Source: Pocillopora verrucosa (Eukaryota > Cnidaria > Anthozoa > Scleractinia > Pocilloporidae). Taken from it: a stretch of DNA of 64,000 nt. The DNA lies in contig NC_089317.1 in NCBI RefSeq assembly GCF_036669915.1, positions 581,001 to 645,000 on the forward strand, given 5' to 3'. Positions 1-64,000 of this stretch are shown here, piece after piece. The notes under the pieces were generated by a model. It searched no databases. It had not been told where the DNA came from and was given only the letters and a program-made list of their open reading frames with translations. Positions within the stretch are counted from its first letter, which is position 1. Each line of letters opens with the position of its first letter. The position numbers and the translations under genes are program-made.

Positions 1-3000
1 CGAGGCGAAAAAATGAATTTGTGGACCTGAATTGAGAAAGTCTGCTTCATTTAGTTCTTTATCAGATATTGGAATTGGAATTGATTGTAATTTCCACCGA
101 CTGAAAAACTGCCAGGAAAAGATTCGCCTTTCCCAGCTTTGAATAAGATATAACTTGATAAGTTCCAGGACAAAAGAAATTTTGCAAATGTTTCGAGTTT
201 GATCCAGTTGTCGCAGTGTGAGAACGTTGAAAAGCTCCTTCTAAACAGGTAAATTATCAGTGTTTTTCTTTAACCTAATGTACCTAAAAAATATTTGGCA
301 AACTTTTGCAGCTAATGCCTCCATAGGTGATTCCATTTTATGATCTGGGCGTTACGCATTTGACTCAGCGAAATTGATTCTGTTTCGAATTCAGATCGCT
401 TTCCCTGAAAACAACTGTAGACTTTTAGCTTGGTTTTTAATCTAGTACTCCGTGTTTTGCGAAAAAGAACAGCTCTCTTTTTGCTCAAAACCGTCTTTTA
501 TTGAATTGATACGATATAAATATCGGCCTGTACATACAATCTTCATTCAGTTTAGGTTCTGAGAACATTCACGCGTAGTTAAACTCGCGCGAAAATCTAA
601 AATTGTTTCCTATGTTATAAAGTTCATTTGCATAATTCTCATGCTCTACTAGGTCATCTCAATTTTTTTTTCGCCGAAATTTTCCTCTAACAAGCTCACG
701 GCTGTGATCAAAACCACATTATCTAGGAAAGTTTATGCGCTTCAAATATGATATGCAAATAAAATTTATGCGGCTGTTATATAACTGTTTTTTCGCACTT
801 CCTCGAATGATATTTGTTGTGATTTCATTAACAGTGGACATAGAGTTGTATTATTATAGTTTTATGTGTTAATTCCAGCGAAACAACAAAAAATACGCCC
901 TTATGTTTTTTACTGATGTCTATCAGTAACTTCGATGCCTTTTTGATAGCCGTAAAGCGCATTAAATATTAATATCTACAACGTTATAGATAAATGTAAA
1001 TGTGATTTGAGTAAAATCCTAATGATTTAGTTCGTGTTGCTATTCTCAAAACCACTGACCCAAAAGAAGGATGCTTTTGATTTGTTGTCGAAAAGTACAT
1101 CAAAATGCTAAAGCGTTTTCTCTACAGCAATACTTCTTGCTCGTAAAAATTTTAAGACACAAGCATATTAATTTTCCCTGATAAGGACTCTGCTAGATAA
1201 AACCCCCGTCGTTCAGCAAGTGCATGTTTCCCGCCCTTTCCTACGCTCGAAATCTGATTGGCTGATTCCTACGTCTGCATCACTTTATTTTCATTGGTCA
1301 CAATCGTTGTTTACAATTTTGGTTTCAACTTTTCCAACATTCTTTCCAAAATAAACATTTTTTTCTCGTATTTTTTCAGAACATAGAAATTAAATGATTA
1401 ATGTCACTCGTCCTTTTACATTCTAATTGAGTTGCATTTTTTTTTTCCGCTATGGTAAAAGTTACCGTGATGCAGAGATGTTTGCCTGAAGGAAGAAATG
1501 CTTCCAGGCAAGCGAAAATGGGATAAAAATAGGCTCTAGGAATAAAAAAAAGGGGATAAAAAGGATGACAAAGGATTTAAAGTGAAATTTTCTTAACTGG
1601 ATTTTTATTTCATTTCATCTTTATTCAAAGGCAGTGTGATTCATTTCTGACACAATAAACGTTTAAGCTGCACGAGGAACTTAACGCCGATATCATTTGT
1701 ACTATAAATGTTACTGAATTACGCGTTAAATCATAATTTTAAAAATCCCCTTAATCCTATGTTCATCTGTGAAATTTAAGGGGCAACCGACCGCCGAAAG
1801 CAAGATATATTTCAATTTACGCGTGTTGCACATTTGAAATGTTTGGGTTCACCGCTACAGGTACCGCAAGGTTTTTAAAATCAATAATGTTAGCACGCAA
1901 CAGGATACCGCGCAAACTAAGACAGTGAGATAGATTTATAAAATCTATCCTATATAAAGTTTTTTTTAAGGAAAAATCTTTTTATCAGCTAAGGTCATTA
2001 AATAGTAAAGCAAAAGGGCGAAGAGTGACAAGTTATTGAATTTAAATATTTGTGCGGTGAAAATTCTATCCATGGGAGCTTTGTCTGTTAACCACAAAAC
2101 CTGTCAGATTAGGAAATTCAGCTTCTCATTATTTACTAAACAGTTTCTTAAGATTATGACTAATTAAGTGATGAGCACTATTCAGTGATGTGAGTGAAAT
2201 GTCACTGTAAGTGTTGCCATTTGCACTTTCTCTCTTACGAATTTTTTTTTCATGTTACTGCTCGCCCGTCTTAGAGAAGAATGACGCAATTAGATGTACA
2301 AGAAAATTTCTCAGCCAGCATGAAGGAACTTCGGATAAAACTGTGTAGTCGTTTAGCAAAGTGCTCACGGTAAGCTTCAGTTTTTTTAACAGTACGCTTC
2401 TTTACAATAATACCAGAACAAATTAAAGGAGAAAAACGAAAAAATGCAAATTAAAACTAAGGATGAAAAAAAAAAGTTATTTCGACTGCGAAGTAACTCT
2501 TCGATTTCGCCGCTCAGTTTTGAAGTTATTATCGTAGACATGGACATCTTCTAACCCACCACCGATTGATTTTTATCTAAGATCGTAATTTATACAAAGA
2601 ACACAAACACAGAAGTTCAAGAGTAGAAGTAATTCATCAAGTTGCCTACATTCAACAGACACCTCTTTTAAGCGGAAATAAACACCGTCAGAACTTGAGT
2701 TTCAAATTTTAACCGATTACATTTTTCAAGATGACACAAACCACTCCGCTAAATTTTATTCCTGAAATGGTAGATTTGAAATACAGTCAATCATTCACTG
2801 CGGGGTATAAAGTCAGTACTTTTGCGCCGTTTGATAAATCTGTCATTTAAGTATGCAACCTGTAATATGCGAATTATAGCATGAGTCCTGCGGATGTCAG
2901 CTTAGCTCATTTTCACTGTACATGGGTCTCTGAAAACTTCATCAATTTCTGAACCACCTAATTCTTAACTGTCAGTGGACTGAGGATTACAACAGTTGTA

Positions 3001-3133
3001 GTCTCCAAAAAAGTAATCATTTATGCTTCATATATAGACTCGGCGCTGATGTTTTTTCTAACAATGCTAGCCTATACAACTTGTTACACTTATTTTTTTC
3101 TGTGTTTTAATTTCAAGTCTTATATTATTTCAG
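1..3133. other. Intergenic DNA upstream of the Cys-loop receptor gene
   Basis: No coding region with recognisable protein similarity was found. The DNA is AT-rich with short homopolymers. The receptor's first coding exon is preceded by a splice acceptor (TTATTTCAG ending at 3133), so at least one non-coding first exon should lie here. Possible donors are AACAG/GTAAAT near 248 and CACG/GTAAGC near 2371; neither can be chosen from sequence alone. A poly-C tract lies beyond, at about 3340-3355, inside the first coding intron. Confidence 0.5.
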
Positions 3134-3149
3134 CTGATTATTGAGGTTC

Positions 3150-3247
3150 ATGGCAGTTATAACGAGTGCGAATGAAGTAGCCAGCAGTGCTATTTTCCTT
3201 TTGGCATTCCGTTTCCTATGGATGATAAATGCCGAGACAATAGCGAA
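3150..3247 (+). other. Signal-peptide exon of the Cys-loop receptor, too short to stand out as an ORF
   Basis: The exon starts with ATG and encodes about 32 residues with a hydrophobic core (AIFLLAFRFLWMI). Its donor GT at 3248 leaves phase 2, which matches the acceptor at 3550 exactly and restores the frame of the ligand-binding domain. An upstream acceptor at 3133 shows that this is not the first exon of the transcript. Confidence 0.75.
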
Positions 3248-6200
3248 GTAAAGTACTCTTTTTTTGTAAATGAATCTATTTCAATTATTGTCAAAAATAT
3301 TCCTTGCCATTGATAGTGCCATTCCCCATTGTCTATTCCCCCCCCCCCCCCCCCACTTGCCCCACCCCCATATCCATTTGTACCCCAGGGTGTAGACTAC
3401 AGGATACAACTTTAGGACCTCGGCTGAGGCTCGACCCAGATCTTCTCGCCGGGGTCTAAGTAACCGAACTGCAAAATCTTATAAACTTTAACGATCAGGA
3501 TTAGCATGTATTTGAGTGATTTTTTTCCTGCTTTTTGTCACCGTTCCAGGACACCGGAATATTGTTTCCGCCGTGATCAAGGGAATCCACAATACTTCAA
3601 AAATGAATCATGGCAGACGACTAACCTCGGGGAACTTCTTCAGCAAATGCTGCAGTGCTACGATTCACGAGTTAGAGTTGAACACGGAGGAAGTAAGTAG
3701 CGATACTGGAACAAATGTCACAGGTCTAATCTTGGGATCAACCACTCCTTGCTTCTTTTTGATATATACACAACAATACGCACGGACTATAATTTTGTTC
3801 CCAGGTCTCGCGCTTATCCTTTTTTAAGTTAGAGATCTGGGTACCAGATGTAAACCACGGTTATGAATTCGGTTATGAGTGACGATATCAACATGCAATG
3901 CGACAAGAGGAAAACAAACTATGCCAATTTTATAAGCAAGACAACCACGCCATTTGAGGGCTAACCAACTTTTTGCGTTTCAGTAAAAACTGTGTTGACT
4001 GGTTTTTGTTTCAGGAGGGAATCCTACAGAAGTCCATGTCAGCATGTACATTTTGTCCATTGGGAATTTCCAAGTTCGCGATATGGTGAGAGGAGAAATA
4101 TAGTGAAGTTTTCACAAAAAATAAAGCTCTCTAAAATTTATCACACCCTCCTAACTAACAGTATAAACAGAGAGGAAACGATTACCATTACTTTGACTAA
4201 ATCTTTTTCCCTAATATTTCAGGATTTCCAACTGTCGTTTTACTTCAGACAACAATGGCAGGATGCTCGGTTAGCTTATAAGAACCATTTCCACGAAGAA
4301 AAAATTACTTTGGGAGGAGCAATCCTAAAACAACTTTGGCTTCCACAGACCTATTTTGTCAACAAAAAGGGGGCCAGCGCAAGTACAGATGCCAATTTTT
4401 TTGTGCGAATTTTTCCCGATGGATCCGTACTTGTGATCACTAAGTATGTGGAAAAAGACTTTCGTCTAAACTTAGCAGGGGTCAAATTGGTTTTGTTTTA
4501 CTTATTTTTGTGATTTCTTAAGGAAAACCGCGCCCAACTAGATTGAGAACTTAAACCGCGTTTTAAGCCTTCTTGAGTTTACAAAAAAGGAAGAAATTAC
4601 TTCATGAAAAACAATTACCATCATTATTATTTTTATCATCATCATTTTTATTACTATTATAAAACTGGTGATTCCAGTAGATCCTGCCGATCGTTTCCGA
4701 AAATCATCGACGTACTGTCGAAGATTATCTTTAATAATCCGAATACTTTTTGGGATCTTCGAACATTTGAAGAATAAATGGGCTCCATTTTTTTTTTCTT
4801 ATAAGAAATACTCTGACAATGGACTGCTACATGGATTTAAGAAACTTCCCGTTTGATGTCCAGAAGTGCAACTTGACTTTGGAGAGCTGTAAGTTTACAA
4901 TTCATAACTTTATATGCTAAGACCAATTCCCATTTCCTACCTTATTGGGGCATTTGTCAGTGAAGTGTCGAGAGTGATCTGGGATTGCATTGGTATTGGA
5001 AGTCACTCGGTGATTGGTCCAGAAAACTCACGCCGCTCTTTCAACCAATCAGATGCAAGGCTAAAACCATTCATTACTTGTTCGCCTGCGTTTCCAGCGC
5101 TTAAGACAGTTGCTTGTTTTTACTTCCAGTTCTTATTGACTCTTGAGGGCATCTTCCTTTTCTTCTAATTGGCTGATTACCCCACTCAATCGAAAAGCGC
5201 TATACTTATACTATACTTATCAATTTCTATTCATTTCTTTTCTCAAAAGTTGGATTTACCATTAAAGATGTGGTTTATAAATGGGTTTCGACGGACAGCA
5301 GCGAAGCAGTGGAAAAGGATCCAGGGCTTACAACATCAGAGTTTGATATTGGTCCTATAAGAATATTCGAATCCACTACGATGTATAAAACAGGTAAGAC
5401 ATTGTTGAAGGCCAGTAATTTCTACTCACTAACTTCCATTATCAATCTACTGTGTACGTAAAAGAACATGTTTTTAAAGGTTAGGTGACCGATTTTCAGT
5501 TAATCTCTTTATATTTGCGCACAGAATACACAAAATATACACAAGATCTACACAAGATCATAAAAACCACCCCCAACCCCCAACCAGTGAAAAGCTGCCT
5601 TCCTTATAGGCTTGTTTTCATTCAGAATGCTATGTTCGTTTTAGGGCTGTTTTCTGGTCTAAAAATGGAATTGAATTTCCAACGAAGATCTATTTATTAC
5701 TTGATTCAAATCTACGTGCCAAGTGCGATGATCGTGGTTCTTTCGTGGGTGAGTAATGCTCTAAAAGTTGAATATCCTCAGCCTGACCATATTTTTCTGG
5801 CTTCTGACTTGTTCTGGGAGAGAAAAGAGGACTCCTCTTTTCTCTTCCAGGAGGAGGGGGAGGTGATGTTGACAAGAGGGCAGTATTGGTACCTTTTTTT
5901 CTTAGGATGGGAAGGGAAGCGGGAGGAGTTTTAGCGTGGGAACTTAATGAAGATGAGCAAGAGTGCTGAATAGATAACTTATAGTTCACACGGTATTCGA
6001 GATGACCACCAAAGAGCCTTCACCAAATGATGCCGAAATTTCGAAATTATCAGTTCGCACTGCCAAAAATGATCGGAAAAGGGTAATTCTAATCTAAATG
6101 ATAATATCATTATTATTATTACTATTATTATTATTATTGTTACCATTGTTATCATTATTATTATCAGATCTCCTTCTGGATTGACAACCAGTCGATTCCC

Positions 6201-7187
6201 GCCAGAACGGCGCTTGGCATTACCACTGTGCTCGCCATGACAACACTGCTATTTGGTGTCCAGTCTTCTCTGCCCAGTGTGCCGTATATCAAAGCTGTAG
6301 ATCTGTTTATGATTGTATCATTTGCTGCTGTCTTCGTTGCACTGGTGGAGTTTGCGGTTGTTAATTATACAAGCATGCGTGAGAAGGAACAAAAGGAATC
6401 AAGAGCCACGAAAAATAAGTATACTGTGGTAAGTCGTTATCTTCCATTCACGAGCATGAAATACTATGGCATGATGGATAAAAGTGCTACCAAGAGAATA
6501 TATCCTCTGGGTGGTACTCATGGTGCCATGAGATTCCATCCCACAAAGGTGTGATACTTGTTCTCCCATAAGTTTCATCATTTCCCGCTCTTTTCACCGG
6601 GCGCAGTACGCCAGTTTTCCCAGCTGTAAGTTTAGATGCACGTGGTAGCAGTTAAATGATTTCCTGCCAGTTATTCGCGTTACCTGCAGATAAAAGATTT
6701 TCGTTAAGTTTGTGAAGGGTCACACTCCCTTTCTCCCTAAAAATTGTTAAAATTTTATTTATATATTTTTCCGTTTCGAAACGTGATTGAACTTTTACCT
6801 CCACAATAGAACCCAGACGTTGTTATGCTAAACTTCCGCAATTTGTCTTACGAGGACGACGGAAAAGGTGAACATCATATGCAAAATGGCGTCGCCCACA
6901 ACGGTACTGGGAATGATATTGAGAACGACAACGATGATGTTCACAAGATGGAAGAACTACACAGTAACGGTACCATTGGTGAACACGCGCCACGTGATCG
7001 CAAAGATTCGTCGCGTGATCTGTCGCATGTCTTTGAAACTTCTCGCCCGAACAAGTGTCGCTGGCGATGTAAAGTTACAGCCAATGGAATAGACGCTTGG
7101 TCACGTATTCTGTTTCCTTTGGCGTACGGACTTTTCATTGTAGCTTACTGGATTATTTATTCAGCAAATACGGAGAAAAGTTCCTGA
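3150..7187 (+). CDS. Cys-loop ligand-gated chloride channel subunit (GABA-A/glycine receptor type), complete, 9 coding exons
   Basis: Exons: 3150-3247, 3550-3692, 4018-4085 (acceptor could be 4015), 4223-4443, 4806-4888, 5250-5393, 5645-5748, 6168-6428, 6810-7187. They join in frame to 499 residues. Exon 1 holds the ATG and a hydrophobic signal peptide. The ligand-binding domain follows, with the family-defining Cys-loop: two cysteines 13 residues apart (CYMDLRNFPFDVQKC) in exon 5. Exon 7 carries M1 (YYLIQIYVPSAMIVVLSW). Exon 8 carries M2, beginning PARTALGITTVLAMTT, then M3. The last exon has an acidic, Asn/Asp-rich cytoplasmic loop and M4 (ILFPLAYGLFIVAYW). The Pro-Ala-Arg motif before M2 is the known signature of anion selectivity in this family. 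The ligand cannot be named from sequence. The protein would act as one of five subunits in the plasma membrane. Confidence 0.93.
4960..5202. mobile_element. Non-autonomous DNA element with CCAAT boxes (copy 1 of 4)
   Basis: It lies in an intron of the Cys-loop receptor. It shares with 8503-8745, 10829-11041 and 50521-50737 an end resembling AGTGTCGAAAG and an opposite end CACTCAATCGAAAAGCGC. The interior shows CTxxGTGATTGGTCCAGAAAACTC, a CAACCAATCAGATGC segment and TTTCCxGCGCTT. The internal ATTGG/CCAAT words are in both orientations. No coding potential is seen. Confidence 0.65.
6099..6165. repeat. (ATT)n microsatellite directly before a receptor exon
   Basis: Imperfect ATT/TTA repeats run up to the splice acceptor TTATCAG at 6161-6167 of the M2-M3 exon, replacing a typical pyrimidine tract. 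A similar imperfect ATT tract lies at about 4617-4660. Confidence 0.8.
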
Positions 7188-8962
7188 TCTGTGTCTTTTG
7201 ACAAACACACAATTTTAAATTCGCTGAGCTTCTCATGTCCTTACACATATGCGGAAAGAACAGAGCAAATCAACATGACTCAAAAATAACTTTTAAGTAC
7301 GAAATTAAAGGTAAACTGAAAAGAATAACAAAAAGAATACCTTCTTCGCCGGGTATTCTCCGTCATTCACTCGTTCGTTATTTTATAGCTGTGAAAATTC
7401 GAGGCACCGTTCTTGGAAAAAGATTTAAATCACGTTTGAATTGTCCCATAAATTTCAAATTGATTCTCTCTCTCTGACAAATGGGATAGGTATATAGTTA
7501 TTGTACGTGCACGACGCATTTAAGAAGTCGTTTTGAAAATTTTCTGACCTTGGAATTTTCCAGGTTTTTGAAGTGTGAAACTTGGGAGTTTGGGAAAATA
7601 ATCTTGACATTTGGAACGCAAAAAAAACATGAACATTTCTCTTTTTAAAATACATTGGTTTGTTAAGGGCGAAATGGAGTGAATATCATTTTTCTTCGTT
7701 CTGAACGACGTCGCCAAATGTTTTTTTTTCATGAATTTATATTCATTAACATTAACGTTTATGAAATCCAAAAGTTTGATGTGAATCCAGCATTTGTATT
7801 GCATACACTTTGCAAATTTGAAGAAGCCCTGCTCTCTGCTTGCGGATGAGCCTAGCTCAGTATCCGATGATTTGTTCCATGTTAGGGATGGCACTAAAAT
7901 GATTCCTTGAAAAAATGGCCAATCTCGAAAAACTTTCATCCGATCTCAAAATCTAATCAGCGTTTGTGAGGAGTTTTGCAATCTCGCACCTCTATTAAAA
8001 TCCTCAGCTGTGGATTTCTTCTCAAAGCCGAGGGTGTTAAGAGCTCAAGTAGCTTGAAATTATCGTTGTGAGCAGCGAAAGTCTGTCAATAATCCTCTAA
8101 GTAAAGTAGCAGTTTGACTACGTTCCGTCCCTCCTCTTGAGCGAGGTCCTTTGCGCAAGTTAAAAAAAATCCGTGTAAAAAAAATAATGTTAGCGCGCCG
8201 CACAGAACTGTGGGAGTGAGCGCACCGAGAGAGTCTCGGATTTTCAAACAGAGGCCTGAGTCTTCAGTTTACCATCCGCCATCTCTTACGCTGGCAGGTA
8301 ACTAAGTGTAACTGATATAACAGTCTTTGATTGCACATTTAGTTAAGGTTTAATAAAAATATTTAAAAGCAAGTTATAGGAAATAAATATAATTAATATT
8401 CAACTGACTTTCAATTTCTGTGTATTGTCTTAGTTATGTCAAGCTTAAATTCTTCGCGTCTTGGATTACTAATATTTGGATAATTTTTATTTGCTCATAT
8501 ACAAAGCACTTTTCAATTGAGTTTCGAAAGTAATCCGGGATTCCTTTGATTTTGCTTTAAATCTGTCTCTGATTGGTCTAGAAAACTCGCGCCACCATGC
8601 TCCCAACCAATCAGACGCCAACCGATACCCAACCGTGACTTGGTCGCCTGCGTTTTCCCGCGCTTTTGTTCGTTTGTCTTTTTACCTTGAGTCTTCAATA
8701 GGCTGTTGTGATTACTTCAGTTTTGGTTTTACGACAATCAATTAAAAATACTCCAAATCAATAAAATTCCTGTTTTTGTTTTCGCATGATTACTCATCTC
8801 CTTAAAAAGGAAACGGCCCCTCAGTCTCCGCAATTAGGTTGAACACAAGATATTGTAATTTGCACGTATACTGACTAAACGTTTTTTTTTAAATCACTCA
8901 ACGGGCACTATCTATTTTTAATAACTATAAAATAAACTGCACAATCTATTTAGTCTTTTTAG
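7188..8962. other. Convergent intergenic region (3' ends of receptor and TMTC genes)
   Basis: The stop codons of the receptor (+) and the TMTC gene (-) face each other across this gap. Apart from the CCAAT-box element at 8503-8745 I see no gene. On the minus strand an AATAAA-type word near 8479-8488 could serve the TMTC transcript, but this is a weak inference. Confidence 0.5.
8503..8745. mobile_element. Non-autonomous DNA element with CCAAT boxes (copy 2 of 4)
   Basis: This is a well-preserved copy of the family at 4960-5202. It has the segments GTTTCGAAAGTAATCCGGGA, TGATTGGTCTAGAAAACTCG, CAACCAATCAGACGCCAA, GCGTTTTCCCGCGC and the far end GTTTTACGACAATCAATT. The two ends form short imperfect inverted repeats. 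It has no ORF of its own. Confidence 0.7.
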
Positions 8963-9454
8963 CTATACGTTGTAGCGCTGTGATTGCTCCTTTGTGTAAA
9001 TGATCTTTTTTAGAACATCAAGAAAATAATGTCTGGCTTGTTTGAGTAAACCTTTAAGTTCTAGAATTCCTCCTAAAATGTACTCGGCGTTGATGTTGTA
9101 CTCATCATGAGCGAGAACAAAACGGACTTCTTTTCAGCGGAATCGAGTTCGCCCTGTCAGGTAACAGAGATTGTTTAGTCAGAAAGAGTACACTCCATTC
9201 TACACAACAAAACAACAACAATTTTTACAACAACAGCAATGAAGATTTAGCTAAAACACTGAGATAAATAAGATGGCATCACAAAATATATCAGTTTCGA
9301 GTATTTCAAGTCTTAGTTTCCCTTGCATGCATCGATAACTGACTACAATTTCATTAGCCTCATGTTGTTATACTGGGTTACCTCTTGTTCTGTGACCGCA
9401 TGTTAGAGTTAATTTCTTTTTCCTTAACATGAAAAATTATAAGTGATGTAATTA

Positions 9455-9645
9455 TTCCTGGATGGGACACCAGCTCTAAGCCTGGGCCTGGGTGATACTA
9501 GGTGAAGAGAGGTACTGTGAGAGGGTAAATGTCTTGCCCAAGAACACATCACAATGTCATTAGAGACCAAGCCATGGCTCGAACCCAGACCTCTCGATTA
9601 GGTGTGCGGTAACTTACCAGTCCGTCGCCACTTCTCCCAGTAATA
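9455..9645 (-). mobile_element. tRNA-derived SINE-like element
   Basis: Read on the minus strand it contains a B-box-like word GGGTTCGAGCC followed by text of the type TGTTCTTGGGCAAGACATTT. The minus-strand text at 46115-46290 has the related words. The element lies in the last intron of the TMTC gene. The internal promoter box and the second diverged copy support a Pol III-derived retroposon; the tail was not resolved. Confidence 0.5.
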
Positions 9646-9968
9646 AAAGATACGTTTATAAAACAAAACAATAATTTGATAATGGTATTTTCATAATGTG
9701 ATAACGTTGCAAGAGAAGAACAACAGAGCATGCCTCGGTTCACCTTCATAAGCTGAACTTGAACGAGCAGAAGACGGCTGTTGATATCCAGTGGATCCAA
9801 TGCTAATCCTTTCCTCAGGTACTCTTCCCCCTAAGAAAACACATAATTTCACGCATCAAATAAACTGCTCAAATTATTCACTTTTCATTTACAATCCGTG
9901 TCAATCTTCCTCTTCCTTAAAGCATCCTTGTTTTTTATCGGTTTATTCTTACCATTTTGTTGCTTTTC

Positions 9969-10105
9969 GGATCAATATCAGTATCTGGGCAACTGCCCAC
10001 CTACCCCTCCCCTAACTCAACAACAGTCAATTGATAACAAGTTCGGGTTACTGGTGGGTTAGGGGAGGGGTAGGTGGGCAGTTGCCCAGGTACTGATATT
10101 GATCC
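9969..10105. mobile_element. Hairpin MITE with C-rich/G-rich arms (full copy)
   Basis: The arms are near-perfect inverted repeats of about 50 bp. The left arm starts GGATCAATATCAGTATCTGG and runs through CCCACCTACCCCTCCCCTAA. The right arm is its reverse complement and ends CTGATATTGATCC at 10105. The loop is about 35 bp. A second, shortened copy lies at 33929-34005. It lies inside an intron of the TMTC gene and has no coding capacity. Confidence 0.75.
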
Positions 10106-10828
10106 TGCTTTTCTAGATTGCAAAACTACCATTTTTCATTCCTTCACATTTACAGTAGGTTGTCACATCGCGGCTAAAAGACCATTACTTGAAATACAAA
10201 CGACCGACAAACGATTTCCTCACCTTTTTATTACTTTTTCGGTTCCATTTTTTCCCTTTTTCCTCAAAAGCGGCCACAAGAGCATCTTCCAAGCGAGAAG
10301 AAAGGTATTGGGTCTGAAGGTGTTAATTTTGTTGTCTTTATATATTTCTCTTCTGCTTTCTGGACTCAAGAAAGAAAGAAATTTCTGAGTGATCACGTGA
10401 TTGGATACAAAGGTTGAAGTATGGGACGCAGGCAATGGAGAATTTTGCTTTGAAAACCAGGGTTCTCCGCAAAATCCTGCTGCAGCTTAGCAGAGGTTAA
10501 TTTTCCACCATCTTCCTACCTTTCGTTTTCCAAGCTTCTCCAAAACGACTCCATGAAAGTAATGCAGTGTGGGTTGTTGGGTCTGAGGGATAGCGCCTTC
10601 TCATACTGTGCATCCGCTTCTTTCCATCTGCTGGTCACTCTAAACAAGTGCGCCAGGTTAATGTTGCCGTCTGCACTGTTTGGTTTGATTGACAGCGCTT
10701 TAAGGTAGCATTTCTCAGCTTCTTGTGCTCTATCTGTGCCAAGATATGAGACTTGAGAGGAAACGTAGGTTGTATGTCCATGAACTGGTTCAAGATTTTA
10801 CACGCTAGGAACTTTTATAAAAAAATTT

Positions 10829-11041
10829 TAATTGAGTGTCGAAAGCAATCTATCATCGCCCTGATTTTCCTTTTTTCGCTCTGTGATTGGCCCAGAAAAC
10901 TTGTACCACCACCTCAACCAATCAATTACAAATTCATACCAGTAACGACTTGGTCGAGCGCGTTTTCCCGCCCTTCGGGCTCTATGTGATATTCACTTGT
11001 TTCGGATTGGTCATTGAGATAACATTGGCTTTGGTTTTACC
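10829..11041. mobile_element. Non-autonomous DNA element with CCAAT boxes (copy 3 of 4)
   Basis: Starts ATTGAGTGTCGAAAGCAATC and contains TGTGATTGGCCCAGAAAACT, CAACCAATCA, a GCGTTTTCCCGCCC segment and a TTTGGTTTTACC end. It abuts a TMTC exon: the exon's donor is only about 8 bases beyond the element's far edge. Confidence 0.65.
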
Positions 11042-12419
11042 ACCTTACCTGTGTTCAGGAGCACTAGACCCAGGTTCTCCCAGGCTGCAACGTAATGTGG
11101 TCTCAGCCGCAAGGCCTCACGGTAATATTTTTCACATGCCAAAAGACCCTGATGGAAAAAAAAAAATTCACCATAAAAGCTAAAATTTATATCAGAGAAA
11201 TTCAGGTCTTTCTACAGTAGGAGACAAACAAGCACTAGGGTAGAGATTTAATCTGGCAAATTTTGCAGAAACTGCATTAAACAAATAGCAAAAACCATTC
11301 CGTAAGTTGCAATAACAATCCACGACTTACATTCTTAGAGTACAACAAACACAACACTATGAGTGTTGGCCGTTCGAAAGTGGTGTTTAGTGCCTAGTCC
11401 TATGCGCCAACTTTATAGCTCACTTACTACAAAACACTAAATCTCCATTCAAACCTTCTTTGCAAGAACATTTCCAAGCATAACGTGAATCTTAGCGTTA
11501 GTGGGGTTCACTTTCAGTCCTGATCGGGCCAGCGCTTCCTTGTTCAGCCATTCTGAATTGCGGCGTACTGTCTTTGCAGCGAACAACAACAGAAGGCTGT
11601 GGACTAAAACCATACCAGTGGCAGAAAGACCAAAACTCCAACTTGTACGTGAAGTTTTTTGCACTAACATTTTATCAGAGTTCTAAAAACGGAAAGGTAA
11701 GAATACTGTGGTATTAACTGCATTTTTACTACACTGTAACAAAAATCGTGGGTTGAAAAAGAAAACATCGAGATTCCATTTGTTTCTAGCAGAAAAGTAC
11801 TTAAGAGATCTTAAGCGATTTGAGCACTAAGTTAGTGGCTGTCCCCTTCAAACTGATTTGCTGCGCGGACTGATTGCAGACACGGAATCAACCTCGTTTC
11901 CAGGCCCTCCTTAGGAAAAGAACTTGTTCTGAACAGAAATCAGGGCTCACCTCATGTGTTGAGGAATCTTCTTCCACCTTTGTTTGGGTTCCAAACAAGA
12001 TTGAGATTCCAAATGGAACCAAAATGCAGAGTCCCATACTGGGAATGTAAAGAATTCTCTCGGCGACAACAAACCCAACGGGCAAGAAGAGATTGGAAGC
12101 TGGTAGAAATGGTATGATCAATAAAGCCAATGAAAACATCACAACTCGTCTTCTTTGTGGAGACTCGCACTCATCCTGCAAAAAATCAAAACAAACAAAG
12201 GGATCCAGTTGACTTCTGATACACTGACCAATCAGGAGACACGCACGTGCGCAAGCGGCCGCGAGATTAAATTTTCCCGCTTTTTTAAAGCCGACAATAC
12301 TTTCTGACAGTTTCTACTCACCATTTTCAGTCCACAATGCTGAGACTCTGCATTCCTAAAATCATCTTTTAAATGAATATCATTTTCATTAGAATCTAGT
12401 GGCTTTGAAGAACTTTTCT

Positions 12420-12521
12420 TAGACTTTCTAGGTATAGTTGACGGTATAGTTGAAGACGATATAGTTGAAGACGGTATAGAAGACGGTATAGTTGAAGACG
12501 GTATAGTTGAAGACTGAAGAC
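12420..12521 (-). repeat. Coding minisatellite inside a TMTC exon
   Basis: The plus-strand unit GAAGACGGTATAGTT recurs about six times with 12-, 15- and 18-base variants. Read on the minus strand in the gene's frame it encodes repeats of Ser-Ser-Thr-Ile-Pro. The repeat lies in the loop between DUF1736 and the next membrane segment. Because the unit is a multiple of three, copy-number changes would keep the frame. Confidence 0.85.
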
Positions 12522-15500
12522 CTGCAAGAGAACACGGAGAATAAAACTTATTGTGTCAAGAGCGAAGAAAAACTTTCTCTCTTTGTATCTTAATTATAAA
12601 TCAACACTGGGAAATAACTCAATCAATCTAGAGCTCTTAAATTATATTTGAAGACATTTTATCCGTGTTATTTTGCAGAAGAAAAAGAACTGTCAAAATG
12701 AAGCGAAATAGATTTAGCTTTCCTAAAAATACTCTGCTCAAACAAAGTGAAATGCAAGTTTCAATAACACTAGGAAGCGCACGTTGAATCTCTCTTACCA
12801 TAACAGCACAAACAAACAAGTATACCACTGAACACGAGCGTTTGCATATTGCGCATGTCCCACCATGATTCAATCCGGGATATGCTGTCCATGGACCAAT
12901 CATAACACAGGCTGTTCGGACACAGTAGAAGTCGCGCATTTAGCGCGCACAAATAAGAGTAAGTCCTAAATCGAGTCCATACGTCAGGATGAAACAATGT
13001 GGGATTGTCGGACTCAGTGAAGGAAAGGACAAAACCTCCAGAGATGATCACAATTCTCAAGTACAGAAGAATTACAGACGCCAAGCCGAGGATGGAAAAT
13101 CTTTCGACCAATCGAACGGCCCACTTTGGCCATTGTCTGAAAGTAAAGGAAAATTAACCCTGATAAGTACAGTCTTTTGGAGCGCATATCGTTTCATTGT
13201 TGTAACAACTAACATCCAATCAGAGGAAAGGTAAATATCACAAGTGGCAAGGAGATCGCAAAGTAAACAAGAAAATTGCCAGAAGTGCGGGAAAAACGTC
13301 GCAAATGAAATCCGTTTTATATCTTACTGGATTGAAGGATGCGTATTGATACACGAAGTCATCGGTATTAAAAACCTACAAAATTGTGATTCGATTCTTA
13401 CCTTAATAAAACCGCAGGCGAAGAAAATAATTTGAGTAAATGTTCCCCTTTAAACTTGCAGACAAAAACCAAATCGTAAGCAATACAAACTTCTAAAACT
13501 GTGATGCCTTGTTCTTTGCTAAAGAGAGACAACACACACCAGAAGATGCACGAAGCAAGCCAAACCCTTGAATACTTCGCTGGTCTTTTATTGCTGTCCC
13601 TGTGGTCCCATCAGGAAAACAATTTATGTACGACAACAGGGCTAAGAGGTAGAACAAGGCACAGAGGATTTCTGCACGACCCACAACATTAGCTACAGCC
13701 TCTGTATGTATCGGATGAAGAGCAAAGAGCATACCACAAAGAAGAGGAAGTGATTTAGTTTTAGAACCTACGTTGCCATTTAAAATCCTGATACATGTGT
13801 GGAAAAATAACGCCGAGACAATGCTATGTAAAACCACATTGATGAAGTGGTATCCTATTGGATTGAGGCCTCCAGCGAGGAAATTCCAGCGGAATGTTAA
13901 AACAGTTATTGGACGATAAGATTTGTGAGAATCGTTTCTTTTTAACGGAATGCCCCAAAAGTCGTTTGAAAACAGGTTAGAAATTGGCGTTGATGGCCTG
14001 CAAAGAAAAAAATTACTCTAGTCAGAAATAAGGTGAAAGCGAGGGGCTATACGTTTTCAAGCGTATATCAAAATGACATCTTCCAGATAAATTAATACAT
14101 CTCACCGGTATTTTTTTCTCGTTGACACGACATGAAAGGCAATATTGTTATTCATAATCGCAGAGAGCTTAGGGGAAATTTCACTTGAAAGATGGTTTTC
14201 AAGAGGAAGTTTGTTGACTGAATTTGTGAACCAGCTTTCGAAAGTCAGTATGACAATGTTTGCGAGGTATTTGTCTTCCAAATTTCTCCCCAAAAACGAC
14301 ACTTTCCAATAACAAAGACGATGGCCAACGACTAAAAGTCAGTTATCGTGAAATTTAAGTCATTTCTGTGTTTTGCCGACCTCTCAATTAATTGCTTTGT
14401 TTTTTTCGCATTTTTACGCAGTTTCGTGACTTTCAGTGAACCCTCGAGCCTCTTACCGAAAGATAAACAAGAAATTCGACCTAACAGGTCATTTAGAAAC
14501 CTCTGTGTCGGAAATCTATTTTTGTAATGTCAGATTAGTCAATTTAAGGCAAAATTTTCCCATCCGTTTGATCTCGGAAACAGCTCATTTGAGCTTAGTG
14601 CTTCACAGCTCTATTCTGTGAGCTAAAAGCTGAATTCGATCACAGAACTTCTTGCTAAACTCTCTTCTAAAAATGAACTTTGATTAATTTCCTTTCTTAC
14701 ATGACAAAAATTTGCATTTCATTTTGTTATTATTAATTTTGCATGCGGTCTTTAACTCAAAGTTAAATTATGCTAAGTAGATATAGACATATTTTTATTC
14801 CGTAAGCCATGGGCAAGCAGTTGTTTCTCGTCAAGTTTGTGGACTTGCTGTTACTTTTGGAAACCTTGCATTTCACATAGTTCTAATTTCGTCAATCCGC
14901 TCTCAATCTGATATTATGTTATACTATTGAGTGACCGCAAATTAATGGTGTCAAAAGTTGTTTGTTAGGAAACCCTTTTTACATACCCGGCAGAAGGATA
15001 TCAACCTGGTTTTCTTGAATCGACCGCGCAGTATTAATTCCATGATAAAAAATTTACATCTAAATGAATCCTCTTCATCACAACAGAATCTGGTTTAATA
15101 AACACGGTGGGATTATCGAAAAGAATGGCTCAGTTAAGCTGGTGGGAAAGTGCGCCTCGAGGCGAAATTAATTTAAGCCGTATGATACAAAGCTATGTTT
15201 TTTGTCGGTTCAGCTTTCAACACCATCAAAAGTTTTCCCCGCACGAGAAGCTGGGTTTTTCTTTAACCACTTTTTACCCAGTTAGAAATGTGCCTTTATC
15301 TCGGAAGGTAAAGTTATCACTTTTGGTAAACAACGAGATTAAAATTGCAGGAAAACTCTTACCTAACATCTGCGTTTGTCTCGATGACTTCGAAGTCATC
15401 ATAAACAAACTCGCCGAATAAGGAGTTCAAGTAACACGCAATTGCCGCGATTGCTACCAAAATGTATGGTTTTAAAGCACTGGTGTCATTCGATAAATCC

Positions 15501-15550
15501 TCTGTAGCTGTTCTCCCGTATCTCCTGTTTAAATTCTGTTCACGCGCCAT

Positions 15551-16833
15551 TCTCTTGTCTGTATTTATCACCTGGCTACACAAAAACAATTCCGAAGGAG
15601 GCAGTCCTGCTCGCAGATGTATTTTTGATACGTCACGCAACGCAGGAAAATTACGTGACAACAAAAAATCGGCTTCGAGACTAGGACGTGCAGCATTTGG
15701 CGTTCGATAAAGATGTTGATAATTGAATTATCGGCATTTCACAGAAGTGGAACAATTAAAAATATGATTATCATAATTTATATGGATGTAAAAGATATAG
15801 AAGATGCGAAATATGTCAAACAAAACTTTTATATGGAGCTCTGGAAAATCATTAACCAGCAAAATACAAAGACTGAGAAGGTTTACAAATCACATTACAT
15901 TAATAGATAACTAAACTAGAAAATATAAATGTATTCACCACAAACTGTTTCCTAAAACCAACTTAATCCTTTCGGTCCCTATATCTCATTAGTAATTCTT
16001 GTTACTGTCTGCCCTACAATTATTATGATGTTGGTTTGGAGAATTTAGAATTGGATGACAAATGATCCAACAATTGATATTTTTCTTTATTCTCATCACT
16101 TGCCCACTTTAAGTTGTTCTGATATCGTAAGGAGAAATTCTGTCTCGGTCACTCCTCCAAATTCAAGGGTTAAGCTCCATAATTGTCATATTTTATGTTA
16201 AGTCACTTCTCAGATTTTTTCAGGCAAACTCTATCCAAGGGTTTTTAGCAGGAATTCTTGAAAACTTTCTGAAAAGACCCTTCCTTCATGTCATATTTCA
16301 TTTCAGTGTCGTAGTCTTCTTTAACCCTTTAACTCCCAAGATCTGTTTGCTAATTCTCCCCTCTATCTGCCTTATTTCCTTTCAACTTAGTTACAAGAAT
16401 TTGGTCTTAGATCAAGACAACTACTTCTACCTGATAAGTTTGAGTATTCTCAATACCTCTATGTTGGATAATGTATGGATAATTTAGAGAGAACTTAAAT
16501 GTTGATCACTTCTGAGAGTTAAAGAGTTAGGCTTAAGTAGAGACCTCTTACCTCTTAATTTTATTTTCATGCCACACTGTTCCCTGTTTTGCAATGTTCT
16601 AAAGTAGACAGAAGATGGACAATTCAATCTTTTTTTTGTCCAATACATTTTTTGTAAGCTTATATACTAGAAAAAGCTTAAAAACATTAAACCCTGATTT
16701 GCCAAATGTATTAATTAGTACAATATTTGGGAGTAACGCTTCTTTAATCAACCAAGATTTCCAAGCCAAAGAAACAATAGGTATTTGTAATTGGTGGCTG
16801 GCTGAAAATTGATTATAAAAGCTTGTAATATTC
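15551..16833. other. Intergenic region between the TMTC start and TEN1 3' end
   Basis: TMTC and TEN1 are both on the minus strand, so this holds the TMTC promoter and the TEN1 3' UTR. No similarity-supported coding region was seen. The TTAA-ended element at 16321-16530 is the only structured feature recognised. Confidence 0.5.
16321..16530 (+). mobile_element. TTAA-ended MITE, subfamily A
   Basis: Begins TTAACCCTTTAACTCCCAAG ATCTG and ends with a degenerate inverted form (GAGAGTTAAAGAGTTAG). The interior (TTAGATCAAGACAACTACTT; CTGATAAGTTTGAGTATTCT) matches the copies at 32098-32296 and 35777-35986. It is about 210 bp and non-coding. Confidence 0.75.
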
Positions 16834-17566
16834 TCAAGAGACAGTTGCTATATCTTCCTGCAAATATTTCCTCCTGATATCTAAAGCTTGATTAAAGAGA
16901 TTCATGTCCATTCCATCTATACAAGTAGAAATTCTTGCTCGTAAAATAATGTTTTCGCTGACATAAACTTCTCCTATAAATTGATACAAAGATCCTCTGT
17001 TAAAAGCCGTTGGTTCCACAAATGAAGTATCGATGATCAGTTCAATGCCTTCATCGCACACTTTTAGTTGACTTCTTGCGATGTTATGTGTCAGTGCCCT
17101 GTAAGTTAATACAGAAATATGTCACTTAACAAGTCCAAATAATTGAGATCCATATATAAGGAAGAGTTCTAAATACCCACCCCTCCCTCCCACTTCCAGC
17201 CGTTCGTCTCCCTCACGGAAACTTCAGCTATTTGTAATTTGCTAACTCTGTTTACAAATAGAAACTTAAGGAGGAAATTCAAATGCATTTCCAAAAATTA
17301 TTTGCCGGAAAAGTTTCGATAGAAATTTACAAGACCATAATTTGTGTACGAAAACTTTACGGTAGCAGTCGAAACGAACGTGAAGCAAACACGGCAGATT
17401 TGCATTTTCAAACTCCTTGTTTTTAGTAACGGAAATCAAAGGAACAAGAATAGAGACTCTGCTAAAATTACCTTCCCCATGTCCTCACAGATTTACCATC
17501 CAAACTTGCTCCCAGGTGAATCAACTCTTTAATGCGAAGTATTTGTCCACTCGAAATGCCCGCCAT
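16834..17566 (-). CDS. TEN1: TEN1-like subunit of the telomeric CST complex, 2 exons, complete
   Basis: Exon 1 is 17566-17472 and starts at the ATG of MAGISSGQILRIKEL. Exon 2 is 17098-16834. The junction is phase 2 and restores Arg. The product is 119 residues, close to the short length of known TEN1. Similarity to vertebrate TEN1 is seen as a VEPTAF..GSLYQFIGEV stretch followed by ILRARISTCIDGMDMNLFNQ. That stretch fits the C-terminal half of the TEN1 OB-fold, where vertebrates have EP..VGSLY..LGE and VKARVLTCVEGMNL. TEN1 binds STN1 in the CTC1-STN1-TEN1 complex, which limits telomerase and recruits polymerase alpha-primase (family knowledge). The assignment rests on remembered motifs, not a search. 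Confidence 0.8.
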
Positions 17567-18323
17567 ATTCGTCTTTTTGCAGCATGTGATAAACTGGAGA
17601 GTAGACAGGTGGAGAGAGTGGGTCTCACTGCAGGTGAGTGAAGGCACAGTCGGCACAGGTCCCCCTTAAAAAGGGTGCGTGACAATATTCGAAATATATT
17701 TGCCGAGCAAGTAGCCCAGGATTTTAAAGAAATGATTCTATGCTGAATATCGAATAGTGTTTTGGCGGCTGATTTCGACAGACAGAACAACACGAAGTAT
17801 GATCGTCTAGCCACGGGTGAAACACGAGTACAAACACACACCTACAGAAGTTGTCTCCGCGTGACTTTGATCAAAATACACGCTCAAAAGACGCCTAACT
17901 CTTCAATTAATTGAGATAAACTGACAATTCTGCACGTATTCAAACCTACTAGATACAAATTAAGTAAATAAGCCGGCTTTGGGTTGTCATTTGGAGAAGA
18001 AATGTTGCCTGTTTGATCAAGTCCAACTCTTCCTAACCCCACTCCTACTGGAAATAGTTTTTGGTCCATATTGAATGCCTTTCACATTTTATACTGTCTG
18101 GTACCTGCGACTAAATCTTCAAGGTTTATGGTCGACAGAAAATTGAAACCTTCACTCTTTATAGTTTTTTCCTCATAGGTGTCTTCACAGAAATTTAAGG
18201 TATGTGTTGTTTGATCCTTAGGAAATTAATACGAGGCTTTGTTTGTGTTTTGTTCTATCTTATTTCGACATGTTTAACCACGACCGGTTGATCTGATTAT
18301 GACGTTCTCATTGATTTTCGAAG
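17567..18323. promoter_or_regulatory. Shared upstream region of divergent TEN1 (-) and beta-carbonic anhydrase (+)
   Basis: The two start codons are 757 bp apart and point away from each other. No TATA box is convincing. A 61-codon open frame on the minus strand (18069-17884) lies inside. The joint-promoter role is an inference from geometry only. Confidence 0.45.
17884..18069 (-). CDS. Hypothetical 61-residue ORF, unsupported
   Basis: The ORF opens with ATG (MDQKLFPVGVGLG) and ends at a TGA-type stop. It is Gly-rich at the start and Leu-rich later. I recognise no family. It lies in the divergent promoter region between TEN1 and the carbonic anhydrase. Its composition is protein-like, but it could equally be chance or an upstream exon. 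Confidence 0.2.
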   Translation of the reverse strand: MDQKLFPVGVGLGRVGLDQTGNISSPNDNPKPAYLLNLYLVGLNTCRIVSLSQLIEELGVF

Positions 18324-20183
18324 ATGGAGAAACTGTTACAGGGTGTTTTAAAATTCAAAAGTCTTGTGCGACCTTCTCTGCTGCCACAACTAGAAAAACT
18401 CGCTCATAAAGCCCAGGTATGTTTACTTCAGCCAGGTTTTTCTGTAATATATGCAGTCTAACGAAAGATCGTGACGGTTAACACGTTCGATTACAGATTT
18501 TGATTAATTTCCATTTTTTTTACCTGTTACTCACTCTCTTTCAGCCACGCATGCTTCTTATAACCTGTATGGACAGCCGTTTGTGTCCAACCAGTTTTAC
18601 TCAAGCAGATCCTGGTGATATGTTTATTATGAGAAATGCAGGCAATGTTGTGCCACACAATCAGCTGTTTGGAGAAAACCAACAAAGTCCACTGTCAGAA
18701 AGAGCAGCTTTGGAGTTAGCAATTTCCACTGGAGTCAAAGACATAGCAGTTTGTGGACATTCAGACTGTAAGGTAGCTACACAAAACAATTTATGACCCA
18801 CACCCATCTTAAAAGTGTTTTGGGAAATTCCATCGGGAAGGTGTGGGTATCAATTTTACCAGTATAAGCTCATACCCAGTCTCTAGCCATGGGTGTATTG
18901 GTGTACCCATGATCCTCTAGATTCTCCTTTTTGAGGATGCTTCAAAACACCAACAGCTGGAGACTGAACCTGGTGTTGGTCAAAACTGGATTTGTCAAGG
19001 GCAGGGACAGTTTAAGTGCCAATATACCCCCTGTGGGAGGGATGAAGAAAATTTTTGGGACAAAAAAGTTGGAAATATATTTGAATCTTCAACTGTCTGT
19101 TCAGCATCATTGAAAAGTATTTTACATTCTCTATATTGTAGGCAATGGACTGCCTTTATCACATGCATGACACCACAGACAAAGAGAAGCAAAATTCTGA
19201 AACTTCTTGGGTATCAGGTTGGCTCAGGCAGTATGCACAGTCATCACTAACAAAGTTTGAGAAGCTTGGGGTTCCTATAGATGGCAGTTCTGAGGAGAAA
19301 GATAACTTAGAGATTATGTTTGATAAAGAAAAGGATCTATCTGATGTCGATAAGCTTTCACAGGTACCTGTGTTGTTTTTTTTGTCACCTCTATGTGTAC
19401 CAGTCATTCAGTTGATCTCAGTCAGATAGTCATTGGGACGGTTAGTTTGGTCTGTCAGTTAATTGGACAGATGGTAGTTGATTGGTCAGTCGGTGTGACA
19501 TTCATTCAGTCAATTTACTTATCAGTCAATCTCTCTGTCAGTCTGTCAGTCAGTTAGCTAGTCAGTGAATCTGTTCTCAATCAGTCAGCCAGACTACTAG
19601 TTTGCTAATCTGCAATGTGTCTGTTCATCCTTTGTCCATCAGTCAATCTAACTCTCTTTCTGGCTGTTAGCCTACAAGACCACCAGTCCATCAGTTTGTA
19701 AGTCAGTCACACAATCAGTCAGTTAGTCAGACAATCAGTCAGTCAGTCAGACAATAACTCAGTCGGTCAGACAATCCGTCAGTCAGTCATACAATCAGTC
19801 AGTCAGAGTTAGACAATTAGTCAGTAAGGTGTTCATTTAGTCAGTCTGGCTAGCAGTGAATAGTGAGTCAGTCAGTGAGTAGTGAATCATTGTCAAGTCA
19901 GTCAGTATATGAGTAAATCAGTCAATCAGTTAGTCATTTCAGTAAATCAGTTGATCAGTCAACCATTTATTTCTATTAATTCCTTTTCTTTGTATAATAG
20001 GTAAACGTTCTTCAACAAATGCAGAATATTAGATCATACCGATTTGTACGCAATAAACTTGATGAAGGTTCAGTTCAACTTTATGGTCTTTGGTTCAACA
20101 TTGGCGAAGGTGAAATGCTCTTGTATTCAAAGACTCGCAAGAGATTTGTTGTCATAAATAAAGAAACTGGATTATCGAGTTAG
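18324..20183 (+). CDS. Beta-class carbonic anhydrase, 4 exons, complete
   Basis: Exons 18324-18416, 18545-18772, 19142-19363, 20001-20183, all joined in phase 0, give 241 residues. The catalytic site is clear: CMDSR (zinc ligand Cys39, Asp41-Arg43 dyad), and CGHSDCKAM, with zinc ligands His103 and Cys106, the last split across the exon 2/3 junction. RNAGNVVPH is the usual loop between them. Beta-class enzymes hydrate CO2 to bicarbonate using a Cys2-His zinc site and are found in invertebrates but not vertebrates. The extension after residue 110 is the animal-type C-terminal half. The short N-terminus is not an obvious signal peptide; a mitochondrial or cytosolic location is possible. A poly(A) signal lies 72 bases after the stop. 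Confidence 0.92.
19400..19960. repeat. Degenerate (CAGT)n / TCAGTCAG repeat filling a carbonic anhydrase intron
   Basis: The words GTCAGTCAG, TCAGACAATCAG and CAGTCAATC recur over roughly 560 bp. The cleanest part is at about 19700-19810, where a roughly 24-bp unit (four-base words plus ACAATC) repeats. It occupies most of the last intron and ends about 40 bp before the final acceptor. Confidence 0.8.
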
Positions 20184-20254
20184 TGAAGGAAAATTTTTAG
20201 GTTTGACTGATACAGGAAGTTTTAAATTATGACATTGATGTTATTTTGGATACT

Positions 20255-20260
20255 AATAAA
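20255..20260 (+). terminator. Poly(A) signal of the carbonic anhydrase gene
   Basis: AATAAA, 72 bases beyond the TAG stop and followed by an AT-rich, T-rich stretch. It is the only canonical hexamer close to the stop. Confidence 0.65.
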
Positions 20261-20914
20261 TGATAAAGATTTCCATTGGGAGATGGGCCTAATGAAATTT
20301 TTGTCGATTTTCATAGGAGTAAAAATTAACTTGGTTCTATGAAAAATTTATGATTTTAAGTCTGAACAGAAGAGTAGTCAGGTACACCACCTAGAATTGC
20401 AAAATAACTTAGGCTCTAGGGTTGTGATGTGAATAAAGGGGGGGGGGGGAATGGGATTGTTGGTTCTTCTTCCAGTGCTTTAAGGAGTGTAACAGCTTCC
20501 AATACGTCAAGTGGTCAAGTTAGGGCTGTTTTTTGTTGTTGTTTTTTTTTGCTACCCATTCTATCACAACTCAAAGCCGTTATTTAAACGAAAACAGTAA
20601 GATTTCTTCACTATTTATAAACTTAGCCATTGATTAATAAATCATAAAGAGGTATACAGATGTGTGTTCAATTTGACTCAGTCTGAAAGAGGAAATTTTT
20701 CCTGCATGTTCAAAAATCAGAGAGACTAAAGGACAAATGTAAGGCCGCCATGTTCAGTTTGAAAAGTTGTTTGTCTTGACCAATTCCGGTCTCTAAAGAT
20801 CCTGGTGGAGATTCTAAACTGTTCTCCTTATTCATTCTCTTCACGATAAACTTGAGTAGCGTGCAAGGATGGCCTCAGACCACACGCGAGGGCCTTTTGA
20901 ATAAGTGCGCGACA

Positions 20915-21079
20915 GCTATGGTTACCGCGCGAGTATTATGTGCGAAAGCAATCTGTAGATTCATAGAGAACGAACAATTGCGACAAGACTTTCAGCTGTA
21001 TTCTATAATTTCCGTGTTAAGTTTTGCGATTTTAATAGTGTTTCTAAAGACGTGGAGCAGACCACGACGGCGAGAGTAA
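20915..21079 (+). CDS. Hypothetical small single-pass membrane protein
   Basis: From the ATG at about 20915 the frame encodes some 54 residues: a charged N-terminal helix, one strong hydrophobic segment (SIISVLSFAILIVFL) and a basic tail (RPRRRE). This is the layout of small integral membrane proteins, but no family is recognised. It is upstream of, and on the same strand as, the transporter gene and may be only part of its 5' UTR. Confidence 0.25.
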   Translation, partial: AMVTARVLCAKAICRFIENEQLRQDFQLYSIISVLSFAILIVFLKTWSRPRRRE

Positions 21080-21887
21080 CGAGGACGCGGCGAATCAAAA
21101 GTTTCCGTGAGAAGAGAGTTCGGCTCGTGCGTTTTATGACTTTGGCCGGTATGTACAAACAACAACGTGAAGTCACCAAAATTTGCGTGTTTCGAGAACC
21201 GAAACCTGACAGTAAATTATTTATTTTCCATTCGAAGCTTAAAACTGTTTACATACATTATGCTGAATTTGGGATGCGGTGCCGTTAGAGACGTAAACAA
21301 ATCGAACCATTCACGGAATTTTAGCTAAAAATTTAAATTTTTAATCGAAGTCTTCCCCGGCGTGTCCCGACAGCTTACGGTCCCAAACGTGCCCCTCATG
21401 TGTTTGGCGCATAAAAGTTTACATGTATTTATATCACCTCCCATGTTGTTTTCATTGTTACAAATGTGTCACGCCTCCCTACACGTGTGAAAAACGATTT
21501 TATCGACAACAGTCACGGCCTCAGCAGCTTGGAGAGCTTTGCGCTCGACTGATAAAAAAAAATTCATATTGTTCTTATCGCTATCCACCTGCCTTCCACC
21601 ATCGTCCAGTATAACTCTACATCAAACATGGCTGGTCGGATAAACTAGCACGAGCTTGTAACGTTTAACAACTTGCCCTCTTAAGACGCCGGCAACACAT
21701 GCCAATACTATTTTGGCAAATAATTTGACCCCCCTAACTGTTCTCGTCCGCGGAAATTTCCTCTACATAAGCACGTGAAGGAAACAGATATCGTTTATTA
21801 GGATCGTGATTAACATGCGAGCATAACTTCATCAACATAGATTGCGTCACGCTTGAGACACAGTGAAACAAGCTGAATTTTTGAAAA

Positions 21888-24800
21888 ATGTCGGGAAACG
21901 TTGAGCATAGAAATAACAAGACAGCAAACTTTAAAGAAGCTTTCCCTATCGTTCATCCTAAAACTGAGATTCGCAAAGATGGTGGCTGGAGTTGGATCGT
22001 CTGTATATCTGCGGCTCTTGTACAATTTGTGGTGCTGGGAATCCACAACAGCTTTGGCATTCTGTACATCGTATTCTTGAAGGAGTATGGCTGGGGTAAG
22101 GCACTCACAGGTACGGAAATTTCCTTTCGTTCATATAACGTCGTTTCTATTTGGCTCGTTCTTGTGCAAATCTGCGATTTGTCACGTAAATTACGTTCAT
22201 TATAAAGCCTGTCTCGATTACAGTTAAAGGTGTCGTCTAAATAAAATACAACCATGTTTGTTATGACACAAAAAAGCGTAACAAGCTAATATGTTGATGT
22301 ATTTTCACATGCGTTTGGTATTTTCCGCTCTCCTTGCGGAAATAATTGTCAACACTGTAACGAAGTCATGTAAAGCTAACAACTGTCTGTAAGTGTGTTT
22401 ATTCATAATACTACATCGCCGGAACTTGTTTAAGATTAAGTCGCGCTGAGATCACTTGAACTGGCAATCGCATGTCGAGGGAATCATATCACGAGATTAG
22501 CGCTCACTCACGCTCGAAACGTCAGCTTTTTAACTCTTTACGATGGCCAATTTACGTTATCAATTTAGTTTATAATGCTAAATTATCTTGGTACACTCTC
22601 CCACCGACGCAGCACCGTGGTTTCTTTAGAAACTTACCCTATTTTTTCATGGATACCGTATTTACTCGTGTATAGGTCGACCTGTTATGACCAAAAAGTC
22701 AGCCCAAAAAAATCACCCTCGACTTATGCACGAGTCATTAACAAAGACCTGACCCAAGCAATCCAAGAAATTAGCATAACAATTACCTGAAGTCCGTTTG
22801 GAAAACCGAGTTTATAAAACTAGTTCTAAAACCAGTTCGAGTTTTGTCAATTTTCAGCGCATTCTTCGTCAACAAAAAAGTTTGAAATAAGAAATTTGAA
22901 GTAGCTGAACACAAAGTTACTGGAGCTGATCTCTATTGTGTCTTCGGACTGTAGGGCACACATTTTTGCTAGTAGCTTCCCTGTTGTTTACAGTGTTGAA
23001 CTTTCGTCTTTATCGAACGATTTCAGTAGCTTAGTGACCTGACAATTATTGTTGTCTCGCGCGGTCTTGTTTGATACGCGCTATCCTCTGAAGCTCTCCG
23101 GTGTCCCTTCGGTCTACTTAATCTCCTTTCAGACTCAACATTAAGATAAAGGTTAGTTAAATGCAAGAAGGTTTGATTTTCAATGTGATATACAAAATAT
23201 GGTACGATGCTTCTCCAGTAAATCGAAGTGCTCGTGTATGCTTAAATCGTGGTGATGTAAACAGTGCTAATAAACTTCAAAGCACACGGTTACACTTTGT
23301 TCTGCAGTTTTTTTAATTCCCCGTGTTTTCAATACAATCTCAGAAATAAGAGATTATCTTTTTGGAAAATTCCTATTTGTCTGAATTTTACTTTTTTGAC
23401 CAGAAATGATGAAAAAATTCGATTTTTGACCTTGAAAACGGGAGATCGACTTATACGCGAGTTCGACTTACACACTAGTAAACACGGTAGTTCAGTTTTC
23501 TACAGACACTATGGGACTCTCCTGCATTCGAAATATTATGTCTCCTCAAATTAGCCACAGTGAATCAAAAATTAAAGTCCGAGTTTTACTGATGCAGCCA
23601 GAGAAACACCTTTCTTTGCTTTCTCGACCCGCGACCCGTCATGTACATTTAGATTCCCCAGAGAAGGCAGAGCCCCCATTTTCCTAAAGCATACAAAGCA
23701 TTAGTAGGTGCCTGTGCGATGTTTCATCATGAAGATTCCTATGATATTGTTGTCCCGAAAAAAGAGAGATGGTTTTGGTGTTGCCTTATGATTCGTTTTT
23801 GTAGTTTACGTCTGCTACTGTGTTATTCGAGTTTGACCTCATGCCACTGATTAAGTTATAATCTACGACACTTCAGTTTCTGAAAAAAAAAAAAAGAAAA
23901 GAAAAGTGGTCTTAAAAGAACAGGCCAATATTATGTGACTTGTTAGTGCTGCAGGGATTTCGATGAACTTGGGAAGACTGGTACTTTGCTGACTTCCGTT
24001 CAGAATGATGTAGACATTAAGCTAAAACCATAAACCATAAATCTGTTGACCCCCGCCGTAACAAGCTACAACAGAGATGTTTTCAGTTCAATTTGGTATT
24101 CCCTGTGTAAACACGAAACTGGGGGAAAGTCTATGTTCGAGTGGTGTGCCTGCTTATCCTACACTGACCTATTATCACCGAGAAAATGTTAACATGGATA
24201 TATTTACTTTTGGAGTGTTTTGACTACCCTTTGATATCGACCTACAAAGTTCGAAAATCAATGGCCCTGTTGCCCGGCTGTGGCTCGTTTGAAAACCTTT
24301 CGTTTTCACAAAATCGACTCAGATTTAAATTAGCGTATTTGTGTAACTGAAACTGGTTTGGGCAGACAAACAAAACATGATACAGAAAGCAAAGGTTAAT
24401 AACTTTCGGATTGGAGTCTGTTAGTTCTCAACTCAACTGTTCGCTTCCCGTGAAACAAGCTGAATATTTAAAATGTCGGACAACGGTATCCTTACAAATA
24501 AGAACAAAAAAACCTGAAAGAAGCTGTCCCTATCGTTCATCGCAACATTGAGATTTGCCAAGATGGTGGGTAGGGGTGGATCGTCTGTATATCTGCGGCT
24601 CTTGTGCAATTTTTGGTGCTGGGAATCCACAATAGTTTTGGCATTCATTACATTGTGTTTTTGAGGGAGTAAGGCAGGAGTAAAGTACTCACAGGTGCGA
24701 AACATAAGATTATTTTCCTTTTCACTCGCACAACACATGTCAACTTTTCAATTTCGCCGGTAACTTTACAGCTTCCCGACTGCTGGAACGCGATCCAGCA

Positions 24801-27800
24801 GTGTTAAGACACAAATAGGATGTAATTTGCAACAGGTAATCGAGAAAAAAAAGAGTAGTATTGCGCATGCGTCCCATGTCTCACTCGTGCGGCCTCTCGT
24901 GCGTGGTCACGTGAAGCGTGTGCCATGCGAGGTAACAAGGAACTCACGTGTTCTTCGAGTGCCTTGAATGGAGGTCACCCAAAAGTAATATTGCTCTTAA
25001 CTTAACTCAGTAAATCACACATGACAGGACGGAAAAACGCGTGGACTGTAAGTACCTCCCGTTGTCCCATACAAAGCCTTAGAAAACTTTTCTAAGGCTT
25101 TGTATGGAACAACGGGAGGTACTTACAGTGCATGCATTATCCGTCCTGTCATGCAGGAGATTATAAACAGTTCATAATCTCTTGAGCACAATTACCATTA
25201 GACTAATTAACTATACAAATACATGTAATCTCTACATCTTATTTCTTTTTATTTTTATTCTTTATTAGCTTTTATCATATATAGTCCTAAATTTTTTTTC
25301 AGCTGGGCAAACACTTATGTCATGAGCACGGGAGACCACTTCCTGTTTATGTGATGTTAAATAAATTATCCTATCCTACCTTATCTTGTATTCATGGCTT
25401 GTTCAATTTATTTTCTGTAGTCTTCGGTTAACTTTGTAACTAGCTGTTTTCCATAAGCCACGTGTCTCAAGATCTAGATGTACAGTTAATTCCCTCTAAA
25501 TCTTACTGTCTTTTTTTTTCCCGCAGGTTACATAGGTTCAATGGGATTGGGTATGAACTTCTTCTTTGGGCCATTAACCAGCACACTTTGTGATCGATTT
25601 GGTTGTAAAATCGTGGCTATTGCTGGCGGAATCGTTTCAGTTATTGCTATGGTTGCGACGTCATTTGTCAGTAGCCCCGTTCCCATTTATATCACCTACA
25701 GTGTTACGTGGGGACTGGGGTCGAGCATGAGTTACGTGCCAACATTCCTCATTTTAGACAGATACTTTGAACATCGGAAATCCTTGGCACATGGGATCGT
25801 TACTGCGGGGAGCTCAGTCGGTGCTCTAGTTATTGGTCCGACAATCAACGTACTCGTAGAAAGTGTTGGGTGGCGACATACTATGAGAGTCCTAGGGGCG
25901 CTGGCTTGCGTGATGATTGTCGCAGCCTTCTCTTACAGAGCGCCTCCTGTGAAGAGCAAGATGTATAAAGGCGAGGAAAAAGTCATTGATTTAGCTGTGT
26001 GGAAAAACAAGGGTTTTGTTGTATGGGCACTGGCACTTGGTATATTCAACTTAGGATACTTTATACCTTTCGTATATTTGGTGAGTTGACTATTCTCTCC
26101 CCTTGTCTCGTTTTTTTTTTCTTTGCTTGAACGTTTAAAAATTTAGCAGGGGAGGGGTGGTGGGGGTTGTGAGGCAGTTAAAAGCTGACCTCCTTTGCTC
26201 AAAATGCGCAAGTTGAGCCCAATACCTGGGAAAATACGGCAATTACTGAACCAGGAACGTTTGGTTTTCATTTGATGGCATTACGTTGGTCCTCAAGCAG
26301 AGCTGTTAGAGAGCTGCTACTTTTCGGTCACAATGCGCTTTAAAGTAGATATAAGTGTTATTGGGTGGGTAGATGTGCGAGTGGAAGCCTCGCTAACAGG
26401 CTTAAATAAATCTTAATTGAGCGAGAGGTTGTGAACATTTTATTGGGGATAACGTGTTGTCACGGGAAACGGCAAAGGCGCAGCTCAAGGGTTTTATACG
26501 AGACGTTTGCTCTACTGTTGCATTACCCGTCTCTTTTGCCCTAAAATGTTTTTTTAAAATCATTTAAAATAGCAAATTGCAGCAAAGAAAACCTCACTGA
26601 AATGTTTAATATTATTTTTTCTCGACTCACAGCCTACACACGCGACTTATCATGAGATACCACAATCAAAGGCTTCCTTCCTCATTGGTTTCCTTTCGGT
26701 TGGCTCGTTGGCTGGTCGGCTTCTCTTCGGCCATGTCTCGGATTACCGATGTGTCAATCGAATGTACCTATACCAATCAGCATTTCTGATAATGGCTGTC
26801 ACGACAACGCTGTGTCCATTGGCCACAAATTATGGCGGACTTGTCCTTTTTACAATTTTATTTGGGATTTTTGACGGGGTGGTTGTGACTTTGACTCCGG
26901 TTATCACGGGAGATATCGTCGGTAGCAACAAGCTATCATCAGCTCTCGGTTTCCTCTATTTGGTTTTCTCGATACCTCTAATGACAGGCTCACTTATAGC
27001 AGGTACGTTTCTCCTCTAAAATGTTTACATGTCTTGGTTCGATGCACAGGGCACCCAGTGTGCAAATTTCATTCTGTTAATTTGTGGGCTTTTAATTTTC
27101 AACAATAAGGACAGTTTTGAAAGTGATGCCATTACACCAAAACCTCAGTCCATTCTTCGAAGAAAAGGTTAAAGCTTCACTAGACATTTCAATGATGACC
27201 TACATGAATAGGATTAGAATTCCAACCGTCGATAAATGCTCTGTCCTTGGACGCTCCTAGAATCGTAAAACGTTTGCCCATGGAAGGCTTAGTGTGGATT
27301 GTAAAATGGCTTGTTACCCCTTTATGTGAGAAAAATTTTCATGAATGAAATTTTCAGGTAAAAATGGTTTGCTTTTTGATTAAACAAAAAGTAATGACAG
27401 TCGTCAGCGATACTTGTCAAAGGCCTGGCTGGAGTAATTCCGTGATAAATAATTTACGCTACTTTTAGCTTTTATTTTAAACTCTTTTATGTCTTTCATG
27501 GAAAATCTTGCAAGTTTATGTTTTTGATTTATTTTTATTTTTCTAGGCTTTCTTAGTGAGATCACAAGTACATACAATGAAGCCTTTTTCTTCTCGGGCG
27601 GCATGATAGCTGTGTGCGCATGCATCCTGTCACTAGTCCCAGTTTTAACTCCGATGAGACAACATGGAGTTACGGAGATTAAAATGAGGTCAAACAGCTT
27701 CCTGGAGAAGAAGGAAATACCACTATTTGTTGAAACACATGTTTTTTTAGAAGGAGATCCATCTCAAATTGCGTACTACTCGCAGTTTTTAAAGAAAGAG

Positions 27801-27812
27801 ACAGATGTCTGA
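21888..27812 (+). CDS. Monocarboxylate transporter-like protein (SLC16 family, MFS), 4 exons, complete
   Basis: Exons 21888-22110, 25527-26080, 26633-27002, 27547-27812 join in frame to 470 residues. The SLC16 signature before TM1 is present as KDGGWSWIVCISAALVQF. The TM5 signature appears as YFEHRKSLAHGIVTAGSSVG, matching the family pattern YF..RR.LA.G.A.AGS. Two blocks of about six hydrophobic helices flank a short charged central loop (SKMYKGEEKVID), the major facilitator layout. GRLLFGHVSD in the second half matches the usual MFS loop. Family members move lactate, pyruvate, ketone bodies, amino acids or thyroid hormone across the plasma membrane; the substrate here is unknown. The C-terminal tail is short. 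The first intron is 3.4 kb and holds a decayed second exon 1 and two mobile elements. Confidence 0.92.
22654..23489. mobile_element. Non-autonomous DNA transposon with terminal inverted repeats
   Basis: The left end TACCGTATTTACTCGTGTATA and the right end CTAGTAAACACGGTA are inverted copies of each other. Subterminal words GTATAGGTCGACCT and GATCGACTTATACGCGAG are also related by inversion. The element is about 836 bp, lies in the first transporter intron, and shows no transposase frame. Confidence 0.7.
24473..24720 (+). pseudogene. Decayed second copy of transporter exon 1
   Basis: The ATG and the following bases match the active first exon and, more closely, the copy at 29326. A base change early in the copy shifts the frame and gives TGA after about 14 codons. 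Further on, the Tyr codon of EYGWG has become TAA. The splice donor (CTCACAG/GTGCGA) is still present, so it could be spliced as an alternative but non-coding first exon. Confidence 0.85.
25020..25153. mobile_element. Long near-perfect hairpin, palindromic MITE
   Basis: Two arms of about 66 bp with only one base between them (AGAAAA-C-TTTTCT at the centre). The outer ends are TGACAGGACGG and CCGTCCTGTCA. A few mismatches occur around 25037-25045. It lies in the first intron of the transporter gene. No related second copy was noticed in this window. Confidence 0.85.
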
Positions 27813-28894
27813 AAAAATTAGTCAAAGACAGCGTTAAGATTAAGATGTGTTCGTTTTGTCATAAAGATGTTTGCTTTTTTCGCGATGTTCAAAGTGTTGA
27901 CAAAATATAGTCCACGAGGATTCTCGCCTATTTACATGTATGTTTACCTATACTCAAGTTGTAAATTTTCAAAATGTTTTCACGACAATGTTTTCTTCAA
28001 AAACAGTCAATGATTGAACGGAAAGTATTATTCACTCCCATCGACGATTAATTCATGTACGAAGAGGAAAGTAATTATAAGTAAATTCAAATTTTTTTAT
28101 TTTGAAGTTGTGAGAGTTGCTCGTTTGTTTGCTGCAATGGCGTTTGTAAATCTGGTCTTCCCTCCACGAAAACTAAATTTGAATGATACACTCCAACGAG
28201 ACACAAGGGGATTTAATGCGGCCTTTTCTCGTTGAATTCCTTCAGTTTCTGTTGTCTAATTTACGATAGAAACGTCCAAATTGAACGGACTTGGAAAGAC
28301 TCATCGAGAGCGTATATTTGTTGTAGACCTGAAATTAAAACCTCGCTCGTCGTTTCACTACGAACAAATTGTTAGAGAAAATTCAGATATTAAATGAATG
28401 AAAGTTCCATCGATTGGTTCAACTGTAACCAAATACTTCAAGTTTTAACTTCCTTAGGTACTTTTTGTGAACGATTAAAATTAATTGCAGACGGTTTTTA
28501 GGCCGCTTGTCAACCAACGTAATGACACTAATGTTTATACAAATTCATTCTGAAACCAATATTTTTCTGTCAACTAAAGTGATTTGAGAGGGAGAAAAGA
28601 GAGGATTAATAAGTTGTTTATCGGCTTGAGGTAGTGACCGACCTCTTTGCTTAAAAATATTACCCAGCCGGAAAAACGAGATATATATATATATATATAT
28701 ATTGTAAAATGGTAACGAAAGTAGGGATGTACTCGGCGACTCACGAAAGCGTTACCGTTGCCCGTGAGCAGAGACAGGAAAATACTGACCGGGTAAAGAA
28801 CCGATCAGATTGCAGGATTCGTTATCGTGCCCTTTGGAAAAAAAAAATCCCTTTATAACACCGCATTCTATGTGATAATGATTTATATTACCTC
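27813..28894. other. 3' flank of the transporter gene
   Basis: AT-rich DNA with no supported gene. It ends with an (AT)n microsatellite at about 28680-28702 and then the start of the duplicated transporter flank. Confidence 0.5.
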
Positions 28895-29160
28895 ACCTGT
28901 TGTTTTTATTGTTACAAAGGTGTCACGCCTTCACGTGTGAAAAATGATTTTATAGAAAACCGTCATGGCCTGAGCAGCTTGGAGAGCTTTGCGCTCGACT
29001 TTAAAAAGAAATTCATATTCTTCTTATCGCCATTCACCCGCCCCCTTCCCCCACCGTCCAGTATGACTCTATATCAAACATGAACGATCGGATAAACTAG
29101 CACGAGCTTGTAACGTTTAATAACTCGCGCTCTTAAGAGGCCGGCAACACATGCCAATAC
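28895..29160 (+). repeat. Duplicate of the transporter promoter region
   Basis: Matches 21430-21710 over its length, including GCAGCTTGGAGAGCTTTGCG and AACTAGCACGAGCTTGTAAC, with scattered changes and small indels. The next block (29186-29292) matches 22270-22390 of the first intron, so about 560 bp that include the original exon 1 are missing from the copy. Confidence 0.85.
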
Positions 29161-29325
29161 TACCCTCCCTCCCTACACCCCTGCCGCAGCGAGTTAATAT
29201 GTAGATGTATTTCCACAAGCGTTTGGTATTTTTCGCTCCCTTGCGGAAATAATTGTCAACACTGTGACGAAGTCATAGGAGGCTAATAACTGTTCGCTTC
29301 CCGTGAAACAAGCAGAATATTTAAA

Positions 29326-29548
29326 ATGTCGAACGTCGGTATCCTTACAAATAAGGACAAAGCAAACTTTAAAGAAGCTATCGTTATCGTTAATCGTAAC
29401 ATTGAGATTTGCAAAGATGGTGGGTGGGGCTGGATCGTCTGTATATCTGCGGCCCTTGTGCGATTTTTGGTGCTGAGAATATACAGTCGTTTTGGCATTC
29501 TGTACATCGTGTTCTTGAGAGAGTATGGCTGGGGTAAAGTACTCACAG
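29326..29548 (+). pseudogene. Open but unspliceable third copy of transporter exon 1
   Basis: Same length as the active exon (223 bases) and open throughout: MSNVGILTNKDKANFKEA, then DGGWGWIVCISAALV and REYGWGKVLT. The base after the exon end has changed so that CTCACAG/GT reads CTCACAG/AT, which removes the donor. No downstream transporter exons follow; the next matching block (29700-29870) corresponds to the last intron (27110-27260). This is a truncated copy, though the frame could still be translated to a short membrane-anchored peptide ending soon after. Confidence 0.85.
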
Positions 29549-29699
29549 ATACGAAATATAAGATTTTTTTCCTTTTCACTTTTACATGTCCACCTTTATA
29601 ACAACTTTATTTATGGAGGGTAACACTCAACAGTAATTCAACTGATGAAGAAGTGGCCCTCGATCCTAAAATTACTATGATTAGAATCAAAATTTATTC

Positions 29700-29870
29700 G
29701 AGGATTACAAAACTGCAATACAATAAGGATTACAATAAGGACAGTTTGAAAGTGATGCCATTACTCCAAAACCTCAGACCTTTCTTCACAGAACAGGTTA
29801 CATGAATGGGATTAGAATTCCAACCGTCGATAAATCCTCTGTCCTTGGACGCTATACTCAAGTTGTAAAT
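29700..29870 (+). repeat. Duplicate of the transporter's last intron
   Basis: Matches about 27110-27260, including TTGAAAGTGATGCCATTAC, CCAAAACCTCAG and the run GGATTAGAATTCCAACCGTC. It marks the far side of the duplicated transporter segment; exons 2 and 3 are absent between this block and the exon 1 copy. Confidence 0.8.
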
Positions 29871-30581
29871 TTTCGAAACCAAAATTATGTACCTCTCTGA
29901 ATGTAGACTATTTGTTTATGATGACACAGAATCATGGACATCAAGTACAGGTCGAAAGAAGCGTTATGGAATGATAAAGTTTAGTCCGAAAGGAAAGAAA
30001 GAAACGAAGGAAAATTGATAAAATTTAGCTGAAAAAGAGATACTAATCTATTACAGCCTGAGTCACTCCTTCCCATTTCCTTTTTGCCGAGACAGAAAGG
30101 AACGCGGTTAACGAAAGCCGCGTGAGGGGATAGGGCGAGAGAGAGCATAAAAGCAAGGAGCGGAACTTCTGATTGGCTAAAAGAAAACTGATAAGATTGT
30201 TGTGCAGGCTAAATGCATCAAGTTTGTTACCTTTCGGATTTAATTGGTAATAACGTTATTTAGGACGCGTGTCACATAGGAGCTAGCCTTGACTGGCCTA
30301 ACTCTCAAACCAATTTTTTCATGAAAATCAGTTCTAAAGCATCCCATGGCGAAATTGGAAGGTGTGGGTTTTGATTCCTCGTCCGATATCAATCTTTTTT
30401 TTTTCCATGTTCGAACTCTTTCCGTTCTCGTTGACCGGAAGTCCATTCCAAAATTCTAATAATTGAACTTCTAGTCCTAGGCCCTCACTGTTAACTGTAA
30501 TATCGCGAGGTTCCTAAGCTAACGTCTTGTTGTAGTTAACAGGCGTCTACAAAATTTTTCATCAACAGGAATCCTTTCAAA
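29871..30581. other. Intergenic region upstream of the UIF-like gene
   Basis: Contains a purine-rich stretch near 29980-30020 and no supported gene. AACAG directly before GAATCCTTTC at 30570 may be an acceptor of a 5' UTR intron. Confidence 0.4.
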
Positions 30582-33500
30582 ATGTCTACCAACATAGATA
30601 GATCTCTTGGTGAGTAAATCAGGATGTTTTACTGGCATAATCTGAATATTTAAGCTATTTTCTCTTGGAACTTGTACAAATTACCCACGAGATGTTCCAT
30701 TCTCGCTGTGATGGATTTAGATAGCTTTGTTTTGCGATGGTGAACAGCCTACCTCGTAGCTTGCATTCATGCACTGTTTATTGATTAAGAAAAAGGTTTA
30801 GGAAAGCATTTGAATTGCTGAAGCATAGATCGAAACCTTTTTTGCCCAGTTGATTTGATCCGTCGCTTTTTCAGAACGTGTGGTATCAATCATCGAAAAG
30901 ATTAAGTTAGTAACGGTGACAAAAATTTTGCGATTGATCCTAGATCTTTTTCTTGCTAACCTGATCGATTTTAATAGTATGTTCTGTGAAGATAATGCAG
31001 GTTTTTTTTTTGCGCGGATTTGAAAGAATGGGTTAAGTCTCGAAGGGTAAATTGAAGCTTTATCTTTGTAGCGTTTGATTGTATTAACAGTTGCAATCTG
31101 TTCAAAGGTTGAATGGGATAATTTATTAATTATTGTGTTTACATTATATTTACGGTTTTTACTATCAAAGAAATACTAGAGACTTTTTTTAACCCTTGAA
31201 CTCCAATGAATGACCAAGACAGACCTTCTCCTAACAATATCTTTACAATATCAAGCAGAAAATTTATGAGAATAACAAAAAAAGGAATTATAGGATTATC
31301 ACTTGATCCAAATTCTCCAAACTAAAATCCTAAGAATTGTATACTAGAAAGTAGGGAGAATCACTGATGAGATCTTGGGAAATTGAAAGGGTTAAAATGT
31401 AGCCTCTTTTTATATGAGAATATTAATTATCTAAATAAATAATTTCAGTGAAAAAGGGGAGACCCAGATATTGCTTTGAATTGAATTTCTTGGCTCTATT
31501 TTTCAAAGATGACATTATCAAAGACCAGAAAAAGCTAAAGAAGAAAGCTTTGAAGAAGAAGACACAGCAGACTCAGAAAAAAGGAACACAGCAACAGCTT
31601 AAGACTAAACAGGGTAACAAGGGAACCTCCATTAAACAAAATCAGAGAAGAAGAATAGCTGGAAAAAATGCTGGTCAGTCTGCACAACAGAGACAGGGAG
31701 CCCAGGGTCGAAACAGGCCAGCAACCAGGAAGCAAAAGGGTCAGGTGACTCAGCAAAGACAAGGCAGTGGTAATCAAACCTTCAAGAGAAACCAAAATTT
31801 ACAAAACAAAGGAAGAACTCGGGGAGCTAAAGTGGCTGCAAATAGACTTAAAAACAAGCAGAGTATGGCACAGAAGGTATATCTTTCTTTCTTCTTTTGC
31901 TCATCAGTTGATTTGCTGTGCATTAAAGAGAACCTTGCAGTTTCTTAGACAGTCTGTTTGCTAACAAGCTGACATGAAAACATTTGTTAACTTAGCCTCC
32001 TCATTTCACCATTCAACAGCACAATTTTAATATCTAATAAATAACTCTAATCAATATTGTAATCAAAGAATTGTTATTGATTTGATTTAACACAATTAAC
32101 ACCCAGGATCTGATTGTGAACTCTTTCCTTTAGCTGCTACACATCTCCTAGTAAATTAGTGATCAGAATTTGGTGTTGGATCAAGATAACAACTTCTACT
32201 TGAGAAGTTTAAAAATTCTCATTACCTGTTTGCCGGATAATGTACAGATATAGAGAGAACTTGCATATTAATCAATTCTGGGAGTTAAAAGGTTAATCTA
32301 ATTCAATGATGTTGGGTGAATAAAAACTTGTTATGCTCGGCACTCTTCGCAATAGCCTAGTTTCCATGCTGAGGAAAGTAGACAGGGTATAAAATCTAAA
32401 TTTTATCTTTTTGTTAATGGGTGTGTGTTTGAATAGTGTCATTTGAGTCTTAAATGAAGAATTTGTAAGTGCTGGTTGATGATCTGGACATAAAAGGCAG
32501 CTGTGATGATGTTATGCTAACTACTGATTTAGAAAGAAAATAAGTTTCATATAGAGCTTTTGTACCTAATGTTTATGCCATGTTTGCAAATTCTGATGTT
32601 GATCTGTGAAGGTCTGCGATTTAAAAGATTGTTTCTTATCTGCACTGCAGAGTAAAAAGATTATTTCCAAAGCCAAGCAGATTCAACAGAATAGAAGGCT
32701 CAGTAACAGACAAACTCAGCAAAAAGATGCCAGACAAAATATCATCAACAATAGAAGAGGAATGCAGGTAATTTTTAATATGCATGTGTATTATTCTAGT
32801 TTTACTTTGAAATTAACCCTTTAACTCATGACATCAGTATGCATATTCTCCATACTGTTCTCTATACATTTCCTAAGGTGCTGACAAGGAGAATTTGTTT
32901 GACAATCAAGAGTTTCTTTAGTTGTAGATCATTTCCTTTATTCTCATTATGGTGTTAGGTGATTCAGGGGTGACGTTGTAAGGAGAAATTAGATGCTGGT
33001 CAATCTAAGAGTTAAAGAGCTGATATCGTTATTTTCCCATGAACATTGAAGTTTAGATACTCTTTGCAAGCCTGTAAATAATTTTTGTCTGTTTACTGTT
33101 TATTTTAAGATAAACCGACAAAACAAGGCACAGAATGTGAAAAGTCTTGGAGCAACTAGACAGCAACAGCGAAACAGGTATGCATCCTCAATCTTTAGCT
33201 GTGAGTTTTCTATGGCAGTAATATTTTGTCAGTTAAATCCATAGGTAGTCATGAACGTAGCTTGAGGAAGGCAGTTGTCTGTGGAATCATAGATATCTTC
33301 TATATTCTTTTTAAGTGTATCTCAGAGGTTTCAATTAAAGCTGATTACTGATGGTCCATCATTACCTGTACCACCTGTGTGTAATTTTTTTTCCAGTAAT
33401 TAATATTGAATTTAACTTGAAGTGTATCTTTTAATTTAGTTTTGCTGAACAGTTTTTCATTATTATACAGTACAAAAAAATGTTGTTGTATTGTTTTACC

Positions 33501-35214
33501 TTTGGTGTAAATTATGGTTTTCCTTGGGTTGTCATATTGTTTGTCTACATTGTTATTATAGGCATACTGTATTTTTATGAAATATTAAAACTTTTGTGAT
33601 GCTTTTCAGGCGTGGTATGCAAGGTCCTCAACTAACTGTGTCCATTAATAATCCAAGAGCAACGTGAGTACCATGAGTTGACTTTGTTGCAAAGATGTGA
33701 CTCCTCTTTATTGTTTACTGACCTCTACAATAACATGAAAATTCTGATTTAAACAGCCAAAGTTGCAATTTTGTGTCATTCTGTTGCCAGATATTATTTT
33801 GAGGGTCATCTACAATGTAAAAGCAGAGACAAAAAATTGGGTAGCACTCCTGCAATCACAATTTAAGAAATACCAGCTTTGAACCATATCAAACAGCATG
33901 GTCATTTTACTTGACAGGTCCGTAATGGGGGATCAATATCAGTATTTGGGCAACTGCCCACCCACCCCTCCCCTAACCCAAAGGAGGGGTAGGTGGGCAG
34001 TTGATCTGTAATACAATTTAGAGCAGTGTCAAATACATTTTTGATGTTATTCTCAACTCCCACATTTTCGTGTTATTGAAAAGTGCAGTAACTTGATTGG
34101 TTGAGAGGATGATGTGGGTTTTCTGGACCAATCACTGAACAAAATGACATAAACCCAATGCAATCCCAGATTGAAATCAATGCTTATTTGAAAATTGCTC
34201 TATGTTTACGTTTCTAGTTCATTGGCCATTTAAACACATGGTATTCTTAGAAAAGACATTGTTTGTTTATCATGTACCAAAAATCACTGTTGGGAAAAAG
34301 TCAGATACATAATTTTTAATGTGTAGGTTGACAAGAACTCCTCAGTGGAAACAGCCTGTGAGTCAACAGAATAATCCAAGGAACAGGAGAAGATGGAGAG
34401 GAAAGTTTGGAGCAAACAATCCAAGAGGCGTGGGTCCAACTGAGGATCTGAGAATTTCAGTGCCAAATAATTTAAATCAGGTGAGAGGAAATTCTTTTTC
34501 ATGAATATTTATTGGTTTACATTTGGATTGTACATTCTAACACAAAATCAGCCACAAGTGTAATGATATGAACCATGGAAGGTAAAAATAACTCTTAGCA
34601 AACACATGTGCAGCTTTATTGGCAAAATTGCCTATGCTTGGCAGTGATGTAGTACACTGTTATGATGAAGGGACCAGCATCTAAATTCTCCTCACAATAT
34701 CACCCCTGCAGCACTCATTAAGGTCATGAGAATAAAGGATATGATCACCAACTAATGAAGCTCTTGATTGTTAATCAAAATCTCCTTGTCAGCACCGTAG
34801 GTAATTATAGGGAACAGTATCAAGAATATGCATACTGATGATAGTGTGTGAAGGGTTAACATGTAAGTAACTACAGTGCATTAAGACTGAAGAGATGATT
34901 CCTAATGCTGTATATTGCTATTTTTTGTTTTCTGCTAGCCTCCCCCACTTAAGCCACTTGTGTACACAAACTATTACAATCCACCGACAAATACTGCCAT
35001 GACTGGGAAGGTATGTTGTGAAAAACCTTACTAATATTTACTATTTCAGAGTTGATTTTTTATAGTTACTCCTCTTTTTATAATTTTTTTGTCATTAGAG
35101 GAGGTAATTCCATTCCTTTTTTTTCTCATTTCAATTTAGACATTCTCCACTCTGGATGAAAGATTCTCCAGCATGTCTCAACACAAACCTGTCAGGACTA
35201 TCTTTGTGGAGTAG
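30582..35214 (+). CDS. FYTTD1: UAP56-interacting factor (UIF/FYTTD1)-like mRNA-export adaptor, 8 exons, complete
   Basis: Exons 30582-30609, 31509-31876, 32651-32767, 33110-33177, 33610-33663, 34327-34480, 34939-35010, 35140-35214 join in frame to 311 residues. Residues 6-14 (DRSLDDIIK) are a UAP56-binding motif, split by the first intron. The body is Lys/Gln/Arg-rich and low complexity, as in nuclear RNA-binding adaptors. Two conserved UIF segments remain: LTVSINNPRATLTRTPQW and the C-terminal TFSTLDERFSSM. In vertebrates UIF recruits the helicase UAP56 and hands mRNA to NXF1 for export (family knowledge). The ortholog call is from recalled motifs and is firm for the two termini, weaker in the middle. 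Confidence 0.85.
31189..31395 (+). mobile_element. TTAA-ended MITE, subfamily B
   Basis: Starts TTAACCCTTGAACTCCAATG, then ATGACCAAGACAGACCTTCT, and ends GAGATCTTGGGAAATTGAAAGGGTTAA. The copy at 38673-38884 has the same interior. It lies in intron 1 of the UIF-like gene. Confidence 0.75.
32098..32296 (+). mobile_element. TTAA-ended MITE, subfamily A
   Basis: Runs TTAACACCCAGGATCTGATT to CTGGGAGTTAAAAGGTTAA, with the subfamily A interior (GGTGTTGGATCAAGATAACA). It lies in intron 2 of the UIF-like gene. Confidence 0.75.
32813..33015 (-). mobile_element. TTAA-ended MITE, subfamily C
   Basis: Starts TTAACCCTTTAACTCATGAC, then CATATTCTCCATACTGTTCT and GGTGCTGACAAGGAGAATTT, ending near AAATTAGATGCTGGTCAATC. 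This is the reverse orientation of the copies at 41210 and 43629. Confidence 0.75.
33929..34005. mobile_element. Hairpin MITE, shortened copy
   Basis: Same arms as the element at 9969-10105 (GATCAATATCAGTATTTGGG and CCCACCCACCCCTCCCCTAA), but the right arm stops early after GGAGGGGTAGGTGGGCAGTT and the loop is nearly gone. It lies in an intron of the UIF-like gene. Confidence 0.75.
34669..34860 (+). mobile_element. TTAA-ended MITE, subfamily C
   Basis: Interior AGCATCTAAATTCTCCTCAC, CATGAGAATAAAGGATATGA, CTCCTTGTCAGCACC, ending GTGTGTGAAGGGTTAA. The left end is eroded. UIF-like gene intron. Confidence 0.7.
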
Positions 35215-37627
35215 AAAACACTTTTAATTTATTTTTATTATTTCCACTGTTTCTTTGTTGTTTTTACTGTTTTTATTAGTTTAACACTGTTGTTTATACA
35301 ATATACTTGTAACTGGCTTATGATTTACCTGGACATGAAAGTCACACAAATGTGTAAAATTGTTTTTTTTTATTATTCAAGACAAGTGATATAAGGAGTT
35401 TGTTCATGAGTATTTTTATACAAGGAGTGCTTTTTTTTTTTAACACTGAAAAAAAAAGCAGTAAGAAACAGCAGCAAGAAGTGGCTAATGTCTGCCATCT
35501 GTCAAGTCTTAAGCTTGATGCTCTTTCCTTCAGATCAAAAAATTTGACCTCACTTCACCTTGCGAGCTCACACTTCTTACTTGGAGATTGTCAATCCCAA
35601 TGGGAAAAAAAAAATCTTACACACAACTCAAGCCTTGACATACGTTTTAAAATATTCAGGAAGTGCAAAAAGAGCTCAACCAGATCAAGAATGGAAAGAT
35701 GATGTAAAAGGTTAATGCTGTCCTGTTTCCATATTTTCCAAGTACAGTTGAACCTGTTTTTAGTGGTCATCTTGTGTTAACCCTTAAACTACCAAGATCT
35801 GATTATTAATTCTCCCTCTAGCTGCTACACATTTCCTTGCAAATAAGTCACAAGAATCTGGTGTTAGATCAATAATTCTAACTTCTATCTGATAAGTTGG
35901 AGTATTCTCATTACATGTTGGCTGAATAATATGTGGATGTTATAGGGAGAAGTTACATGTTAATCACAGATGGGAGTTAAGGCTTAAGTGGTCATGGTCA
36001 CCCTTTACTAAGTCCCAAGGCCTCTAAAAATGTATTTTTCTCCACCTGTATTGAACATTCACTAGATGCAGGACCTCTCAAATTAAACTAAGAATCATCT
36101 TTCCAGTAAAATTTAATCCATGAATGTTTATCCCCCAAAATGAACATCAGTGGTATTTTTGAGCAAGTTTTAAAAAATTAGGTGGTCAGTTATGGCAAAG
36201 CATGGTGTTTTTTATCTTTTTTTATAATACTCCTATTCTGTGGAACCTGTCTTAAGTGGACAACTCCATTCACTTGCTTTTCCATATCAAAAAATGTAAA
36301 GCAGTAGAGAGTATGCTGTGTCAGAACACCTCAGGTTGTCTTCTAGAATTCTTTTCTCATCCATGATCAGGTCCTACACAGAAATTCTCATTCCTTTGCC
36401 TTGTAGAAAGTTGACAGGTGTATACGCCTCTGCTGATATTGAGCAGAAAGGCTTGATGTTTTATATTATTAATATATACTCGATTTACTGTATGAAACAA
36501 TATCAACTTATTTGCTCCATTTGGAGCTTAGAGTACCTAGTATGAGAAATGTTAATGAGAGATTAAAAGTGAGGATGCAGTGTTCTCTTTTATTGATCAA
36601 TGTGAAGATCAGCTGTTAAATAAACATTCTGTTCCTCTTCTGGATATTGTGGTGGCATTTTCATTTCCTGAGGCACTTGTCAGAAGTTCCATGACAACAA
36701 ATGGGAACTGGTAGTGAGTTTTCTTGACAGCTGCATTTACTGTAGGTTTCATTGTAGGAAAGGTAGCTGGACATTTAAATGACCTTTACTTAAAAAAAAA
36801 AAAAATTCTCAGGAAAGCTATAGAACTTCCAATTCTGGGGCAAAACCTTGATAATTGTGGGTTAGCTCAGGAAATGCAATATGGCTTTTGACCTTGAGTT
36901 GGAAAAATATACATGATTGTTTGAGAAGTGACTGGAAAGAGGTTTGAAATTTGTACACAATCATTTTCACAAGGACAGAATGTAAACAAGACTAATTAGA
37001 GATCGGCAATGTTCTTGGCTGGTTGTACTTGCCAGGAAGGATCCATGGTCTGGGTTTTCCACTCTTCGTGATTCTTTTCAAATAAACGTTGAAGCTTTGT
37101 TCTGCATATTTGGCTGTTTCTCAAAAAATTACATAAGCGCCTTGTCCATAATTAAGCACCCTGTTTTAAATGAGCGCCTTCCCTTGAGTTACCAAAAGTA
37201 CTGAGGTACCAAAAGTACTTAAGCACCCTGGGTACTCCTGAAATCAAATCACAGTGGTATGCAAGACCTCCACACTGTTCTCTGTTCATTTCTTGAGACT
37301 TACAAGGAGAATTTGTCGAACAATCAAGAGCTCTTTGAGTATGCGATCTCCTCCTACACTCTCGTGATCACAAATTTTAACTCAGGGGTGCTACTGTTGG
37401 GAGAAATTAGATGCTTATCAGTGTCAATGTTCCCCGCCTTTTTCTACAGCCTCGATCTCATTCAGTTCCTGATAAAACCGACCCAGTTTCCTCCGAGTTC
37501 CCAGGGCAACATGGATGTCGAGGTCATAGTTTGTTGTTCTTTTGCCTTTTGTCGTGTATAGGAATTTAGCCATTTTCTCCGGCAATGAGAGCTTCGCTAG
37601 AGGTGCTCCTCTAACTTTTCGTTGAAG
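35215..37627. other. UIF-like 3' UTR and intergenic DNA before the WD40 gene
   Basis: Contains the subfamily A element at 35777-35986, an AATAAA near 36618 that could end a long UIF-like transcript, and a partial subfamily C element at about 37250-37420. No other gene is supported. The WD40 promoter should lie in the last few hundred bases. Confidence 0.5.
35777..35986 (+). mobile_element. TTAA-ended MITE, subfamily A
   Basis: TTAACCCTTAAACTACCAAG ATCTG at the left, GATGGGAGTTAAGGCTT at the right, with the subfamily A interior including CAAGAATCTGGTGTTAGATC. Confidence 0.75.
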
Positions 37628-40600
37628 ATGGCGATGGAAAAGCTTGCGGTGATTAAAGATACCCACAATAAAACGATCACAGCGCTATCGTACAATCCGA
37701 TGAAACATGAGATTCTTGTGGGATTTGAAGGTACTATGACAGGAAATACGATACTTGCTGAAATTTCAAATGGTTTTTTAGCGACCGATAAGCCTGGTGC
37801 CCCACAAAGTTTCAGTGAAGCCAGTTATGTCAATCTAAGCTGCTTTCTCTATAGACTTTAAATACCATATGACTTCAAATTGTGACCTTTTTTTAGACTT
37901 AATCTACCTTGGAGTTGTAATTATCCTTTTCAGCGCAGTTCATTGTTTTGTTTTCAAACCAATCTCTGGATAAACATGCTGTCCAAATAAGCTACCACTA
38001 TAGGCAGATTATGTTCCTGTGTGTTTTCATCACATCACAGCCTTAAAAATACTTTCCATACTTTTTTACAGTTACCTATAATAATCCAAACATGGTTTAC
38101 ATGGGCTGTAAAACGGGGGTAAACTGCAATTTAAACTTTCATGAGTTATTTTATCTCTCTTGTTATATCCATTTTGAAATCATTGGTGATCCTTGCGATC
38201 TGATTGGCTTTCATCAGTGGAATTTATTCACAAATCGCACCATTTTTTGCTTTAAATTGCATGTTTTTCCAAGCCAATGAGAATTAGCTTTCTTAATCAT
38301 GTATGTCAGCAGCCACTCCAGAAATAATTAACACCTGCTCTAATAGAGAGAGTTTTAAAGTCTCAAAATGTGTACATTGTTTGCAGAGTTAACAGATAAG
38401 AACAGGTGATCAGTTTATAACAAGATCACGTAATAAGTCAGTGTTTGTTTAATCTGTTTGTAGATGGAGTGATCAAAGTGTGGGACTACTCCACCGGTGA
38501 GCCTGGGAAAATTATTCGTTCTGTTCGTGAACATGATGGCTGGGTTACAAGCTTTTTATTCTGGTCAGTACCAAGGTCAACTTTTGCATGATCTCAATTG
38601 TTAAGAGGGTCACGTTACTTTTCAGTCACAAAGTTCTTACTATTTGCTATATGCATTGCACTTTTGTAGCACTTAACCCTTTAACTCCCCCAAGTGACCA
38701 AGACAGAATTTCTCCTTACAGTATCAATACAATATCAAGCAGGCAGGTGATGAGAATAGAGAAGAATATCAATCATGGGATTATTAGTTGATCCAATACC
38801 AAATTCTCTGAACTAACATCATAAGAATTGTATGGCAGATAGTAAGGAGAATTACCAATTAGATCTTGGGAGTTAAAGGGTTAACATAACGGAATAATCT
38901 CACAGAGCAACACTGCCAGAGTACGAACTCAACCAATCAAAATAGTGTAGGATGACAGTTATAATAATTCAAAATATGCCAAAATTTTTTCCTTCAACAG
39001 GGGAGACGCAAAACTTCTCTTTTCGGCAGCAAATGATGGCACTATTATAGCTTGGGGCTCTGGAGGTGCAGTACATGATAGGATTCCAGTAAGTTTGAAT
39101 ATATTTTAAGGTATTTTTTTTACCAACTAATTTGCATGTTATTTTATAAAAAAATAAAATGTTACAATGAGATGTAAGCTGATGGTTTTTCAGTCAATTT
39201 TTCCTCTGGTATTCCAACATTCTGTCTTTGGGAAATCAGTGGTTATGGGGCTGTACATAAATGGGTTATTTTCCTTAGTGATAATGATGGTAGATTTTTC
39301 TTTACTGGTTGATTGAGAGAGTCTAGTTATTTACTCATAACTAGACTCTCCCAATCAACCAGTAAAGAAAAATCTATCATGATTATCACTGTGGAAAATA
39401 GCCTAGTTATGTACAGCCTCACCACAACAGATTTCCCAAAGACAAACAAAACAAACAAAATGCTTAAGTTGATAATATTCTTAATCAATGTTGCCTATTT
39501 TCCTGACAGTGTATGAAATATTTGTGGAGAATTTATGTCTAATTATGTTGCAAAGAGTCAAAGAAGTAAAAAATTAAAAGTTAGTTGTTCTGACTCCTTG
39601 TGGTGATCAATCAGTGATTTCTCCCTTCAGTATGAATACATTGACAAGTAAACAGGTGATGAGAATTTCAAGATATCAAATGTGGATGTTATTTGATTTA
39701 TTTAACTCCAATTTCTCAGAACTAACATCATAAGAGAGGCTTGACAGACAGTAGAGAGAATTAATATTTGATATCGTAAGAGTGAAAGGATGAGCGGGGT
39801 AAACAGAGAAAGAGAGCTGTTTATTTATTTAATGAATTTTTTACCATTATTCTTTTAGATTGGATCTCCAGTGTACTGCATGGCATGGAATGTAAGGAGA
39901 AACCAAATAGTTGCAGCTGTGGATTCAACAGTCCAAGTATTCAACATGAGAGATCCAGGTAATTTTATGAATAAGAAGAAAATTAATGATCATCTGGCCT
40001 GTTCAGCCCTGCTAGTGCTTTGATAGTCTGTAAGTTGTGACCCAAAACCAGATATTTTCCCTTTAAGCCCTCCCTCCCAGTTAATTGGTTCACCTCAATT
40101 GAACTCTTGGAAGGGATGTTGTAATTTTCCTTTTTAAAAACTTATTAAGCTTTTTGAGATCCCCAGCCCCTTCCATCCCCCTCTCCTTCCATTCCTCCTC
40201 CATCTCTCATCTCCCATCTCCCCCCTTCCATGACCCCTCCATCCCTCTCCATCTCCCCTTCATGTACCCATCTTCCTCCATCCCCTATCCCCCCCCTCTT
40301 CTGATACCTCCCAAACTATGACCCTCCCTAGGGTGGGTATGTGGGTATTTCCTTTGCTCATTTTTTAATTAATTATTATTGATTGAAGCTTACTGCTAAT
40401 TGTAGTACTTTCATTCATTTTGGATTTCAGGCAGAGAAATTGGACATGTAATTGACACAAAGGGTAGGCTGGTACATTTATGATATTAGACAGTAATTTG
40501 GAGAAATCGTGTTATTATAAAGTACTATCTTTTTGTATTCTATTTACACTCATGATGCTTTCAACATTGCTGATCCTAGCAGTGTGTAGAATTTGTCACA

Positions 40601-43600
40601 TATGATCCTGCTAACAGCCTTTCTCTCCCTCGAGTTCTCTGTACTTGTAGCCCAGAACTAAAGCATGGAAGTGCAGAATGCTAAGGTCTGGGGCTTGATT
40701 CCTGATAAGGACTTAAATCTTTTTCTTTCTCTTGCGTTCATGGTGAGACAAGTAACATCTTTTTTAAGTTTGGTGTTCTTCGTAAAAGTTCAGCTACTAA
40801 TTTGTATATCTTTTTCAGCCTATGTCTGTAAGGAACATTCAGATCTTGTGAAATGTGTAGTTTGTCACGAATCAAGAGTTTACAGTGGAGGGTATGTTTA
40901 GATTGAATGACATTTAACTAACATTACAGAAAGCCAAAACCTGTGTTGCTGAAGGTTTACCTAGAGAAAGAGAAATGTTAGACTTTTCAAAAACACAGGA
41001 AGATTTCGCAGAAGATATGTAAATTTTTATACATTTTAAAGGATGTAGTTTAAGATTGAAATTTTCATAACCTATAACTCCATTGTAAACTAAATTTAAT
41101 TTTGACAAACAAACTACAGAACTATATTGACAGGTGAACTGTTGAAATGTGTAGTCACCTGAAAAATTACAACATATAATCCCAATAAGTTTCACCCTAC
41201 TTTGATCTTTTTACCCTTTGACCTCCAAGAGTGATAAGCATTTTATTTCTCCTCACATTATCTCCCCTGAATTATACATTAGGGTTATGAGAATACAGAA
41301 GATGATCACCAACTGAAAAAGCTTTTGATTGTTAAACAAATTCTCCTTGTCAGCATCTGAGGAAATGTATGCAGAACAGTATGGAGAATATCAATCAAGT
41401 GCAGCTAACTGATGTTAGGGTGTGAAGGGTTAAATGCTATTTTTCAATCTTCCAAACTGCATAATTCTGCAAAGTAGTCTTTGAGTATCAGAGTTGGCAG
41501 ACAGTGTTGGCTCAGATTGTAGGTGTTTCATCAATGTATTTTACAGGTATGACCAGAAGTTAGTTGTTTACGATTCCACTTTTTCATACAAAGGAAACAA
41601 GAGTTTATCAGTTGTAACAAAGTAAGGTTTGAAAATCATTCAATTTCAAGCATTTAGACCACGATAAATAATCTTTTTTCTGGTAGCTCCCTCCTTTCTG
41701 TACTTCAGATGCTAACAATTTCAGGTTTTCTCATTCTTGCATACCTGTGACATTTCAACATGATATGACTCTGAAATAGGGTCCAAAGTTATTGGCCAAA
41801 AAATTTCATTAAATAAGGAAATGAACTTAGTTTACCACAATTTAGATTCTGGGTTTTTTTCCTGACTTGGTCAGGTCACTGAGCAATAAGTAAATGAATA
41901 TTAAGCAACAGTTTAAAGATGTTATTTATCACCAGTAATTTTTCATAGCTTATGACTGCAGGCTTAGATTCCATGCATATATTAATTAAATGTTTGGCAT
42001 ATACACAAGCTTAGATTATTATAGTCATACTTTCTGCAAATTTGTTTTTCAGGGTTAACAAAGCACATGATGCAGGAATAATCTGCATGTGCCTGGCACG
42101 AGACTCAGACAACAATACATGGTAAGTTACAGACTTTGTACATATAAATGGGGAATCAATTCGGGTATCTTGTCAATTTTACTTTTTAATTTTGAATAAG
42201 AGTTGTGACCTATCTAATTTTGGTTGTGTTTGAACAAAGACAGTTGTTGCCATTTATTGAAAGTACAATGTATGAGCAACCTTTTTGTTGAATTTTTTCA
42301 GGGTGTTAAGTGGTGCTTTTGATAAAGTTGTTAAAGTTTGGTCTCAAGATGGACAAGTCATGCATAAATTTGATGGATTCAGGTACAAGATCTAAAACAA
42401 AATGAATTCTTCTAACTGATGACAGTACATTTTACGGTTGGCCTTTACTGAGAATTTTATTTCAATTGTGTAGTAAAGAACAATATCCTTTATTTGATGA
42501 ATTCTTTATTCTTAGAAACTGTCTTTTTAACAAATAATTAAAACTTAGGAGTGTCAGGATCACCTATTTTCCAAAGATCCTGATTTTGACAGAAACATTT
42601 AAGTGGTGTCAATTAATTTGACTTTGAACCAGATATGTACTTAAGCAAGTCTTTGCACATCTCTTTTGCATTATTACCAGATACCCTCTGTCAGAAAAAA
42701 ATAACTGTATCTAAACAGCAACTGACATAAAGTTTAATGTCTCTGATTTTTTGTTTACTGGACTGTTTTGCTGTTTACAGTACTGCAGTTACTGGAGTCT
42801 GTTATGTTAGACCAATCAAGACTATCTGGGCAGCAGCAGGCACTGCTGAAGCTGCTATGTATGATCCAAAATCAGGAGAAAATGTAAGTCAGTGATACAA
42901 TTCTATTATTTGCTTTTGGACAGCTCAAAGTAACTACACATGATATTTTGAATGGTTTTGTGAAACAAGTAAAATTCAAGAGAAGGTTCAGAGTCACCTT
43001 AAATCTTCAAAATTTAAGGTGGCACTTTTGTTAAAGAATGAATTTTCATATACCATATGTGATTTTCAGATGAAAAATGGGGTCACCTGGTTCACTAGTG
43101 AATTACATTAGGTTGAAATTAAGGGTGTTTTAAGAGACTATAGTGTTGCTATGGTCACCTATTATGTCAAAAAGTGATTAATACTTGTTTGCTAAAGATT
43201 GGGCTTGTCTTTACAACTTGATCAAGAAGACAAAGGATGTTAGAATTGTGACAGTATTTACAGTTTGTTACTAAAGAATTGATGCTATAACTTGATGAAA
43301 GCAAGAATGGCTATGTGCCACCTTAATTGAATATTTCTCATAAAGACAGGAAAGGTCATCCCTAGAGAGCAGTCTGCCCTCTCCCTCCACTTCCTCCTAT
43401 CCCTTCACTTTGTCCCATCCTTCCCCTCCCTCTTCTTCCTCCCCTCCCTCCCCTCTCTTTGTAAAATTACTCATTAACACCTTGTCAATATGCTATTACA
43501 CAACTTTTTTTAATTTGATTAAGCTGAAGTAAAATGAGAATGCTTGAGGTGAACAAGATTCACATCTCTTGCAGGTGACAGATTTCATAGGAACGTTTCA

Positions 43601-46600
43601 AGATGAGGAAAGTAATGGGTAGGAGAGATTAACACTTTGATCCCTAAGAGTGACTAGCATCTAAATTCTCCTTACAATATCACCCCTGAAAAAAACTTTA
43701 AGGTCATGAGAATAAAGGATATGATCACCAAATAAGGAAGCTCTTGATTATTCAACAAATTCTCCTTGTCAGCACCTTAATAAATGTGTAGAGAACAACA
43801 TGGAGAATTTGTCTGCTGATATTAGGGTGTAAAGGGTTGATGCAAAGTTAAGAGGTTCATTCCCAATCACATGTCACTGCCATGAGAACTCAAATTTCAG
43901 ATAAAAATATCTATACAATTATATTCAATTAGGAACAATTTATTTGTATTGGTGAAAGTGTTCTGGTCGTTAGTTTGTGGAGTGTTTTCCCATCTTGAAT
44001 TTGTTTCATCCTTTTTTCTAGTTTTCCTCTGGTGTTATTTCACTATATCTCTGACTTAGGACACGTAATAGGTAGGTGCTCTGCATATCTTTTAACTCAC
44101 TCAGACTCTAGGAGATTGTCAGAAATTGTAAGCCACTAAACACTGGTGAAAAATGAGCAGTGAGATGCACTTCCATTTAGAGTCTTCTCTGTTTCCATTT
44201 GGGTTTCTGAGCTCGTAATCTCTAATTATTATTCATAACTGGCTGCAAATTGTAAAGGGCAGCCCAGTAAAAATGATATTTTTACTGTGTAAGGGGCTAG
44301 GGCGTGGGCAAGATTTTCTTGAGGAAGGGGGGTAGGTCTTGGAGTGACAGCTCACCGGCAGTAAGGGGAATGCCAGATTGTTTTATTGTTATAAGTTATC
44401 ATTTTTTCTTGACAAGGGGATGTCAAATGCACCACAAGGCTCCCTCCCATCAGCTATGCTTTAGAAGCAAACTGGAGGGGAGAGGGGCTTGTTTTTTTTT
44501 AATTCCTGCATGACAACTTTGTTCCCACAACCTGAAAGCACGCTAAGTAGACGCAACAAACTTCGCACATGCGCAGTAGTTTGACAGCTGAGTTTAACAA
44601 ACCCATTGAGTAACAGTTAGGGGAGAACCTGTACCTAGGACCACAGGACCCCCATTATGTCTTTGTGAGTTGTGATGCATATGATTTATAATTTAACACT
44701 TGAAATCCTTTAGGAACAAACAGCAGGCGACATCTGATTGTGTGGAAATACAATTCATCTGGATGTTTAACAACACTGAAGAACAAGTGCGCAATGGAGT
44801 CTCTTACTTACAGTACGTTATTTCACGTTCCATATTGATATTTTCTGTGGATAACAACTGAACTAATATTTGTCAAAAGATGAAACCAGTAACCTAACTC
44901 AACGAGGAGTAATTTGCAGCTCAGTGGGAGAGTATCGTAACGCGGACTCTGATAGTTCTAGGTTCGATTCCTCCTAGGGGCTCAGTAAATTTCTTTGTCC
45001 CATGCTGATGACGAGACGAAAAAATTACATGCCCCTGCAAATGTCAACAACTTCCGGCAACGTACAAACTTACAGACGAAATTAACCCTTTACACCCAAA
45101 AATCAGTTAGCACATTTTCCAAACTGTTCTATGGTGCTGACAAGAAAACTTGTTCCCTCATACCTTACACATGATATGCTATGTAACATTTAAAGTTTAC
45201 CTATTCTTAGCCATGCTAGATCACTTATATCATTATTTTTCGAAATATTTTCCAGCTCGGAAAGTTCCTCTTTTGATATTCAGTGGAGGTAGTAATGGTC
45301 ACGTGTCTAAGTGGGAACGACTTCAGTCAAACAATTTCATGTACAGGTAAATAAAGATCATCCTCGCTCTACCCTACCTGAATGTTATACTCGAAATTTA
45401 AAAACATCTTAAATAAATGAATGAATGAGTAAAAAATGAAGTGAAATGAATGAATTCATGAAGAAATGGATTTATAGATAGATTCACAGAAAGGGAGATA
45501 TTTTACGAAATTTTTGTTCATCGGTTTATTTTTTTCTTTGTCGGACTCGAGTAAGAGCCACATGTTTAAAATGTGATGTATGCTATTAGTAAGTAATATT
45601 TTTTGTGACTTTTCAATTTTGATGGGATGTTTGACAAATATAGAGGCCATCGCGCTATCACTGGACATCATTCGAGCTCTCCTGTGATTTTCCTTTTGCA
45701 TGTTTTTGTTGCGTATTTATTCATAACAGAAATCTGCACGATGTACTCGAAAACTCTTCGGTCGATCTAAAGGAAACCTCGGAAGTCTTCGTGTAATCTC
45801 CGGAAATGGTCTTGACGTCATAAGATGTGTAATATCCATGCTCTGTGTGTTTTCGTCTACAGCAAAGAGATATTCTTACAGAGTGAAGCTAAGTCTCGCT
45901 TAGCAGCTCAGATCGCGGCCAAGTTCGATTGGCGCAGTCCAAACAGGAGTGCTAGTGGTGAAAACAGGCCAAGACCTTCCTTCCTAAATACTATAAACCA
46001 GGTATTTATCCGACAAGTAACTTTAAAAAGAGGTTGAAAGTCAGGCTGGCTTGTAAAACCAATCCTGGTGTAAGTTATCCCATTGTCAGAAGTATGAAGC
46101 GACTAAGACTATTGCTACTCCTATAGAACGCCAGTCCATCGCGAGTTTTTCGGTTTCAATTTGTACTCCTGGGCAGAGAGAGGCGTGGTGAGAGTTAAGT
46201 GTCTTGCCTCAGAAACACAACACAATGACACTAAATGGAGTCCAGCGGGCAAACCACGTGAACACCGTATCGCCCACAACATGCTACTTGCGTTTGTTAT
46301 AAGTAGTTTTATTACAGTATTTTGCTTATTGGTGAATAAAGAAAACTAATCTCTCCAGATACCCGCCATAAAAGAACTTGCCAGTAATTTACCGAACTGA
46401 ACAACATAATCACTTACAAATTCCCTGGTACTCGCATTGTTTTCAGCCATTTCACTGATGCCTTAGTTAACCATACGAGTGAAAATATTGAAAGATAAAA
46501 GGATTTCCCGCCAAAATGCACGTACACCAACGTCATTATGGCGGGAAAATCGCCAGGTAGCTTTGTGGGTTCTACGATTGTGCGATTCTATTTACGAAAA

Positions 46601-49600
46601 ACATGTACTCGATTTTAAGCAAGACATAGCTCTTACAAGACTCTCTAACTTGACAATTTTGTGTCTTTAATTCCTTTTAATGTTTCAGATGTCGTCTGCT
46701 TCTGAACACACCAGCAACATTTCCCTTTTAAGATCCGTTTTTGTGGAGAACCTTGATTTATTAGTTGTGGCATCAGAAGACAATAATATTTGTAAGTAAA
46801 TGCAATGTTGAGGGTTGAATGTTTTAAGGGGACCCATCCCGGGTAAAATTACTTGAAATTAAAAACATTAAATAAGGTTTGACTATACTTAAAAGTATTA
46901 TAATTTCATTGCTGGCGAAATTTTTTCAGCAGGGTTGTTTTCGTTGCTTTTGCATTGTTCTACTTAGATAAAAGTCCGTTCAGCTGATTCGTACGTTTTA
47001 CAGTTCATTGACTTTAACTGAACACTGAAAAGTCCTCCTATGAAAGTGACCTTCTTAATAAAAGAAAAGAATCACCATATCATTTATAAACAAGTAGAAT
47101 TATGCTTCCTCGTAAAATTAAGGATTGATATCACTTGTTTTATCAGAAGTTGCAGAATTTCCTGTAACTTTTAATAACTTTTAATAACAGACTTTAGTAA
47201 CAAGCTGTGTCTTTTGTTCGGACAGATGTGTGGGGCTTTGACGAGGACGCTGTCAAGGTTCTGGAAAACATGAGACCTGCAGACGAAAATCTTATTTACA
47301 AATACGCAATTCTGCTCGGTGAAAAGGCCTTCAAGCCTGTGAAAAAAGATGTAGAGGTACGTGTTTGCCTTTCACATCCTTACTTCAGGATGCATGTTCT
47401 CCATACTGTTTTGTTTACATCACCCAAGGTGCTGATAAGGAGAATTTCTTTGACAATCAAGAGCTTTTTCAGTTGGTGATCATTTCCTTCATTCTCAGGA
47501 CCTTTTGTGTAATTCAGGGGTTTTATTGTTAGGAGAAATTAGATGCTGGTCAGCGACAGAAGTTAAAAGGTTAAGAGATGCACATCTTCCATTCGTAAAA
47601 TGTATCATGGGCAGCTCTATTTTTTTATTGCGCAATAAGCCACACGACATACTTATAAAAAAAGTTAGATCTTAGTTTTGTAAGCATTTACAGTTTGTCT
47701 TCTCACAGTAACTAAATGACATATTCCTTATTTACCACCCATATCTACGTCACCTAGAATCTTAACATTACTTATTGTATCCTTTGGCGAACTGAACAAA
47801 TAAATTAATAAGTAGATAAGTGGTAACAATAATTAAAACTTCTCACATATTAAGCAGAACTTTTGATATTAGTATTCTTGACCCGCAAATTGGCTTTCCT
47901 TCCCTTCTGATCATTTCTTCTTGCTGTGTTCACATAATAGGCGTTGAATCTGTCAGATATTCTGTTTTGCTTGTTTGTGTTTGGATAACTTTTTGAGAGC
48001 CTGTTTCCAAATAATTACTTACTTTGTCTAACTATGTGTCATGTTTATTAACAGGGCTCTAAGGAGCACGATTCAGTAACCAATAGGGTGGCAGGATTCA
48101 TTTGTAAACACGTGTTCACAGAACATTCCAGCTGTGTAACCGGGCTGGCTGTTGTGGGGAGAGAGGCTGGGTACAATACAACATACTTGGTGAGATTCAT
48201 TTTGTTGTAACTATTGATTAAAGTTAAGGCTTTAAGCAATCAAGATTATTTTCCAATCTATTCAAGATAGCATTCTTGAACGACAGTTTTGTTACACAGC
48301 GGGGCGCCATTGAGAGAGAGAATATTCTTGAACAGCAGAACCATGTTCGAGGCGTTCAGTTAGTAAATATAAAAGTGAGCTCGATGGGCATAATGTTAAC
48401 AGCTGAGCGATAAAAGGCGCGAGGTTTTCGGTCAGATTGAAAAAAAAAATGTTTGGGATGAGTCGTGTAACGATCAATCATTGAGGTGTATCAGATTCTG
48501 GTCTACTGAAACAAACTTTTGTTAAAAAGTTTCACCAGCGTATATTACGCGACTCGAGTCAAACCTCCTTACATTTTTCGCTTTGCCGCTTCTATGGCGC
48601 CGTTTTACTCTCGCGCTTCGTTTTATCAACTGAACGCCTGAAACAGGCTAAAGCACTGATGAAGTAGGAACTTATGCACTTGAGCACTGTAACAGTTCAG
48701 TTTATTTTGTACCTTTTCTTCGTCTTTCAGCTTAGTGCTGGCTGGGATCGACGGATCTTCTTGTGGGACCTGGAAGCATCATGGTAAGACTCGTGAAATA
48801 TGTTCACACCATTTAATATTCCCTTATATTTAGAACTTCTAACCCTAAAATTCTTCCAAATAACTCAATTAATGCTTATACCTAACTTATACCTACTTGT
48901 CAAGATTAACAAGCTATTTGCTGTCGTCCTAACATTTTTCTTTGAAAGTTATCAACATGATGTAAAACGAAATTTTACGTTGCATTTTGTATAGTTTTCA
49001 CGACACATTCCGCAACACTGATCCCAGCGCCCTTGAGAGCGATGAGCTGGCCTCTGATGGTATCATTATGGACCTAACCTATAGCGCTGAAAGGTATGAC
49101 TTGGTATTCAACGCTTAAGTCAGTAAACGGCAAACTTTCATTTGAAGAGAGGAGTCGGTCTTATCTTTCAGTACCTCAAGCTACCTCGGTGACTCTCGGG
49201 GACTGGATGATTTAGTGTTATCGATTGAGTTTATAACGTAGATTGGCCACAAGGGATTGGGGCGAGGAACCGGCTGACATTTTACGCTGGAAAGGAAAGA
49301 AGGAGAAATGTTGGGTTTTGACTGTTGCACTGGACCCCAATTGATAGGCCTAAGTTCCAGGCCAAAAGAGTGTCAAAATATTGTAATTTTAGATTAGGAC
49401 TACAAATTGTCAGCTGTCAGCGGAACATGGCAAGGGTAAGGTATAATGAGTAATGCAAAAAATTAAACCCCCCCCCCCCCCCGAGGAGGAAAGAGGACTA
49501 ACGGGGAGGCAAAGAGGCGCTTTCGAACCGCCTCTATAAGTGTTAGGGACATCTTAGAAGAACTCTTTTTTGATGAAACACTTGGGCAGTTTTGGACAAC

Positions 49601-51658
49601 AGCTTTTTTGCGCATATCAAGTTCTTTGTATCCATGTTATTCTGCCCTCTGTAGAAATGAGTTCGCTTATGCTTCGTCTGACAAGTTGGTGTACATTAGA
49701 CAGTTCTCTGACCGCGGTGCAGAAATGACTTTGTCAGCGGTGTTACAGGGCCATGAGGCTGAAGTTACACAGGTGAGAACGCTTCAATCAAGACTCGTTG
49801 CCAGGTTCCTCTCGGTCTTGGCTTTTATTCCAATGGTGTATTCAGGGTACGGGTTTAGTTTTTATGAACATGCATCACGTAATGATTTCCAACACGTATC
49901 ATTTGCTTCTAAACTATATTTAATCTTTTTGCAGAAAAAAAAATTATGTAGTATAGTTATTCGAGTCATCAAGCTGCTAAGCGTTTACGACGACATTATT
50001 TGTGTGATCAAGAATTTTTTACTTGTCGAAAGGTTCGCTGGAATGCTGTGTTGAGCAAATGGATCACGGGCTCAGAAGATGGAACTATTCGTATCTGGGT
50101 AAGGTCATCGTGTACTGTGTGACTGAAATCTTGAAACTGTATATTTTGAAGCAGGTGCAATGGAGCACCAGTAAGTGTGCAAGGAATAACCTCTTACTGA
50201 CCGGGTGTGAGAGCCATACTGGGTAATATTGGCCTGAGGTCGTAGCAGTTTGGACCGAGTACAGCAAGGTCCGTGACAAACGACTGAGGGCTAATATTCC
50301 CCAGTACGGCTTGTGCAAGCGAGGTATGGAAGTGGTTTGATATATGGCACTCGCAAAAAAAAACTTGTTTGATTTGAAATTGCCGGCTTTTTGGAGCAAA
50401 AATACACGGCTTATGACCGTTTCCGTGGAAAAGGTCCGTATGGCAAAATCCCGACCAGCTAAGAACCAATCAGAACGCCGAGATTTACCTCAGGACTACC
50501 TTGCCACATAATAAACCAGGGCTATGACTGATCTTGAAAACTCGCCCCACTCTCTCTTAATCAACAAGGCGCGAAATTAAATCAATGGCGACTCGGCAAC
50601 TGCTTGTGAGGGCTTTTAAATGTTTTTACTCTGAGTTCTCATTGGCTGCTTGTGATATTTTCCTTTGTGCTGATTGGCTATTGCGATTACTCTGGTTGTG
50701 AGATTATCATAGTTCATCGAAAACCGCTCTGATTTATTTGTACTTTTGATGTTGTTGCTGATCGCAGAGAGGAGATGGAATGGGGTGCGATGTGGTGCTC
50801 ACTGCTCAAGGAGCTGTTTCAGCTCTGTGTATTGATCAAGTGAACGGCTGTATTGTGGCTGGAGTCCAAGAAATCATCAGGTAAAGATTTCGTGACATGT
50901 ATGACAAAGATATCTTGTTAGAGTGGCCGTTCGTTGTCACGCAAACAGGTAATGCAAACGTGCAAGAAACATATTGGATGTCTTTTTGTAACTGTGTCAC
51001 GCAAACAGGCCATGAGAGTGTGTGACGAATGTTGCAGCAAAATTACAGGGGCAAATGCCACCCAATTTTTTTTGTTTCATTTCCAGGGTTTATGATCCAG
51101 ACACACGCAAGATTGTGCAGAAGAATCTTGGACACAGCGATTCTGTGCGATGTATTATTCATATTCCTGAGAGGAGTCAGGTATTTATCGTTTTTTTTTT
51201 TACGGTTGTAGTTATTAGCTTGCTAGGAACTGTATGGTATGATTTTGAGAATAGGGTACAAACTTCTGGCGTGGAAATGAGGTTAAGAATTCTTTGCCTC
51301 AATTTCATGGTATTCAGGCCCCAGACCCCTCGCATGTCAAATCTTGAATGTTCTTGGGTATGCTTTCAATTTTTTTTGACCCGTTACCTTACGTTATTCT
51401 TTCAGTATATTTCCGCTTCTTGGGACAAAACTGTAAGGATATGGAACGCATACAAGAAAAGTGAGTTTCTTGGTCTATGCCAATTGATTTCATTTGTTAC
51501 CACATGAAGGCCAATGTACCTTGGAACCTTGCAATTGCGTTAAAAAAAAAGGAAAAAAAAGCGTCGCGTGACATTTTACTTTATGGTAACTTTCAGCTCG
51601 CAAAAAGCCTGCGAAAGAGATGACAGACTTTCCTGACTCAAGCAGTGGTAGTTTTTAG
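37628..51658 (+). CDS. WD40-repeat protein, 26 exons, complete, 758 residues
   Basis: Exons: 37628-37730, 38464-38563, 39001-39088, 39859-39958, 40431-40463, 40819-40891, 41547-41621, 42053-42121, 42302-42382, 42781-42883, 43575-43618, 44022-44071, 44714-44812, 45256-45346, 45863-46001, 46689-46791, 47226-47356, 48055-48189, 48731-48783, 48995-49093, 49655-49772, 50033-50098, 50768-50880, 51087-51180, 51406-51460, 51597-51658. Every junction is in phase. The protein is almost all WD repeats, probably two beta-propellers. Examples are DGVIKVWDYSTG, DGTIIAWGSG, LSGAFDKVVKVWSQDG, SAGWDRRIFLWDLE, TGSEDGTIRIW and SASWDKTVRIWNAYKK. A polar linker rich in Ser/Arg/Asn separates the halves. No enzymatic motif is seen. 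It resembles invertebrate WD proteins of the WDR95/WDY type in my memory, but I cannot confirm this, so no symbol is given. Confidence 0.9.
38673..38884 (+). mobile_element. TTAA-ended MITE, subfamily B
   Basis: TTAACCCTTTAACTCCCCCA at the left, AGTGACCAAGACAGAATTTC inside, and TTGGGAGTTAAAGGGTTAA at the right. This is the best-preserved subfamily B copy. WD40 gene intron 2. Confidence 0.8.
39222..39445. mobile_element. Long hairpin MITE
   Basis: Arms of roughly 100 bp pair across a short centre at about 39331-39340 (CTAGTTATTTACTCATAACTAG). The ends are CTTTGGGAAATC and GATTTCCCAAAG. The inner arm GTAGATTTTTCTTTACTGGT pairs with ACCAGTAAAGAAAAATCTA. WD40 gene intron. Confidence 0.85.
39575..39793 (+). 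mobile_element. Degenerate TTAA-type MITE, subfamily B
   Basis: Shares GTATGAATACATTGACAAGT, AACTAACATCATAAGA and CTTGACAGACAGTAGAGAGA with the copy at 38673-38884, but both ends are eroded. Confidence 0.6.
41210..41433 (+). mobile_element. TTAA-ended MITE, subfamily C
   Basis: TTACCCTTTGACCTCCAAGA then TCTCCTCACATTATCTCCCC, ending GATGTTAGGGTGTGAAGGGTTAA. WD40 gene intron. Confidence 0.75.
43013..43328. mobile_element. MITE with TTAAGGTGGCAC ends
   Basis: TTTAAGGTGGCACTTTTG at the left and GCTATGTGCCACCTTAA at the right are terminal inverted repeats about 316 bp apart. The interior is unrelated to the TTAA-CCC families. A related half-word (CACCTTAAAT) lies just outside the left end. WD40 gene intron. 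Confidence 0.65.
43371..43460. repeat. Pyrimidine-rich (CCCTCC)n tract
   Basis: Low-complexity C/T DNA in a WD40 gene intron. A similar tract with repeated CCATC/TCTCC words is at about 40165-40300. Confidence 0.7.
43629..43840 (+). mobile_element. TTAA-ended MITE, subfamily C
   Basis: TTAACACTTTGATCCCTAAG at the left, AGTGACTAGCATCTAAATTC inside, and TTAGGGTGTAAAGGGTTGA at the right. It starts 11 bases beyond the donor of the exon ending at 43618. Confidence 0.75.
44905..45005 (+). mobile_element. tRNA-like sequence with Pol III boxes (SINE head or tRNA pseudogene)
   Basis: TTGCAGCTCAGTGGGAGAG resembles an A box and CTAGGTTCGATTCCTCC resembles a B box, 37 bases apart as in tRNA genes. The flanking stems do not pair into a convincing cloverleaf, so this is not called a functional tRNA. 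WD40 gene intron. Confidence 0.5.
45082..45160. mobile_element. Partial TTAA-ended MITE, subfamily C
   Basis: TTAACCCTTTACACCCAAAA followed by CATTTTCCAAACTGTTCTAT and GGTGCTGACAAG. Only the left third remains. Confidence 0.6.
46115..46290 (-). mobile_element. SINE-like element, second copy
   Basis: The minus-strand copy at 9455-9645 has TTCTTGGGCAAGACATTTACCCTCTCACAGT. Here the plus strand carries GAGAGTTAAGTGTCTTGCCTCAGAAACACAACACAATGACA, the matching inverted words. A WD40 gene intron. The B box is less clear in this copy. Confidence 0.45.
47367..47575 (-). mobile_element. TTAA-type MITE, subfamily C
   Basis: Contains CATGTTCTCCATACTGTTTT, AAGGTGCTGATAAGGAGAAT, TCAAGAGCTTTTTCAGTTGG and GGAGAAATTAGATGCTGGTC, ending AGTTAAAAGGTTAA. 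It begins about 10 bases beyond an exon donor of the WD40 gene. Confidence 0.7.
50521..50737. mobile_element. Non-autonomous DNA element with CCAAT boxes (copy 4 of 4)
   Basis: Diverged copy: CTTGAAAACTCGCCCC, GAGTTCTCATTGGCTGCTTG, TGATTGGCTATTGCGATTAC and the end CATCGAAAACCGCTCTGA. It lies in a WD40 gene intron just before the exon at 50768. Confidence 0.55.
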
Positions 51659-52078
51659 TGTTATCTGAACGTGGTGAAGAACTATCCGGGTAAGCCTCCT
51701 TTGAGTTCACATCAACTGGACAGTCCATTATCTTTTATATAAATCGTTTCTTACATTAACTGTGTGCGTCCAGACTCTTCGTGTCAGCTTTGCCTTTGAA
51801 CGCTGGATATAGTGTCACGCTGTCTAACTGTCACGCAATACTTTTTTGATCTGACCATGTAATGAATCGCAAAAGACTTGTGTTAGGCAAATGTTTAAAA
51901 TTTCACTTCTTTTGTGTACGTAACGCCGTAAGAGTGGAATGAGAGAAAAGGTGTATAAAATTTTCATATATTTCCATGTATAAAATTAAGAAAAACTTAA
52001 ATGATATATTCATACATTTTATTGTAAAATTTATTTAAATGCGATATTTATGGCTTAAAATTTCTCCGTATGTGGAAG

Positions 52079-52084
52079 AATAAA
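52079..52084 (+). terminator. Probable poly(A) signal of the WD40 gene
   Basis: AATAAA 421 bases beyond the TAG, followed by a GT-rich segment (TATGTTGTGTCCCTCGTGG). It is the first canonical hexamer I see on this strand after the stop. Confidence 0.45.
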
Positions 52085-52867
52085 GGCATTGGAAATTCAG
52101 TATGTTGTGTCCCTCGTGGAAAATTAATGATGCCTACAGGATAAAAGTCTATTTTCTGAACTTCAATACTCTTTGCAGCAGACTGGTGTGTCACTCAAGG
52201 CAGTGAAAAAACACTGTGTTGTCTTTATTGGCGTGAAATGACACAGTCTTGGGTTGTAGTTATGTCACAGTCCATTGCACCGTTATACTGCGGTGTAAAA
52301 ATTTAGGTTATATTTATGAAAACCCTGTCTTTCGGTTGTTGGTCCCCTCTGTCCCGTGACACCAGCAAGACAAAAAATTAGCTGTTACAACCCCTAACAA
52401 ACTATTACGTTGAACGGATTCTGTATTTCTTTTCTCAAGAAAAACCCTCATTAAATCAATACAAATCAGTTTTGACGTCTAAGTGCCTCGACTGGACATA
52501 GTTGTGAACAGATAGGTGTCTTTGCTATTTTCGCTGACTTGACTTCGATTGAAAGGAATGTGAAGTTTCTCTTTGACCCCATTTATATTTTTTTAGAGTA
52601 AAACTCATTATTTGTAGAGTTAGTAGGATTACGTCCAGTACAATTACGCGTTAAATGCCCAATACCAATTGATTGTGTTATTAAAATGAAAGAAACTCGG
52701 ACTTGGAAATTCTCATCTCAGGTTAGACATTTAATTTTTTTTAAAAACTTCCGCTTAAAAATTATTTCCCCGTATCACTATAATTGACGGAGTTTTCGTG
52801 TTATTCCATTCGCTACGACCTTTGTGGAAACAAAATTCAAACGAGGTGTCGCTTTGGGCGTATGGCC

Positions 52868-52985
52868 ACCTAGCCTACGTGTAGCCGTACCCTCCCCACC
52901 CCACCCCCCCAAGGTGAAATGGAGGGAAGATTCCCTCGCTTCCGTTTCATCTTGCGGGGGAAGGGTACGGTTACAGGTCGGCTAT
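52868..52985. mobile_element. Short inverted-repeat element
   Basis: AGCCTACGTGTAGCCGTACC CTCCCC at the left pairs with GGGGGAAGGGTACGGTTACA GGTCGGCT at the right. About 118 bp with a GC-rich centre. Non-coding. Confidence 0.6.
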
Positions 52986-54189
52986 TGGCTACCAAGGTGT
53001 TTGGGACTATTTTACGGTTCGCAATCACGAGAACCAAAGAGACGGTTAATTAACGGAGTTTTATTGTCGATGGAAACCAGAATACTACAAGCTAAAACAA
53101 CCAAGTGGCTAAAAGCGACCGTAAACTGAAATAATACGGTGAATTCCTATCAATCGAGGCGAAAACTTCCGAAATATAAGATAAAAGCTTGTAAAACAAA
53201 TCTAACTTAATTACAACTCAAAATCGCGATAAAAATATAAAAGGCAAAAAAAACTACGTTCAAAGAGTCACGCAAACAGTCAATAGCCCAAGCGTTGTCA
53301 AACTAAAAGTTGGGCATTCAGTCGTAAACGCCAGGCGTGATTTTCGCCACTTATCACAAAGCAATTAAAAAGGTACACAGTCCAATAGTCTTTGTCTAAT
53401 CAAAATAAAAGAAAACTAAGCCTTAGTAAAATAAAAGAATAAACTTACATATCGGTCCCACTTGCGCCAAAGGTTACAAAGGGAGCAAAGGTCAAGATCC
53501 TTAGAATTACTTAATAAACTGAAGAAAGGACGCCAAGGTCGTCTTTTATATGCGCGTGGGACGCAAAAAGGGCTCTAAAGGGTCGGGTTTCAAGAACAAT
53601 AGATAGGCAAATTAACATTGTAACTAGGATCGTAAATAAGAAAAAAAAGGTTATCAAGGTAGTTACTAATCAATAAAATCAGTTAGTATCCTTAACACAC
53701 TCCGTCACTCCTCTCTTCGGTGAGTGCGCTGACCAGCGCATAAGCATTTCGCATGTCCAGTTCCTAGGTAAGGCTCAACTAATAGCTGAGAATCGGTCAA
53801 ACTTTAACAGACTGCTGATAAAAACGAACGCGTATTTAACTGACTGCTGAGATCTGAGAGCAGTAAATTTCACTGATGGATGAAAAATTGGCTGAAATTA
53901 AGACTATGTGGATTTGGTTTGCGCTCTTATTGGGCATTTGACGCGCTCTGATAAAAAATACTGTTTGAGGCCAATGAGCCGTCGCGCATTTTAGTGTTTT
54001 TAGGACTTCTCTTTTAAACTTAACGATCCAGAATTTGAATATTCATCGGAGAAGTAGTTGTGGTCAATGGATTCACACAGAACGCCTTGGTTTCTCTGCA
54101 CCATTCAAAGTTTAAATAAAGGCGGAGTGACGGAGCATGCGCATTTATCAACATAGGGTAGTCGCCTACAGTGGACATAACTGACGCAA

Positions 54190-54268
54190 AGACCCCCCCC
54201 CCCTACACACACACGCACACGCACACGCACACGCACACGCACACGCACCCACACACACACACACACCA
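54190..54268. repeat. Poly-C and (AC/ACGC)n microsatellite
   Basis: About 12 C residues followed by alternating CACACG and CACA units. It lies about 200 bp past the 3' end of the beta-helix gene. Confidence 0.9.
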
Positions 54269-54470
54269 CACTGTAACATGGCTAATTTAGTTTGTACAAA
54301 TAGATCTTCAAATTGCAAAACCCATGATCTGTAGAAAAAAAAAACTCACGAAATATATTTAGATAAGCCTTTCCAAGCACTCCCATAAAGGTACGTTCAC
54401 TCTAATTAGGTAAAAGTCCAGATATGAAAGTAGCTTATTTTAAGTTCTATTACGATCACGCAGAAAGAAG

Positions 54471-57400
54471 CTAACACTCATCTCCACCCTGGGCGGACGA
54501 CTGTACGTCATACTTTTGTTCAGAAATGAACCATCTTGCTCGAGTAGCTTTCCATAAGATGATCACCTCCTGCACAAATTTCGAAAGCAAGGCCAAGAAG
54601 AGGGATATTAAGGAAACAATAGGTATAAAACTCAGTAATACTGCCTCTGACGTCAAAAGAATGGACAAATACGGTTGACTGATACCGCTGACGTCACTTC
54701 TTGCCGGTGCAAGGCCTACGTTTAGTATTCCTATAACGACCAAGGTTGCCAAGGAGACGATTTCGGTGACGTTGACCCAAGAGTGGGCGAAGGGCTTGCA
54801 GTATATGTGATGCAACAAGTAGGCGAGGCAAAAGATCGTCAGACACACAGAACGTATAAGCGCATGTTCCAACTGCCACCAACCAATCGCAATAAGGAGG
54901 AATCGACGACCAATTAGAACGCTCTCCCAGTAGATCCTTCCGTTTGATTGGTCATCTTGTGGCTTTGTAAATGGACGGCATAGAACCTCGAGAAGTGACG
55001 CTTTGATACTTGTGGAAGAATTTGTGTCGGTAGTTAAAGGGATTTTTTGATAGTCCGCTCTCTTGGTTACTTTTTCCTTTACGTGGTCATACAAAACAAA
55101 GGAAAGATAAGGAAAAGGTAGGATGCAGGCCAGTAGAAATATCTTCCCTGAAATCTTGCCACGATAGAGTTGCAGCGAGGCGAAATACAACGTGAGTATA
55201 AACGGAATCAAGTTCAGGGCAATGACGACAAAAGCAGCTTGCTGCCACCATTGGTTCCAGCAAACGTACTGGGCATCGTAATACCAGCGGTACTCTTTTT
55301 GAATTCTTACGCAGTGGAATAATCGCACTATTGTGCCAGTCACTACTGAGTAACCTAGCAACACTATTTCCAGGACAACTCCAAGGTAAGGACCAGCTGG
55401 CGGAAAAGTAGGCCTGCGCTTGCGTAATTTGTTTAGACCGCTGTGCAGAAGGTAAAGAACTGGAATCCAGAAGAAAATGGTCATCACTGTCACCAAGTCG
55501 AACACTGTTTTTGAAAGTGGTGTGAAAATTGGCCAAGGACAGATCTTCCAGTTAGTATTGGCGTATGGTTTTAAGTTAAAAAGATTAGTAAAGGGCAAGA
55601 CAATCTTATTTCGCAATAGATTTTTGACCCCATATGATGGCACGATCAAAACTCCAGCCACTTGATAAAAGTAAAAGATAATCTTTAAACAGCCATAGTT
55701 TGGAGAGACACTTTCTCTGACCGTGCTGTTTAGGCTGCAAATAACTTGGTCATTTTCCTCTGTGCGTCTCGGAATGAACCATGTTAATTGTTTTCCCACC
55801 CACTCAAACACTGGGGGTTTTCCAACGAGATACAAGGCAAACAAGAACGTGAGTGCCAAAAAAACAACCAAATACCAACTACGGGTACAGTCTTTCGCTC
55901 GAACACACTCTGTTGTAAACAAACCTTCCGTGAAATTTTGTTTACATTGTCCGCAAAGAATACCTGTCCTGTTGCCTTGGCAACCGGAATGCAGATAGCT
56001 ATTGTTGTCATAAAAACATTTGTTATCAACAGATGGCAAGCAGCAGTAACCTTCTGGACAAAGCTTAAATATAACAGTGTCGTTGTTTACAGGATAACCC
56101 CAAAAGTTGGGTTGAGCAGCGAGAGAAGATGAACAGTTGCCGCCAACAGGACAAGGAAAGCAATTCACGAGTTCCTTGACTCTGTAGCCACTCTGTATGC
56201 CTCTACGGATACTGTAAGTTCCCACAGGACAACGCTGAGTACTGAACCAAACCGATACTCTGGTCACTTGTTTACGATAAATAAATTCTGGTGTGAGACG
56301 TTGCATATTAAGCTTGGTGTTGATTGGGGATTCAATTAGCACAGAGCCGTCCAAGATATCCGGAGCCACTCCTTCGATAGCAACGATAACTTTGCTGTCT
56401 ACGCTGAAAGGTTCCAAAATAAAGGAGCTGTTACGAATTTCGACCTTTTCAGATTGAGTTACTGTCAAAAATCCATTGAATGTCACCACATCTTTGAACT
56501 GTCCTCCTCCAGTATAAACCACGAGAGATTCCACTGACTGATTAAAGGTGATATTCCACATTGTCAAACTGCCTGAACAACTCTCTATGTTTATATGTGA
56601 GCTAACCACCCCTCCAAAGTTATCTATAAAATGACAGTTCTGAATTTCAATGGCGTTAACGTTCATTAGCGTAAGGATGCTTTCTTTGTCTCCAGAGTTG
56701 TTACGAAATTCAGTGTTGTTGATGATCGTCTGTAATTGAGCAATGGATTTGCCGGGTCGCGATGGAACAATATTTATTACTCCCGAAGAGCCGAAATTGT
56801 TTAGGAATGTGCTCTGTTCCAAGTGAAATGAGCAATTGTTATTCGAGGCCGTTAAAAAAATACAGCCCCATCCATAACCATGGCAGTTATTGTTCACAAA
56901 TGAAACGTTTTTTAAGTGGTACACCGGTTGGAATGCCTGCTCAAAAATTTCGATCGACATTGCAAAGTCAATATTTTCACTTATAAAGGTGTCCTCCATA
57001 AGAAAACTCACATTGCCACGAAAATGTTGCCCATACGATGTCAAGTCTACTGATATCCCACCGCCGGAATTTTTTTGTATTTTACATGAGCGTAACACGA
57101 CGTAGCTATTGCCAGGATGAATCACAATGTCAGACTTGACATCTCTAGTGAAAGAATTGTTTACGTCAGCACTATTACTAATAAATGTCAGGTTTTGTAA
57201 AGTTACTCGTGGCTGGGATGAAACAGAAAAGGTTATTTCAAGGGTGCTGGTACCCTTCGTGGCCCAATTACGGAGAAATTCACTACTCAGAATTTCCACG
57301 TCCGAATACAGATAGTCTACCTCAGCATAAATGGCTCCGCTAGCCTTTCCTTCCGCTTGGTTATCTGTGAAAGTGTCATTGACTATTGATAAGTTACCCA

Positions 57401-58684
57401 TGTGTTTCACGTACAGACCTACTGCGCCACCTCCACAAACAAGATCCCCACAAGTATCCATCAACAGTTTATTACCTATGAACTCTGAGCCATGAATACA
57501 TATCCAGTCAGAGTAATCGAGTCGTTTAGAGAAACTTCCCACAGCTACAGCTCCACCTGAAAACCTTCCTTCGTTTCGCACAAACCGACAGTTCTTTATG
57601 TCCACTAAAAGCGACCGCAATATGTTGACAAATGCGCATGCTCCGCCACTTCCACCTTTGTTCGAATTGAACTTTGAACCGTGCAGGGAAACCATGGCGC
57701 CATGTGTGAATCCATCGACTAAAACTGCTCCTCCATTGCTTTCATCGTAGTCCCACTCAGGTTTTATTCTGGAATAAGGTATTCCATTCCCAGAAAAAAT
57801 CGATGTTTCGATTTTCAGGTCAACCGAGTCGCCATTATGGATTTTGACTGCTCTACCTGTATTTTCTAGAAATTGTGTCGACTTGAAATCAGTGTAGCCG
57901 TTTGAAAAGCCATGAACGTCCAAGATATTTACTTCAGCCACGTTGCTTTCAAAAAGTACTCTCTCCATAACGAGAACCAAATCAGTTCCGTTTATGCCAG
58001 CAAAAACTCGAAAGCATGCTTTACCTGAACAGATATTCTGTAACACTCTTAGATCAGTAAAATTAGCTTTGATACTGCTCTGATTTGCATGTAAGTTTTG
58101 AATAGAAATGTTAAGTATGGCGTCTCCTTCACTGCGTATCTTATTGCTGACGAATGTAGAATTTAAAACGTTCAAATCAAGGGAAGAATTTCCATAAATT
58201 GTAACACCACTGGCACTGTTGTTCTGAAAGGTGCATCCATTCAGTTGAACATTTCTCATCAGAGAATATTCATAATATTTCAAGGTGAGTGTAGGAACAG
58301 AGCTGTTTTTGAAGCTGCAGGCGACCACGTTTAAAGAACATTCAAAGAGATGAATTGAAGTGTTAACGAAGGTGATTTCTTCTAAAATGACCCCTCGAGA
58401 AGCCATGCCGCAAAAAAACCGAAATCCATTCCTCCTACAAGAAATAAATGCTCGACTATTGTAGCTACGCAGAACTAAACCAGCTAGATCCAATCCTTTC
58501 TCGTTTTGGCACGGATAAGGGTCACGTGATGTTCCTGTGCCGTCTATATTTATTATATCACCTTCACTTGCATGCACAGTAACTTGCTGAAGAGTTTTAC
58601 ATGGCGATGAGGTATTGAGCCCGCAGTTATTTTTAAAGGTCCCATCGTATCTTGAGACAAACCACTGCTTGGCATGGATAGTTT
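54471..58684 (-). CDS. Large beta-helix / cysteine-rich / multi-pass membrane protein, one giant exon, 5' exon not found
   Basis: The open exon runs from an acceptor (TTTATTAG) at 58685 to the stop at 54471, about 1,400 residues. The N-terminus should continue in an upstream exon; the frame reads through 58577, so no start is chosen. Residues 1-760 (counted from 58577) are short beta-strand repeats with many Asn, Ser and N-glycosylation sites. They carry glycine motifs NGGAVLVDG, GSGGACAF, FSGGAVAVG and CGGGAV, like polymorphic-membrane-protein/right-handed beta-helix repeats. Residues 780-895 are a Cys-rich linker (CPVGTYS, CFPCPVGGNC, ILCGQC). From about 897 to 1330 there are nine or ten hydrophobic helices, with WYLVVFLALTFLFALYL the first. 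The layout suggests a surface receptor or channel with a large ectodomain. I do not know its function. Confidence 0.85.
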
Positions 58685-58926
58685 CTAATAAATAAGAACA
58701 ATATGAATAAATAGAGATTATGGTTTAAACTGTATTTTTCAAGGATGTCCACCCTAGAGAAAAGACGTAACTATACACGTCTAAAATAACGATGCCTTTT
58801 TCTTGTGTTTGATATTGCCAATCAACTGCAGACACGTCACTTGCCCTTTGCGCCACTCTGTCAGGTTGATGAATGAATGACAGAGTGTTCACCAAAAATT
58901 AAGTCAACTTTTCTTGTCAATAATGA

Positions 58927-59117
58927 AGAAATGTAAAATGGTTTCCGTGTTTACATAGCCTGATGTAAACACGTGAGAGGTTGGGAGAACACGAGATAAG
59001 CGTAGGAAACCAAGACGCGAAGCGGAGTGGTTTCCAGCGTATCGAGTGTTCTCCCAACCTCCCAAGTGTTTACATCAGGCTATGTAAACACGGAAACTAT
59101 TTTACATTTCTTTTATA
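58927..59117. mobile_element. Long hairpin MITE with AAATGTAAAATGGTTTCCGT ends
   Basis: The left arm runs ATGGTTTCCGTGTTTACATA GCCTGATGTAAACAC, then GAGAGGTTGGGAGAACAC. The right arm is its reverse complement, ending AAACACGGAAACTATTTTAC. The loop is about 50 bp. A half copy of the arm sits at 61555-61590. Confidence 0.8.
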
Positions 59118-60949
59118 AAATAACTAATGAAAGAGGAACGAAAACCGTGTTTACATACGCTCATGTAAAATGGTTTTATGGCCAATCAGAGCGCGCGTAC
59201 TATTTGAATTATTTTTGTGACGATAGGTTTTCGCTCTCTAACTGGAAAACTGAATCTTCGCGGACGGCACAATAACAACTGGGGGAAATAACTCTGTAGA
59301 GACGACTTGGCAGCGAGAACGGAAACTCGTCACGATTTCCTGGTACACGGAGATCTGCTTCGGGCGAGTATACGGACGTCAAGGATAAGACAATCTTGGT
59401 TCCACAGTACTTTTATTCTAGGTCAGGCCAACAAGCGACATGACCTCTAGCATACTCTAGTTTGTAATCATCAAAGCTGTACAAGGTACTTGCTTAAGAA
59501 GTAACTGGTGTGAAGTGCTACTGTTACACAAATCGCAATATTTGAATAAGGACACAAAGGAGCGGAAAAAAGTCTCTTTGAAGTTAGACGAAAACTACTT
59601 AAATATTCCATCTGTTTCTACGACGGAAAGAATCTCAAAATCAAAAAGACGGATGCAATAAACTCTCGGCCATTAACGTAGGAAACTTAGGTGCGATTTG
59701 ACAGCTCTGATATAGAAAACAATACCTATCTTAATTGCAGTAGCGCAGCTCAGGAAATAAAAACGGAAAAGCAATTCGGGAAAAATCAGTAAATTTTAAT
59801 TCCCGTAACATTTTATAAAGGCCTATATTGCTTATATAACAAGATTATGATTATTTTAACAAGAAGAGCGCTAACTAAGGCGGAAAGTAAAATAGAAAAT
59901 GGCAACTTTCCGACTACCGTCATGTTGTTTAACGCGACTGTCTTTGAAATGAAAATTAACAAACCCACGCCACGCAACGTCACGCAATTTGTTACAGATT
60001 AGCTGTCAAACGATTGGTGCAGGAGAAGACCGTACCTTCTATTTGTCACTTGCCATGTGGCTATTCTGACCGTTTGAGAGATCACGAGACTGCCTTGTGA
60101 CACACGACAAGTTTCATTAGGAAAGTCCCTCCACTTCCTGTCTTCGTTAAAGCTGACACAATCAACGGTGGATGTCAAATTGTCAAAAAACTTACCCTCC
60201 CTGTCGTTAAAAATGTTAGACCAACTCTCCACAAAAAGCTATGCTTCTGCAATTTTCACCCAACTTCAAAAATTTGACTTTTGCCGAATGCAAACATACT
60301 CGTGGAAATTGCTAATATAAGTTGTTTTTTTCCTGTAGAATCATCTTTCCCCCTGATTACAAAAGGAAACTACCACAGCTGAATATTTTAATTCTAAGAG
60401 AGATTGTTTCCCTTAAAGTAAAAATAACTCAATCTAATTGTGCAAGAATCAAATTGAGAGGCGCAAACTACAACCTTGCCACTTATTTTATAGTAGTTTT
60501 AGTAGTCGAGGAGCAGTGTTTATTTAAGTCAACAACAGGGATCTACCGAGGGATGTACAGTTTGAAAAAAAAATCAGTGAAAACAAGGCTTCCTACGAGC
60601 CTTTCAGCTTCTGGTAAAGACAGTTTAGCCAAACCTTATCGACGCTACCGGATAGGGTATCTTTGCATCAGTAAGAGGCTAAGTTTAAAGGCGATATGTT
60701 TTTTAGATATCATTGCAAAGCATAAAGATATTTCACATACCTCCCGAACATATTCCACTCCAAAGGAAAATACAAAAAAACGATGTTAGCTCCATTATGT
60801 GAGCCGGCAAGACATCAAGAGAACACTGATTAACTATTTTTAACGGCTGCTTTTCAAAGACAAGATTCGCGCAATATTTTGAGATTCATCATTGGAAAGT
60901 CACGAGACATACAGGTGAAAAAATTATTTTGTCAGAATATGCAAATTTG

Positions 60950-61105
60950 TACGATTTTACGCCAGTAACTAACGGCGTAATTTCTTCCAGTTGGTGATAT
61001 ATATATATGCAAGATTTTACGCCAGTACCTAACGGCGTAATTTCTTCCAGTCAGCATATTATATACCGTAAGATTTTACGCCGTTAGTTAACAGCTTAAA
61101 ATCTT
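60950..61105. repeat. 60-bp tandem repeat with an inverted third unit
   Basis: GATTTTACGCCAGTAACTAA CGGCGTAATTTCTTCCAGT occurs at about 60953 and again at about 61013 (with ACCTAAC), exactly 60 bases apart. A third unit at about 61072 reads GATTTTACGCCGTTAGTTAA, the inverted partner of the TAACGGCGTAA end. Short AT tracts separate the units. Confidence 0.8.
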
Positions 61106-61299
61106 AAATATATACACCGATGCAAATAGTGGCGTAAAATTTATAGACTATGTTTGTCATATATTTCGTCGTTATCTAACTGCCGCGTAGTCGATTGCGG
61201 CTGCTTTGCAAAAGCTTCGAAGAAAACTGTATTGGGACCTCCATTAGCGGTGGAAATATAGCAACATCCAGCGAAGAGCGAGCGTGGCTATTTAATCCT

Positions 61300-61545
61300 A
61301 GACCCTACTAATTATACTAATTTTACCTGCTTATTGACTGAAAATGTTGAAAAGATATTTACTTTTGCATCAGAAGAAGGAAACAAACCTTTAGGTATAT
61401 TTATGCAAAAAGATTCTGAATTCCTATCATTTCCAATTATGTTTACGTGTAAAAATGAAAAAAATTTTTGTAAAGAGGAGTTTAATTATCTTCAAAACTC
61501 ATTCAAACGTAATGTATGCACAACTTATTCACAGTTTCCTTTAGT
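61300..61545 (+). pseudogene. Remnant of a transposon-type protein, plus strand
   Basis: The frame reads NVEKIFTFASEEGNKPLGIF followed by KDSEFLSFP. It resembles the repeated transposon protein motif of the type FAP.EG..P......D...E.LAFP, which I associate with Helitron-like and related mobile elements. The coding signal fades after about 80 residues where the half-hairpin arm begins. It is only a fragment. Confidence 0.35.
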
Positions 61546-61786
61546 TATTAGTGAAGAAATGTCAAATGGTTTCCGTGTTTACATAGCACGGTGGTTCGTT
61601 GCTAGGTTTTTTCCTCCCGGAAGCGCTGGCGCGTGAATGTCTACGGTAATTTTCATTAGTATTCCAACGTAAAGCAACATGGCGCGAATTTAAGTGAAGT
61701 TGTGTTCGATTTAAGAGGCCAAACAGATTTTTCAGAGAGTGAACTGGAGCTGAAGTTTTCTTTTGAGCGGGAGTGGATAAAGGCGG

Positions 61787-64000
61787 TCAGGCGAGCAAAA
61801 AGACGACCAAACTATGGTATGGAGAAAATGAATAGCGGACTGGAAGAGGTTTGCGGCAACAAACTTGAGCTTTGGCCTGGTCTCCTATCAACCGTACTGG
61901 AAGCTTCTTGTGCCTCTGAGCCTCATCATTATAGTGATCCTTAATCACAGAAGCTAAATACCCCAACCCACAACCAAGTTCACCAAAATCTTCCTTATGG
62001 TTACTTGACAGTGCATTGCCCAGGTCACATACAAACTTTTGGTTAGAGGCATTAACAAAATCAACCCTAGTAAATCGTTCTCCAGCACCATCATTATGTG
62101 AAACATAAACTTGTGATTTTCTATTCCCATTACCATTTCCTTGATCAGCTCTACTTTCTACAGCTGAGGCACTTAATATATCAATAAATTTGGTAAAAAC
62201 ACCTCTTTGTGCTGCTACCCCGTATATGATATTTAACACATGTTGCCATGCATTAATTTCACAGTGGATAGGCTCCGGGTGCTGCTGCTCTGCAAAAATT
62301 CCAATTTGGGGGGTGCCTAACTGGTGAATCCCATCCTCTGCCATGAACTGTAGTTTTTCTAGAATGGCGATTTCTTTCACTCAGGGAAGATGGCAGGGAA
62401 ATCATAAACTCATTTACCCTCTTAACATGGGAATTTCTGACCTCCAGAGTATAAGGTTTGAATAAATCTTCCTCCCCCATCCCAATAGTGGCACCCATAG
62501 TACACATATTTCCTTTGCTTACGTTAGCATAAGGAGATGGGTAAGTGGCAGCTTGATTTAACTCATTGTTAGCCCAGCTTTGCCAGCTCATATCAGCACT
62601 GGGCTGAAACTCTACAGTACACTGCTTGTTAGAAACAACAAATACATTACCCTCTAACATTTCCATTTCATCAGTGTGTTGCTTCCAAATTTATGTTGTC
62701 ATCAAACCAAATTAGCTTACAGAATAAATAGGGAAGTCTAAGGTGCAGATCAATTATCATAAAAACCAACCCAGTTATTGTTCTGGAAACACCCGGTGCA
62801 TTGGGAATTTGATTAACATGACCAATGTCAAGACTTCTCACAAAATTCTCCACCTGTTTGTCAGAAATAGCTTTATTTGGCACCCTTAAGTCCAAACCTA
62901 AACATTTTATGTTACGGGGTTCCCTTAGATCAGAGTTTGGATCAAAAACTGAGGACTGAGTTTTGCAGACAAGGGCATACTTTCTGCAAGACAGAAAGTT
63001 CTGGTACTTCATAAAAACAGCTTGTTTCAAAGCCTCATCGGAATTTTGATACCCTTTCATTGTCTTGTCAAACAGACCCTGGAGATATTTCCCTCGTTTA
63101 AGTCCAGAAATCAGCTTGTCCATGGTTTGATTGTCAGCGGTAGATGAAATATAATCCCAAGCCCCATATATTGACCCTTCTTTTCCCCCATGAATAAATT
63201 CTAATACATTTTTTGTCTCCTGTCTTCATCTGTACTTAGTGCTGGAATTGACATTTGTAATCATATCATAAGTTGTACTGGCATTTTTTCTCCTAGCTAC
63301 TGAAAAGCCTTTTTGTTCAAGCAGAGATTTAAATTTGTGATATTGCTCATTTAATTGTGTTACTTTTTCCTCTTGTTGCTTTACTTGATCTTCCTTTTCT
63401 TCCACACTCTTTTGAAGGCTTTGTAGCTCTTCTTCTACTGCATCTTTCTGAGCAACAGAAGTTTGTATTTGTCCCTCTTAAAAAAAAACAAAAAAAACAA
63501 ACAGAGAAATTAGATCTCAACATTTTTTGTAATCACATGTGTTTCACGATACGCGAACTTCCGGTGTTCGCCATAGTTTCCGGTTTGTATAAACTGTCAA
63601 TCAAATAAACGTGGTGTAGCTTTTCTCAAAATGGCGTGTTCACTGTGAAACACAAACAACATGTAAATAAAATACTAAAGGAACAGAATGTTGTACATAC
63701 ATAACTTAATTTTCCGTTCGAACTTCAGAGTAGCATGGTGGTAAAAATGAAATCTTTTGCACGTTTCGCAAACACTCAAAGTTATAATATTACCATATTC
63801 ATCCAGCCGAGCCTTTTTCGCTTCAATGTCCTGTGATAACCTTTTGTTTTGTTCTTGTAACTCTCCTTTTCTTTTCAAAGCTACATGTGAAGATGAACTC
63901 TTCGTGAAAAGTTCTTCTAGAATCACTGCGTCCTTGGTGAGAATTAGGCTTACTACATTTTCTGCTTTTTCCGCACAGAGGTTTTCGACTGCAAAGTGAG
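61787..64000 (-). pseudogene. Decayed multi-exon coiled-coil gene, probably mobile-element-derived, cut by the window edge
   Basis: On the minus strand the reading enters from beyond 64000. A coiled coil (KGELQEQNKRLSQDIEAKKA) splices at 63794 to an acceptor at 63476, where DEYEGQIQTSVAQKD continues the frame. It goes on through EEELQSLQKSVEEKEDQVKQ and ARRKNASTTYD. An in-frame TGA stands at 63226-63228. The same frame continues through MDKLISGLKRGKYLQGL. Frame shifts occur near 62675 and near 62380, each joining sensible protein in a new frame (TDEMEMLEGNVFVV; KEIAILEKLQFMAEDGIHQL). The last part has EPIHCEINAWQHVL and ends at 61787. I do not recognise a catalytic domain. Multiple breaks argue for a dead copy. 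Confidence 0.7.

Follow-up and report, generated by a model that had tools for sequence, protein, structure and literature searches.

A giant-exon coral gene predicted to join a Pmp-type beta-helix to a cysteine-rich stalk and a multi-pass membrane domain

A single giant exon lies on the minus strand of the window, the 64,000-nucleotide stretch of Pocillopora verrucosa contig NC_089317.1 that was analysed. Its translation joins a region of Pmp-type beta-helix coils to a cysteine-rich linker and a hydrophobic multi-pass domain. With moderate confidence, we read it as part of a multi-exon animal gene that would encode a multi-pass surface protein of the plasma membrane, with the beta-helix outside the cell, a Cys-rich stalk, and a membrane module serving as channel or transducer. 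Judged from the sequence, the most likely role would be that of a recognition or adhesion receptor at the plasma membrane with a channel or transducer module. The coordinates of all features are collected in Table 1. Elsewhere in the window, Pfam identified pieces of ordinary animal genes, which are listed at the end of the table.

Table 1 Features of the giant-exon locus and of the rest of the window
Feature	Position	Strand	Basis
Candidate exon 1, signal peptide, 18 residues and first base of a split codon	60741-60795	-	Relaxed scan
Presumed intron 1, 2056 bp	58685-60740	-	Between predicted donor and acceptor
Giant exon 2, coding through stop codon 54471-54473	54471-58684	-	Open frame and acceptor
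Predicted extracellular beta-helix region, Pmp-type coils, ORF residues 20-821	56262-58667	-	Pfam Beta_helix; motif statistics
Cys-rich linker, ORF residues 822-949	55878-56261	-	13 Cys; sub-threshold Pfam matches
Predicted multi-pass membrane domain, nine or ten hydrophobic segments, ORF residues 950-1385	54570-55877	-	Hydropathy
Short C-terminal tail	54474-54569	-	Translation
Decayed paralogue or copy fragment of the coil region, ORF residues ~331-376	54048-54180	+	blastn, tblastn
TMTC O-mannosyltransferase piece (PF08409)	12773-13153	-	Pfam
Neurotransmitter-gated channel pieces (PF02932)	6105-6551, 6810-7184	+	Pfam; second piece below cut-off
MFS transporter pieces (PF07690)	25490-26086, 26573-27016	+	Pfam

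The minus strand carries a single open frame from 54474 to 58724, 1417 codons from stop to stop, a run with a chance of about 2e-42 per start at the base composition of the window. GC content by codon position is almost flat (0.442, 0.391 and 0.423), which we count against the main reading. A splice-acceptor-like site, tattcatattgttcttatttattag, consisting of a T-rich tract with TTATTAG at its end, immediately precedes 58684, and the end that the first-pass annotation had given to the exon is the first base past this site. Since the earliest in-frame ATG of the giant exon is residue 107, an upstream exon is needed, and the giant exon is probably only part of the gene. The earlier description of one uninterrupted 4.2-kb exon therefore fits the exon itself, whereas the gene is probably interrupted, as a signal-peptide exon is predicted upstream.

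That exon was sought in the 5.3 kb upstream of the giant exon as an ATG, a hydrophobic core and a phase-1 donor. A strict scan of this stretch gave zero candidates, and a relaxed scan of the same 5.3 kb gave 60741-60795 as the sole one. Read from 60795 to 60741, the candidate is MELTSFFCIFLWSGICSG; its donor, GAG/GTATGT, is in phase 1 and matches the phase of the giant exon. Joined to exon 2, it yields a precursor of 1422 residues whose signal peptide looks normal. When the upstream stretch was simulated 100 times with a Markov model, the relaxed rule gave 0.45 candidates on average and one or more in 37 simulations; an equally strong candidate appeared in one simulation. Counted across the entire window on both strands, such candidates number 22 by the relaxed rule and 8 at equal strength, 60741-60795 included. 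Because the simulations and the window counts also yield such candidates, we grade exon 1 as plausible and unproven; it could be a chance find. Within the presumed intron lies a foldback repeat (58926-59112) with 76-nt arms that are 92% complementary and 35 nt apart, possibly a MITE-like element. Several open stretches are found on the same strand upstream of the gene, at 61790-63999; three of them were scanned against Pfam, with nothing better than E 0.17.

About 290 bp beyond the stop codon, 133 bp of the plus strand (54048-54180) resemble the coil region (blastn, 109/139 identical, E 2e-26), with gaps that break the frame. The tblastn alignment of the same fragment to the coil region (E 2e-7) contains two stops. 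A duplicate of at least that stretch must therefore once have existed, and recent family expansion, one of the origins first suggested for the exon, gains slight support from this one decayed fragment. A CA-type microsatellite (about 54200-54266) adjoins it.

Retroposition, another of these suggested origins, is unsupported because the exon has a splice acceptor and a predicted, possibly chance, first exon: it begins at the acceptor-like site, its first ATG comes only at residue 107, and the candidate signal-peptide exon lies about 2.06 kb upstream. A retrocopied or decaying gene, that is, a pseudogene whose 5' end is lost, would fit the lack of an ATG ahead of residue 107, the similar decayed fragment about 290 bp past the stop, the fact that neither AATAAA nor ATTAAA lies within 1.4 kb of the stop, and an exon 1 candidate that may be chance. 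It would nevertheless have to accommodate 1417 stop-free codons and a splice acceptor of good quality just where the frame requires it, together with a fitting candidate signal-peptide exon, and no poly-A tract was seen in the 270 bases past the stop. We consider such a pseudogene very unlikely.

The N-terminal region of the frame carries the beta-helix assignment. Pfam Beta_helix (PF13229; cut-off 25.9 bits) matched an 807-residue N-terminal piece with 33.9 bits (E 3.1e-8) and the whole frame with 29.9 bits. When the N-terminal region was cut in three, Beta_helix was below cut-off in two pieces, at 20.9 and 18.4 bits (E 0.0003 and 0.0017), and one of these also matched a pectin-lyase-like family (E 0.0033). 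The middle piece (residues 331-524), which holds the canonical GGA motifs, matched CBM_X2 alone (E 0.021). Motif counts were compared with shuffled sequences: the 17 FxxN motifs compare with a shuffle mean of 4.7 and the eight GG-type motifs with one of 1.06, and neither count was equalled in any of 20000 shuffles. The coil rule given for chlamydial Pmps in PMC11166332, GGA[ILV]-x(14,18)-FxxN, is matched exactly at residues 331 and 432, a count reached in none of 5000 shuffles. A relaxed rule, which tolerates a single change in GGA[ILV] or a gap of 12-23 and, unlike the rule of PMC11166332, keeps FxxN invariant, is matched at six places (residues 290, 331, 360, 390, 432 and 462; again none of 5000 shuffles). 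Of the roughly 760 residues of beta-helix repeats that had been claimed, the motifs and the PF13229 match bear out the character but not the full extent, as the motifs are confined to residues ~160-710, plus a lone FxxN at residue 30, and the flanks are less regular.

In its repeated FxxN and GGA[ILV] motifs and in their published order and spacing along the coil, the region resembles the passenger domain of chlamydial Pmps (PMC11166332). Unlike these proteins, the coral protein is unmatched by the Pfam Chlam_PMP repeat (PF02415), for which the whole frame and its pieces gave no match at E ≤ 10 in a HMMER search whose filters may drop short repeats. According to PMC11166332, PF02415 is present in almost 200 non-bacterial proteins, and the Pmp HMM built in that study is almost exclusive to Chlamydia, a point that we count against the main reading. 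A second difference is that neither a C-terminal autotransporter beta-barrel nor a middle domain is in evidence. No autotransporter model of Pfam was matched; instead, a Cys-rich stalk leads into a multi-pass hydrophobic domain, the C-terminal third consisting of nine or ten hydrophobic segments of helix length. The Pmp-like proteins of trichomonads provide a eukaryotic parallel, as they too are surface proteins with N-terminal Pmp motifs and a C-terminal membrane anchor (PMC6701047). Their C-terminal transmembrane domain is often single in that account, whereas the coral protein has nine or ten segments and a Cys-rich linker.

An AlphaFold model of the beta-helix region, made from the single sequence without an alignment, was mostly beta and poor (pLDDT 39.2). 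Foldseek with this model gave 84 matches, none at E ≤ 0.001; among the 50 of the 84 that were listed, many titles read as beta-helix or solenoid proteins, again none of them at E ≤ 0.001. The membrane part, also modelled without an alignment, reached a pLDDT of 43.4, too poor for fold assignment, and Foldseek returned 111 matches, none at E ≤ 0.001. Neither model supports a fold assignment.

The Cys-rich linker was confirmed, with 13 cysteines within residues 832-946. Its first half shows a sub-threshold likeness to the stalks of the Ephrin_rec_like family (PF07699; E 0.044, 14 bits against a cut-off of 23.1), and its second half a similar one to DUF7630 (E 0.031, 14.9 bits, cut-off 27). When the linker was searched whole, DUF7630 dropped to E 6.4-6.5 and Ephrin_rec_like was absent from the list. 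We treat both matches as leads, short of assignments.

Beyond residue 950, nine segments exceed the threshold of a 19-residue hydropathy scan, and a tenth (1263-1281) was added by eye; the earlier count of nine or ten membrane helices is upheld in this sense. The helices of the low-confidence AlphaFold model roughly coincide with the hydropathy segments, and the model has a helix at the tenth as well. With loop boundaries set by hand, a topology in which all ten segments cross leaves 12 positive loop charges inside and 21 outside, and this positive-inside count contradicts ten crossings. With a non-crossing segment among 1-6, the inside receives 20-25 of the 33 charges and the outside 8-13; with one among 7-10, the figures are 15-16 inside and 17-18 outside. 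The charge counts thus favour nine crossings with the tail inside, the putative non-crossing segment being among the first six. The frame contains 30 N-x-S/T sites, and 27 of the 30 precede the first membrane segment.

A role as surface receptor or channel, as first proposed, is plausible on these features. One specific form of it, which we regard as possible though doubtful, is a beta-helix-bearing ion channel whose membrane part would be diverged from a TRP/polycystin-like or fungal Flc-like channel and gated by tension or ligand acting on the beta-helix. A large, Cys-stalked extracellular domain ahead of a membrane part of nine or ten segments fits such a channel, as do the 20-25 of 33 positive loop charges that would lie inside with a non-crossing segment among 1-6, and the layout resembles that of Flc/TRP proteins. 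Against it, Pfam searches of the membrane part, whole and in halves, matched no channel model and gave nothing better than E 0.28. A PDB sequence search was empty at E ≤ 10, and the poor model of the membrane part found no Foldseek match at E ≤ 0.001.

More distant still is an adhesion-GPCR-like receptor that would signal via G proteins. Its extracellular domain looks adhesive and its membrane part is multi-pass; however, the hydrophobic segments number nine or ten rather than seven, and the 7TM and GAIN models of Pfam were unmatched in the whole frame and its pieces. Similar proteins with Pmp-like, Cys-rich and multi-pass parts are filed as 'G protein-coupled receptor-related' under PANTHER PTHR11319, a label for which a full-text literature search gave no paper. 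A term search of a choanoflagellate GPCR survey (2025) likewise gave no hit for beta-helix, pectin lyase or Pmp (PMC12716839). An adhesion GPCR is accordingly improbable in our view.

Returning to the preferred reading of a beta-helix surface protein with a channel or transducer module, many unnamed proteins of similar domain order occur in cnidarians, sponges, choanoflagellates and several protist groups; the architecture, first described as unusual for an animal, would thus be common in cnidarians. We take the linker motif NRTGxLCGxC to be typical of such Pmp-like, Cys-rich, multi-pass proteins. Because these presumed relatives share its domain order, the gene most likely belongs to an existing but uncharacterised eukaryotic family, as one of many relatives. 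Among the matches listed in a search of full-text literature that holds few subscription papers, no title or abstract start concerned an animal Pmp-like multi-pass protein, though such papers may exist.

One point in favour of whole-gene horizontal transfer from a bacterium or a protist is that Chlamydia is the best-known source of Pmp-type coils. The Pmps of trichomonads have likewise been attributed to transfer (PMC6701047). Relatives of the linker and membrane half were sought in viral and prokaryotic contigs with a single-protein query, whose reach is limited to close relatives. Viral contigs gave zero relatives, and prokaryotic contigs gave three pattern-matched stretches and no relative. 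The whole protein had zero matches in phages at E ≤ 1; its one plasmid match, to the coils alone, had E 0.2 and came from a Methanosphaera plasmid recorded in two versions. NCBIfam and PHROGs profile searches gave zero matches. Degenerate DNA patterns of the linker motif were found in 8 + 2 viral stretches and in one stretch of a prokaryotic genome; all 11 were taken as chance because the surrounding frames are short (15-85 residues) and tblastn gave nothing better than E 0.45. PDB sequence matches to lectins, a zinc finger and netrin (E 0.56-1.7) were also taken as chance.

The lack of relatives in the prokaryotic, viral and phage scans, at the reach of close relatives, argues against recent whole-gene transfer from the sampled prokaryotes. 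The predicted intron has a eukaryotic look, as has the ephrin-receptor-like linker. Transfer, the remaining origin put forward in the first-pass annotation, finds no backing as far as bacteria are concerned, as the linker and membrane half showed no close prokaryotic or viral relatives, the whole protein had no phage match, and the plasmid match is confined to the coils at E 0.2. We give whole-gene transfer very little credence; an older transfer of the coils, or a transfer from a protist, may have occurred.

For the surface protein that we favour, the following working is proposed. The gene would have two or more exons, and the N-terminus of its product would lie outside the cell. A cleaved signal peptide, encoded by the predicted first exon, would direct to the cell exterior a long right-handed beta-helix, N-glycosylatable and built from coils of the Chlamydia Pmp type, a placing suggested by the signal peptide together with the N-x-S/T sites ahead of the first membrane segment. 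A disulfide-rich, ephrin-receptor-like stalk would connect the beta-helix to the membrane domain and keep it clear of the membrane; with nine or possibly ten crossings, the membrane domain would transmit or anchor. The beta-helix may serve as a recognition or adhesion arm that contacts glycans, microbes or neighbouring cells. The membrane module, acting as an ion channel or transducer, may relay this contact. Since Pmps are tied to adhesion in Chlamydia and in trichomonads (PMC6701047), a role in recognition or adhesion naturally suggests itself. In Chlamydia, the motif residues of Pmps face the core of the helix (PMC11166332); the motifs would therefore be structural, and any binding would take place via the side loops. 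A bolder version, in which the gene represents an animal class of surface receptors whose bacterial-adhesin-like beta-helix directly drives a channel or transducer of novel fold and recognises microbes or self, we hold to be rather unlikely.

Pmp-type beta-helices have been studied as adhesins of bacteria and parasites. An apparently intact animal gene that combines a Pmp-type beta-helix with a multi-pass domain points to a family of surface receptors annotated without a function. If the membrane part were a channel or transducer, contact sensing by a beta-helix would become testable in animals.
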